Below are positions 1-36,303 of a stretch of 36,303 bases of DNA, in pieces (position 1 is the first letter of the stretch; every line of letters begins with the position of its first letter). The notes beneath the pieces were generated by a model that was not told the origin of the DNA, did not search any database, and worked only from the letters and a program-made list of their open reading frames with translations. Made by a program: the position numbers and the translations under genes. Source of the stretch: a virus; the IMG/VR virus record IMGVR_UViG_3300044609_000380, positions 1 to 36,303 of that record; one strand, given 5' to 3'.

Positions 1-329
1 ACTAAGTCATCGCATTTCACTTTGCATTCGAGTCCTCGCAGGAACGTATACTCGATGGCGGTGAAATCGGTTCCGTAGCAATCCCATCGCTGGGCGTTTT
101 GTTTGCTCCAGATGAGGTCAGGTTGTAGATCGAATGCTAGCGCGTGCGGCGGTACGGCCCGGTAGACCGCTCCGCATTCCAGCATGATGGTGCAACCCCA
201 CATTCGACCGGGGATGGATACCAAGCCAAACCAGACGCATGGGATAAACCCAGTGCGACTGGAGATGAACGAGGCATCGACAAAGCAGTATTGGTGGTGG
301 GGGATTTGCCCAGCTTGTGAGTAGGTCAT
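1..329 (-). CDS. conserved phage hypothetical protein, 3' end cut by window
   Basis: An open frame of 109 codons runs leftward from an ATG at 327-329 and leaves the window without a stop. The ATG overlaps the TGA of the preceding gene (ATGA), matching the coupling used across this operon. The protein is rich in aromatic residues and cysteine, with segments such as 'IPGRMWGCTIMLECGAVY' and 'QRWDCYGTDFTAIEY'. I recall similar Trp/Cys-rich proteins of unknown function in the early regions of other phages, but I cannot name a family. No signal peptide or catalytic motif is visible. A GCTAGC palindrome lies directly before the start codon (330-335), where a Shine-Dalgarno would be expected, so translation probably depends on coupling. 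Missing the C-terminus. Confidence 0.75.
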   Translation of the reverse strand, partial: MTYSQAGQIPHHQYCFVDASFISSRTGFIPCVWFGLVSIPGRMWGCTIMLECGAVYRAVPPHALAFDLQPDLIWSKQNAQRWDCYGTDFTAIEYTFLRGLECKVKCDDL

Positions 330-526
330 GCTAGCAGGTGTTTGATGATCTGATTCCGCTCTTTGATCGTCGCTCGGAGGATGCTCTCCAGCACAACGTG
401 AGGGTTGATTGTCGCGACGTGTTTCCACTCTGGATTGCCATCGATGTTTCGAGCTGTGTCTAAACTCTCCACTCGGATCGTTCCGTTCCATGCGTGGATG
501 TAGATGAATGCGGGGCTGTCTTTCAC
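326..526 (-). CDS. small coupled phage protein, 66 aa, unknown function
   Basis: This short frame starts at GTG (524-526), overlapping the TGA of the upstream gene (GTGA). An AAGGAGG Shine-Dalgarno lies 7 bases before it, inside the upstream gene's last codons. It ends in an ATGA overlap with the next gene. The N-terminal half is predicted beta-rich ('AFIYIHAWNGTIRVE'). The C-terminal half looks helical ('VLESILRATIKERNQIIKHLL'-like). I do not recognise a family. Position in the recombination-associated early operon suggests an accessory function. That it is a real gene rests on coupling and ribosome binding site rather than homology. Confidence 0.7.
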   Translation of the reverse strand: MKDSPAFIYIHAWNGTIRVESLDTARNIDGNPEWKHVATINPHVVLESILRATIKERNQIIKHLLA

Positions 527-780
527 GGCTTTGCCTCCTTGGCTTTGCGCCAGTTTGATTGCTCCGTAAGTTTTCGAGCAGCGTCTGCTGGTGAATCCCA
601 GCGTGATAAATTAGAGTTTTCGCATAGCGCATCCCCCGCCTCCTCCAACCGTTTGATGCGCTCTGAAACCTCACTCAGGTATTTCCGAGTTGCGGCTAGT
701 TTACGTTCTAGCCTTCTGCATACCATCGCTAGATCGCCTACGCTATGCGGAGTGCTGTCTGATATTGGGGTGTCGCTCAT
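523..780 (-). CDS. small coiled-coil phage protein of the 'MSDTP' type, 85 aa
   Basis: The ATG at 778-780 has a near-ideal Shine-Dalgarno (AAGGAGG, 4-base spacer) and an ATGA overlap with the upstream gene. The frame extends much further upstream to about 1326, but that part is out of frame with real genes and is not used. The protein begins MSDTP and has a helical, heptad-like centre ('RRLERKLAATRKYLSEVSER') followed by 'IKRLEEAGDAL'. This is a common layout in small early phage proteins of unknown role. It resembles the 74-aa product at 1351-1575 (same MSDTP start, same L-E-x-x-L...RL-x-x-AGD core, same W-x-K-A-K ending), so the two look like paralogues. The ending is partly dictated by the next gene's ribosome binding site. 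Confidence 0.8.
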   Translation of the reverse strand: MSDTPISDSTPHSVGDLAMVCRRLERKLAATRKYLSEVSERIKRLEEAGDALCENSNLSRWDSPADAARKLTEQSNWRKAKEAKP

Positions 781-980
781 TTCGCCTCCTTCCATTTGAA
801 CACTGCTCTTCCGCTCTGATCGGCCACCCATTCGGCGTGGCCTTTGATGACCGCATGTTCCTTTACCTGTCGCGCTCCGGTATGTCCTCCCCAGAGGATG
901 CATGCAGCGGCAACAAGTCCTGCGATTAGTCCGGCTATGATTGGTCTTGAGTCTTTCATTGGTTGTTTCGGTTTTAGCAT
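777..980 (-). CDS. small single-span membrane protein, 67 aa
   Basis: One hydrophobic segment near the N-terminus ('IIAGLIAGLVAAACILWGG') is followed by a soluble tail ending in 'AVFKWKEAK', so this is a probable one-pass inner membrane protein. Similar small phage proteins with one span and a tail ending in F-K-W are familiar, but no function is known to me. The start is uncertain. ATG at 978-980 gives 67 aa, while an internal ATG at 957-959 gives 60 aa beginning MKDSRP just before the span. Neither has a convincing Shine-Dalgarno. The gene follows a 5-codon mini-frame (999-1016) that is itself coupled to the upstream gene, so re-initiation is possible. Confidence 0.7.
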   Translation of the reverse strand: MLKPKQPMKDSRPIIAGLIAGLVAAACILWGGHTGARQVKEHAVIKGHAEWVADQSGRAVFKWKEAK

Positions 981-998
981 TCGGTGAAACTGCCTGAT

Positions 999-1016
999 TT
1001 AGTGAATGTCGCTCAC
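999..1016 (-). other. five-codon coupled mini-frame (vestigial start or leader)
   Basis: The upstream 113-aa gene ends in TGA with a GTG overlapping it (GTGA at 1013-1016) and an AAGGAG eight bases before. This GTG opens a frame of only five codons (M-S-D-I-H) closed by TAA at 999-1001. The arrangement matches real coupled starts of this operon, and MSD is how two neighbours begin. It is probably either a decayed gene start or a short leader that hands ribosomes to the ATG at 978-980. It may also be chance. Confidence 0.3.
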
Positions 1017-1354
1017 GGATTGGACTCCTTCCATTTTCCAACCGTCCTGAGAAACGCTTCTGCACGATGACGGGCTGATGCCCTGAATGGTTGAATATCA
1101 TTTGGAACGATACGGTAGATCTCACTGCCGTATGCGTAGCGCAAGCAACTTGGGTCTGTGATTCCTCCATTCGTAGAGTCCAGAATCTGCTCTGCTTCCG
1201 CCATCGCATTGAGATCGTTAACATAATCAGTAATTGTTGAAAGAGGTTGAACGCTATACGGACTATTGGGCGGTATAACAATAAATTTATCTTTTGAAAG
1301 AAATCCCCAGCCACACATTTCAGCAATTGCGATATTGATTTCTAGGTCTGTCAT
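1013..1354 (-). CDS. conserved small phage protein, 113 aa
   Basis: The ATG at 1352-1354 overlaps the TGA of the upstream gene (ATGA). It has AAGGAC upstream as a ribosome binding site. A further in-frame start would add nine residues but lies inside the upstream gene. The protein starts 'MTDLEINIAIAEMCGW', passes through 'YVNDLNAMAEAEQIL' and ends 'RHRAEAFLRTVGKWKE'. I recognise this pattern (N-terminal E-I-N-x-A-I-A-E-x-C-G-W, central N-D-L-N-A-M-x-E-A-E, C-terminal R-A-E-A-F-L-R-T-x-G-x-W) as a widespread phage early protein of unknown function. It is probably soluble and helical. It belongs to the coupled early operon. Confidence 0.85.
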   Translation of the reverse strand: MTDLEINIAIAEMCGWGFLSKDKFIVIPPNSPYSVQPLSTITDYVNDLNAMAEAEQILDSTNGGITDPSCLRYAYGSEIYRIVPNDIQPFRASARHRAEAFLRTVGKWKESNP

Positions 1355-1575
1355 GGTTTGTCCTTCTTTGCTTTGTCCCACTCTCTAACTTTTTCGTGAT
1401 AATCGGTGCTATTGCGATGACTCAATAAGCAGTCACCAGCTTGAACCAACCGATTGATGTGCCGGTTTGCCGCGTTGAGTTCCTGTTCCAGTTCCATAAA
1501 CTTAGAGGCAGGCGTTACCCACCCTCCAATGTCAGACCAGAATTTTGCCGCATTTGTCTTGGGTGTATCGCTCAT
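1351..1575 (-). CDS. small coiled-coil phage protein of the 'MSDTP' type, 74 aa
   Basis: The ATG at 1573-1575 overlaps the preceding TGA (ATGA) and has GGGGGAG a few bases upstream. The product begins MSDTPKTNAA, contains 'SKFMELEQELNAANRHINRL' (helical, amphipathic) and 'VQAGDCLL', and ends 'EWDKAKKDKP'. It belongs to the group of small phage proteins beginning M-S-D-T-P-x-T-D/N-A with an L-E-x-E-L helix; no biochemical role is established that I know of. It resembles the 85-aa product at 523-780. It is probably co-translated with its neighbours. Confidence 0.82.
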   Translation of the reverse strand: MSDTPKTNAAKFWSDIGGWVTPASKFMELEQELNAANRHINRLVQAGDCLLSHRNSTDYHEKVREWDKAKKDKP

Positions 1576-1931
1576 TTCTCCCCCCTCGCCTTAAGCATCA
1601 CGTCGGCATGGCAATATCTCGCCCACTGACGACTTGGTAAGAATCCGTGTTTTTGCCGGAACTGATCAGCTTCTCCACAGGTTGCAGGAATAAACTCCTG
1701 AATGTCTTTTTCAGTGGCAGCCGCTGCGAAGTAGTCGCGCAGGGTCATGCCTTCAGGATTCTTCTTTCCGTACTGACTGACGTAATCCATTCCCGGAAAT
1801 GCGGGTTCGCTTCCTCGCTTCAACTGCGAGCATGATTGCACATCGTTTTCCGCAGCATTTTTGCCTTCCCCTATGGTTTGGGTCTTTTGTGAACTGCACT
1901 GCGCATCTGATGCATTTTGCGTGTGTGTCAT
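1572..1931 (-). CDS. phage protein with 'MTLRDYFAAAA' core, 119 aa; 5' end overlaps HNH gene
   Basis: The C-terminal two thirds carry 'GSEPAFPGMDYVSQYG' and 'EGMTLRDYFAAAAT', the hallmark of a common small phage protein family of unknown function (usually N-D-G-G-P-A-F-P ... G-M-T/S-L-R-D-Y-F-A-A). The ATG at 1929-1931 has an excellent Shine-Dalgarno (AAGGAGA, 4-base spacer), so this start is well supported. The first 40 or so residues are Gln/Ser/Asn-rich and lie in a region also read in another frame as the zinc-finger tail of the HNH gene (overlap 1753-1931). The usual family N-terminus is missing here but is found as a 17-codon fragment on the other side of the HNH gene (2265-2318). The gene was therefore probably split and given a new start. 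Confidence 0.8.
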   Translation of the reverse strand: MTHTQNASDAQCSSQKTQTIGEGKNAAENDVQSCSQLKRGSEPAFPGMDYVSQYGKKNPEGMTLRDYFAAAATEKDIQEFIPATCGEADQFRQKHGFLPSRQWARYCHADVMLKARGEK

Positions 1932-2247
1932 ATATTCTCCTTTTCTTGTTTCGTTCTGCCAGCATCCAAGAATGATGGCTTATCTGGTGTTGTTGTGGTG
2001 TTGTTAACTCAAGATTCTGACGCCTATTATCAAGTTTGTTCCCATTAATGTGATGCACTTCTTCTCCTTGTTTTGCACCTATTATGATTCGGTGCATGAG
2101 ACATTGTGCGCCACGCTTTCTGTATCCTGATTTGTAAGCATATCCATTTGATCCTAATATCCATTTTGAATCTGAAATGAGTTCAAAGTCTTCATCTGAA
2201 ATCAAAGAGTAGGATTTAAGCGGTGCAATGAGCGTGATTTGTTTCAC
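1753..2247 (-). CDS. HNH homing-endonuclease-like protein, 164 aa
   Basis: The N-terminal part ('ISDEDFELISDSKW' ... 'NGYAY' ... 'MHRIII') followed by 'EEVHHINGNKLDNRRQNLEL' (His65-His66, Asn70, Asn74) matches free-standing phage HNH endonucleases of the AP2/HNH type. These cut DNA and spread their own gene. Residues 112-136 hold C-x2-C ... C-C-x3-C, a zinc-ribbon tail known in this family. The start is GTG (2245-2247) without a clear Shine-Dalgarno. The gene is not coupled to its neighbours, unlike all other genes of the operon, as expected for an inserted element. Its last 179 bases overlap the 119-aa gene in another frame, and that overlap contains the whole cysteine cluster. Confidence 0.85.
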   Translation of the reverse strand: MKQITLIAPLKSYSLISDEDFELISDSKWILGSNGYAYKSGYRKRGAQCLMHRIIIGAKQGEEVHHINGNKLDNRRQNLELTTPQQHQISHHSWMLAERNKKRRIYDTHAKCIRCAVQFTKDPNHRGRQKCCGKRCAIMLAVEARKRTRISGNGLRQSVRKEES

Positions 2248-2264
2248 GCGCTCACTGTGGCAAA

Positions 2265-2318
2265 TTAAACCGCAGAGTCAACGGAAAACGGTCCTCCGTC
2301 GTTGATTGGTGCGCTCAT
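2265..2318 (-). pseudogene. 17-codon N-terminal remnant of a phage gene cut by the HNH element
   Basis: The ATG at 2316-2318 overlaps the stop of the 82-aa gene (ATGA) and is preceded by GGAGGAG, a very strong ribosome binding site. The frame encodes MSAPINDGGPFSVDSAV and then stops at TAA (2265-2267), 17 bases before the HNH start codon. I-N-D-G-G-P is the usual N-terminus of the phage family whose C-terminal body (P-A-F-P ... M-T-L-R-D-Y-F-A-A) is found in the 119-aa gene on the far side of the HNH gene. The simplest reading is that one gene was split by HNH insertion, leaving this stub. It may still be translated as a short peptide. Confidence 0.6.
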
Positions 2319-2563
2319 TTCTCCTCCTTCGCTTTCGATTTTCCTTCTTCAATAATTGCCATCACGCACCGCTTCTTTACGCCGATGGCCTTCGCCACGT
2401 AGGCCAAGCTCTGGCCTTCGTTCCACAGTTTCCAGGCGCGTTGGGCATTGTAGTTCGGCGAGTTGATTTGTGCCCGCACCACGTCTGGATGTGCCGTCAC
2501 CGCAGCTGGGTGAGGGAAGCTGATCCAACCTCGGTCCACTGCGTTTTGGATGAGTGAGTTCAT
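2315..2563 (-). CDS. small helix-turn-helix-like phage protein, 82 aa
   Basis: The ATG at 2561-2563 overlaps the TGA of the preceding gene (ATGA). The longer in-frame extension to 2725 overlaps the upstream gene and is not used. The C-terminal half, 'RAWKLWNEGQSLAYVAKAIG' followed by 'VKKRCVMAIIEEG', reads like a helix-turn-helix of the kind that scans for repeated 'x-L-x-x-I-A-x-x-x-G' signatures in resolvase or sigma-like DNA-binding domains. The N-terminal half ('SLIQNAVDRGWISFPHP') is unlike anything I recognise. It is probably a DNA-binding accessory or regulator in the recombination operon. The stop overlaps the start of the 17-codon remnant. Confidence 0.75.
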   Translation of the reverse strand: MNSLIQNAVDRGWISFPHPAAVTAHPDVVRAQINSPNYNAQRAWKLWNEGQSLAYVAKAIGVKKRCVMAIIEEGKSKAKEEK

Positions 2564-2814
2564 GGGCGTTTCTTTTGAATCTTCAATCCAGCTTTTTTGC
2601 ACAAACCACAGATCACGCTCGGAGCGCGTCCAAACTTCTTGGACAGTTCTTTGTATGAAAACGTGGGGTTGTCTTTTACGAACCGCTCGATGGCCGCCTT
2701 CTCTTTCTCGGTCATCGGGCTCCAACCTTCCTTAGTTTTCTCGACTTTAACGGTTTTGGTGATCGTGGGCTGTGGACCCATCAGGCGTTCAATAGCTTCA
2801 CGGGAGAGTTTCAT
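2560..2814 (-). CDS. small basic helix-turn-helix-like protein, 84 aa
   Basis: The product begins MKLSREAIERL at an ATG (2812-2814) and overlaps the last 17 bases of the exonuclease gene. The same frame is open upstream to 3120, but that region is the exonuclease gene in its true frame. The protein is Lys-rich. Its C-terminal half ('NPTFSYKELSKKFGRAPSVI' then 'CGLCKKAGLKIQKK') has the spacing of a helix-turn-helix, with a closing C-x2-C. A role in DNA binding or regulation is likely, but no specific family is recognised. It ends in an ATGA overlap with the 82-aa gene. Confidence 0.78.
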   Translation of the reverse strand: MKLSREAIERLMGPQPTITKTVKVEKTKEGWSPMTEKEKAAIERFVKDNPTFSYKELSKKFGRAPSVICGLCKKAGLKIQKKRP

Positions 2815-3592
2815 CTTTGAGAATCCAGGTGGGTGATTGAATGATTTGAATGGAGTCGCCGTTGTAACCCGGCCAGCTGTCGGTGTCCTCGCAGACCATC
2901 CACTGGCGAATCCACGACTGCCATGTGGTCGATCCCTTGTCCAAGGATTCGGTGTCCATCTGGTAAACAGCGACCGCGTAGGGCGCCTGGTCTTCGACGC
3001 AAATCCACTGCCATGCGCGGGTCTCGCCAGTGATATCCCGGTAGAGGTCCCGGTAGTACGCCGCCTGCACGTCGTAGCGCAGCTGGCCGATCTGCCGGCG
3101 GAACCCAGCCTTGCTAGCATCCCGGCATTTCTTCAGGTCTACGATTACCGGGGTCGCATCTGGAAGCCAGTCGATCAGGCCCTTCCGGTCGCAGCCATCG
3201 AACTCACCGAACATCCCGACCTGGGCCTTACCCGGCTCGGCCAGCAGGCGGCCTGCAACTGGATGTTCACGGACAGACTTAACCATGCGCTCTACAGTCT
3301 CGATCGCGTCCTGCTTGAACACGGTGACCCGGCGGTACTCCTGGTCCTCTCGCCAGGCGCGTGCTTCCTTGGTTCTGAAGTCGTCGTAGGGAGATGTGGT
3401 CCAAAGGTACGGCGTCCCGAGGACCTTGTGGTCTAAGAGACTACCGATATTCATGGCCTCCGAGGTTTCCCGCTCTTCCTCAAAGCCTACCAGAGCGTGC
3501 GCTGGTGACCGGCTGAACGCCTTGAGGCTGGAGATGTTGATCGCCGGGTGACTGCGATAGGTGTTTACGTCGATGGGGTGGACTAACTTCAC
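2798..3592 (-). CDS. PD-(D/E)XK exonuclease, RecE/YqaJ-like, 264 aa
   Basis: This is the exonuclease partner of the annealing protein encoded just upstream. Visible motifs are 'GSLLDHKVLG' (His55), Asp141 in 'GLIDW', 'VIVDLKK' (Asp152, Lys154: the D-x-K core of the PD-(D/E)XK fold) and 'QLRYDVQAAYY' (Gln170, Tyr173: the Q-x-x-x-Y motif of RecB/RecE/YqaJ nucleases). Such enzymes resect double-stranded ends to give single strands onto which RecT-type proteins load. The start is GTG (3590-3592), overlapping the TGA of the RecT-like gene (GTGA), so the two are translationally coupled. Length is normal for phage versions of this family (often annotated DUF3799/PDDEXK). Function is inferred from motifs and context. 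Confidence 0.88.
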   Translation of the reverse strand: MKLVHPIDVNTYRSHPAINISSLKAFSRSPAHALVGFEEERETSEAMNIGSLLDHKVLGTPYLWTTSPYDDFRTKEARAWREDQEYRRVTVFKQDAIETVERMVKSVREHPVAGRLLAEPGKAQVGMFGEFDGCDRKGLIDWLPDATPVIVDLKKCRDASKAGFRRQIGQLRYDVQAAYYRDLYRDITGETRAWQWICVEDQAPYAVAVYQMDTESLDKGSTTWQSWIRQWMVCEDTDSWPGYNGDSIQIIQSPTWILKDETLP

Positions 3593-4575
3593 AGCGCACC
3601 TCCCGCCTTCACCACTGCACGGCCGATACCGCGCTTATTCCGGATGATCCAGTTGCAGATATCAGGAGGCAGGTCTGCCACCGTGGGATAGGCTTCAGGG
3701 TTTTCCCACCACTTCAGGTCTATGACCAGCTTCACCAGCTGCTCGTAGGTGATCCCAGCGGATGCTAGCGTGCCTTCGACTGTTTCAAGTTCAGGTTCCG
3801 CTGTGGGAACGGGAGCGACCGGGGCGGGTGCGGTCTCAACGATCTCCGGTGTGGGTTCAGGAGCGGCGGGAGCGGGCGGCTCCACGATTGCGATAGCCTC
3901 GGCCTCCTTCTTCTTGCGCGGCTTGGGCTCAACAGGTGCAGGAGGCGTGGGTGTAACGTCCATGATGGATGAACTCACGGTGACCGACTGGACCACCTGC
4001 TGGGCCGCAGGGGTGTCCTGGACCTCTTCCGAGGTGTGCATACCCAGTGCGATCTCGGGCGCGTAGGTGCGGCACCAGAAGGCGCCGGCCCGGTACTGAA
4101 GCATCTGCTCCGGCATGGTCTTCCATTTAGAGCCAGACTTGCCGTACCAACCCTCGACCTTGGCCATGTTGATGTTCACGAGGGCGCCAACGAGTTCCAG
4201 GTTGGAGTCGCGCTCGACTGCGAAGGCGCGGCAGCCCCACTCATCTGTCCCCTCTTTTCCAACCCAGCGGAAACGCATCGGAGAGAAGCGGCCGCAGCTG
4301 TTGACGGTAGCAATCAGGAACGAAGCAGACCACGTGGGCTTGCCGTGGATAGGAACCATGGACTGCATGACAGCCATGACCGAGGCGCCGATGCGTTGGG
4401 ATAACTCCAACGCGATGATGCAGTTTCCGAGGTTGGCCTCGCCCCGGTAGGCGTCGGGAACGAGGGTGCTGGACGCAAGGGCCTTGGCCATGCGTTGGAC
4501 TGAGACGAACGCGTTCTCCGAAGAGAAGGCGCTGAGAGGTTGTGCTTGCTGTGTTGCGACTTGTAGGTTGCTCAT
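3589..4575 (-). CDS. recT: RecT-family single-strand annealing protein, 328 aa
   Basis: Residues 1-205 look like a RecT-family annealing protein: 'NLGNCIIALELSQRIGASVM', 'AVMQSMVPIHGKPTWSASFL', 'IATVNSCGRF', 'KWKTMPEQMLQYRAGAFWCR' and 'YAPEIALGM'. These proteins coat single-stranded DNA and anneal homologous strands during phage recombination and repair. Residues 215-275 form a Pro/Ala/Glu/Val-rich linker. A C-terminal segment ('YEQLVKLVIDLKWWEN' ...) ends in a basic patch and may bind a partner. The gene leads the early operon and is directly followed by its exonuclease, which is the classic RecE/RecT pair. The ATG at 4573-4575 has no clear Shine-Dalgarno. Confidence 0.9.
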   Translation of the reverse strand: MSNLQVATQQAQPLSAFSSENAFVSVQRMAKALASSTLVPDAYRGEANLGNCIIALELSQRIGASVMAVMQSMVPIHGKPTWSASFLIATVNSCGRFSPMRFRWVGKEGTDEWGCRAFAVERDSNLELVGALVNINMAKVEGWYGKSGSKWKTMPEQMLQYRAGAFWCRTYAPEIALGMHTSEEVQDTPAAQQVVQSVTVSSSIMDVTPTPPAPVEPKPRKKKEAEAIAIVEPPAPAAPEPTPEIVETAPAPVAPVPTAEPELETVEGTLASAGITYEQLVKLVIDLKWWENPEAYPTVADLPPDICNWIIRNKRGIGRAVVKAGGAL

Positions 4576-4619
4576 ACGTCAGTCAACGTATGGCAAGTGG
4601 CGTCAAGTGTCCAGCAATT
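4576..4619 (-). promoter_or_regulatory. short leader before recT, candidate promoter/operator
   Basis: Only 44 bases separate the giant virion gene from the recT-like start, so an early promoter would have to lie here or inside the giant gene's 3' end. Read on the minus strand it contains TTGACG and later TTGACT, both -35-like, but no convincing -10 box at the right spacing. The half-site CTTGAC in 'GACACTTGACGCC' also occurs in the perfect palindrome between the RHH regulator and the helicase (34518-34533), so common control is possible. No hairpin terminator is seen. Confidence 0.3.
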
Positions 4620-7600
4620 TCAGAACGAATTTTTCAGATTTGTTCGGGCATTTCGACGAATGCGATCTGCATTCTTGTCGATAAAGTCGGATGCCTGGGC
4701 AGGCGGGAGAGCTAGCAGCCGCTCCCTATTCTGCTCGATAAACTTGCGGTAACCCTGACCAACGGCCTGCTGGTAGGAGTATTTCTCTTCGCGTGTGAGT
4801 TCTCGACGCGTGCCGTTTTCGTTGACCTTGACCGTGATTGCCGGCACCGGCATGAAGACGCCTTTGCTGGCGAGTGAACCCAGGGTGCTCCACGCAGTAT
4901 CATCCTCACGTTCTTTGGCCCATCGACTCCACGGATACCGTTCAACTTTGACTGGTTCGCCTAGCACGTTGAGGATCGGACCTGGCCCGATCTCACGACG
5001 GCCGAACGGCACTTGCTGAAGGAAGTATTCGTAGCCGAGGTTGCCAGCCTCAGTCTTAAAGATCGACGGGTCAGACCAGGCATCGACCTCCTTGAGAATG
5101 TTGGGCACCAAAGACCCTGCCAGACGTGAAACGTAGCGCGGGAATGATTTCTCGATAAACTCGTCGGTGTCGTACTTGTAGGCGTTAGCAAAGCCTAGAA
5201 GCTCGGTTAGACCAGAGATCGCAGTTGAGTCCTTGACGATGAACATTCCAGCTGCGGCTCCATCCAAGACCTTGTCTACAATATTTTCCTGAGACCACTT
5301 ATCCGGGGAGAACAACTGGCGATCGCGAAGTTCACCGATGGTTGCTAGCACTCCACCAAACCCCATCTGGCGATAGGACACATAGGTATTTCCAAACCGG
5401 ATGGAATAGGGTTGTCGGCCTTCTGATAGCAGCTGCTTTCGCTTGTTGGGGTCAAGGGACTTAAACGACCCTGTTATGTCCATGTTGCGATCCTCTTCCT
5501 TGTCATCGTCACCGAGGAACAGGGCACCAGCAAAGATTCCAAGTGCCGTTCCAAACGCTGCCTTGGCTAATATCAGGTCACGTCGCGACTCGGAGAACTT
5601 CAGGCCGTATTCGCCTTCTGACCTTCCAGGTGCGGATTGATACCAACGATACAGCGCGACTGGTAAAGCGAAGTTAAGGATCTCGTTAGCGGAGTTGGCC
5701 GCAAATCGTAGGAAGTTCGTTCCAGACAGGACCTTGTAGAGCGTTTTGCCCTGAGCTGCTTGATCCAGACCACGGTACAGACTTCCAAGTAACCCCTGGG
5801 GTATTTCGGTAAACGTGGCCATCTCGCGAATTTCTTTTGATGTCAGTAGGATTTCCACGGGCAAATTCTCCTGAATGATTTCGCGGGTGCGCTTGTTGAC
5901 CAGTTCTGGACGGGTGCCTTCAGCGATCGCACGAGCACGGGCCACAGCGACCACATCTGGCGACGGAGTGAGATACTGGCGGGCAACCTCGGTTCCGTAC
6001 AATTTACGTAGCGCGTATGCCTTTGCACTCGAATCGGACATCAACGCATTTATATGATCGAGCGCGGTAATAAGCCGGCTGACGTATTTGAACTGACTGA
6101 TCCCCTTGGCAAACAGATTGCGCGACTCGCCCAGTCCTTCGAGTGCGCTGCCCGGCTGGTCAGGGTTGAAGTTTGCAGACCTAAAAAGCTCACCCTTCCA
6201 GAGTATTGGCCAGAAATCTTGGATACCTTCGGCGAGTCCCTTGAGTGAAGAGTAGGCTATAAAACCAGCATCCTTCTTGGCCATGGTAGCAAACATGGCT
6301 GTGTTGAGGAATCCGTTAAATACGTTTGCCCCGTTGTCTACCTGCGTGCGGAGGCCTGATAGCACCGCCGCGTACCAGTAATCACGCAGTGCATCCGAGA
6401 ATTTGACGCCGCCCTCTCGGGCCATGAGGCGGAACATCTGCTGGATGATCTCGTTTCGATTGACTCCGCTTTGAGCCTGCGCCTTCTGTGCTAGGTCAGT
6501 GATCTTGCGGGCGGTGATTCCGTTAAGCTCAGCGACACCAAACTCCGGCGCCACTGCGTCTCGAAATGCCTGATTCCACAGCAGGAACGTATCAGGCCCG
6601 TCTTGAATCGAGAAACTGCCCGGGGTAGCCCTGGCAATGTTGGCGTACTTCAGGATGCGAGGCAGAGAGCGGAAGAGCTTCTCGCGAACATCGGGTTTGA
6701 CGTTCGGCAGCGGCACCTTCTTCTGGAACTCAGCCCTGAAGATTTGATTCCGCTTCGTTTCCCAAGCGTTGGTCAGGAGGTTAGTGATCTCCGCAATGCC
6801 AGCAGGGCTTAGGTTACGCAGACGCGGGTCAGCTAGGATCACCTGAAGCATCTTCTGCCGCACTGAACCTTGAGTGTCCAGAGCCTTAGTAAGGATGTCC
6901 TGCCACTTGATTTCGATGGGAGGACCTTCGGGCTCGCCGGGGACCTGTTTGATCTTGCGGAACTCGCGGGCAAACACAGCATCCGCCTTCTTCATGGCCT
7001 CGCGAATCTGGTTCACAGCCTCGCGACCTGATTCAGTAAGCCATTTACGCACCTGCTCAGACTCAATCTTGGAAAACGGAATCAACTCATCCTGACGCTT
7101 GCGAATCAGGTTGCGATAGATCATCGCCGGCTGAGCCCACCAGAAGCGTTCTTGAGAAAGATTACGAGCAGCCATCGCCTTAGCGGTAACAGCACCAAGC
7201 GATTTCTTTGAATCTGCCAGTCGCTTCTCAAGGTTTAACGCTCGCATTGTTTCGACGTCACCCTTGGCTCGGGCGATGTCCAACTGGTTGCGCTGGATGA
7301 TTTCTCCAAGGATGTATTCCTTGAATGCGTTATCAATGTCTGCGGTGAGAACAAACTGAAAGGCGCGTTCCAGATTGCCTTTGTAGAAATCAACCCACTT
7401 TCTTGCCTCGGATGCCCAGTTTTCATCGGTATCCGTGCTAATGTCTCCAAGAAACAAACCGCGAGAAGGAACACGCACATCCGGCGACGGAGGTTGCGGA
7501 CGCTCAGGCGTGCCAGCGGGAATCTCCTGGTTCGGGAAAGCCTTGATGTACTCCTCGAAGTTAGCGGCAGTCTCCGCTTCGTTGCTCAGCTGGACGTGGG

Positions 7601-10600
7601 ACTTGATGTAGTCCATGCCAGCATTACGGGCGGCCACCCAGGACTTGGTAGCCTGGTAGATCCGGAGTGCGATCTTCGAGGCTTGATAAACCACGAAGTT
7701 CGACAATCCGGTTATGGCCTCGAATACCTTGCCCTTGGGATCGGTAGCGGCAATGACCTTCTTAAGGATGGCTTCGACCCGGTCGGGGCGTTGATTGCGC
7801 TCAGCCTCAGCCTCAGCGGCTCGTTGTTTCCGCAGCTGGACTAGGCGGCGGGCTGCTCGCTCTTCGGCATTTCTGAGAGTTTGCGAAGCAGTCGCAGCTG
7901 CTTGGCTTGCAGGGCCTGCTCGTTGCGCTCCTCGAAGCTCAGCACTTCGTCGAGCAATCTGCTCAACTTGGTTGCCGTACCCAGCTTCGGCGAGGATGCG
8001 TCGATATTCTCCATCGGCAAGAAGCGTAGCGAAATCTGGAGTGCCGGCAATAGCTTCCTCGGTAAGGTCTCCAGCCCTTAGAATCTCAACAGCGTTACGA
8101 GTTTCTCCGCGTCGATCCTGAAGTTCGTACAGCGTCTTGGCCCAACTCCATACCGTTTCCTGAACCTCTGCTGGGGTCCATTGGTCGCCGGTTAGCTCGG
8201 TGAGATACTCCGCTGTGGCCCTTACCTTTGCCGACATAGCAAGGTAGCCCGTGCCTTTGCCGGGATCTGTGCCAGTAGCGTTCAGACTTCCAGCAAACAT
8301 GGCCTGATCGACCAGCGCAAAGTTTGCCATCCACGCGTCGTTAGTCACCTCGTTGACTACGCCACGCAGGTTCAACATGAATGAGTTGACCTTAGGCCCA
8401 CTAAGAGTGATGGAGGTCGGGTCTTCAGAACTCAGTGCCCGAACCGAGTTGTTGATCCAGGCGTCAAGAACGCTTTGCTCTCCTTTGTTTCCCTGCACTG
8501 AACGGCCCATGACCGAGACGATGGCAGCGCGATCGGTTGGGCGGCCGGCAAGGTTCCAATTTTTCCAGACGTTAAGCGCGTTAATCAGGTTGTTTTCAAC
8601 GCTGGTTTGAGGGCTCAGACCTGCTAGCAATGCAGCAAATCGAGGAGCATCGACTCCAAAAACATCGATTAACGCCTCGGCCGATTTTCGATACCAGCCT
8701 CGTTTCACTGCTCCACCTAGGGCAGCAGCAGCAAACTCAGAGACAGATGGCAGTTGATCAAACAGGTCAACGAATCGTTTTTTGGTATCCGACCGCAGCT
8801 TGCGGCGTTCCTCTGGAATAAGGTGACGAGCCTTCTGCTTGTATCCGCGCAGTTTTCCGTCATCGATTATTTCAGATACGGATCGTCCTAAAACTAGGTC
8901 AGTTTCAAACTGCTCACGCACCGCGTCCAGATTGACACGCGCAGCCTGCTTCTCGTTGAGGTTGGTGCGAATGTATTCGATTGCGGCATCGATTGCTTGA
9001 GTGACCGCCTTGCCAGCGCGTAAGGCGTTTTGAGCGGTAATCAGTGCGCCGTTCCAGATGAGTGCCGGGATTCCAAGCACAGCATCGAAAGTTCCGCCGG
9101 TATCAATCTTGAGGTTTTCCAGCTTGGAGATTATTTGGGCTACCTTACTGATTGGCGCCACCTTCGGAGCCACCTTTTCAACCCTCGCCTCATCAGCCAA
9201 CTCCTGTTCCCGCTCTTGAATGGCCGTATCCCGGGCCTCCTCAACGCGTTCTAGCAGCTGCCCGACCAGCTCATCTACCTCAGTATCGCGGCCTTCATCA
9301 TCCAACTCAGAGTCATCAATGACGCCGCTAGCCTCCAGCTTACGCGCCATGGCTTTAACCTGGCGCTTGGTCATGTCGGAGCCTTCATCCTCCAACTTCT
9401 GCTTGGCTTGGCCAATGGGGCCGACGTCGATCTCTTGCTCAGCTTGAGCCAGGCGGGCTTCCTCGGCGGCTTGAAGTTCGGCTTCGGTGGGTTCGGCGAC
9501 TACAGGTTCGGCGGGTGCAGGTGCTAGCTTCTTCTCTAATTCCTGAAGCCGCTCTTCATTGAGGCGACCCAAACGGCCGCGTTTCTGCTTGGTGATACGA
9601 AGCTCGTTGAGTTCGGCCTCCTCCGAGATTGTAGGTGCAGGCGCAAGACGAACGCCACGTTTTGCCGCCCGCATTTCAGCCTGCTTTTCCGCGACCGATT
9701 TACTGACTGCTGGCGCCATGTATCCCTGCGGCACAGACTGAGGGTACTGCTTACGAAGAAATTCAATCCGCGCTTCCGGCAGTCGATTCAGCGTTTCGAC
9801 CTTTAGTTGCTTTCCAGACTCAGCAGCATTCCGAATCGCCTGCCAATGTTCGAGATTCGAGTCTTCACGTGAAAACTGTTCGCGTACCTCGGCTTGGGTA
9901 GCTTTGTTGTCCCGGGCAATTTCTTTGACCCGTGCGTCGTAGTATTGCTGCTCGGTGAGTTCATCATCGGGCTTGGAACCAATAGGAGCGGGCTTAGGCG
10001 CAGGCCTCGGCGTTTCGCCAGCCACGGCCTCCTGCTTGTCGCGCAGTATAAACCCTTCGTCTGAAGGGTATCCTGTAACCTGCGATTTCTCTTGCAGCAG
10101 AAACTGGTCGGTTTCTTGAAGGCGCCCAGAGCTGGTGCGGAGAACCAACCTCTGTCCTGGTGCCAGCTTTTTGATCTCATACAACCCTTTGCCGACAGCT
10201 GTGGCCTTGGCCTTGAGCTTCCGGAGAAGGCTGTTTATTCGTGCTGGAGTGTACTCGGGGGCGGGAGTCGGAGTAGGCGCTACTGGAGTAGGGGCAGGGG
10301 TTACCGGGGCCGCAACCGGCGCCGACACTGGAGTCGCCGTAGCCTCCACCTCCGGCATCGTAATCGTCACCGAAGGCACAGTCAGTACCGCCGGCTTCTG
10401 TGAAGTTCCACCCTTCGTCTGCCTTGATAGCTGTTTGATTTGGGCGCGAACCTGAAGGCCGTGTTTACGCACTTCCTCTGGAGTCATTCCAGATGCCTCA
10501 ACTGCCCAGTTCAAGTAATCCGCGTCGTTCTTAGACGGTTTCGGCTGCGTCACAATGTACGCAGCTAGATCAAAATCGCTGTCAAATGTCGGAACGTAGG

Positions 10601-12389
10601 TATCTAGCGCGAAGCTGTAGCGCGGCTTAGCACCGGCAAGATTCTTGGGGAGCTTCGTGGATGTGGTGACCTCGACCACCGGAGCTGGCGCTACCCGTGC
10701 CTTTACTTGCCGTACTTCTTGCGGGGTGACTTGGACTTCGGCCCCGCTGCTTTCGGCAGGCCGCCCTCCTTGATCCACTTGTCGCAGTCCCACTTCGATT
10801 GGGGGTTGCTGCTCTTCTGCGCGTAGCACGCCTTCATTTGGGCCTTGTTCTTGAACGGCACTGGATATGGTAGGTTGAGTTTGTATTGCAGCAGGCTCAA
10901 CCCCACCCAATCGGGCGCGGTAACCTGCAAGAGTGATAGCACCCTCTTCGCTCAGCAGGCCGGCATCTTCGGCCGTGAGTAACTGGTCGAGTTCATCCTG
11001 CTCGTCGGGAGCTAGGCCGGTTTCGGAATCGACAGTTGCGGCGGGGGCGGCGGCGGGGGTAGGCGCGGGGGTCGGAGTTACGACGGCCTGCGGTTCTGGT
11101 GCAGGTGCAACCACCGGGGCGGGCACAGGGGCCACCTCTTCGGCCGGCATAGGAATCCCAGCTTCCTGAGACGTCCGCAGGACATCTTCAGCTGTGATCT
11201 CGGGCTCAATGTCGATCGGGCCGGTGGGTTGAGGACCGTCTTCAAGACCTGCAACCGTTGAGCTAGCACGCGGCAGCGGGTTTGTCGGATCACCTCCAAG
11301 TGCTTCGTTTGCAGCACCAGCTAATTTAGCATTGCGGCTTGAACCAACGAGACCGCCAACGATGCCTCCAGATAGGGAACCAACGAAGCCCGCTTGTGCA
11401 ACGCCATCAAGCCATCCGCGTTCGGGATCGTAGACCGCAGCTGCGGCAATGTTTCCTCCAAGCTGCTCAGCTGATTCTTGGACGCCCTCAGTGGCCAGCG
11501 CCTCGACAGCGCCCCGGACACGTTCAGCACCTGTGGCTCCAAGGAATTTACTTTGGAACTTTGCAGACTTAGGCACCAAACTTTCGGCCAGTCGAGTTCC
11601 GATGCCTCCAATCTGGCCGGTGACGAAACGCCTTGCCACCTTGGGTGCAACACCCAACAAACCCTCGGTAGCGGCGCCAATCGGAGCGGCTGTGATAAAT
11701 GCCAAGTTTTTCGTCTGCTCGCGGCGATCTTGAAGATCCGCAGCGACATCGTACTGCCGGTTTGCCAGAGCCTCGGAAATACGACGGTTGATCGTGGCAT
11801 CAGCGTCTTCAGCTGCTGATTCACCTGATTGGAGGCCGTAAGATACAGCAGCCCCAAGAGGAGCGGCTGGACCAGCAATCAACGCAGCTGGAAGTGTAGC
11901 AACCGTACTTCCAATGCCGCCCATAATTTGAGCGGGTATGGACTCTCGCACGCCAGGGAGACCCGGGTAGGTTTCTTTTCCAAACTCTTGAATGGATTGA
12001 CCGGCGCGGTAAAGAGGCTCTTGCTCCAGTGGGACTTCGGCAGTCTGCTCAATCTTCCTTCCGGTGTAAGGATTGATTGTTGGAGGAGGAAAAAACGTAG
12101 CGGCCCTAGCTGCTCCCTTGAGTGTTACGCCGGTTCCCTCAAGCGCCATGCGCGGCAACTCGGAGAGTGTGTTAAGCGCGGTCTCGACGGCTCCATACTC
12201 GCCCGCACGGTACTTAGCCGCCTCCAGCTGCTCAGTCTCGCCGGCCATTTCTTGCTGCCGCCGCTGGATTAGGTTTTGCTGGATCTGCTTTCGATTCTGC
12301 TTAACGAAGTCGAATGCTTGTTCTTGGGTGTAATCTTCAGGGAATACTACGGTTCCAAGCTCCGTTCCAAAATCGACTTCGATGGGCAT
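4620..12389 (-). CDS. giant polyvalent/internal virion protein, 2589 aa
   Basis: This one frame takes a fifth of the window. Residues 1-38 ('GTVVFPEDYTQEQAFDFV') resemble the short N-terminal domain common on large phage ejected proteins. Residues about 110-350 are Gly/Ala-rich with membrane-like stretches. Several Pro/Ala/Thr linkers follow (about 410-470, 500-560, 700-730, 930-990). Residues about 1210-1420 form a conserved domain ('FAALLAGLSPQTSVENN', 'GRSVQGNKGEQSVLDAW', 'SGPKVNSFMLNLRG', 'TNDAWMANF'). Helical duplicated modules lie around 1090-1130 and 1545-1590. Near 2270-2295 is a hydrophobic segment ('AAFGTALGIFAGALFLG'), then 'YSIRFGNTYVSYRQMGFGG', which resembles the C-terminal domain (LPD38-like) of large polyvalent proteins. 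Such proteins travel in the capsid and enter the host. Gene order after two internal proteins fits that. Enzymatic activity is not proven. Confidence 0.85.
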   Translation of the reverse strand: MPIEVDFGTELGTVVFPEDYTQEQAFDFVKQNRKQIQQNLIQRRQQEMAGETEQLEAAKYRAGEYGAVETALNTLSELPRMALEGTGVTLKGAARAATFFPPPTINPYTGRKIEQTAEVPLEQEPLYRAGQSIQEFGKETYPGLPGVRESIPAQIMGGIGSTVATLPAALIAGPAAPLGAAVSYGLQSGESAAEDADATINRRISEALANRQYDVAADLQDRREQTKNLAFITAAPIGAATEGLLGVAPKVARRFVTGQIGGIGTRLAESLVPKSAKFQSKFLGATGAERVRGAVEALATEGVQESAEQLGGNIAAAAVYDPERGWLDGVAQAGFVGSLSGGIVGGLVGSSRNAKLAGAANEALGGDPTNPLPRASSTVAGLEDGPQPTGPIDIEPEITAEDVLRTSQEAGIPMPAEEVAPVPAPVVAPAPEPQAVVTPTPAPTPAAAPAATVDSETGLAPDEQDELDQLLTAEDAGLLSEEGAITLAGYRARLGGVEPAAIQTQPTISSAVQEQGPNEGVLRAEEQQPPIEVGLRQVDQGGRPAESSGAEVQVTPQEVRQVKARVAPAPVVEVTTSTKLPKNLAGAKPRYSFALDTYVPTFDSDFDLAAYIVTQPKPSKNDADYLNWAVEASGMTPEEVRKHGLQVRAQIKQLSRQTKGGTSQKPAVLTVPSVTITMPEVEATATPVSAPVAAPVTPAPTPVAPTPTPAPEYTPARINSLLRKLKAKATAVGKGLYEIKKLAPGQRLVLRTSSGRLQETDQFLLQEKSQVTGYPSDEGFILRDKQEAVAGETPRPAPKPAPIGSKPDDELTEQQYYDARVKEIARDNKATQAEVREQFSREDSNLEHWQAIRNAAESGKQLKVETLNRLPEARIEFLRKQYPQSVPQGYMAPAVSKSVAEKQAEMRAAKRGVRLAPAPTISEEAELNELRITKQKRGRLGRLNEERLQELEKKLAPAPAEPVVAEPTEAELQAAEEARLAQAEQEIDVGPIGQAKQKLEDEGSDMTKRQVKAMARKLEASGVIDDSELDDEGRDTEVDELVGQLLERVEEARDTAIQEREQELADEARVEKVAPKVAPISKVAQIISKLENLKIDTGGTFDAVLGIPALIWNGALITAQNALRAGKAVTQAIDAAIEYIRTNLNEKQAARVNLDAVREQFETDLVLGRSVSEIIDDGKLRGYKQKARHLIPEERRKLRSDTKKRFVDLFDQLPSVSEFAAAALGGAVKRGWYRKSAEALIDVFGVDAPRFAALLAGLSPQTSVENNLINALNVWKNWNLAGRPTDRAAIVSVMGRSVQGNKGEQSVLDAWINNSVRALSSEDPTSITLSGPKVNSFMLNLRGVVNEVTNDAWMANFALVDQAMFAGSLNATGTDPGKGTGYLAMSAKVRATAEYLTELTGDQWTPAEVQETVWSWAKTLYELQDRRGETRNAVEILRAGDLTEEAIAGTPDFATLLADGEYRRILAEAGYGNQVEQIARRSAELRGAQRAGPASQAAATASQTLRNAEERAARRLVQLRKQRAAEAEAERNQRPDRVEAILKKVIAATDPKGKVFEAITGLSNFVVYQASKIALRIYQATKSWVAARNAGMDYIKSHVQLSNEAETAANFEEYIKAFPNQEIPAGTPERPQPPSPDVRVPSRGLFLGDISTDTDENWASEARKWVDFYKGNLERAFQFVLTADIDNAFKEYILGEIIQRNQLDIARAKGDVETMRALNLEKRLADSKKSLGAVTAKAMAARNLSQERFWWAQPAMIYRNLIRKRQDELIPFSKIESEQVRKWLTESGREAVNQIREAMKKADAVFAREFRKIKQVPGEPEGPPIEIKWQDILTKALDTQGSVRQKMLQVILADPRLRNLSPAGIAEITNLLTNAWETKRNQIFRAEFQKKVPLPNVKPDVREKLFRSLPRILKYANIARATPGSFSIQDGPDTFLLWNQAFRDAVAPEFGVAELNGITARKITDLAQKAQAQSGVNRNEIIQQMFRLMAREGGVKFSDALRDYWYAAVLSGLRTQVDNGANVFNGFLNTAMFATMAKKDAGFIAYSSLKGLAEGIQDFWPILWKGELFRSANFNPDQPGSALEGLGESRNLFAKGISQFKYVSRLITALDHINALMSDSSAKAYALRKLYGTEVARQYLTPSPDVVAVARARAIAEGTRPELVNKRTREIIQENLPVEILLTSKEIREMATFTEIPQGLLGSLYRGLDQAAQGKTLYKVLSGTNFLRFAANSANEILNFALPVALYRWYQSAPGRSEGEYGLKFSESRRDLILAKAAFGTALGIFAGALFLGDDDKEEDRNMDITGSFKSLDPNKRKQLLSEGRQPYSIRFGNTYVSYRQMGFGGVLATIGELRDRQLFSPDKWSQENIVDKVLDGAAAGMFIVKDSTAISGLTELLGFANAYKYDTDEFIEKSFPRYVSRLAGSLVPNILKEVDAWSDPSIFKTEAGNLGYEYFLQQVPFGRREIGPGPILNVLGEPVKVERYPWSRWAKEREDDTAWSTLGSLASKGVFMPVPAITVKVNENGTRRELTREEKYSYQQAVGQGYRKFIEQNRERLLALPPAQASDFIDKNADRIRRNARTNLKNSF
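10703..10861 (-). CDS. 52-codon gene-like frame embedded inside the giant gene
   Basis: In a different minus-strand frame, within a Gln/Pro/Val-rich linker of the giant gene, a frame starting at GTG (10859-10861) encodes 'MPFKNKAQMKACYAQK' ... 'SKWDCDKWIKEGGLPK' and a basic tail ending 'SPRKKYGK', with a stop at 10703-10705. P-F-K-x-K-A-Q-x-x-A-C-Y-A ... W-D-C-x-x-W is a pattern I recognise from small stand-alone phage proteins of unknown function. The giant frame here is low-complexity. It is therefore either a true overlapping gene or a former gene that was absorbed, frameshifted, into the linker. No clear Shine-Dalgarno precedes the GTG. Confidence 0.5.
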   Translation of the reverse strand: MPFKNKAQMKACYAQKSSNPQSKWDCDKWIKEGGLPKAAGPKSKSPRKKYGK

Positions 12390-12390
12390 A

Positions 12391-13596
12391 TCAGAGTTCT
12401 ACGGGGTTTTCGCTATCTAGCTGGTTCAGGATGAGGTCCAAGTCTTCCGGTGACAACTGGATTGGTCCGGAAGGTGCGGCCGGAGAGTTAGTCGTTGGAA
12501 TGCCGGGTTGAATTACAGGAGCACCAAGCGGTGCCGGCCGTCGAGGCAGCGTTCCCATGGCTTGTTCAAGAGTAAACCTCTTGACTTGCTGAGCTGCCGC
12601 TTCAGCGCGGTTCTTGGGTTTTCCGGTAGCAGGCGTGCCGCCAAGGGCTTCAGCGCGCCGCAAGCGTTCGTTTTCCAACCGGGTTATGGCATCAGCTACG
12701 CTAAGGCCGGTTGATTCGTCCCCAAAACCAAACGTATCAGGGCGTACATCAATGTCTCCTGTCTTGGTTCGATAGACATTAACTTCACCTGCGTCTCTAG
12801 CGCCTAGCGTCCTGAGCTTCTTCAGCGCCGCGTCAATGTCATCGTTAATGCCTGGCTCTTTGTCAGGGGCAGCTAGCAATGAAGCCTCATAAGCACGAGC
12901 TTCTTCTGGCGTTCCTTCAAACTTTCGTTTGCGACCCTCTGGCCCTTCTTCGATGATAATCTTGGGTCCCTTTAACGCCGCAGCCCTCGGGTTTGGTCCA
13001 ACGTAGGCGTACTTGCTTCCACCGATGGTAGTCTGAGGATACTGAGACATATCCTGCTGTCCCTCAAGAATACCGAACATGGTCGGCCGGCCAGTAATCT
13101 GATCTTCGACCGCTCCTGGAAGTTTAACCAAACCACGACGTGCTAGCGCATTTTCAATGGTTGATTCCCGTTGAAGTTTTCGAGCAAGCCCCTGATTAAA
13201 TGCAGTCTTAAATTCTGGGCTTTCAGTTATTTCCGCAGCCAGCGGCTCGGTGATGTTAAACTCACCAGCTCGCAAGCCGTAAGCTGAACTCAGGTTTTGA
13301 GCCTTCAACCTTTGATCGCGCTTCAAAGCGGATCCCGCGTAGTCGGGTTCGCCTTCAGGATTCAAAATCAAATCCTGCCCGAATTGACCGGATGCCGCAT
13401 CAAGCCGCGCTTTAATACGTTCCCTCAACGCAGCCTCCCGGTCAGCGCCCATCTGAGTGTAATACTGTCCTCGCATCCGCGTCTCTTCAGCACGCTGCGC
13501 TGCTGCTTCCTCCCTGGCCTGGCGTTGATTCGCCAGCTGGAGTCCTGCGAGGTACGATTGCCCGATGTTTTCGAGTCCTGAGAAGGGGTTTGCCAT
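12391..13596 (-). CDS. putative internal virion protein, 401 aa
   Basis: The chosen ATG (13594-13596) begins 'MANPFSGLENIGQSYLAGLQ' and follows the previous gene's stop at 13601 by four bases. An upstream in-frame extension lies inside that gene and is rejected. The N-terminal 80 residues are a charged, Gln/Arg/Glu-rich helix ('ANQRQAREEAAAQRAEETRM'). The rest is a mixture of charged helices and Pro-rich turns, and the C-terminus ('PEDLDLILNQLDSENPVEL') is acidic. There are no membrane segments or catalytic motifs. Between the Gly-rich 250-aa gene and the 2589-aa gene, it sits where podoviruses encode internal core or ejected proteins. That role is inferred from position. Confidence 0.75.
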   Translation of the reverse strand: MANPFSGLENIGQSYLAGLQLANQRQAREEAAAQRAEETRMRGQYYTQMGADREAALRERIKARLDAASGQFGQDLILNPEGEPDYAGSALKRDQRLKAQNLSSAYGLRAGEFNITEPLAAEITESPEFKTAFNQGLARKLQRESTIENALARRGLVKLPGAVEDQITGRPTMFGILEGQQDMSQYPQTTIGGSKYAYVGPNPRAAALKGPKIIIEEGPEGRKRKFEGTPEEARAYEASLLAAPDKEPGINDDIDAALKKLRTLGARDAGEVNVYRTKTGDIDVRPDTFGFGDESTGLSVADAITRLENERLRRAEALGGTPATGKPKNRAEAAAQQVKRFTLEQAMGTLPRRPAPLGAPVIQPGIPTTNSPAAPSGPIQLSPEDLDLILNQLDSENPVEL

Positions 13597-13600
13597 AAGA

Positions 13601-14353
13601 TTAGATCGTTTTCGGCATGATGCTCTGTTGCATTGCAACATTGCTGCTTCCAGGGCTTGCGGCACCTCCCATTTGTCCTAAAGCACCAAATCCAAGGTTG
13701 GTCAATCCAGATCCTAGCGATCCAAGGTACTGGCTTCCAACACCGCCTGCGCTTGCCATATTATACGACCCAAGCAAAGCGGCTTGTTTTTTGGCGCGTT
13801 CATCAGCTCTCAAGTTTGCAAGCATCTGAGGCGTAAACTCGTAATTCGCCAGCTGCGACAGCGGCGTGGTTCCTAGAATGTTTGAAAACTGTTGATTACC
13901 CTCCCGCTGAAGATCCAGTGAAGTCCTACCTAGGTCTCGCGCCGTTAGGTTGCGAGCCGCTTGGCTTCCAGCGTAACCGCCAGTCAAAGCCTTTGAGGCA
14001 GTATTACGTTGAATTTGGGCAGCAAGGTCAGGCGGCAATTCCCCGCGAAGCAATGACATCGCGTTCTGGGTGCGCTGAGCTTGGCCCTCCTGATAGCCGG
14101 GAATCTGGAGGCCAAGAGACTCAAGAAGCTGCGCTCGGTTGAAGGCGTTTCGTTGAGCTTCAAGCTCTCTGGTTTGAGGCGCCAGTTTCCCTGCCTCTCC
14201 CACTGCTGATCCGACGTCGAGGCCAGGCATATTCGCGACGCCGCGAGCGCCAGCGCGATCCTTGCTAGCTTGATTGGCTCCGACTGCTGCGCCGATGCCT
14301 CCGACGGCAGCTCCGGCTCCGATTCCTATAACTGCTGTGGCTACGAATGACAT
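13601..14353 (-). CDS. Gly/Ala-rich internal virion protein, 250 aa
   Basis: The N-terminus 'SFVATAVIGIGAGAAVGGIG' is a hydrophobic Gly/Ala stretch able to insert in a membrane. It is followed by a Gln/Arg/Ala helical body ('LEAQRNAFNRAQLLESLG', 'LTARDLGRTSLDLQREG') and a Gly/Ser-rich C-terminal third ('ASAGGVGSQYLGSLGSG'). Similar composition and place (next to a large internal protein) are seen in short-tailed phages for the T7 gp14-type core/ejection protein. This is analogy, not demonstrated homology. Its 5' end overlaps the 154-aa gene by 13 bases, suggesting coupled translation. Confidence 0.72.
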   Translation of the reverse strand: MSFVATAVIGIGAGAAVGGIGAAVGANQASKDRAGARGVANMPGLDVGSAVGEAGKLAPQTRELEAQRNAFNRAQLLESLGLQIPGYQEGQAQRTQNAMSLLRGELPPDLAAQIQRNTASKALTGGYAGSQAARNLTARDLGRTSLDLQREGNQQFSNILGTTPLSQLANYEFTPQMLANLRADERAKKQAALLGSYNMASAGGVGSQYLGSLGSGLTNLGFGALGQMGGAASPGSSNVAMQQSIMPKTI

Positions 14354-14805
14354 AGTAAGTATTGGTTTTGACCCACGTAAGTGAGGTCGTTCAAAAGCTC
14401 TTCGTGATCCGTCTTGTTATCCAGATTCAGGTGAACCGTGGTCCAAATGGTGTCCTCATGGATTAACAGCACGCGGCGAGTTCCTGGCTTGGTGATGCCC
14501 GAATACGGCGCTACGTAGGTCACCATGCCCTCGTTCTCGCTAACCACCGTGACCCTGCCTTTGGTGATGAAGAACGGATTGTCGAACTTATGGATGCGGC
14601 TGGTGACGACACATCCAGCCGGCATGAAGATTTCACGCACGTACATCCCCTCTGGGAACGTGTGCTTTAGCGGACACTCCTGCTGGGGAATATTCGCCAC
14701 GAACGCTTCCCACCTGTCCAGACGATCATCGAACGTGACGGTTTCGTCCGTCAGGATATCGAGCCACGTCACTGGCTGAACGGCTACTGGAAGCTCCTCA
14801 GTCAT
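14341..14805 (-). CDS. small cupin/jelly-roll-like phage protein, 154 aa
   Basis: The start ATG overlaps the stop of the 362-aa gene by one base (TGATG). The middle of the protein reads like a double-stranded beta-helix: 'EGMYVREIFMPAGCVVTSRI', 'HKFDNPFFITKGRVTV', 'VTYVAPYSGITKPGTRRVL' and 'HEDTIWTTVHLN'. The run of H-K ... I-T-K-G-R-V-x-V and P-G-T-R-R resembles cupin motifs, with His residues that could bind a metal. Phage proteins of this type recur beside tail genes with unknown function. It may be structural or a small virion-linked enzyme. Confidence 0.78.
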   Translation of the reverse strand: MTEELPVAVQPVTWLDILTDETVTFDDRLDRWEAFVANIPQQECPLKHTFPEGMYVREIFMPAGCVVTSRIHKFDNPFFITKGRVTVVSENEGMVTYVAPYSGITKPGTRRVLLIHEDTIWTTVHLNLDNKTDHEELLNDLTYVGQNQYLLCHS

Positions 14806-15893
14806 CAGATAAATCCACCGAACCGAAATTGAATCTTCGCAGACCCGAACGGCTGCACGTTAATCACGCTGCGCTCATTAGGGCTGTACGCCTCAAGCTC
14901 ATTCCGAAGCGACCGCAGTGCTAGCTGGATCTCGCGCTCAGCCTCGGTGTACTGATTTCGGTCTTCTTTCTGGATCGCCTTCATCATGTGCTTGATCGCC
15001 TGGAGGTTCCCGATGAACAACCAGTCTGAATCAACGACCGCCGGTATAAAGTCCAGGCGAACGATCGATTCTACGACCGTGTTGGTGCAAGTCTCGTCTG
15101 CTGGCACGCAGCCGTCTCCGTTGTCGATGCAACAGTTGTCCTGGGTTGTGCTGCACGAGTTGGCGCCACCGCACACCTCGGGCATCCCGACAAGGTAGGT
15201 GCGACGGTACTCAGGGTTCTGCTCGCTCGGGCCCCAGACTGCAACCTGGGTTAGTAGAAGGGTTGTCGGGTTGTACGCCAGAATCGTCAGGCTCCCTTGA
15301 GTCAACGGCTTCTGAGCGCCAGTCAGACCCGGCTGCTTGAAGAGGTTGGTTGTCTGGACGTAGGCCGTGATGGAGGGGTTTGGAAGCGTGACGTATTCAC
15401 CCCAGACGTATTCTCCGCTGACCGAGTCCAACGTGCGGATTGGTATTCCATTCGGATCAAGCCCCTGCAAGAGAACACGCTTACCAACGTCGGCTGACAG
15501 CTGGGGGGTCACCCTGATGTAGCAGTTGCCAACCGAGTCGCGAAACTGCGTCACCATGCCACGATCCAGCAGCTGGTCTTGCTCGCATCCTTCACGGCCG
15601 CATCCGGTGCGCGGGGCCCGGGTGTCCGTCTGGAACTCGTACCACTGGTTCTGGATGGGAATGTTGTAGCCGCAGAGGTTCATCGCCTCAATCGTCTTGA
15701 CCTCGCGAGGCCAGGTGATGCAGCCGGCGGTGACGCAGACACGCAGCTTCTTGTACGTACCCCACCACTTGCCCATGTCCGCCAAACGAGCCTGAGCCTC
15801 GTTGAGCAGCTGGACGAAACGCTCGTCGCAGGTGGCCAGACCGACTGCCTGCGGGATCGTGGAGTTCTTGGCTTGGGCGAGGGTTTTTCTCAT
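14805..15893 (-). CDS. conserved tail/adaptor-like protein with six-cysteine insert, 362 aa
   Basis: The N-terminal part ('LLNEAQARLADMGKWWGTYK' then 'GCITWPREVKTIEAMNLCG') matches a widespread uncharacterised phage structural protein, common next to nozzle proteins in short-tailed phages and perhaps an adaptor/tail-tubular A analogue. The C-terminus has a helical stretch ('EREIQLALRSLRNELEAY') and a beta-rich end ('SAKIQFRFGGFI'). The middle carries a compact insert (positions 15087-15173) with six cysteines spaced C-x5-C-x6-C-C-x6-C-x6-C, the framework seen in cystine knots. Such an insert is unusual in a phage tail protein. The start ATG (15891-15893) follows the 318-aa gene's stop by one base. 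Confidence 0.78.
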   Translation of the reverse strand: MRKTLAQAKNSTIPQAVGLATCDERFVQLLNEAQARLADMGKWWGTYKKLRVCVTAGCITWPREVKTIEAMNLCGYNIPIQNQWYEFQTDTRAPRTGCGREGCEQDQLLDRGMVTQFRDSVGNCYIRVTPQLSADVGKRVLLQGLDPNGIPIRTLDSVSGEYVWGEYVTLPNPSITAYVQTTNLFKQPGLTGAQKPLTQGSLTILAYNPTTLLLTQVAVWGPSEQNPEYRRTYLVGMPEVCGGANSCSTTQDNCCIDNGDGCVPADETCTNTVVESIVRLDFIPAVVDSDWLFIGNLQAIKHMMKAIQKEDRNQYTEAEREIQLALRSLRNELEAYSPNERSVINVQPFGSAKIQFRFGGFI

Positions 15894-15894
15894 G

Positions 15895-16851
15895 TTATCG
15901 GATGGCGCGGGCCATGACTTTCCATTTGGCTTCGTCGATCGCCGTTGGAACTCCGGTCGATTTGCTGTTCACCCAGATGTTTGCCGTGCCAGCAGCGCGC
16001 ACCATTCCGATTGATGTCGTGTTTGAAAAACACGTCACGGCGATACCATAGTTGGTTGTCCACGAAAGTGATCGTGCGGAAATGCAGTCGTTCTGAGCGT
16101 AACCCGCATCGCCACCGGCATCCGTGCAGATGATCCCAATGTCCCAGCTGAGAGGATCCACGTTGAAGCCGTGAGTGAACGTCACGGATCCGCCGGCTGC
16201 TGGAAACGCCTGATAGTTGGCCACCGGAGTAATATACCCCGACTCCCAGACCGTAGCCGGAGTCGAGTTTGTCCGTAAAAACTGGCGATCAGTTCCAGGA
16301 GAGAAATTTACTGGACCGACATTAAACCCAGGATTTAGCAGCTGGAAACGAGTGCCGTCGTACACGACAACGCACATCTGACCACTCACCATGTCTCCTG
16401 CGACCAATGGAGTGGTGCCAAACTTCGTGATCGCTTTCACTCCGCGTGCATCAACATCAACGGTGGTCGCGCCTGTGTTTGAAAGGTTTGCAACGAACGC
16501 ATAGCAGACTCCGGTTCGGTACGCCTGGTTTGCCCCCGGCGAGGTCGGAGTCAGAGCAATCGTGTAGGCGTTGGCAACGCCACCACCGACGCCATACGTA
16601 AACTGCGTCTGAACACGCGCCCATCCGCCCGACGCCGTGTTGTACTTCAGGACCTCGACCGGATTCTGGTTTGAGTCCAGTCGCAGCCAGTAGAGCGAAA
16701 GATCAGCTGGAGGAAATGCGCCCGCCGACCACTCTGGCGGCGCTGAATACTGGGCGATTATCGCTTCCGCGTAGGCGTCCAAACGATCCTGCTCGGATGC
16801 GTAGCAGGCGGGCGGAGGGAGTGTGCCGGCAGTTAGGTTGATTTCAGGCAT
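15895..16851 (-). CDS. putative tail fibre-associated protein, 318 aa
   Basis: Beta-rich, Thr/Gly/Val-rich sequence throughout, for example 'YTIALTPTSPGANQAYRTG' and 'ANLSNTGATTVDVDARGVKA'. These are typical of phage tail fibre shafts and collars: 'G-x-x-Y-x-F-V-A-N-x-x-N-T-G-A-T-T-V-x-V-D' is a recurrent fibre motif. The C-terminal 100 residues ('SWDIGIICTDAGGDAGYAQN') may form a globular tip. The ATG (16849-16851) has no clear Shine-Dalgarno, but the gene begins two bases after the beta-helix fibre gene ends. It probably acts at the virion surface in host recognition. Specificity cannot be predicted. Confidence 0.75.
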   Translation of the reverse strand: MPEINLTAGTLPPPACYASEQDRLDAYAEAIIAQYSAPPEWSAGAFPPADLSLYWLRLDSNQNPVEVLKYNTASGGWARVQTQFTYGVGGGVANAYTIALTPTSPGANQAYRTGVCYAFVANLSNTGATTVDVDARGVKAITKFGTTPLVAGDMVSGQMCVVVYDGTRFQLLNPGFNVGPVNFSPGTDRQFLRTNSTPATVWESGYITPVANYQAFPAAGGSVTFTHGFNVDPLSWDIGIICTDAGGDAGYAQNDCISARSLSWTTNYGIAVTCFSNTTSIGMVRAAGTANIWVNSKSTGVPTAIDEAKWKVMARAIR

Positions 16852-16853
16852 GG

Positions 16854-19800
16854 CTAGATGCGGTAAAGGTAGTCGTTTGGCTTACACGGGCCTGGGTCGC
16901 ATTCAAGCGCCAAACAGCCCTCGGGACAATCGAAATAGAAAAACTGCTCAAGAGGCGCAACACAGCGGTTCGGGCGCCCTGTGAGAAATGCGTTGCCGAA
17001 CTGGCCTCCGTTATTGCGTACCAACCCTTGTCCGCTGAGCCTTCGGACGCTGTTGCATCCAATCTGGATGTTATCGACGTACCGGAAGAAGTTGCCGATT
17101 GAGGAGGTGAACGCTACGTCTGGGCCAGGACTCGCGCAGGTAAACGTCGTGGTCGTCGGGGTTCCGGTTACGATCACCTGATCGTTGAACGAAGCGTTGC
17201 TGAGCCCCTCAACGGTCACGTGGTATCCAAGGAGTATCTGGTGCGCCTTGTTCGTCGTGTACGTGGCCACTCCGGCGGTGCGCTGGAATCCGATGGGTTT
17301 GATTTCCCACGGGAAGTTTATCGGGCTGTTAATGCCGAGGAATCCGCTTCCTGACGTAACTGGCGTATTTGGAAGCGTACCCACCGGGTTGTTAACCGTA
17401 AACTGCGTGGTCGAAGGCGTTGAAAGGACGGTAAACACGCCGTTAAACGTGCCGTCTGCCACGCTAACCATCGAAATTTCCATTCCCACCTGAAGTTCAT
17501 GCGGGGAAACCGTGGTGAACGTCGATATACCAGCTGCGTCTCTTGACGCCCCTGTCGGAAATGGGGCCGGCGGAGCCTTTGGTCTAATCGGTATCTGGTA
17601 GTCCGTCGGATAGTACCAGGTGGACTTGTTGACATCATGGTTGTTGACCAGGAAAACGGCGTCCAAGGGGGTGTACGCGGTCTGGTAGAACCATGATCCT
17701 GGCCCTGTCAGGAGAACATCGTTGTTCTCGATCAACATATCCTTATGCCCTGAGATCAAGGTTGAGTAAGCCTCTGGGTTAGTAATAGTTGGAACCCCTG
17801 AAATCAATGTAAACCAATCCTGCACAACCAAGGCGATAAACGCTGATATGTTCAGCGCCGAGTTGTGATGGATATGAGTTCCCTTGTGCTGGTAGGAATC
17901 GACGTAGAAGCAGGTGCCACGGAACCCGTCGAAATTGTTGTAGCTGATATCCGCACCGTTGGCTTCACGAACTGTGATAGCAGTAACCGGGCTCTGCTGG
18001 TCAACTGGATTAGGGCCACCCTGAACCCGGTTGTATTTGAACTCGCATCCTGTAGCGAAGATGCGCTGGCTTCGGAGCATGATTACCTGGCCGTCGAGGT
18101 AAAGGCCGGGGAGTATGTCGATGCCCGCATTGGATGCCGTAAATCTGTAAGAGTCTGGCGTTGATATGACAGTCAATGACCCAGCGAACCCAAGATTTAC
18201 AACCGCGTATCCAGAGACTGATATTGCTGGAAAAACAGCAGCACCCACCTGCGCGACAGTAAACGTGAAGTCGTTTATAACGCTAGCGACAGTAAAAGAT
18301 CCATCAAACGAGTTGTCGCTGATGTCCACAGACACGGTATTTCCAGGCGCTAAGAAATGCTTCTGCGACGTTATAAATGTAACTACGTTTAATTGTCGTT
18401 GAGCGGATATGATTCCAAAGGCATAATTTCCAATCGTCACCAGCACCACATCCCCCACCCTCAACGTGTGCTTCATCACGCAGGTGTAGGTCGCAACTCC
18501 ACCAACGCGAGAAACCACATTGATCGGGTCAATAAGACTTGAAAATCCGCCAACCACACACTGAGTATTCGACTCTGCGCTGCCAGGGTACAGGGTGCTT
18601 TGAATTGAGTTGCGTCCTTGGTAGCTGAAATCGTTGTTTAGAACCCTTGCTCCCTGAGTGTTGTCAGAAACATTCATCGGAAGAAACGACTTCACAATGA
18701 ACGCTTCCTGATCCGCAATTCCAACTCCGAAATCGTAGAACTGGTTGTTCTGAATGAGCGCGTTCTCGCCGACGTGGTTGATTCCAGCGACGGTGAATGA
18801 CGAGTTTACGCCAGCTGTTGATTGAGCTGTAAGGGCAACGTCTGGATAAGCCCAAGCGCGGGCGTTTTGACTGATTGGTTTGTAGACGGCGCCGTTTTCG
18901 CTTTGTACTGGTACGTCCGGTCCAGCAACTGCAACTTTGAATTGGTTCTGAAAAATAATTGGGCCAAGAACTACCAGTTCGGTTCCGTTGAAGCCTGGGA
19001 TCGAGATGCCAGAAATGTTAACCTTGTCACCAGGCACAAAATCATGGTCTGTGTTAAGATCGTAAATTACCTCTCCGGCAAGGCGCTCTACGTTAATAAC
19101 TTGAAACTCAGTAATACGAAACAGAGATCCGCTAAGCCCTGGAAGTATGGCGGTATCAGCACCAGTATTTGCGACGGTAAACTCCGAGGGCGATACAATG
19201 CCTGTAACCGTAAAAATTCCGTTAAACGACCCATCGGCAGCCCCCTGAATCTTCACAATCATCCCTGTTAGCAGGTTGTTCGCAAGGGTGGTTTTAATGT
19301 ACGCCACATTGGTCAAGCGCTGATAGGAAAACAGCTGGAGGTAAGGCGTGTTTCGCGTGCAGAAAACCTGTTGCGCGTCTAAAAACCCATTAACCGTAAA
19401 AACACCGTTTCTTGCTGGGTCCGTAAACCCAGTCACGGTAATAACGTCATTCGTTGTAAAACCAAAATTCCACTGCTCATGTTTTGTGAACGTAGCGTAG
19501 TTGTACTGGTTCTGACGCTGGTTAATAAGAACTACACGAAGATCGCGTTGAAAAGACATCGAGGTAATGTTTTCAACCTGACCAAATCCAACAAACGAAA
19601 GATCGTTTCCTGGTCCAACTGTGATTATGTTACTTATGTACTGCCCTAATTCACTGACGTTAGTGTATGGAGCCGGAACAACCGGCGGCGTGTATGCTGG
19701 TGTTGCTTTAGGTTCAATGAAATGTGGATACGCAGTATTGTAAATGTTTACACCGTTTGTCCGTTGAATGGAAGTTATCTTGGTGTCTGCGACCGAATTA

Positions 19801-20489
19801 TTTGCGTAGTTTCCGTCGAAAGTAATTCCTTCAATTATCGTGTTCTTGCAGTTAATACTGTCTAGCGGCGCACCTGCATAAGCTCCAGGTGCCCCTACAA
19901 CTCCAAACCCTGTGTAATTTCCAAGGGTCTTCAGCATCTGGATGTTGGCGCCGTAAGTGTCCCCTCTTTTGGTTGAAGTGTGGTCGGCAAACTTCACGAT
20001 CGTCTTTCCGATGCCCTGACCTGTAAACGCGACGTTGTTGATAACGCCCGTCAACGGTGGGTATCCCATCACAAGTGACGAGGTGTAACCGCCACCGATG
20101 AGGTTGATCCAGCCGTCTTCGGTGACCAGGGGGGCATCGGGATATGCTGGCAGCGGCATCGACACTGTAAATTGCGTCGGCGTCGGTATGCTTAGGACCT
20201 CAAACCCAAACTGTAACGGCCCGGTGCCATTGAAGCTAGCGTCCGTAAACCCGTACAAGGTGATCTTCTCGCCGACCACTAGCCCGTGCGGTGTGGACGT
20301 GTTGAACGTCGCAACGCCTGCGGTGCGGACACGGTCGATGATCTTCGCACCAGGACTCGACCCAAGCAGGAATGTCCCCACTGGAAAATCGCAGCGCAGC
20401 GCAGCGAATAGGCATTCATTGATCGCCCACGCGCTGTTTTTCAGTCCACAAGGATCGGCGCCGTAATCGACTGGATTTGAAGAAGGCAT
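16854..20489 (-). CDS. beta-helix tail fibre/spike with repeated modules, 1211 aa
   Basis: The N-terminus 'NPVDYGADPCGLKNSAWAIN' is the classic opening of pectate-lyase-like right-handed beta-helix tailspikes. Later stretches ('ADISYNNFDGF', 'GTHIHHNSALNISAFIAL', 'DMLIENNDVLL') show beta-helix rungs. Spliced between them are about nine copies of a roughly 55-residue beta module ('AGVATYTTNKAHQI', 'FNGVFTVLSTPSTTQFTV'). The last 40 residues hold five cysteines in 27 positions. The chosen ATG (20487-20489) lies one base after the upstream stop. A TTG at 20514-20516 would add nine residues. It is likely a host-binding fibre or spike. No polysaccharide-lyase active site can be identified by eye. 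Confidence 0.82.
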   Translation of the reverse strand: MPSSNPVDYGADPCGLKNSAWAINECLFAALRCDFPVGTFLLGSSPGAKIIDRVRTAGVATFNTSTPHGLVVGEKITLYGFTDASFNGTGPLQFGFEVLSIPTPTQFTVSMPLPAYPDAPLVTEDGWINLIGGGYTSSLVMGYPPLTGVINNVAFTGQGIGKTIVKFADHTSTKRGDTYGANIQMLKTLGNYTGFGVVGAPGAYAGAPLDSINCKNTIIEGITFDGNYANNSVADTKITSIQRTNGVNIYNTAYPHFIEPKATPAYTPPVVPAPYTNVSELGQYISNIITVGPGNDLSFVGFGQVENITSMSFQRDLRVVLINQRQNQYNYATFTKHEQWNFGFTTNDVITVTGFTDPARNGVFTVNGFLDAQQVFCTRNTPYLQLFSYQRLTNVAYIKTTLANNLLTGMIVKIQGAADGSFNGIFTVTGIVSPSEFTVANTGADTAILPGLSGSLFRITEFQVINVERLAGEVIYDLNTDHDFVPGDKVNISGISIPGFNGTELVVLGPIIFQNQFKVAVAGPDVPVQSENGAVYKPISQNARAWAYPDVALTAQSTAGVNSSFTVAGINHVGENALIQNNQFYDFGVGIADQEAFIVKSFLPMNVSDNTQGARVLNNDFSYQGRNSIQSTLYPGSAESNTQCVVGGFSSLIDPINVVSRVGGVATYTCVMKHTLRVGDVVLVTIGNYAFGIISAQRQLNVVTFITSQKHFLAPGNTVSVDISDNSFDGSFTVASVINDFTFTVAQVGAAVFPAISVSGYAVVNLGFAGSLTVISTPDSYRFTASNAGIDILPGLYLDGQVIMLRSQRIFATGCEFKYNRVQGGPNPVDQQSPVTAITVREANGADISYNNFDGFRGTCFYVDSYQHKGTHIHHNSALNISAFIALVVQDWFTLISGVPTITNPEAYSTLISGHKDMLIENNDVLLTGPGSWFYQTAYTPLDAVFLVNNHDVNKSTWYYPTDYQIPIRPKAPPAPFPTGASRDAAGISTFTTVSPHELQVGMEISMVSVADGTFNGVFTVLSTPSTTQFTVNNPVGTLPNTPVTSGSGFLGINSPINFPWEIKPIGFQRTAGVATYTTNKAHQILLGYHVTVEGLSNASFNDQVIVTGTPTTTTFTCASPGPDVAFTSSIGNFFRYVDNIQIGCNSVRRLSGQGLVRNNGGQFGNAFLTGRPNRCVAPLEQFFYFDCPEGCLALECDPGPCKPNDYLYRI

Positions 20490-20490
20490 A

Positions 20491-22530
20491 CTATTCGGAG
20501 AGTAACGGGCAGGCAACGCGGCTCAGATCGCCATAGATATCTTCCTGAAGGCGTTGAGCAACCATTGCCACGCGCTTAAGCCGGAAGCGGCCGGTGTTCA
20601 CGTAGCGCAACTGAAACTCGTAGCCATCACGAGTAAACCCTCCGGTCTGCAAGTCACACTTGTCCGGAGGCTGCGGGAGGGCTATGCGCGATCTGGCTGG
20701 CGGCTGGTAGTATTTGACCTCTTGGCAGTTAATCACCGCAGGAGGGCAGGAAATCTCTCCTGGCTCACAGTTGCGGTACTTGGCGCAGTCTTTAATCTCG
20801 GCCCATGGTTGCCAGCACTCACCCTCGTTAGCCTTGAAGTAGACCTTGGCTTCGATATTGCCCATCACCTGGTCATACCACTGCTCGGCGCTAACAAGGC
20901 GCTTCTTGTTTGTGGGTTCACCAAACGTCAGTGAGCGGGTCTCAATGGTCCAGTCGATCGGCACATCATCAAACCCATCGAAGTCAAACTGGCCGTTCTT
21001 CGTGACCTCGAAGAGACCGATGTCCCCTTGATTCAGTCCAAACATAAAGCAGCGTTCTTGCTTCTGGATTCGGATCGTCAGCATCTGGAATACATCAACT
21101 CCAGTCCAGACCCCCTCCCATGCCGGCGGGAGTTTTCGGCCCATGCCCGAGACAAGATCAAAGTCCAGCACTACGACCCCTCGGTGTATGATACCTCGGT
21201 TGTTGACCTTCTGGGGCTGAATGGTCATCAGCAACCGATTGTCAAAGTTCACGGAGCTAGCAGCCGTCAGGTAAAAATCCGTGTCGTAAGCCAGCGCACG
21301 GGTCACCTGCCGGCTGATCGGAGTATTTCCAAACTCAGTGAAGTCGCGCCTGGCGTAGATCAACGAGCGAATGCCGTCCTGAGCGCGGAAAAATAGATCA
21401 CCGTTCACCGGCACGATGGATTCGTGGTTGAACGATCCGAAGTTCAGAAGCGCGAATCGCTGGATTGGATAATTGAGATCCTTCCAAACATCCCGGTCCA
21501 CAGGCGCGTTAAACGCGTAAGTGGCGGTCGGGGTGAACACCAGCAGGTCGCCGTCGCCAAGGGACGTGTCCAGGTTGGCCGCGAATGCCAACCCTGTGAT
21601 CGGGCCGCTTGAGACCGCAAAGGCGCCGCCTTCATTGATGAATGTGTTCTCGGTAAATCGAATCACGCTGTCCCGGCCGTAAGCAGGATCACCGTAGACC
21701 AAGTCTCCACCGTAGTATTCCGATCCATTGGCAACCCATAGGCGACCTTTTCCGTAAGCCATCGGGCCGCCTGTTGGCACTTCTTCTCCAGTTGCTCGAC
21801 GCAATGTGGAACCGTCAAACAGATACGGTTGATTCTGAGTGTCTTGGACGATCATCCAATTCTCAGCCTGCTGAAAATAAACGTGTAAAATCTGAGGATT
21901 ATTGGCCGCTAGCTGATAGGCATTGAATGTTGGGCCAAGCAACGGACCTGCGTCAACTCCCGGTGAGTACGTGGTAAATGTCGTTAGGCTTGGGGTAGTC
22001 TGAACCAGAAAATCTCCAAAAAATCCCTGCGGAAAAGACGCACCTGGAGGTTCAGGAAGCCGTACCACCATGCCTGGTGATAATCCGTGAGGCGCTCCGC
22101 AAACGTAGGTGGCGACGTTAGAAACTCGACCGCGAGTTTGAATCTGAAACTGGAAATTTATTGGCGTTATGTCTGTAACGCTGAATCCGTCGTTGATGTC
22201 GATCTGGAAGACTTTGCCTCCGATCGACACAAAAATGTAAGGGTCTTCGTTGTCGGCAGTGTAGGTTCCGCATCCCTGAAAAAACCCCTCTTTGAACGCC
22301 GATTGCACCGCAGCGTTGTAGTAGCCTCCGTTGTAGAGAACGGTTGGATCGGCAAACTTCAGCAGTTTGGTCCAAATCCCAGGTCGCGCTTTCGGGAATC
22401 CTCCGCGCACCGTCGTGTTCACCGCCCATGCTAGCTGGTTCGGTTGAATGAGTGAGGGCGAAAAACCGCTATCCACCCCACCTTCAGCGGTGAGGAGGCC
22501 ATCTACTATGCGATTTTTTTCTGCGACCAT
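20491..22530 (-). CDS. tail nozzle-like beta-propeller protein, 679 aa
   Basis: The N-terminus 'RIVDGLLTAEGGVDSGFSPS' then 'LIQPNQLAWAVNTTVRGGFP' is a signature I recognise from a large phage structural family (G-G-V-x-S-G ... N-Q-L-A-W-x-x-N-x-T-x-R-G-G). The body is beta-rich with repeated strands, in keeping with a propeller-type tail nozzle of short-tailed phages. One copy of the beta module found in the neighbouring fibre lies near 21950-22150. Positions 20725-20817 encode five cysteines in 31 residues. The ATG at 22528-22530 is preferred. The frame stays open to 22572 without a better start. It is the first gene of the leftward virion operon. Confidence 0.8.
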   Translation of the reverse strand: MVAEKNRIVDGLLTAEGGVDSGFSPSLIQPNQLAWAVNTTVRGGFPKARPGIWTKLLKFADPTVLYNGGYYNAAVQSAFKEGFFQGCGTYTADNEDPYIFVSIGGKVFQIDINDGFSVTDITPINFQFQIQTRGRVSNVATYVCGAPHGLSPGMVVRLPEPPGASFPQGFFGDFLVQTTPSLTTFTTYSPGVDAGPLLGPTFNAYQLAANNPQILHVYFQQAENWMIVQDTQNQPYLFDGSTLRRATGEEVPTGGPMAYGKGRLWVANGSEYYGGDLVYGDPAYGRDSVIRFTENTFINEGGAFAVSSGPITGLAFAANLDTSLGDGDLLVFTPTATYAFNAPVDRDVWKDLNYPIQRFALLNFGSFNHESIVPVNGDLFFRAQDGIRSLIYARRDFTEFGNTPISRQVTRALAYDTDFYLTAASSVNFDNRLLMTIQPQKVNNRGIIHRGVVVLDFDLVSGMGRKLPPAWEGVWTGVDVFQMLTIRIQKQERCFMFGLNQGDIGLFEVTKNGQFDFDGFDDVPIDWTIETRSLTFGEPTNKKRLVSAEQWYDQVMGNIEAKVYFKANEGECWQPWAEIKDCAKYRNCEPGEISCPPAVINCQEVKYYQPPARSRIALPQPPDKCDLQTGGFTRDGYEFQLRYVNTGRFRLKRVAMVAQRLQEDIYGDLSRVACPLLSE

Positions 22531-22573
22531 GACGCTTGAACGTATTGAAAGGCCGCAGCAGCATTCCCGCAAG
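22531..22573. promoter_or_regulatory. 43-base divergent gap between virion operon and terminase operon
   Basis: Two long operons leave this point in opposite directions with almost no space. CATG at 22528-22531 gives an ATG on each strand, overlapping. No -10/-35 pair is recognisable within the gap, so promoters must lie inside the 5' coding regions or be of a non-sigma70 type. A GAGGAGG on the plus strand at 22492-22498, nine bases before an ATG at 22508, suggests the terminase might start within the opposite gene. Confidence 0.3.
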
Positions 22574-24346
22574 ATGAATGAAAGCGCAGATTACCTGTCT
22601 ATACCGTGGCGTACAAAAGACCGTTTTCTCATCGAGGCTGAAATGGTTCGTCGCGGCGGATACATAATGTCCGGCGGCGTCAAGTACGGATGCGGGAAAT
22701 ATCATCACTTCAAAGCAGCCATGACGGCGCTTTGGCCTCACTTCGATTGGCACATCTGGTCTGACCTGCTAATCAAGACTTTCGCGGAAAATCAAGAGGT
22801 TGGAATCATGGGCCCAGGATCATCTGGCAAGACCTACACCTCCGCAGCTTTCGGGCTCTGCACGTTCTACATCTACCCGACTGGCACCTCGATCATCATG
22901 TCGTCAACGACGCGTGAGGGTCTCCAGCTGCGAATCTGGGGCTCGATCAAGGAGCTGCACAACAAGGCCAAGGCCCGCCGGGAATGGCTTCCTGGGCGCG
23001 TTATCGAGAGCCGGTTCATCCTGACTAGTTCTGACCAAGACGCCGAGGCGCAGGACTTCCGCGACGGAATCATCGGCGTAGCGTGCAAGGTCGGCGGCAC
23101 GTTCGTTGGTCTCTCGAACTACGTCGGGCTCAAGAACGACCGAGTGATGCTGATTGCAGACGAGGCGTCTCTTATGAGCCGAGGGTTCCTCGATTCAGTC
23201 GCCAACCTTCGCAAGAATCCTGAGTTCAAGCTGATCGCGATGGGGAATCCCAAGGACCGGAACGATGCGCTTGGGGTAGTCTGCGAGCCGCACTCTACGA
23301 TGGGCGGCTGGGAAGGCATTGAATACCTTGAGCAGACACGCACCTGGAGAACGCGGGCGCCAGGAGGGGTTGCTGTCCAGCTATGTGGGTACGACACGCC
23401 GAACGCGAAGTTCCCAAAAGGCACCAATCCGTACCGAGGCATCATCACGCCGGAACAGATTCAGGCGGACTTGGATTACTACGGCCGAGACTCCTTGCAG
23501 TTCTCAATGATGAACCTCGGGCTGCTGCCCCGAGACGGCGGTACACGGCGCGTGGTCACCATGTCGCTATGTGAGCAGAACCAGGCGTTTGATGAAATTG
23601 TTTGGCAGGGAGCCGACAAGATTACACGAATCATCGGGATCGACGCGGCGTACTCAGGCATCGGTGGTGACCGATGCGTTATGATCGACCTTCAGTACGG
23701 CCCGGACAGCACTGGGCGAATCGTGCTAGCATTCGCTGAGGCCCCGATCGTAATCCCTGTGACGGCCGTCAAAGCGCAGCAGGCGGAGGAGCAGATTGCC
23801 GAGTACGTGCTTCTCTACTGCAAGCAGCGCAACATCCCACCTAATCAGGTGGGATTCGATTCCACTGGACGCGGCACGCTGATGTCTGCGTTCGCCCGCC
23901 TGTGGTCACCCGAGGTGGTGCCGATCGAGTTTGGTGGTCGCCCGACGGATCGCCCTGTTCGGAAAGGTGATCCGAAGACTGAGCGGGAAGCCTACGGCAA
24001 GATGGTCACGGCTCTCTGGTATTCGTCGCGCCTGCTGATTGAATCCAAGCAGCTGAGGAAACTTCCCCGGGAAGTCGCCGAGGAAGGGTCGATGCGCGAA
24101 TGGGGAATCTCCCGCACTGGTTTGATCGACGTGGAGCCCAAGCACAAAACCAAGGAACGCATGGGCCGATCCCCTGATTTATGGGACTCTTTTGTGGTCG
24201 CGCTCGAAATGGCTCGCAGAACGGGATTTGAGATTGCAGGCGGGCAGGGGGTTGGTATTGTCAAGCGACAGACACCAAAGTGGCTGACACGTCTGTCAGA
24301 TAAGCGTCGCACGATGGATACTGAGCATTCGCTAACCTATTCCTAA
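22574..24346 (+). CDS. terL: large terminase subunit, 590 aa
   Basis: This is the ATPase-nuclease that packages phage DNA into the prohead. The ATPase part has Walker A 'GPGSSGKT' (residues 80-87) and a Walker B 'VMLIADEAS' (about 191-199). The RNase H-like nuclease part has 'IIGIDAAYSG' (Asp357), 'VGFDSTGRGT' and 'RSPDLWDSFVVALE' with the final acidic residue. Length is normal. The start is uncertain: ATG 22574 gives no overlap with the divergent gene but lacks a Shine-Dalgarno. ATG 22508, preceded by GAGGAGG, adds 22 residues and overlaps it. The gene heads the rightward packaging operon and is followed closely by ssb. No separate small terminase is recognisable in the window. Confidence 0.93.
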   Translation: MNESADYLSIPWRTKDRFLIEAEMVRRGGYIMSGGVKYGCGKYHHFKAAMTALWPHFDWHIWSDLLIKTFAENQEVGIMGPGSSGKTYTSAAFGLCTFYIYPTGTSIIMSSTTREGLQLRIWGSIKELHNKAKARREWLPGRVIESRFILTSSDQDAEAQDFRDGIIGVACKVGGTFVGLSNYVGLKNDRVMLIADEASLMSRGFLDSVANLRKNPEFKLIAMGNPKDRNDALGVVCEPHSTMGGWEGIEYLEQTRTWRTRAPGGVAVQLCGYDTPNAKFPKGTNPYRGIITPEQIQADLDYYGRDSLQFSMMNLGLLPRDGGTRRVVTMSLCEQNQAFDEIVWQGADKITRIIGIDAAYSGIGGDRCVMIDLQYGPDSTGRIVLAFAEAPIVIPVTAVKAQQAEEQIAEYVLLYCKQRNIPPNQVGFDSTGRGTLMSAFARLWSPEVVPIEFGGRPTDRPVRKGDPKTEREAYGKMVTALWYSSRLLIESKQLRKLPREVAEEGSMREWGISRTGLIDVEPKHKTKERMGRSPDLWDSFVVALEMARRTGFEIAGGQGVGIVKRQTPKWLTRLSDKRRTMDTEHSLTYS

Positions 24347-24350
24347 CCTT

Positions 24351-24767
24351 ATGGCATCATTCAACAAAGTCATCCTAATCGGCAACCTCACCCGAGACGT
24401 AGAACTCAAGTACCTTCCGAAAGGGACTGCTGTTTGTAATCTCAGCATGGCAGTGAATCGCCGCTGGAAGACCGAGGCTGGTGAGGAGAAGGAAGACGTT
24501 TACTTCGCTGAGTGCAAGGCGTTCGGGAAGCAGGCCGAGACGATCGCTCAATACGTCAAGAAGGGTCACCCGCTGATGGTTGAGGGACGCCTGACCCGGG
24601 AAGAGTGGGACGACAAGAAGACCGGAGACAAACGGTCTACTACGCGGATTATGATCGAAACCTTCCAGTTCCTTAAGGGACGTGATGAAGGTGCCACGCC
24701 GGCTCCGAGGGCTCAAGTCCCGGCCGCGCCGAAGCCTGATCTCGACGCCGATGATCTGCCGTTTTAA
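24351..24767 (+). CDS. ssb: single-stranded DNA-binding protein, 138 aa
   Basis: The OB fold is plain: 'FNKVILIGNLTRDVELKYLP', 'AVCNLSMAVNRRW', 'VYFAECKAFGKQAETIAQYV' and 'KKGHPLMVEGRL'. The last residues 'LDADDLPF' form the acidic tip that bacterial-type SSBs use to recruit partner proteins. It coats single-stranded DNA in replication and recombination and would work with the RecT-like protein and the helicase. It starts four bases after the terminase stop, an unusual place for an ssb gene, which normally sits with replication genes. No truncation is seen. Confidence 0.95.
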   Translation: MASFNKVILIGNLTRDVELKYLPKGTAVCNLSMAVNRRWKTEAGEEKEDVYFAECKAFGKQAETIAQYVKKGHPLMVEGRLTREEWDDKKTGDKRSTTRIMIETFQFLKGRDEGATPAPRAQVPAAPKPDLDADDLPF

Positions 24768-24779
24768 AAATCAAGCCGC

Positions 24780-25058
24780 ATGAGTTACAACACGTTTCCA
24801 AATGGTGGATGGCAGTTCTACGAACCTGCAACCAAGTGGACCGCGCCAAACCCGATGAATTACGATTTTCATTCGATGGCGCGATTGATCCAGCAGCACA
24901 GGATTGCCAACCACCTTCCATCGTCATTTGAACAAGCGGTGAGTGATTTGGAAGCCTACACAAAAGCTCGTCTTCCCCAGCAAACAACAACTCAATCCAC
25001 TCAAACCAATGCTCAACCAAGGGTATCAGGCTGTCGCTCGTGCGGTGGAAAGGGTTAA
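24780..25058 (+). CDS. small phage protein with Cys-rich tail, 92 aa
   Basis: The protein opens 'MSYNTFPNGGWQFYEPATKW', an arrangement (F-P-N-G-x-W-x-F-x-x-P-x-T-x-W-x-x-P) I recall from small phage proteins beside portal genes. The central part is helical ('SMARLIQQHRIANHLP'), then Gln/Thr-rich, and it ends 'GCRSCGGKG' with a C-x2-C pair. The function is unknown. The next gene starts 50 bases before its end in another frame. It may belong with the adjacent zinc-ribbon protein as a pair. Confidence 0.75.
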   Translation: MSYNTFPNGGWQFYEPATKWTAPNPMNYDFHSMARLIQQHRIANHLPSSFEQAVSDLEAYTKARLPQQTTTQSTQTNAQPRVSGCRSCGGKG

Positions 25059-25401
25059 AAATACGGCGCAAGGGGTAAGGATTCTTGCGGAATGGTTGGG
25101 CGATGGCGGTATTCCCGTTGATCGCTCAGTAGCGCAGCATCGTCTTGATACGTGTCTGCACTGCCTGCACAACAAACCTACCAAGCCAGACGCAATCGAG
25201 AAGACTGTCGCTGAGGTTATCATTGAGCAGGAGCAACTGCGCCACGACATGGCTATGATCCTTCAAGGTGAGTCTAATGCTGGCACCTGCGAAGTCTGCG
25301 GCTGCTACCTGAAGCTCAAGGTCTGGGTGCCATTGAGTTACCTAGGCGATCGTGAAATGCCTGATAAATGCTGGATTTCGCAGGAACGGAAAGCAATCTG
25401 A
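25009..25401 (+). CDS. cysteine-pair (zinc-ribbon-like) phage protein, 130 aa
   Basis: An internal ATG (25009) is chosen because the longer frame upstream is inside the 92-aa gene. The protein carries 'DTCLHCLHN' and 'GTCEVCGCYLKLKVWVP' followed by 'DKCW', a set of C-x2-C pairs that could bind one zinc. A helical stretch with 'VIIEQEQLRHDMAM' lies between them. Similar proteins upstream of the portal in other short-tailed phages share the C-x2-C-G-C-x-L-K-x-K-V-W motif. No function is known. It ends seven bases before the portal start. Confidence 0.78.
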   Translation: MLNQGYQAVARAVERVKNTAQGVRILAEWLGDGGIPVDRSVAQHRLDTCLHCLHNKPTKPDAIEKTVAEVIIEQEQLRHDMAMILQGESNAGTCEVCGCYLKLKVWVPLSYLGDREMPDKCWISQERKAI

Positions 25402-25408
25402 GATCAAT

Positions 25409-27682
25409 ATGAGTTTCAAAGAACCAAGTAGAGTCTGGAATGTTGTTAGTGCGATGCTAGAGGCTGAACAGCCTCGTTCTCGCAATCGCGCTCGCATTAA
25501 CGCTACCTTTAACGGTAATCCTCCATACAGCGAAGAGGAGGCTCGCGACAATAAGATCCAGACAAACGTCAACTTCCTGGAAGGTACACGCATCATTCAT
25601 GCGGCACGCCAGCAGTTTACGAACGCGTTCCTGAAGCCTCAGAATTACTTTTCTGTGGGCCTTGATACCGGCCCCCGGGATAAGCGCACTGAGTGGGGTA
25701 ACATCATCACGAAGCAGTTGAACCGCGTGATGAAGCGGTCTCCGAAGTATTCCACGGTTCTGGAATCTCAGTTTGCTGCGACGGTTCTTCACGGCATTGG
25801 GCCGGTGACGTGGCTGCGTGACCGTGAATGGTGCCCGTCGGCCCGTGGAACTGAAGACATTCTGGTTCCTACGAACACGCTAACCACGATGGAGAATATG
25901 TCGCACTTCGCGATCTACACCTCCTTCACAGCTGCGGACCTAATCCGCATGACTCGCGGTGAGAACGTCGATCCCGGCTGGAACCTAAAGCTGGTGAACG
26001 AGCTGCTGGCCGCGATGATCCAGCGCGAGGCATCGAGCCTCCAGGTAAACGATTGGTCCGGCCAATACTTTCCTGAAAAGATTGAGGAAGACTTCAAGGA
26101 GAACTCCGGTTACTGGGGCTCTGATGCGACCCCTGTGCTGCGGTGCTACGATTTCTACTTCCTAGACACGACCAGCGACGATCCTTCTTGGCGCCGCCGC
26201 ATCATTGTTGACCAGTACAACAGCGGCATCGGTAATATGCAGACCGCTGGCCAATGGCTCTTTGATGCCGGCGACCGCTGCTACGGCCGGGATATCTTCG
26301 AGCTGATGCACATCCAGTTCGCTGACGGCGCGGTGGTTCCGCCGTTCCGCTGGCACTCGGTGCGTTCCCTTGGCTACCTGCTTTATGCGGTGTGCCACCT
26401 CCAGAATCGCCTGCGCTGTAAGTTCACCGACTCCGTTTTCGAGCAGATGCTCTGGCTCTTCCGCAATGTCGCTGATGGTGACATGGAACGGATGGAGAAG
26501 ATCGACCTTGTGAACATGGGCGTGATTCCCGAGGGCCTCTCCTGGGTTCCGCAATCTGAGCGTCACGTTGTCGATTACCCGATGTTGTCCGGTGCCATGG
26601 CGATGCACCGCCAGATTATGTCTGAGTCAAGTGCTGCCTACACGCAGGACGTGAACGACGGATCATCGAAGGAGCTGACCGCTACCGAGGTTATGGCTCG
26701 CGTGAACAACGCCAACGCGCTGATGGGCTCCATGCTTACACGCGCCTACACGCAGCAGAATTTCCAGTACCGCGAGATAGCTCGCCGGTTCTGCACGATC
26801 GACCATCCCGACTGCAAACAGTTCCGTCGCAAGTGCGAGGCGGACGGAGTCGATCCCTCCGTCTGGAAGAACCTCGACGCATGGGACATCATGCCCGAGC
26901 GCGTCATGGGTTCCGGCAACAAGATGCTGGAGATCGCTCAGGCTGACCGCCTGATGGCTATCCGACCGCTGCTAGCTCCGGATTCTCAGGCCGAGGTTGT
27001 GCATATGTATGTCGAGGCCAATACTGATGATCCCCTTCTGGCAAATCGCTTGGCTCCGATCGACAACAAGCCGGTCTCCCCGGCTGTCGAACGCGCTACC
27101 ATGGCGTGGGGCACGCTTATCGACGGTCAACCTGTTGTTATCGCAAGCGCACTCAATCGCCCCGAGTACATCCAGACGCTGCTTCAGATGCTTGGTGGCG
27201 CCATTGGTCGTATTGAAAAGGAAGGTGGCGGCATGACCACGATGGATCGCGTGTTGGGATTGGCCAACGTGATCCAGCATATCCAGGAGCAGATTCAGTT
27301 GATCTCTCAGGACCCGGGCCAGGAGCAGAACATCAAGCTCTACAACGACGGCATCGGCCAGGCTTCAAACTACATCAAGGGCTACGTGCAGCGCCTTCAA
27401 GAGCAGGCTCAAGCTCAGGCCGAAGCCGGCGCAGCTGGCAACGGAATGGACCCCGAGACGGCTGCAAAGATCCAGGCGATGCTCATCACCGCTCAGTCCA
27501 AGTCGCAGATCGCTGCGGCAAACTCCGAACAGAAGCGGACTCAGAAGCAGGTCGCGTTCGATCAAGATCAGCAGCGCAAGAATGCTAGCACGATCGCTGA
27601 GGCTCAGCGTAAAGGCGCTCTGACTCGCGCAGACATTGCTGCCATGGATCTCAAGACTCAGGCCAATATTCTCAACCAATGA
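25409..27682 (+). CDS. portal protein (head-tail connector), 757 aa
   Basis: A long protein directly downstream of terminase and before the scaffold-like gene, the usual place for portal. Features include an N-terminal charged region, 'EGTRIIHAARQQFTNAFL', a central block with 'SLGYLLYAVCHLQNRLRCKF' and 'SSKELTATEVMARVNNANAL' (the T-A-T-E-V helix motif of large podovirus portals), and a Gln/Ala-rich C-terminal helix ('YVQRLQEQAQAQAEAGAAGN') resembling a barrel. Twelve copies would form the ring through which DNA is packaged. The size (757 aa) is closer to P22-type than T7-type portals. An ATG at 25409 is chosen, since the frame upstream overlaps the previous gene. Confidence 0.88.
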   Translation: MSFKEPSRVWNVVSAMLEAEQPRSRNRARINATFNGNPPYSEEEARDNKIQTNVNFLEGTRIIHAARQQFTNAFLKPQNYFSVGLDTGPRDKRTEWGNIITKQLNRVMKRSPKYSTVLESQFAATVLHGIGPVTWLRDREWCPSARGTEDILVPTNTLTTMENMSHFAIYTSFTAADLIRMTRGENVDPGWNLKLVNELLAAMIQREASSLQVNDWSGQYFPEKIEEDFKENSGYWGSDATPVLRCYDFYFLDTTSDDPSWRRRIIVDQYNSGIGNMQTAGQWLFDAGDRCYGRDIFELMHIQFADGAVVPPFRWHSVRSLGYLLYAVCHLQNRLRCKFTDSVFEQMLWLFRNVADGDMERMEKIDLVNMGVIPEGLSWVPQSERHVVDYPMLSGAMAMHRQIMSESSAAYTQDVNDGSSKELTATEVMARVNNANALMGSMLTRAYTQQNFQYREIARRFCTIDHPDCKQFRRKCEADGVDPSVWKNLDAWDIMPERVMGSGNKMLEIAQADRLMAIRPLLAPDSQAEVVHMYVEANTDDPLLANRLAPIDNKPVSPAVERATMAWGTLIDGQPVVIASALNRPEYIQTLLQMLGGAIGRIEKEGGGMTTMDRVLGLANVIQHIQEQIQLISQDPGQEQNIKLYNDGIGQASNYIKGYVQRLQEQAQAQAEAGAAGNGMDPETAAKIQAMLITAQSKSQIAAANSEQKRTQKQVAFDQDQQRKNASTIAEAQRKGALTRADIAAMDLKTQANILNQ

Positions 27683-27936
27683 CCCCAAAACAAGAGTTTC
27701 AAAAAAACCAACAGCGCCTCAACGAGCTTAAGCGCCTCCTGGATAATCAGGACTTACAGGCTGCCCTACTCGTTGCGTTCAATAATTTCTGCTGGAACCT
27801 GCCAGCCTCAGAGAATCCTCAACACGGATGGAATGCAAACTGTCGCAGACAGGGCGCAAAGGCGTTGATTGATGAACTCAACGGGCTTGCAGAGATGCGG
27901 AAAGATAAACCGACCACCACTCAAAACCTCGAATGA
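27679..27936 (+). CDS. small phage protein between portal and scaffold, 85 aa
   Basis: ATGA overlaps link it to the portal at its start and to the scaffold-like gene at its end. It is helical and hydrophilic. It has 'QNLE' at its C-terminus and aromatic motifs 'FNNFCWNLPASENPQHGW' in the middle. It carries no recognised domain. Its place between two head genes suggests a minor head or assembly role. Codon use and coupling support a real gene. Confidence 0.75.
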   Translation: MTPKQEFQKNQQRLNELKRLLDNQDLQAALLVAFNNFCWNLPASENPQHGWNANCRRQGAKALIDELNGLAEMRKDKPTTTQNLE

Positions 27937-29180
27937 GAATCCTATTATCACCTGATGCCCCAACTGATCGCGGGGCGGATTACACTGACGCATTTGCAGG
28001 AATCGACGCCATCGAAGGCAGCGGGCTGGACAACCCGATGGGATCACCGTCCCAGCAGACTCCTCAAGATGTAGCACCTGCGCCTGCGGTATCCGCTCCA
28101 GAGGTTCAGGCGGCTGCCCCCGCTGACCTTGCTAAGCCCAAGAACGAGGATTTCTTCAACCTCGATAAGTTCACCCCCAAGAAGGATGAACCAGCGCCGA
28201 CCGCTAAGGCTGAGCCCGCCAAGCCTGAGCCCACGTCCATCAAGCAGTTCCGCGAGCAGTACGACTTGACCAAGAAAGAGCGCGATGATTTCGCGGCCAA
28301 GGTCTCTGAGCTTGAGCGTGCTAGGTCTGAAGGCACTCGGAAGGAAGTCGAAGAGGCCACCAAGTCACTGAAGGCCGAGATGGATTCCATCCGGAAGAAC
28401 GCCGAGGAGCTGGACACCGAGGTGCGGTATCTAAACTACACGCGTTCCGGTGAGTACAAGCAGAAGTACGAGACCCCTCTGCGCGAAGCGTGGCAGACCG
28501 CCCTAGGCGATATTGATGGAATCCGCGTCACTGATGCCGATGGCACTGAGCGCGACGCCAGTCACCATGATATCATGGCGATCTTGAACGTGCCGGTCGC
28601 CAAGGCCGCGATCATCGCCCAGGAGATGTTTGGTGCAGCTGCGCCTGAGATAATGACTCACCGCCGCCGGTTACTCGAACTCACTCAGTCTCGCGACAAG
28701 TCTATCGCTGAATGGAAGGAGAAGGGAGCGCAGCGTGAGGTTGAGCGATCGAAGCAGTTGGAAGGACGTCAGTCTCGTTCGCGTGAGCTGTTTGAATCGC
28801 AGTTCTCGGATTACGAAAAGAGTCACCCGCAGCTGTTCGGTAGGGAAGATGGTGACGATGATGGCAACAAGCTCCTGGACGAAAGCGATCGGCTGATCCG
28901 AATCGCGCTGAAAGGCGAGGGCGTCGATGCTGACATGGGCTACGAGGACAAGGTTGACCTCATTACTAAGGCTCAGGCCCAGGTTGCACTACGTGCTCGG
29001 GCCTACGGCCGTGAGCGCCTGCGAGTGATCCGTCTTCAGCAAAAGGTAGCGGAGCTGGAGAAGAAGGTTGGAAAGGTTCGATCCTCGGAACCCGGTCAGG
29101 GTGAGGGGACTTCGACTGCGACGCGTATAGCTCCTAAGAGTGCTGAAGACGCGATCGACGAGTTGCCGTCGGCGTACTGA
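27933..29180 (+). CDS. putative capsid scaffolding protein, 415 aa
   Basis: A Pro/Ala-rich, acidic N-terminal third ('PQDVAPAPAVSAPEVQ') leads into long charged helices likely to form coiled coils ('KKERDDFAAKVSELERARSE', 'RLRVIRLQQKVAELEKKVG'). There are acidic patches ('GREDGDDDGNKLLDESD') and no cysteine. This composition and its place after the portal are typical of phage scaffolding proteins, which guide coat assembly and leave the head. Unusually, no capsid gene follows on this strand; the probable capsid lies in the opposite, convergent operon. The gene ends one base before the convergent gene, so transcripts from the two sides face each other. Confidence 0.78.
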   Translation: MRILLSPDAPTDRGADYTDAFAGIDAIEGSGLDNPMGSPSQQTPQDVAPAPAVSAPEVQAAAPADLAKPKNEDFFNLDKFTPKKDEPAPTAKAEPAKPEPTSIKQFREQYDLTKKERDDFAAKVSELERARSEGTRKEVEEATKSLKAEMDSIRKNAEELDTEVRYLNYTRSGEYKQKYETPLREAWQTALGDIDGIRVTDADGTERDASHHDIMAILNVPVAKAAIIAQEMFGAAAPEIMTHRRRLLELTQSRDKSIAEWKEKGAQREVERSKQLEGRQSRSRELFESQFSDYEKSHPQLFGREDGDDDGNKLLDESDRLIRIALKGEGVDADMGYEDKVDLITKAQAQVALRARAYGRERLRVIRLQQKVAELEKKVGKVRSSEPGQGEGTSTATRIAPKSAEDAIDELPSAY

Positions 29181-29181
29181 T

Positions 29182-29427
29182 CTACCAGGCCGCGCAACTC
29201 CAGTGCTTCGCAGATAACTTCGTGCCCGGTGTGTCACAACCATGCCGGGCACGAAAACTTTTACGGTTCTTCGGAATGTGCTTCTTAATGCTCATGTTCG
29301 GATCACCGAAACGCACGAGCTTCACTTGCCCGCCCTCCTTAGCCAACACAGCGGACTTCTTGGATTCGCCTGGCGTAGACTTCGGCTTGTTGTACCCGGC
29401 AAATTTCTGACCTCGGTAGGTAATCAT
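29182..29427 (-). CDS. conserved small phage protein with 'KSFRARHxC' motif, 81 aa
   Basis: The product 'MITYRGQKFAGYNKPKSTPG' followed by 'KKSAVLAKEGGQVKLVRFGD' and 'NRKSFRARHGCDTPGTKLSA' then 'WSC' matches a family found in many phages (K-x-R-K-S-F-x-A-R-H-x-C ... W-S-C). It has no established function. The ATG (29425-29427) overlaps the stop of the lipoprotein gene (ATGA). It is the last gene of the leftward unit and abuts the convergent scaffold gene. A perfect inverted repeat lies inside its coding region (29221-29253), so the end of the rightward transcript may be formed here. Confidence 0.85.
   Translation of the reverse strand: MITYRGQKFAGYNKPKSTPGESKKSAVLAKEGGQVKLVRFGDPNMSIKKHIPKNRKSFRARHGCDTPGTKLSAKHWSCAAW
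29221..29253 (+). terminator. perfect 9-bp inverted repeat, candidate transcription terminator
   Basis: CGTGCCCGG (29221-29229) and CCGGGCACG (29245-29253) are exact reverse complements separated by 15 bases. On the plus strand the stem is followed by AAAACTTTT, so a U-rich end comes late rather than directly after the stem. Location just past the last rightward gene fits a terminator for that operon. It also lies in a coding sequence on the other strand, so it may be chance within the R-A-R-H-G-C-D-T-P-G-T codons. Confidence 0.4.
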
Positions 29428-29642
29428 TTGGCTTTCGGCAGTACGTACCACCCAGCTGGAAGTGTAACCCGGCTTGGTCCGGAGAGCTTACCGTCCTTGT
29501 CAAACGCGTAGACGCGGGCGCGGACGGGCTCTGCTAGCATCACAGGATCACCGCTAGGAACGAGGATCACTTTTGTCTGCTGGCAGCCCAGGCAGATTGG
29601 CAACACGAGCAGCCAAATCGTTCTTGAGAGGCTTTGGCGCAT
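29424..29642 (-). CDS. small lipoprotein, spanin-like candidate, 72 aa
   Basis: The N-terminus 'MRQSLSRTIWLLVLPICLGC' has basic residues, a hydrophobic core and a lipobox-like L-G-C, so lipid attachment at that Cys is expected, giving a short outer-membrane-type lipoprotein of about 53 residues. ATG 29642 is preferred because GGAAG lies a few bases upstream. ATG 29648 is possible. The N-terminal third overlaps the 55-aa gene in another frame, as Rz1-type spanin genes overlap Rz. Two possible holins lie directly upstream. The mature part ('SRVTLPAGWYVLP') is short and not obviously coiled-coil, so spanin function is only suggested. Confidence 0.7.
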   Translation of the reverse strand: MRQSLSRTIWLLVLPICLGCQQTKVILVPSGDPVMLAEPVRARVYAFDKDGKLSGPSRVTLPAGWYVLPKAK

Positions 29643-29721
29643 TTCCATCTTCCACTTTCGGTGCAGGCGTCTCTCGGAGGAAATCCAAGAGAGCCTTCAC
29701 GAGTTGGTAGATCCAGTTCAA
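29554..29721 (-). CDS. small protein with TTG start, nested with lipoprotein gene, 55 aa
   Basis: The frame begins at TTG (29719-29721), which overlaps the stop of the 63-aa holin-like gene (TTGA), the same coupling as elsewhere. It encodes an amphipathic N-terminal helix ('NWIYQLVKALLDFLRE') and a charged tail ('KNDLAARVANLPG'). I recall similar very small phage proteins (N-W-L-x-x-L-x-K-A-L-L-x-x-L ... D-L-x-x-R-V) in the lysis region. Its 3' half is read in a second frame as the lipoprotein's signal peptide. It could be an inner-membrane lysis accessory. The rare TTG start makes automated annotation likely to miss it. Confidence 0.6.
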   Translation of the reverse strand: MNWIYQLVKALLDFLRETPAPKVEDGNAPKPLKNDLAARVANLPGLPADKSDPRS

Positions 29722-29909
29722 ACCGGAGGAACGACAGGAGTCTTCTCGGCATCCTTGGCCATTATAAGACCGATTCCGGCGGTCACCGCTGCGATGGTCG
29801 AAGCGATGTCGATGTTGGTTGCCGGGTCACCGTCGAAAGCAGCCCGAAGGGCACCACCAACAGCGACAAGTATTGCGCCAACGCCAGCGAGAGTAGTTTT
29901 CCAGTTCAT
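29718..29909 (-). CDS. holin-like membrane protein, 63 aa
   Basis: Two hydrophobic segments ('LAGVGAILVAVGGALRAAF' and 'IAAVTAGIGLIMAK') flank a short polar turn 'DGDPATNI'. The N-terminus 'MNWKTTLAGVGAI' matches a widespread small phage family considered holin-like. Holins form holes in the inner membrane to time lysis. The start overlaps the previous gene's stop (ATGA). No endolysin is next to it, which is unusual for a lysis cassette, so it might be a membrane protein of another kind. Confidence 0.72.
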   Translation of the reverse strand: MNWKTTLAGVGAILVAVGGALRAAFDGDPATNIDIASTIAAVTAGIGLIMAKDAEKTPVVPPV

Positions 29910-30076
29910 TTTTTGAAGGTTTTATACAGACCGATTGATGCTGCCACAAAGGCTAAAACAGCGGCTCCAAGCTGGAACCACTGAGTTAGCTGCGGGATAA
30001 AAGAAACCGCACCAGCAGCGGCAGCGGTCGCTAGAGAAATCCCAACTCCGCTGCTGTTGTTAGTGTCGGTTTGCAT
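29906..30076 (-). CDS. small membrane protein, possible second holin, 56 aa
   Basis: The product starts 'MQTDTNNSSGVGISLATAAA', continues 'GAVSFIPQLTQWFQLGAAVL' and ends 'ASIGLYKTFKK'. Two hydrophobic segments are separated by a Gln/Trp turn and the tail is basic, the usual shape of a small class II holin. The start overlaps the upstream stop (TAATG) and its stop overlaps the next ATG. It may act together with the 63-aa protein as a holin/antiholin pair. No direct sequence similarity between the two is apparent. Confidence 0.65.
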   Translation of the reverse strand: MQTDTNNSSGVGISLATAAAAGAVSFIPQLTQWFQLGAAVLAFVAASIGLYKTFKK

Positions 30077-30336
30077 TACTCAGTAGGCTGAACGGCTTCA
30101 ACCACCGGATTGGCCGCTTTGTAAGCCTCCACAACCGCAGGAGTCCACAGCGCATTGGCGATATTCACAACCTCGGTCGGCTGACCAGTAAGGTCGTCAC
30201 CGGGATTCAGCGTGTACTGCGAGGTAATCTCACTGCCGACAACCGCGCCATCGCTGTCGTAATCGATTCCGGTCGTCACGAACAGCGAGTTGTTCTGGTT
30301 TACCTGCACTGCGACGATGTTGACTGGTACGATCAT
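30076..30336 (-). CDS. small paralogue B of tandem pair, 86 aa
   Basis: The chosen ATG (30334-30336) overlaps the previous stop (ATGA). The upstream extension is inside the neighbour. The last half shares an almost continuous block with the gene just upstream: 'PGDDLTGQPTEVVNIANALW' here against 'PGSDLTGQPEQVVAIANAVW' there, then T-P-A ... A-Y. The two are tandem duplicates. The N-terminal part ('NIVAVQVNQNNSLFVTTGID') is beta-like and different. They sit after a fibre-like gene, so they may be virion-surface or chaperone proteins, but the function is unknown. Confidence 0.75.
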   Translation of the reverse strand: MIVPVNIVAVQVNQNNSLFVTTGIDYDSDGAVVGSEITSQYTLNPGDDLTGQPTEVVNIANALWTPAVVEAYKAANPVVEAVQPTE

Positions 30337-30578
30337 TGGATAGCGGGTTGGAGGTTGGCGTTGTAAGCGGTAATCGCGGCAGGAGTCCAGACAGCGTTTG
30401 CAATCGCTACAACCTGCTCTGGCTGACCCGTAAGGTCTGAGCCGGGAGCGAGACAATAGCGACGGAATGTGGAGGCTTTGACAACCTCGCCATCGACGAT
30501 CTGGTCCGCAAGACGGACCTGAAGCGTCGTGTTGGGAAGAACCTCGCAGAGCGAGAAGATGGTGCGTTCGGTGAGCAT
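30333..30578 (-). CDS. small paralogue A of tandem pair, 81 aa
   Basis: The ATG (30576-30578) lies four bases after the upstream stop. The longer frame to 30632 enters the fibre-like gene. The product begins 'MLTERTIFSLCEVLPNTTLQ' and its C-terminal half is shared with the following gene ('DLTGQPEQVVAIANAVWTPA'). An arrangement of a beta-strand pair followed by a helical C-terminus is likely. The function is unknown. The duplication is recent enough to be obvious in protein sequence, but the N-terminal halves have diverged. Confidence 0.75.
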   Translation of the reverse strand: MLTERTIFSLCEVLPNTTLQVRLADQIVDGEVVKASTFRRYCLAPGSDLTGQPEQVVAIANAVWTPAAITAYNANLQPAIQ

Positions 30579-30582
30579 AAAA

Positions 30583-31659
30583 TTAAGCGACAAAATACTG
30601 TCCAGAAATTGATAGATCAGTGCCGTTTCCAATTACACCAAAACCGTTGGTTATTGTTCCAACGCTTCCGGTTGTTCCAGTCATGATCAGATAACTAACA
30701 GATTGATCAACAAAACCAGTAAGAAATGCTGCATTGGTTTTAAGGTTAGCAAAATATCCAACAGATGTCGGGCATGGAGCAGTGCTGTTATTAGCAAATG
30801 GAAGTCCGTAGATTACTGAATCAGATCCATCTCCAGCATTATTGATTGTGAGTCGAATTGTGAAAAGTACACGATTTCCGATCTTTGTGTATCGACCAAT
30901 TCGAGAGGTGTAAGTCGGCGTGGTTCCAGCGATGTTAGCAACAAACGTACCCTCCTCGTAATCGTTCAGAATCTCGTTGCCAACCGTTCCGCTGCCGTCT
31001 GGAGTCTTCGCGGCAAAGCTGATGCCTTTGCCGTTGCTCATCACTACGTCGCCGGTGTTTAAGTTTAAGTTGCCGGATGTGTCAATAGATCCTGCTGTCG
31101 AAAATGATGTTCCGCCATTAACACGAAACGTAATGGTAGTGTCTGAATCCAAGATCATTGCCTTCGCAGAATCAAAACGAAGGCCAGCCCAAGTTCCTGC
31201 AACTGGTCCAACTTTAAAAGTCGTGCTTGCTGGAACGTAAACATTCGAGCTTGCCGTCAGGTTACCAGTCACTCCAAGCGTCGTACCCACCGTAGCCGCG
31301 CCGGTGATGGTGAGAGCATCCGTAGCCTTATTATAAGTCAACCCCGCATCCCCCGCCAACACGCCACCATCATTGAAGATCACCTGCTTATCCGCACCAG
31401 CGCCACCGGGAGCCGGCGGGGAGAACACCATCCGCATCATCTGATCGACGACGATCGACATGATGTCGTCAGTTGACTGGCGAACAATTTCACCAAACTC
31501 ATTCCACAGCTGTTGTGTGGTCAGGTTTGGATTGAGCGGGGTGCCGACGTTTGCGTTAGCAAGAACGGCGGCAAGCGTGGCGCGGATCTCATTAGAAGAC
31601 TGCAGGTTTAAAACCTGTTGAGCTTGCGTAATGAGGGTTTGAATCGAAGGAGTGGCCAT
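30583..31659 (-). CDS. tail fibre-like protein, 358 aa
   Basis: The N-terminal helical part (residues 1-80, 'IQTLITQAQQVLNLQSSNEI') is followed by shaft-like repeats of Gly/Thr/Ala/Val ('LTITGAATVGTTLGVTGNLT'). A globular C-terminus contains 'NDYEEGTFVANIAGTTPTYT' and 'RIGRYTKIGNRVLFTIRL'. The E-E-G-T-F ... I-G-R-Y-T-K-I-G-x-x-V motif is frequent in phage fibres and appendage proteins. It is likely a trimeric fibre or decoration protein. It lies in the capsid operon rather than with the main tail genes. Host receptor cannot be inferred. Confidence 0.78.
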   Translation of the reverse strand: MATPSIQTLITQAQQVLNLQSSNEIRATLAAVLANANVGTPLNPNLTTQQLWNEFGEIVRQSTDDIMSIVVDQMMRMVFSPPAPGGAGADKQVIFNDGGVLAGDAGLTYNKATDALTITGAATVGTTLGVTGNLTASSNVYVPASTTFKVGPVAGTWAGLRFDSAKAMILDSDTTITFRVNGGTSFSTAGSIDTSGNLNLNTGDVVMSNGKGISFAAKTPDGSGTVGNEILNDYEEGTFVANIAGTTPTYTSRIGRYTKIGNRVLFTIRLTINNAGDGSDSVIYGLPFANNSTAPCPTSVGYFANLKTNAAFLTGFVDQSVSYLIMTGTTGSVGTITNGFGVIGNGTDLSISGQYFVA

Positions 31660-31662
31660 AGG

Positions 31663-32070
31663 TCAGACAAATTCAGCAAAGGTGTAGGACGGGGTTCCGG
31701 TGGCAGTAGCGACACTGATCGCGCCAGTGTAGCCTTCAAAAGTCAGGGATGATGCGTGGGCGCCAGCGGTTGCGGCGCTCAGCAAAGTGTAGTGGTAGTC
31801 AATCGTTGTGCATCCAGTTCCAAATTTTAGGTGGAGATGCTCGGTAGTCTTCTGATTCTGGATTACAAACCGACGGCGATTAGGATTGGCAGCGGCCGTT
31901 GCAGTCGCAGTCAGGAGTCCACTTGGGCTCGTTGTGATGCGAGCAGCGTCAGTTGAAGCGACCTGAATCTGCTGGAGCAGCGACAGCAGCATCGTCTGCT
32001 GCACGACGGGATCCATGCAGTTGAAACAACCGCCCGTATCGGCGAGTTCTTGAGGGGTTAAAACTGGCAT
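31663..32070 (-). CDS. small virion-like protein with N-terminal Cys pair, 135 aa
   Basis: The ATG at 32068-32070 directly follows the previous gene's stop. The product starts 'MPVLTPQELADTGGCFNCMD', with a C-x2-C pair, then a helix ('QTMLLSLLQQIQV') and a beta-rich C-terminal domain ('RRRFVIQNQKTTEHLHLKFG'). A beta-sandwich with R-R-R-F-V-I-Q-N ... L-H-L-K-F-G is common in small phage decoration and baseplate-type proteins. Function is not established. The gene sits between an acidic 88-aa protein and the fibre-like gene. Confidence 0.75.
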   Translation of the reverse strand: MPVLTPQELADTGGCFNCMDPVVQQTMLLSLLQQIQVASTDAARITTSPSGLLTATATAAANPNRRRFVIQNQKTTEHLHLKFGTGCTTIDYHYTLLSAATAGAHASSLTFEGYTGAISVATATGTPSYTFAEFV

Positions 32071-32071
32071 A

Positions 32072-32338
32072 TCAGGCTTCCTCCTCCATCTCATCCATCT
32101 CCATCTCGGCGCCTTCCATCTCTTCTACGTCCTGCCGGCCGGACTCACCAAGTGTGATGCCGTCAAATCCGATAATCTCGATGGTGCCACGCGCCGTGGT
32201 GCGCCAGTCAACCATTGCGGTTCCGGAGTCGCCTTCAAGTCTCAGCTCCTTGGGCGGAGTAAACTCGACGGTCTCGACTTCAGGTTCCATGCGGCCCATG
32301 CCGTCCATCTTTCGTTTACCCATCATTTGTCCGTACAT
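32072..32338 (-). CDS. acidic Met/Glu-tailed small protein, 88 aa
   Basis: The ATG (32336-32338) has AAAGGA about seven bases upstream. The protein begins 'MYGQMMGKRKMDGMGRMEPE', has a small beta-rich middle ('TAMVDWRTTARGTIEIIGFD') and ends in a run of Glu and Met ('EEMEGAEMEMDEMEEEA'). Fifteen or so methionines in 88 residues is extreme. The acidic tail could bind a positively charged partner such as capsid or DNA-binding protein. No family is recognised. It is the first gene after the capsid terminator. Confidence 0.72.
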   Translation of the reverse strand: MYGQMMGKRKMDGMGRMEPEVETVEFTPPKELRLEGDSGTAMVDWRTTARGTIEIIGFDGITLGESGRQDVEEMEGAEMEMDEMEEEA

Positions 32339-32360
32339 CGTAAAATCCTTTTCTTTGAAA

Positions 32361-32386
32361 TCTTGGTGAGAGGTCTTGGTGAGAGG
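32361..32386. repeat. two perfect 13-bp tandem direct repeats
   Basis: TCTTGGTGAGAGG occurs at 32361-32373 and immediately again at 32374-32386, in the intergenic region between the capsid gene and the 88-aa gene. Tandem direct repeats directly upstream of a start codon may be a regulator or polymerase binding site. They abut the imperfect inverted repeat at 32386-32422. Confidence 0.7.
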
Positions 32387-32422
32387 CTGCTAGCATCCCG
32401 GACGCTCCGGGCGGCTACCAGC
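32386..32422. promoter_or_regulatory. long imperfect inverted repeat containing GCTAGC
   Basis: GCTGCTAGC (32386-32394) pairs with GCTACCAGC (32414-32422) with one mismatch. CCCGGA (32397-32402) pairs exactly with TCCGGG (32406-32411) around a 3-base loop. An unpaired 2x2 internal bulge separates the two stems. This gives a strong hairpin on either strand between the terminator and the next gene. It might be an RNA processing or stability element, or a protein binding site. It lacks a U-tract and so is unlikely to terminate. Confidence 0.6.
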
Positions 32423-32427
32423 ACCTC

Positions 32428-32456
32428 AAAAGGGGGCTCCCCCGAAGGAGAGCCCC
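32428..32456 (-). terminator. strong intrinsic terminator after major capsid gene
   Basis: Read on the minus strand, a 10-bp stem (GGGGCTCTCC with GGGGAGCCCC, one wobble pair) closes a TTCG tetraloop and is followed by CTTTTG. It is 16 bases beyond the capsid stop codon. Such a terminator lets the capsid message accumulate separately from downstream fibre and lysis genes, with partial read-through supplying those. Confidence 0.85.
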
Positions 32457-32472
32457 GTTGTTATCGACCCGA

Positions 32473-34098
32473 TTAAATCGAGAACTCCAACGTGACGTTG
32501 GTGCAGGGGACCACTTCGGTCGGAGGAGTCAAGTTGTTGCTGGATAGCTGGATCAGGTTAGAAGCAAGATTCACAATGCTCCAGGTTCCAGAAGCGGCGC
32601 CAAACTCGGCATCCCAGATTACCTGCAGGGCTGCAACGAAAAGCGCAAGAGTGGCTTCGCTGATGCCCGCGTTGGTGACGATATTGTCGTTGCACATGAT
32701 GCCGGTGGTGCCAACGACGAAGTTTCCAGCATCGTTGGGAACAGCGGTGAACTGAATCACAGGATTGCAGACAGAGTTCGCAGAGTTGTAGTTCTGAGCG
32801 AGATCGCCTGGATCGGCGGTGCAACCAGCAATAATCAAAGCCTGAGGAACGCAAAGTCGATGGAAGATCGCCTCAAGCCATTCCGGATGCTCAGGTTTCA
32901 CGGCCAACTGGAAGTCGGCGATGAACTTACCCTTGTTTCCACGGCTGTTGTCGATCGGTTTACCGGAGCAATCTGCGCCCAAGTCGTTGGTCGCGAACTT
33001 CCAGCGACCACCGTAATCCCGAACCAGGAACGGCATATTCGGGTTGACGGCCTCGGGGCGGAACGGCAACACGCGCAACGCACGCGGGTTGTTGATGTAG
33101 CTGATCTGGTACTGGGCGGCGTTGTAATCAGGGTTGAACTCGGACCGGATACCCGAGGTAGCTAAGACGTTCCGATAGGGAAGAACCAGTCGGTAATTAC
33201 CAGGAGTAGCCGGAATCGAGCTGAATCGCAGCGGGAATTGCAGCACCTTCACCATAAAGTCGCCGACGTATCCCATGAAGCCGTACTTGTAGAACTCCTT
33301 GGCGGCGGGAGCGAACTCACCGAAACGCCAGGCGCTAATGAGCAGCGGATTCTCCTTGGACAGGTAACGGAAGGTTTCCTTGTCGGTGTGCAGCTGGAGG
33401 CTGTCGTAACCATCTTTACCGGCTTGAACAGCGCCCAGGAAGTATTGACGAGTCACGCGACTGCGGAGGATGTCCGGAGTCAACTGACCGAGCGTAGCAA
33501 AAGCAATGGGAGCGCCGGCGGTGTCGGTTACACGCAGCACCGAGTAACCAGTGCCAACCCAAGAGAAAGCGATTGCCGGCAGACCAGCCGAACAAGCGAA
33601 AGCGCCAGGTTGAGTGTTCGAGGTGACATTGTAACCAGACAGCTCCATCGCCTTACGCTGGAGGTAGTAGGTCGTGATCCAGTTCGTCGCGGGGCGAAGA
33701 ACGTCGTCGATGATCTGACGGAAGTGCTCCTTGGCCTTCGTCTTCGTCATAATCTGGTCGAAGCACAGCAGATCCGAACCCCACGCCTGCTTTTCAAGCG
33801 AGTATTCGCTTCGGGTAAAGCCCCAACCGATCTTGTTCTCTTCCGTGTCGCAAGGCGTTCCAGTACAGGCGGCGCCCGTAGGATTCTCCCAGGCGCCAGT
33901 CACATTCGGGAACACGCTGTTAAAGCGGTCGAACGTGTGAGTGGTGCCGGAATACGCGTCAAACGATCCGGTGTTGTAGTATCCGATCAACCCGTCAAAC
34001 GGGCGGATGTCCTTGAGGATCTCCTTGTCATACACAGGTTCCTGCGAGACAAGAAAAGACTGAAACTGCTTACAGCTGATTACATTTCCACTGGCCAT
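32473..34098 (-). CDS. putative major capsid protein, 541 aa
   Basis: This gene has the strongest expression signals of the window: AGGAGAG five bases before the ATG (34096-34098) and a strong terminator after the stop. The protein has 'PFDGLIGYYNTGSFDAYSGT' and 'HTFDRFNSVFPN' near the N-terminus, 'YYLQRKAMELSGYN', 'EFYKYGFMGYVGDFMVKVLQ' and 'EHPEWLEAIFHRLC' in the centre and a beta-rich C-terminus. Such a mix, with its single-gene transcription, fits a HK97-fold coat protein, though the fold cannot be proved by eye. Six or more cysteines are present. The gene is convergent to the portal-scaffold operon, an unusual separation. Confidence 0.75.
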   Translation of the reverse strand: MASGNVISCKQFQSFLVSQEPVYDKEILKDIRPFDGLIGYYNTGSFDAYSGTTHTFDRFNSVFPNVTGAWENPTGAACTGTPCDTEENKIGWGFTRSEYSLEKQAWGSDLLCFDQIMTKTKAKEHFRQIIDDVLRPATNWITTYYLQRKAMELSGYNVTSNTQPGAFACSAGLPAIAFSWVGTGYSVLRVTDTAGAPIAFATLGQLTPDILRSRVTRQYFLGAVQAGKDGYDSLQLHTDKETFRYLSKENPLLISAWRFGEFAPAAKEFYKYGFMGYVGDFMVKVLQFPLRFSSIPATPGNYRLVLPYRNVLATSGIRSEFNPDYNAAQYQISYINNPRALRVLPFRPEAVNPNMPFLVRDYGGRWKFATNDLGADCSGKPIDNSRGNKGKFIADFQLAVKPEHPEWLEAIFHRLCVPQALIIAGCTADPGDLAQNYNSANSVCNPVIQFTAVPNDAGNFVVGTTGIMCNDNIVTNAGISEATLALFVAALQVIWDAEFGAASGTWSIVNLASNLIQLSSNNLTPPTEVVPCTNVTLEFSI

Positions 34099-34305
34099 AT
34101 TGGCTCTCCTGCCCGGGGTTTACTTGATCTACCCCTCCGAGACAACGAGGCAGATTGCAGGTCCTAAGACCATCAATCCAACCTCGGTGGCGAGCCCGAG
34201 CCGTGGAACCGGCGAGTGCTCTTCAGCACTCTTTGCCAACTGGAATTACGCGCCCAGTTCGCGCCTGGTTGACGAAACCAAGCTATGCGTCGTGCAGGTA
34301 TCGTT
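34099..34305 (-). promoter_or_regulatory. 207-base leader before capsid gene, candidate late promoter
   Basis: This is the longest non-coding stretch in the window. On the minus strand, TTGTCT followed 17 bases later by TAAACC just upstream of the capsid Shine-Dalgarno is a weak sigma70-like pair. A 7-bp perfect hairpin (GAGTGCT/AGCACTC, 34214-34231) lies in the middle, after the RHH gene, and may act as a terminator for it, although no long U-tract follows. No convincing gene is present. Confidence 0.35.
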
Positions 34306-34497
34306 CTACCGCTTCTTCTTAGTGTCAACGGGTTTTTCGACCCAATCCGACCGTTCATCATCACACCGCAAAACGTGGTCCTCGATCGCAATAATCAGCA
34401 CCGCCGTCTTCGTGCGCCGGGCACGCACCGCTTCATCCTCAAGCATCTTCGCCACTTCAATCGGCAACCTGTAGCTCACTCGAACCGTGTTTTTCAT
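34306..34497 (-). CDS. ribbon-helix-helix transcriptional regulator, 63 aa
   Basis: 'NTVRVSYRLPIEVAKMLEDE' then 'AVRARRTKTAVLIIAIEDHV' has the strand-helix-helix layout of Arc/CopG-type repressors: an alternating N-terminal strand (V-R-V-S-Y-R), a first helix, a turn with R-R-T-K-T, and a second helix ending L-I-I-A-I-E. Such dimers bind short inverted repeats. A perfect palindrome lies 20 bases upstream of its start, between this gene and the divergent helicase (34518-34533), and is a likely operator for autoregulation. The ATG is 34495-34497 without a clear Shine-Dalgarno. The basic C-terminus ('EKPVDTKKKR') may add DNA affinity. Confidence 0.82.
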   Translation of the reverse strand: MKNTVRVSYRLPIEVAKMLEDEAVRARRTKTAVLIIAIEDHVLRCDDERSDWVEKPVDTKKKR

Positions 34498-34517
34498 GCC
34501 GGCAGTGTGCAGCTTAT

Positions 34518-34533
34518 GCTTGACACGTCAAGC
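34518..34533. promoter_or_regulatory. perfect palindrome, probable operator of the RHH regulator
   Basis: GCTTGAC-AC-GTCAAGC has 7-bp exact arms around a 2-base centre. It lies in the 61-base gap between the divergent RHH and helicase genes. It contains TTGACA on the plus strand and TTGACG on the minus strand, either of which could be a -35 box, so a bound repressor would block both promoters. No good -10 box is seen. The CTTGAC half-site recurs upstream of the recT-like gene. Confidence 0.65.
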
Positions 34534-34558
34534 CTCAGAACGCAGCCTACGGCTCACG

Positions 34559-35923
34559 ATGGAACTCCGGCCTTACCAAAACCAGCTGGCAAACGATATC
34601 AGAGGAGCGTTCGGATCTGGAGCAAACCGCCCGCTGGCGGTCAGCCCGACCGGCTCCGGTAAAACAGTCCTCTTCTCCTACATCACGTCCCAGGTCCTCA
34701 AGCGGGGGTCTCGCGTTATCATCATCGCGCATCGCCGCGAAATCCTTGATCAAATCAGCGCCACTCTGAAGCGCGTCGGCGTCCCTCATGGCTTCATTCA
34801 GGCGGGTAAATCCACGTCCACTCAGCCTGCCATGGTCGCTTCGATCCAAACCTTAGCGCGGCGCCTGGATACTATACCCGCTCCGGACCTCGTTATTATC
34901 GACGAAGCGCACCACTCGGTCTCCAAGTCCTACGTTCAGATGTTTGCGGCGTGGCCGACCGCCAAGTTTATCGGCGTGACGGCGACCCCAGAGCGCCTCG
35001 ATGGCAAAGGCCTCGGGGTCATGTTCGACCGCATGGTCATGGGCCCGTCTGTCCAGTGGCTTATCGACAACGGATTCCTGGCGCAGCCTGTTTACTATGC
35101 ACCCCGTGAGGTGGTCGATCTGTCTCAGGTCCACACGATTGCCGGCGATTTCGATCGTTCTGAGACCGAGGAGATCGTCGATACGCCACGGATTACGGGC
35201 GATGCCGTGACTCATTACGTAAGATTCTGTAACCGACAGCGGGCCGTCGCGTTCTGTATATCGGTCGCTCACGCTCAGCACGTCGCCGATACGTTCAACT
35301 CCTGCGGAATCCCATCTGCTAGCATCGACGGAACCCTAGATCCCGAAGTCCGAAAGCAGCGCGTAGATGATCTGACCGCTGGTAAAATTTTGGTCCTTAC
35401 CTCGTGCGAGCTGATCTCCGAGGGATTCGATCTGCCGGCCGTGAACGCGGCCATCCTGCTTCGGCCGACTCAGTCTCTTTCCATGCACCTTCAGCAGGTG
35501 GGACGGGCTCTGCGGCCGTACCCGGGCAAAGCTAACGCTATCATCCTCGATCACGTCGGGAACTGCCTTCGTCATGGACTCGCTGAGCAGGAGCGCGACT
35601 GGGACCTTAGCGGGCGCGAGAAGCGATTGAAGAAATCCTCCCTCGTTGAAACCAAGCAGTGCTCCAAGTGCTTCGCGATTTTTGCAGGAACCGTTTGCCC
35701 TCAGTGCGGATCGCAGCGTGAGATAGCCGCTCGCGAAATTGAAGAGGTCGATGGTGAGCTTCAGCGTCTGTCGATCGAAGACATCTCCAAGAAACGCGAA
35801 GAACGCCGTGAAGAAGGCAAATGCAAAACGCTCGACGACTTCCGAGCACTCGCCAAGCAGCGGGGATACAAGCTAGGCTGGGCCTTCTTCCGCTGGCAAG
35901 CACGTCAACGCAAATCTCTATGA
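34559..35923 (+). CDS. superfamily 2 DEAD/DEAH-type helicase, 454 aa
   Basis: The motifs are in order: Q-like 'MELRPYQNQL', Walker A 'SPTGSGKT' (29-36), motif Ia 'IIIAHRREIL', DEAH box 'IIDEAHH' (about 113-119), 'VTATPE' (about 140), 'EGFDLPAVNAAILLRPTQS' and the arginine-finger motif 'QQVGRALRP' (about 313). A C-terminal zinc-ribbon-like element has C-x2-C ... C-x2-C ('CSKC' and 'CPQC', about 368-385), followed by a charged helix. This is the SSL2/XPB-like helicase common in phages, which unwinds DNA in replication or repair. ATG 34559 is chosen; the longer frame upstream overlaps the RHH promoter region. It ends in an ATGA overlap with the VRR-NUC gene. Confidence 0.93.
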   Translation: MELRPYQNQLANDIRGAFGSGANRPLAVSPTGSGKTVLFSYITSQVLKRGSRVIIIAHRREILDQISATLKRVGVPHGFIQAGKSTSTQPAMVASIQTLARRLDTIPAPDLVIIDEAHHSVSKSYVQMFAAWPTAKFIGVTATPERLDGKGLGVMFDRMVMGPSVQWLIDNGFLAQPVYYAPREVVDLSQVHTIAGDFDRSETEEIVDTPRITGDAVTHYVRFCNRQRAVAFCISVAHAQHVADTFNSCGIPSASIDGTLDPEVRKQRVDDLTAGKILVLTSCELISEGFDLPAVNAAILLRPTQSLSMHLQQVGRALRPYPGKANAIILDHVGNCLRHGLAEQERDWDLSGREKRLKKSSLVETKQCSKCFAIFAGTVCPQCGSQREIAAREIEEVDGELQRLSIEDISKKREERREEGKCKTLDDFRALAKQRGYKLGWAFFRWQARQRKSL

Positions 35924-36291
35924 CTGAATCCGAACTCCAAGCCCTGATCCTCCGCGCCGCTGGATCTAAACCGCACGTCCGCGTCTTCCGTAATCAGGTC
36001 GGCGAGGGCTACGTCGGTCAGGCGCTACGCGATCCCGAAGGCGTATTTCTGCGCGACGCACGTCACGTCCGCATGGGCCTGTTCCCTGGGTCCGGTGACC
36101 TCATCGGCTGGCGCACGCTCACGGTGACACCCGACATGGTCGGCAAGCCGATCGCCCAATTCCTCTCCATCGAAGTAAAAACCAAAACCGGCCGGGTCCG
36201 TCCTGACCAACAGAACTGGCTCGACCAAATCACCACAGCCGGCGGGCACGCCATCGTGGCGCGATCCGTTTCAGACACCGATAACCTATGA
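35920..36291 (+). CDS. VRR-NUC domain nuclease, 123 aa
   Basis: A stand-alone VRR-NUC protein of the PD-(D/E)XK superfamily. Seen are 'MGLFPGSGDLIGW' (Asp60 of the G-x-G-D-x-I-G motif), 'FLSIEVKTKTGRVRP' (Glu85-x-Lys87) and 'DQQNWLDQITTAGGHAIVAR' (the Q-x-x-W and final G-G-x-A-x-x-A-R-S). These enzymes cut branched or structured DNA, and in phages they are regularly encoded next to an SF2 helicase, as here. The start overlaps the helicase stop (ATGA). It probably acts with the helicase in replication or recombination. Confidence 0.92.
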   Translation: MTESELQALILRAAGSKPHVRVFRNQVGEGYVGQALRDPEGVFLRDARHVRMGLFPGSGDLIGWRTLTVTPDMVGKPIAQFLSIEVKTKTGRVRPDQQNWLDQITTAGGHAIVARSVSDTDNL

Positions 36292-36303
36292 GCCATCAAC
36301 CAC
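36288..36303 (+). CDS. start of next replication-operon gene, cut by window
   Basis: ATG at 36288-36290 overlaps the TGA of the VRR-NUC gene (ATGA), the usual coupling in this genome. Only five codons (M-S-H-Q-P) remain before the end of the window. No product can be assigned, but the rightward operon clearly continues. Confidence 0.6.

Follow-up and report, generated by a model that had tools for sequence, protein, structure and literature searches.

A probable small phage gene overlapping a giant polyvalent-type gene in the +1 register, with relatives in a second, non-homologous class of carrier

The window, a 36,303-nucleotide stretch of viral DNA (IMG/VR record IMGVR_UViG_3300044609_000380), contains a 52-codon frame lying entirely within a giant ORF, with both frames open (Table 1). 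This frame had been pointed out in a sequence-only reading, and its position and peptide pattern were confirmed: P-F-K-x-K-A-Q, A-C-Y-A, and W-D-C-x-x-W, followed by a basic tail. The TAA stop corresponds to 10705-10703 of the minus strand, and in the +1 register a carrier codon starts one base ahead of each small-gene codon. An alternative upstream GTG at 10942 would give a 79-aa product. The carrier frame at the overlap is a Q/E/P/V-rich linker (SSAVQEQGPNEGVLRAEEQQPPIEVGLRQVDQGG), in agreement with the low-complexity, Gln/Pro/Val-rich character attributed to it by the same reading. The 82-codon stop-free run is unremarkable by itself; what exceeds chance is the conservation of the small frame across relatives (see below). 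A chance ORF was rejected.

Table 1. Coordinates of the features in the window (position 1 is its first base).
Feature	Position	Strand	Remarks
Carrier giant gene	4620..12389	minus	2589 aa, polyvalent-type; nested frame begins at carrier codon 510
DUF7178 / phrog_3842 region of the giant protein	8148..8702	minus	residues 1230-1414, downstream of the nested frame
Putative nested gene	10703..10861	minus	52 aa, GTG start, TAA stop, +1 frame of the giant gene
Putative GTG start codon of the nested gene	10859..10861	minus	GTG or ATG here in relatives
Stop-free run containing the nested gene	10706..10951	minus	82 codons
Leader of the nested gene	10862..10886	minus	25 bases without G

The giant protein resembled, in size and layout, the LPD38-containing (Pfam PF18857) large polyvalent proteins. 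LPD38 was present in two other giants that carry the nested frame (L338 and L331), whereas a Pfam search of the window giant returned DUF7178 only, with no LPD38 match; no LPD-type domain was found in the giants L022 and L340. A second class of carrier was a scaffold-like gene of ~400 aa, which held 163 of the 228 grouped nested copies, so the pattern was not peculiar to polyvalent proteins. In the elemo phage MT497071, this gene is flanked by two structural genes, 2442 and 1374 bases long, which from their order and size may be portal and capsid; one scaffold-like protein (L072) gave no significant match in Pfam or PHROGs. In the elemo and MW202828 records, the giant alone was annotated over the nested gene, and standard gene calls overlooked the latter in the records examined.

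The window peptide matched no PHROGs family at E ≤ 10, and neither Pfam nor NCBIfam gave a match. A tblastn search against phage records detected 70 records at E ≤ 10 (best E values, 2e-5 and 8e-5), 69 of them at 60-80% identity; 68 of the 70 were near-identical Flavobacterium elemo phages. Matches in seven plasmid records (all E 6-9) were regarded as chance. A scan of viral contigs confirmed 231 relatives and yielded the best 80 of them. The "familiar small phage protein" of the sequence-only reading was right in substance: phrog_1375 (PHROGs, 70 positions) was matched by the nested copies L217 (E 4.9e-5) and L201 (E 1.4e-3), by the free-standing L336 (E 2.5e-4), and by the N-terminus of L323 (E 5.9e-3), but not by the members with a KACYA-type peptide, including that of the window. 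The window peptide was similar to the free-standing L027 by tblastn (E 8e-10, among the scan candidates), nested L201 was similar to FlowerPower gp48 (E 5e-5), and a profile (A3) including the window row recovered the window copy together with every other type. This significant similarity to free-standing members assigns the window peptide, at the sequence level, to a PFK[SN]xxQ family of small phage proteins. A match of the L194-type peptide to Choline_sulf_C (Pfam; E 1.2e-4, 22.3 bits against a cut-off of 27) was rejected as compositional or motif likeness.

Free-standing relatives were annotated as genes in FlowerPower (a Streptomyces phage) and MW574966, occurred as unannotated ORFs in C75C1, P-RSP2, and S-CBS2, and made up 5 of the 11 loci detected in records of bacterial genomes. 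All nested copies found shared one relative frame, the +1 frame, in which 155/158 relatives, 71/76 in a further set, and 6/11 bacterial-record loci were nested. Since some samples were gathered via the small peptide and are biased towards its conservation, 80 scaffold-like loci were sampled by carrier sequence outside the overlap alone, as an unbiased sample. A nested ORF was present in 68 of these (63 when counted by MPF starts alone, and five more with MPI starts), in the +1 frame in 68/68, and the small frame was absent from 12. The copies in G004 and G006, in which a genome search had flagged stops, were intact ORFs with MPI starts when aligned differently. Three records of 30-43 kb (G001-G003) with a scaffold-like gene lacking the small frame gave no hit, and two copies were found in none of the 26 records searched for them. 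Among the giants, one relative (L011) had a TAG at codon 24 of the small frame with the giant frame open, and another (L246) had no nested frame in the 776 codons readable. A carrier that is kept while the small frame is broken or missing, named beforehand as the case that would count against a gene, was thus encountered, but only in this minority (12/80, L011, and L246).

Among 189 distinct nested ORFs, a set partly gathered by the pattern MP.., a start codon was found at the same place in all 189 (181 ATG and 8 GTG), and a small-frame stop was located within 10 codons upstream of it in 166 and within five codons in 69. In 62 scaffold leaders, A was found at -3, -6, and -11 to -13 in 81-94%, compared with 40-54% further upstream by codon position. 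Initiation signals reported for Flavobacterium johnsoniae (PMC6847099) fit these leaders, and many nested starts have A-rich leaders of a Bacteroidota type. A Shine-Dalgarno-like 4-mer was missing from 155 of 158 nested or free starts, and Shine-Dalgarno-like sites preceded the nested starts of L022, L331, and L338. The window start, a GTG, had neither a Shine-Dalgarno site nor an A-rich leader; its surroundings (-25 to +20) ranked within the least structured 1.4% of the sites sampled along the giant gene, a property that is only permissive for initiation. The start codons bear on a programmed +1 frameshift, by which a truncated carrier would end in a PFKNK peptide and the small frame would be its tail. 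The identical relative frame of every nested copy found would suit such a shift, which could occur in the window, where no small-frame stop interrupts the 30 codons ahead of the GTG. However, the start codon at a constant place, the upstream stops, leaders resembling initiation regions (a few with Shine-Dalgarno sites), and the starting methionine shared by free-standing and nested relatives all argue against it, and we consider a frameshift very improbable.

Substitutions in the two frames, the comparison by which the frame was to be judged, were counted between nearest-neighbor pairs within each small-peptide family, and the changes silent in each frame were compared with expectation. In the carrier-sampled sets, changes silent in the small frame amounted to 51/69 for the QRRYLW-type (expected 14.8; p = 1.7e-20), 21/32 for the KRQMIAM-type (expected 7.0), and 27/46 for the KACYA-type (expected 8.0); in the sets sampled by the small peptide, they were 115/180 for scaffold copies (expected 30.3), 72/101 for giants (expected 17.2), and 19/33 for the window clade (expected 6.5; p = 1.6e-6). 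The excess was found in 6/6 sets (p = 1.6e-6 to 5.6e-45), and carrier-silent changes were raised in 0/6. In control windows outside the overlap, carrier-silent changes were raised in 7/7 and +1-silent changes in 0/7. Such an excess confined to the small frame implies that the small protein is under selection; the nested frame is conserved, and purifying selection acts on it in both of the non-homologous classes of carrier. In the window clade, a captured gene may instead persist as an untranslated remnant, its bases kept by the carrier alone, and the GTG start lacking a Shine-Dalgarno site, the stop in L011, and the absence from L246 would be in keeping with this. Constraint from the carrier alone predicts the opposite substitution pattern to that observed in this clade, in which carrier-silent changes numbered 4 against 9.7 expected, and such a remnant is therefore highly unlikely.

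A further alternative is that the carrier frame is selected, as a conserved linker motif (AVQEQSTDESVLRTEQPEVGLQEVGEGN), and that the small frame is its shadow. The motif is recognizable in both carrier classes, and the carrier frame was uninterrupted in all nested copies. In spite of this, the first carrier codon position in the overlap varied more than the third (e.g., 0.705 vs 0.248 bits), and carrier amino acids were approximately twice as variable as those of the small frame. Codon-position entropy of all carriers in the overlap (1.105, 0.984, and 1.037 for positions 1-3) is uninformative because different small families are mixed in it. Families with other small peptides had quite different carrier motifs, and the small protein also exists alone: in 9/9 free-standing or fused copies checked, between 2 and 12 stops interrupted the carrier-like frame. 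A shadow of the carrier motif is the least probable of these alternatives, with almost no weight.

These results suggested that the 52-codon frame is a real, translated nested gene, to which we assign a probability of about 0.9, translation being suggested indirectly by the start contexts. A small basic protein of the P-F-K-[SN]-x-x-Q family would be encoded from its own start codon within the giant gene. It would be translated from the mRNA of the giant through internal initiation that lacks a Shine-Dalgarno site, and in the giant frame the same bases would be translated into a disordered linker. The two possibilities raised at the outset, a captured free-standing gene and two proteins from the same bases, are both supported: the family also occurs free-standing, the giant gene overprints the copy in the window, and the small frame is under selection.

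In comparisons of giant and scaffold copies, DNA identity was 82-98% (9-base bins, bases 0-80) and fell to 29-34% beyond 18 bases upstream. One giant copy (L138) and one scaffold copy (L135) shared 94% identity over 87 bases, with flanks at the background level (32% upstream of -20 and 34% past the stop). High identity of the nested copies between background flanks indicates that the gene moved between non-homologous carriers, and the transferred DNA unit spans roughly the length of the gene together with at most some 18 leader bases. In a tree built from nested (185) and free or fused (12) peptides, 16 changes of carrier type were required compared with a shuffled mean of 56; this is only a hint of more than one move, since peptides of about 45 residues give poor support. 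The proposal that polyvalent proteins grow by absorbing neighboring genes goes further than these data; the DNA comparison suggests instead a unit traveling between carriers. We put forward, at slightly less than even odds, a portable nested gene, which would spread by insertion, always in one relative frame, into the unstructured linkers of structural genes unrelated to one another. Codon choice would shape its +1 complement into a linker that is disordered and free of stops, and carrier and passenger would evolve as one dual-coding cassette that is passed on or lost. If so, insertion would be cheap for the carrier, and would place the small gene and its leader on an abundant late mRNA.

A role of the small protein in head assembly or DNA packaging is a tentative guess from gene location, since free and fused forms have genes for the terminase, the portal, or head proteins as neighbors in several phages, and since the carrier of many nested forms occupies the position expected of a scaffold gene. 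Copies followed the terminase (L027), the portal directly (L326), and a head-and-packaging virion protein (L323), and the copy of MW574966 had the head-tail connector on one side and a putative head protein on the other. Small basic phage proteins commonly act on the host, and FlowerPower gp48 lies directly before a holin gene; a role in lysis or host takeover is, however, the less likely of the two, in view of the four neighborhoods above, the structural carriers of the nested forms, and the lack of an apparent signal or membrane helix on reading the sequence. AlphaFold gave moderate models, with three helices for the QRRYLW-type (mean pLDDT 75.9) and two for the window type (mean pLDDT 68.5). 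Foldseek found only uncharacterized proteins among viral models (best E 7.8e-3) and nothing below E 2.8 in PDB, and the structural comparisons pointed to no function.

These findings provide a lead to an unstudied small protein kept by many phages and found at most once in each of the records searched. They also allow comparative tests of how overlapping genes arise, spread, and are lost, for which cultured Flavobacterium elemo phages are available. In the titles and abstract openings of a literature search outside subscription journals and preprints, no description of such nesting was found, and no paper searched mentioned the exact peptide strings or phrog_1375; the PHROG entry of phrog_1375, whose function is unannotated, makes no mention of nesting, whereas nested members were observed here.

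Nested phage genes are known, but the usual case is a single gene with a single, fixed partner. In the Rz/Rz1 spanin genes of lambda and in genes of phiX174, a small phage gene is likewise contained entirely in a second gene, on the same strand but in another reading frame, and is expressed through internal initiation. In those systems the partner gene is fixed, whereas the family described here has non-homologous carriers and free-standing forms, and its DNA has moved between carriers. In the overprinting described for viruses (PMC8227390), a new protein arises in a second frame of an old gene; two coding frames likewise share one stretch of DNA here, but the order may be reversed, the small frame probably being the older gene because free-standing relatives exist, and the carrier linker having been laid over it. 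Unlike the usual case of a fixed partner, one family here occurs free-standing, fused to longer proteins, and nested in the same frame within two non-homologous carrier classes.

The 52-codon minus-strand frame that the sequence-only reading had located within the giant gene was present at exactly the position claimed. Its first codon lay at codon 510 of the carrier, whose codons each began one base ahead of a small-gene codon (referred to as +1). The carrier frame over the nested gene was a low-complexity linker, and the surrounding stop-free run of 82 codons was unremarkable alone.

Coordinates of the nested gene, relatives and neighbouring features (L numbers, relative loci)
Record	Positions	Strand	Feature
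Window	10861-10859 (GTG) to 10705-10703 (TAA)	minus	Nested gene, 52 aa
Window	4620-12389		Giant ORF, 2589 aa
Window	2798-4575	minus	Exonuclease VIII-like and RecT-like genes, directly downstream of giant gene
L331 (Paraburkholderia dinghuensis DHOA04, NZ_RQIS01000007.1)	4001-4174		Nested copy; LPD38-containing giant ORF, ≥2261 codons
L338 (Sulfuritalea MAG)	4001-4147		Nested copy; 1746-codon giant with LPD38
L214	2789-2944		Nested peptide, apparently chimeric
L011	6070-6072		TAG, codon 24 of nested frame; giant frame open
L323	3001-3957		Module as N-terminus of longer unnamed protein, starting at stop codon of head-and-packaging virion protein gene (phrog_3287)
L326	3001-4320		Module as N-terminus of longer unnamed protein, starting at stop codon of portal gene (phrog_1216, E 5.7e-67)
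MW574966	28335-28454		Annotated free gene

A tblastn search with the window peptide returned 70 phage records at E ≤ 10. Flavobacterium elemo phages, nearly identical to one another, accounted for 68 of these (E 8e-5); the others were MW202828 (E 2e-5) and a weak Vibrio-phage match. The matching frame in MT497078, one of the elemo phages, lay out of frame, in +1, within a giant ORF of >3200 codons, and that in MW202828 did so within one of 3859 codons. A viral-contig scan confirmed 231 relatives and a profile scan found at least 238, the best 80 being taken from each. Among 158 loci having the small ORF (window included), 155 lay within a longer ORF, always in +1; L027 and L028 were free-standing, and the contig ended inside L096. 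The carrier was closed and of ~400 codons in 82 of the 158, and most remaining carriers were giants. Since a homologue of the 400-aa carrier in elemo phage MT497071 (40% identity) was flanked by two structural genes, one the size of a portal gene and the other that of a capsid gene, we infer that this carrier is scaffold-like. Scanning for QRRYLW-type peptides gave 80 loci. Of the 76 that were new, 71 were nested in +1 and the other 5 were free or fused. Bacterial genome records contained 11 confirmed loci, 5 not nested and 6 nested in +1 (L331, L332, L333, L338, L340, and L341); the L331 copy, in the genome of a cultured bacterium, is presumably prophage.

A sample independent of the small frame was obtained by using the conserved part of the ~400-aa carrier after the nested stop (alignment A2) as a query and keeping the best 80 of at least 590 relatives. 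A nested ORF, defined by ATG and an MP[FIVL][KQV][SNH] start on the N-terminal side of the carrier, was found in 68 of the 80, in +1 in every case. The peptides differed widely: KACYA-type (as in the window), QRRYLW-type (MPFKSEKQRRYLWANHPEIAQRW...), KRQMIAM-type, and others; only M1, P2, F3, and Q8 were invariant in a 26-row alignment of small peptides. In the 12 carriers without a nested ORF (L159, L162, L170, L172, L181, L193, L200, L212, L218, L221, L229, and L236), the corresponding stretch was a different low-complexity sequence; therefore, the linker at this site seems dispensable. L159, judged by eye, looks like a decayed nested copy. When the first 280 residues of the window giant were the query, 6 of 10 loci had a nested ORF; L241, L244, and L245 ran off after 302-520 codons, and none was found in L246, readable to codon 776. 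The TAG in L011 either breaks the frame naturally or reflects a sequencing error.

Selection was assessed in nearest-neighbour pairs per family by scoring every difference as silent or non-silent in both frames. The expectation comprised all possible changes, with transitions weighted 2 and stops excluded, and the p-values assume independent substitutions. Small-silent changes far exceeded expectation in each of the six sets: 51/69 vs 14.8 expected in QRRYLW (p 1.7e-20), 21/32 vs 7.0 in KRQMIAM, 27/46 vs 8.0 in carrier-sampled KACYA (p 4e-10), 115/180 vs 30.3 in KACYA in scaffold, 72/101 vs 17.2 in KACYA in giants, and 19/33 vs 6.5 in the window clade (p 1.6e-6). Carrier-silent changes fell short of expectation in every set. 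Outside the overlap, seven windows showed an excess of carrier-silent changes and no excess of +1-silent ones. In agreement with the pair test, the first carrier codon position was the most variable in the overlap (positions 1, 2, and 3: 0.705, 0.323, and 0.248 bits of entropy in giants; 0.627, 0.304, and 0.255 bits in scaffold). The only requirement on the carrier frame there seems to be staying open. Accordingly, Phe3, at which TTT ahead of a Lys codon would be a carrier stop, was TTC in 60/61 and 123/123 distinct nested ORFs; carrier Phe codons downstream were 793 TTT vs 295 TTC, and 9 of 13 free-standing or fused copies had TTT at Phe3. The conserved Met9-Lys10 creates a stop in the other (non-+1) frame, which helps explain why nesting was found only in +1.

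In 62 distinct scaffold leaders, A was frequent at -3 (84%), -6 (89%), -11 (94%), -12 (81%), and -13 (87%), and farther upstream amounted to 40-54% by codon position; 34 giant leaders with ATG were similar. One report (PMC6847099) describes A at -3, -6, -12, and -13 as positive initiation signals in Flavobacterium johnsoniae, whose phylum is without Shine-Dalgarno sites. The nested ATG was preceded by AGGAGG in L022, a clear AAGGAG site (six bases ahead) in L338, and Shine-Dalgarno-like GGGGAG in L331. The 25 bases preceding the window GTG contained no G (0.1% of sampled giant-gene places), and the start region folded at -2.3 kcal/mol, against an average of -9.5 kcal/mol (among the weakest 1.4% of such places). 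A Shine-Dalgarno-like 4-mer preceded 5 of 25 selected window genes, from which this phage seems not to depend on such sites. The small frame could alternatively be the tail of a shifted carrier product, made by frameshifting; however, the start codon in 189/189 distinct nested ORFs and the small-frame stop ≤10 codons upstream in 166/189 speak against such a fusion.

The family profile matched 20 of 26 records searched, none of the 26 having two copies. The scaffold-like gene also occurred in nine records that carry a giant (G010-G017 and W01), where the single small copy was in the giant; in six others (G018-G023), the copy was in the scaffold-like gene. No scaffold-like match at E ≤ 1 was found in the window or G009. 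When 228 nested loci were compared by BLAST of their flanks, 163 grouped as a scaffold class and 64 as a giant class, leaving L331 by itself; the sequence adjoining the nested gene formed 12 groups, 11 of them giants. The Pfam domain LPD38 was common to L331 and L338; therefore, giants may be remotely related. When giant copies were compared with their best scaffold partners in 9-base bins (background identity, 0.33), DNA identity was 82-98% across bases 0-80. Going upstream from the start, it was 59% in the first nine bases, 49% in the next nine, and at background (29-34%) beyond; past the stop, it dropped to 29-37% within nine bases. L138 (giant) and L135 (scaffold) shared 94% identity across 87 bases, with third positions at 83%; their flanks were at 32% upstream of -20 and 34% after the stop. 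Because dual-coding constraint alone would not make silent positions agree, the simplest reading is that the small gene was transferred between carriers together with a short leader. The L214 peptide combined a KRQMIAM-type body with a tail resembling that of scaffold KACYA members, suggesting possible recombination inside the nested gene.

Free members included annotated genes (gp48 of the Streptomyces phage FlowerPower and that in MW574966) and unannotated ORFs in C75C1, P-RSP2, and S-CBS2; each of nine copies that were free-standing or fused had 2 to 12 stops in the carrier-like frame. Matches to phrog_1375 (function unknown) were obtained for several members, both nested and free. The N-terminal module in L323 and L326 may serve virion proteins as a targeting module. 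The L027 copy was downstream of the terminase large subunit, and the FlowerPower copy adjoined a holin gene. Structure models suggested a short hairpin of helices carrying a loose, basic tail, and no solved structural relative was found. Since copies sit in or beside structural genes, head assembly or packaging is our tentative first guess for the role, followed by lysis or host effects. Nested phage genes as such are already a known kind; in the open-access literature searched, we found no description of a single family with free, fused, and nested forms whose nested members occupy non-homologous carriers in one constant frame, with DNA evidence of transfer.
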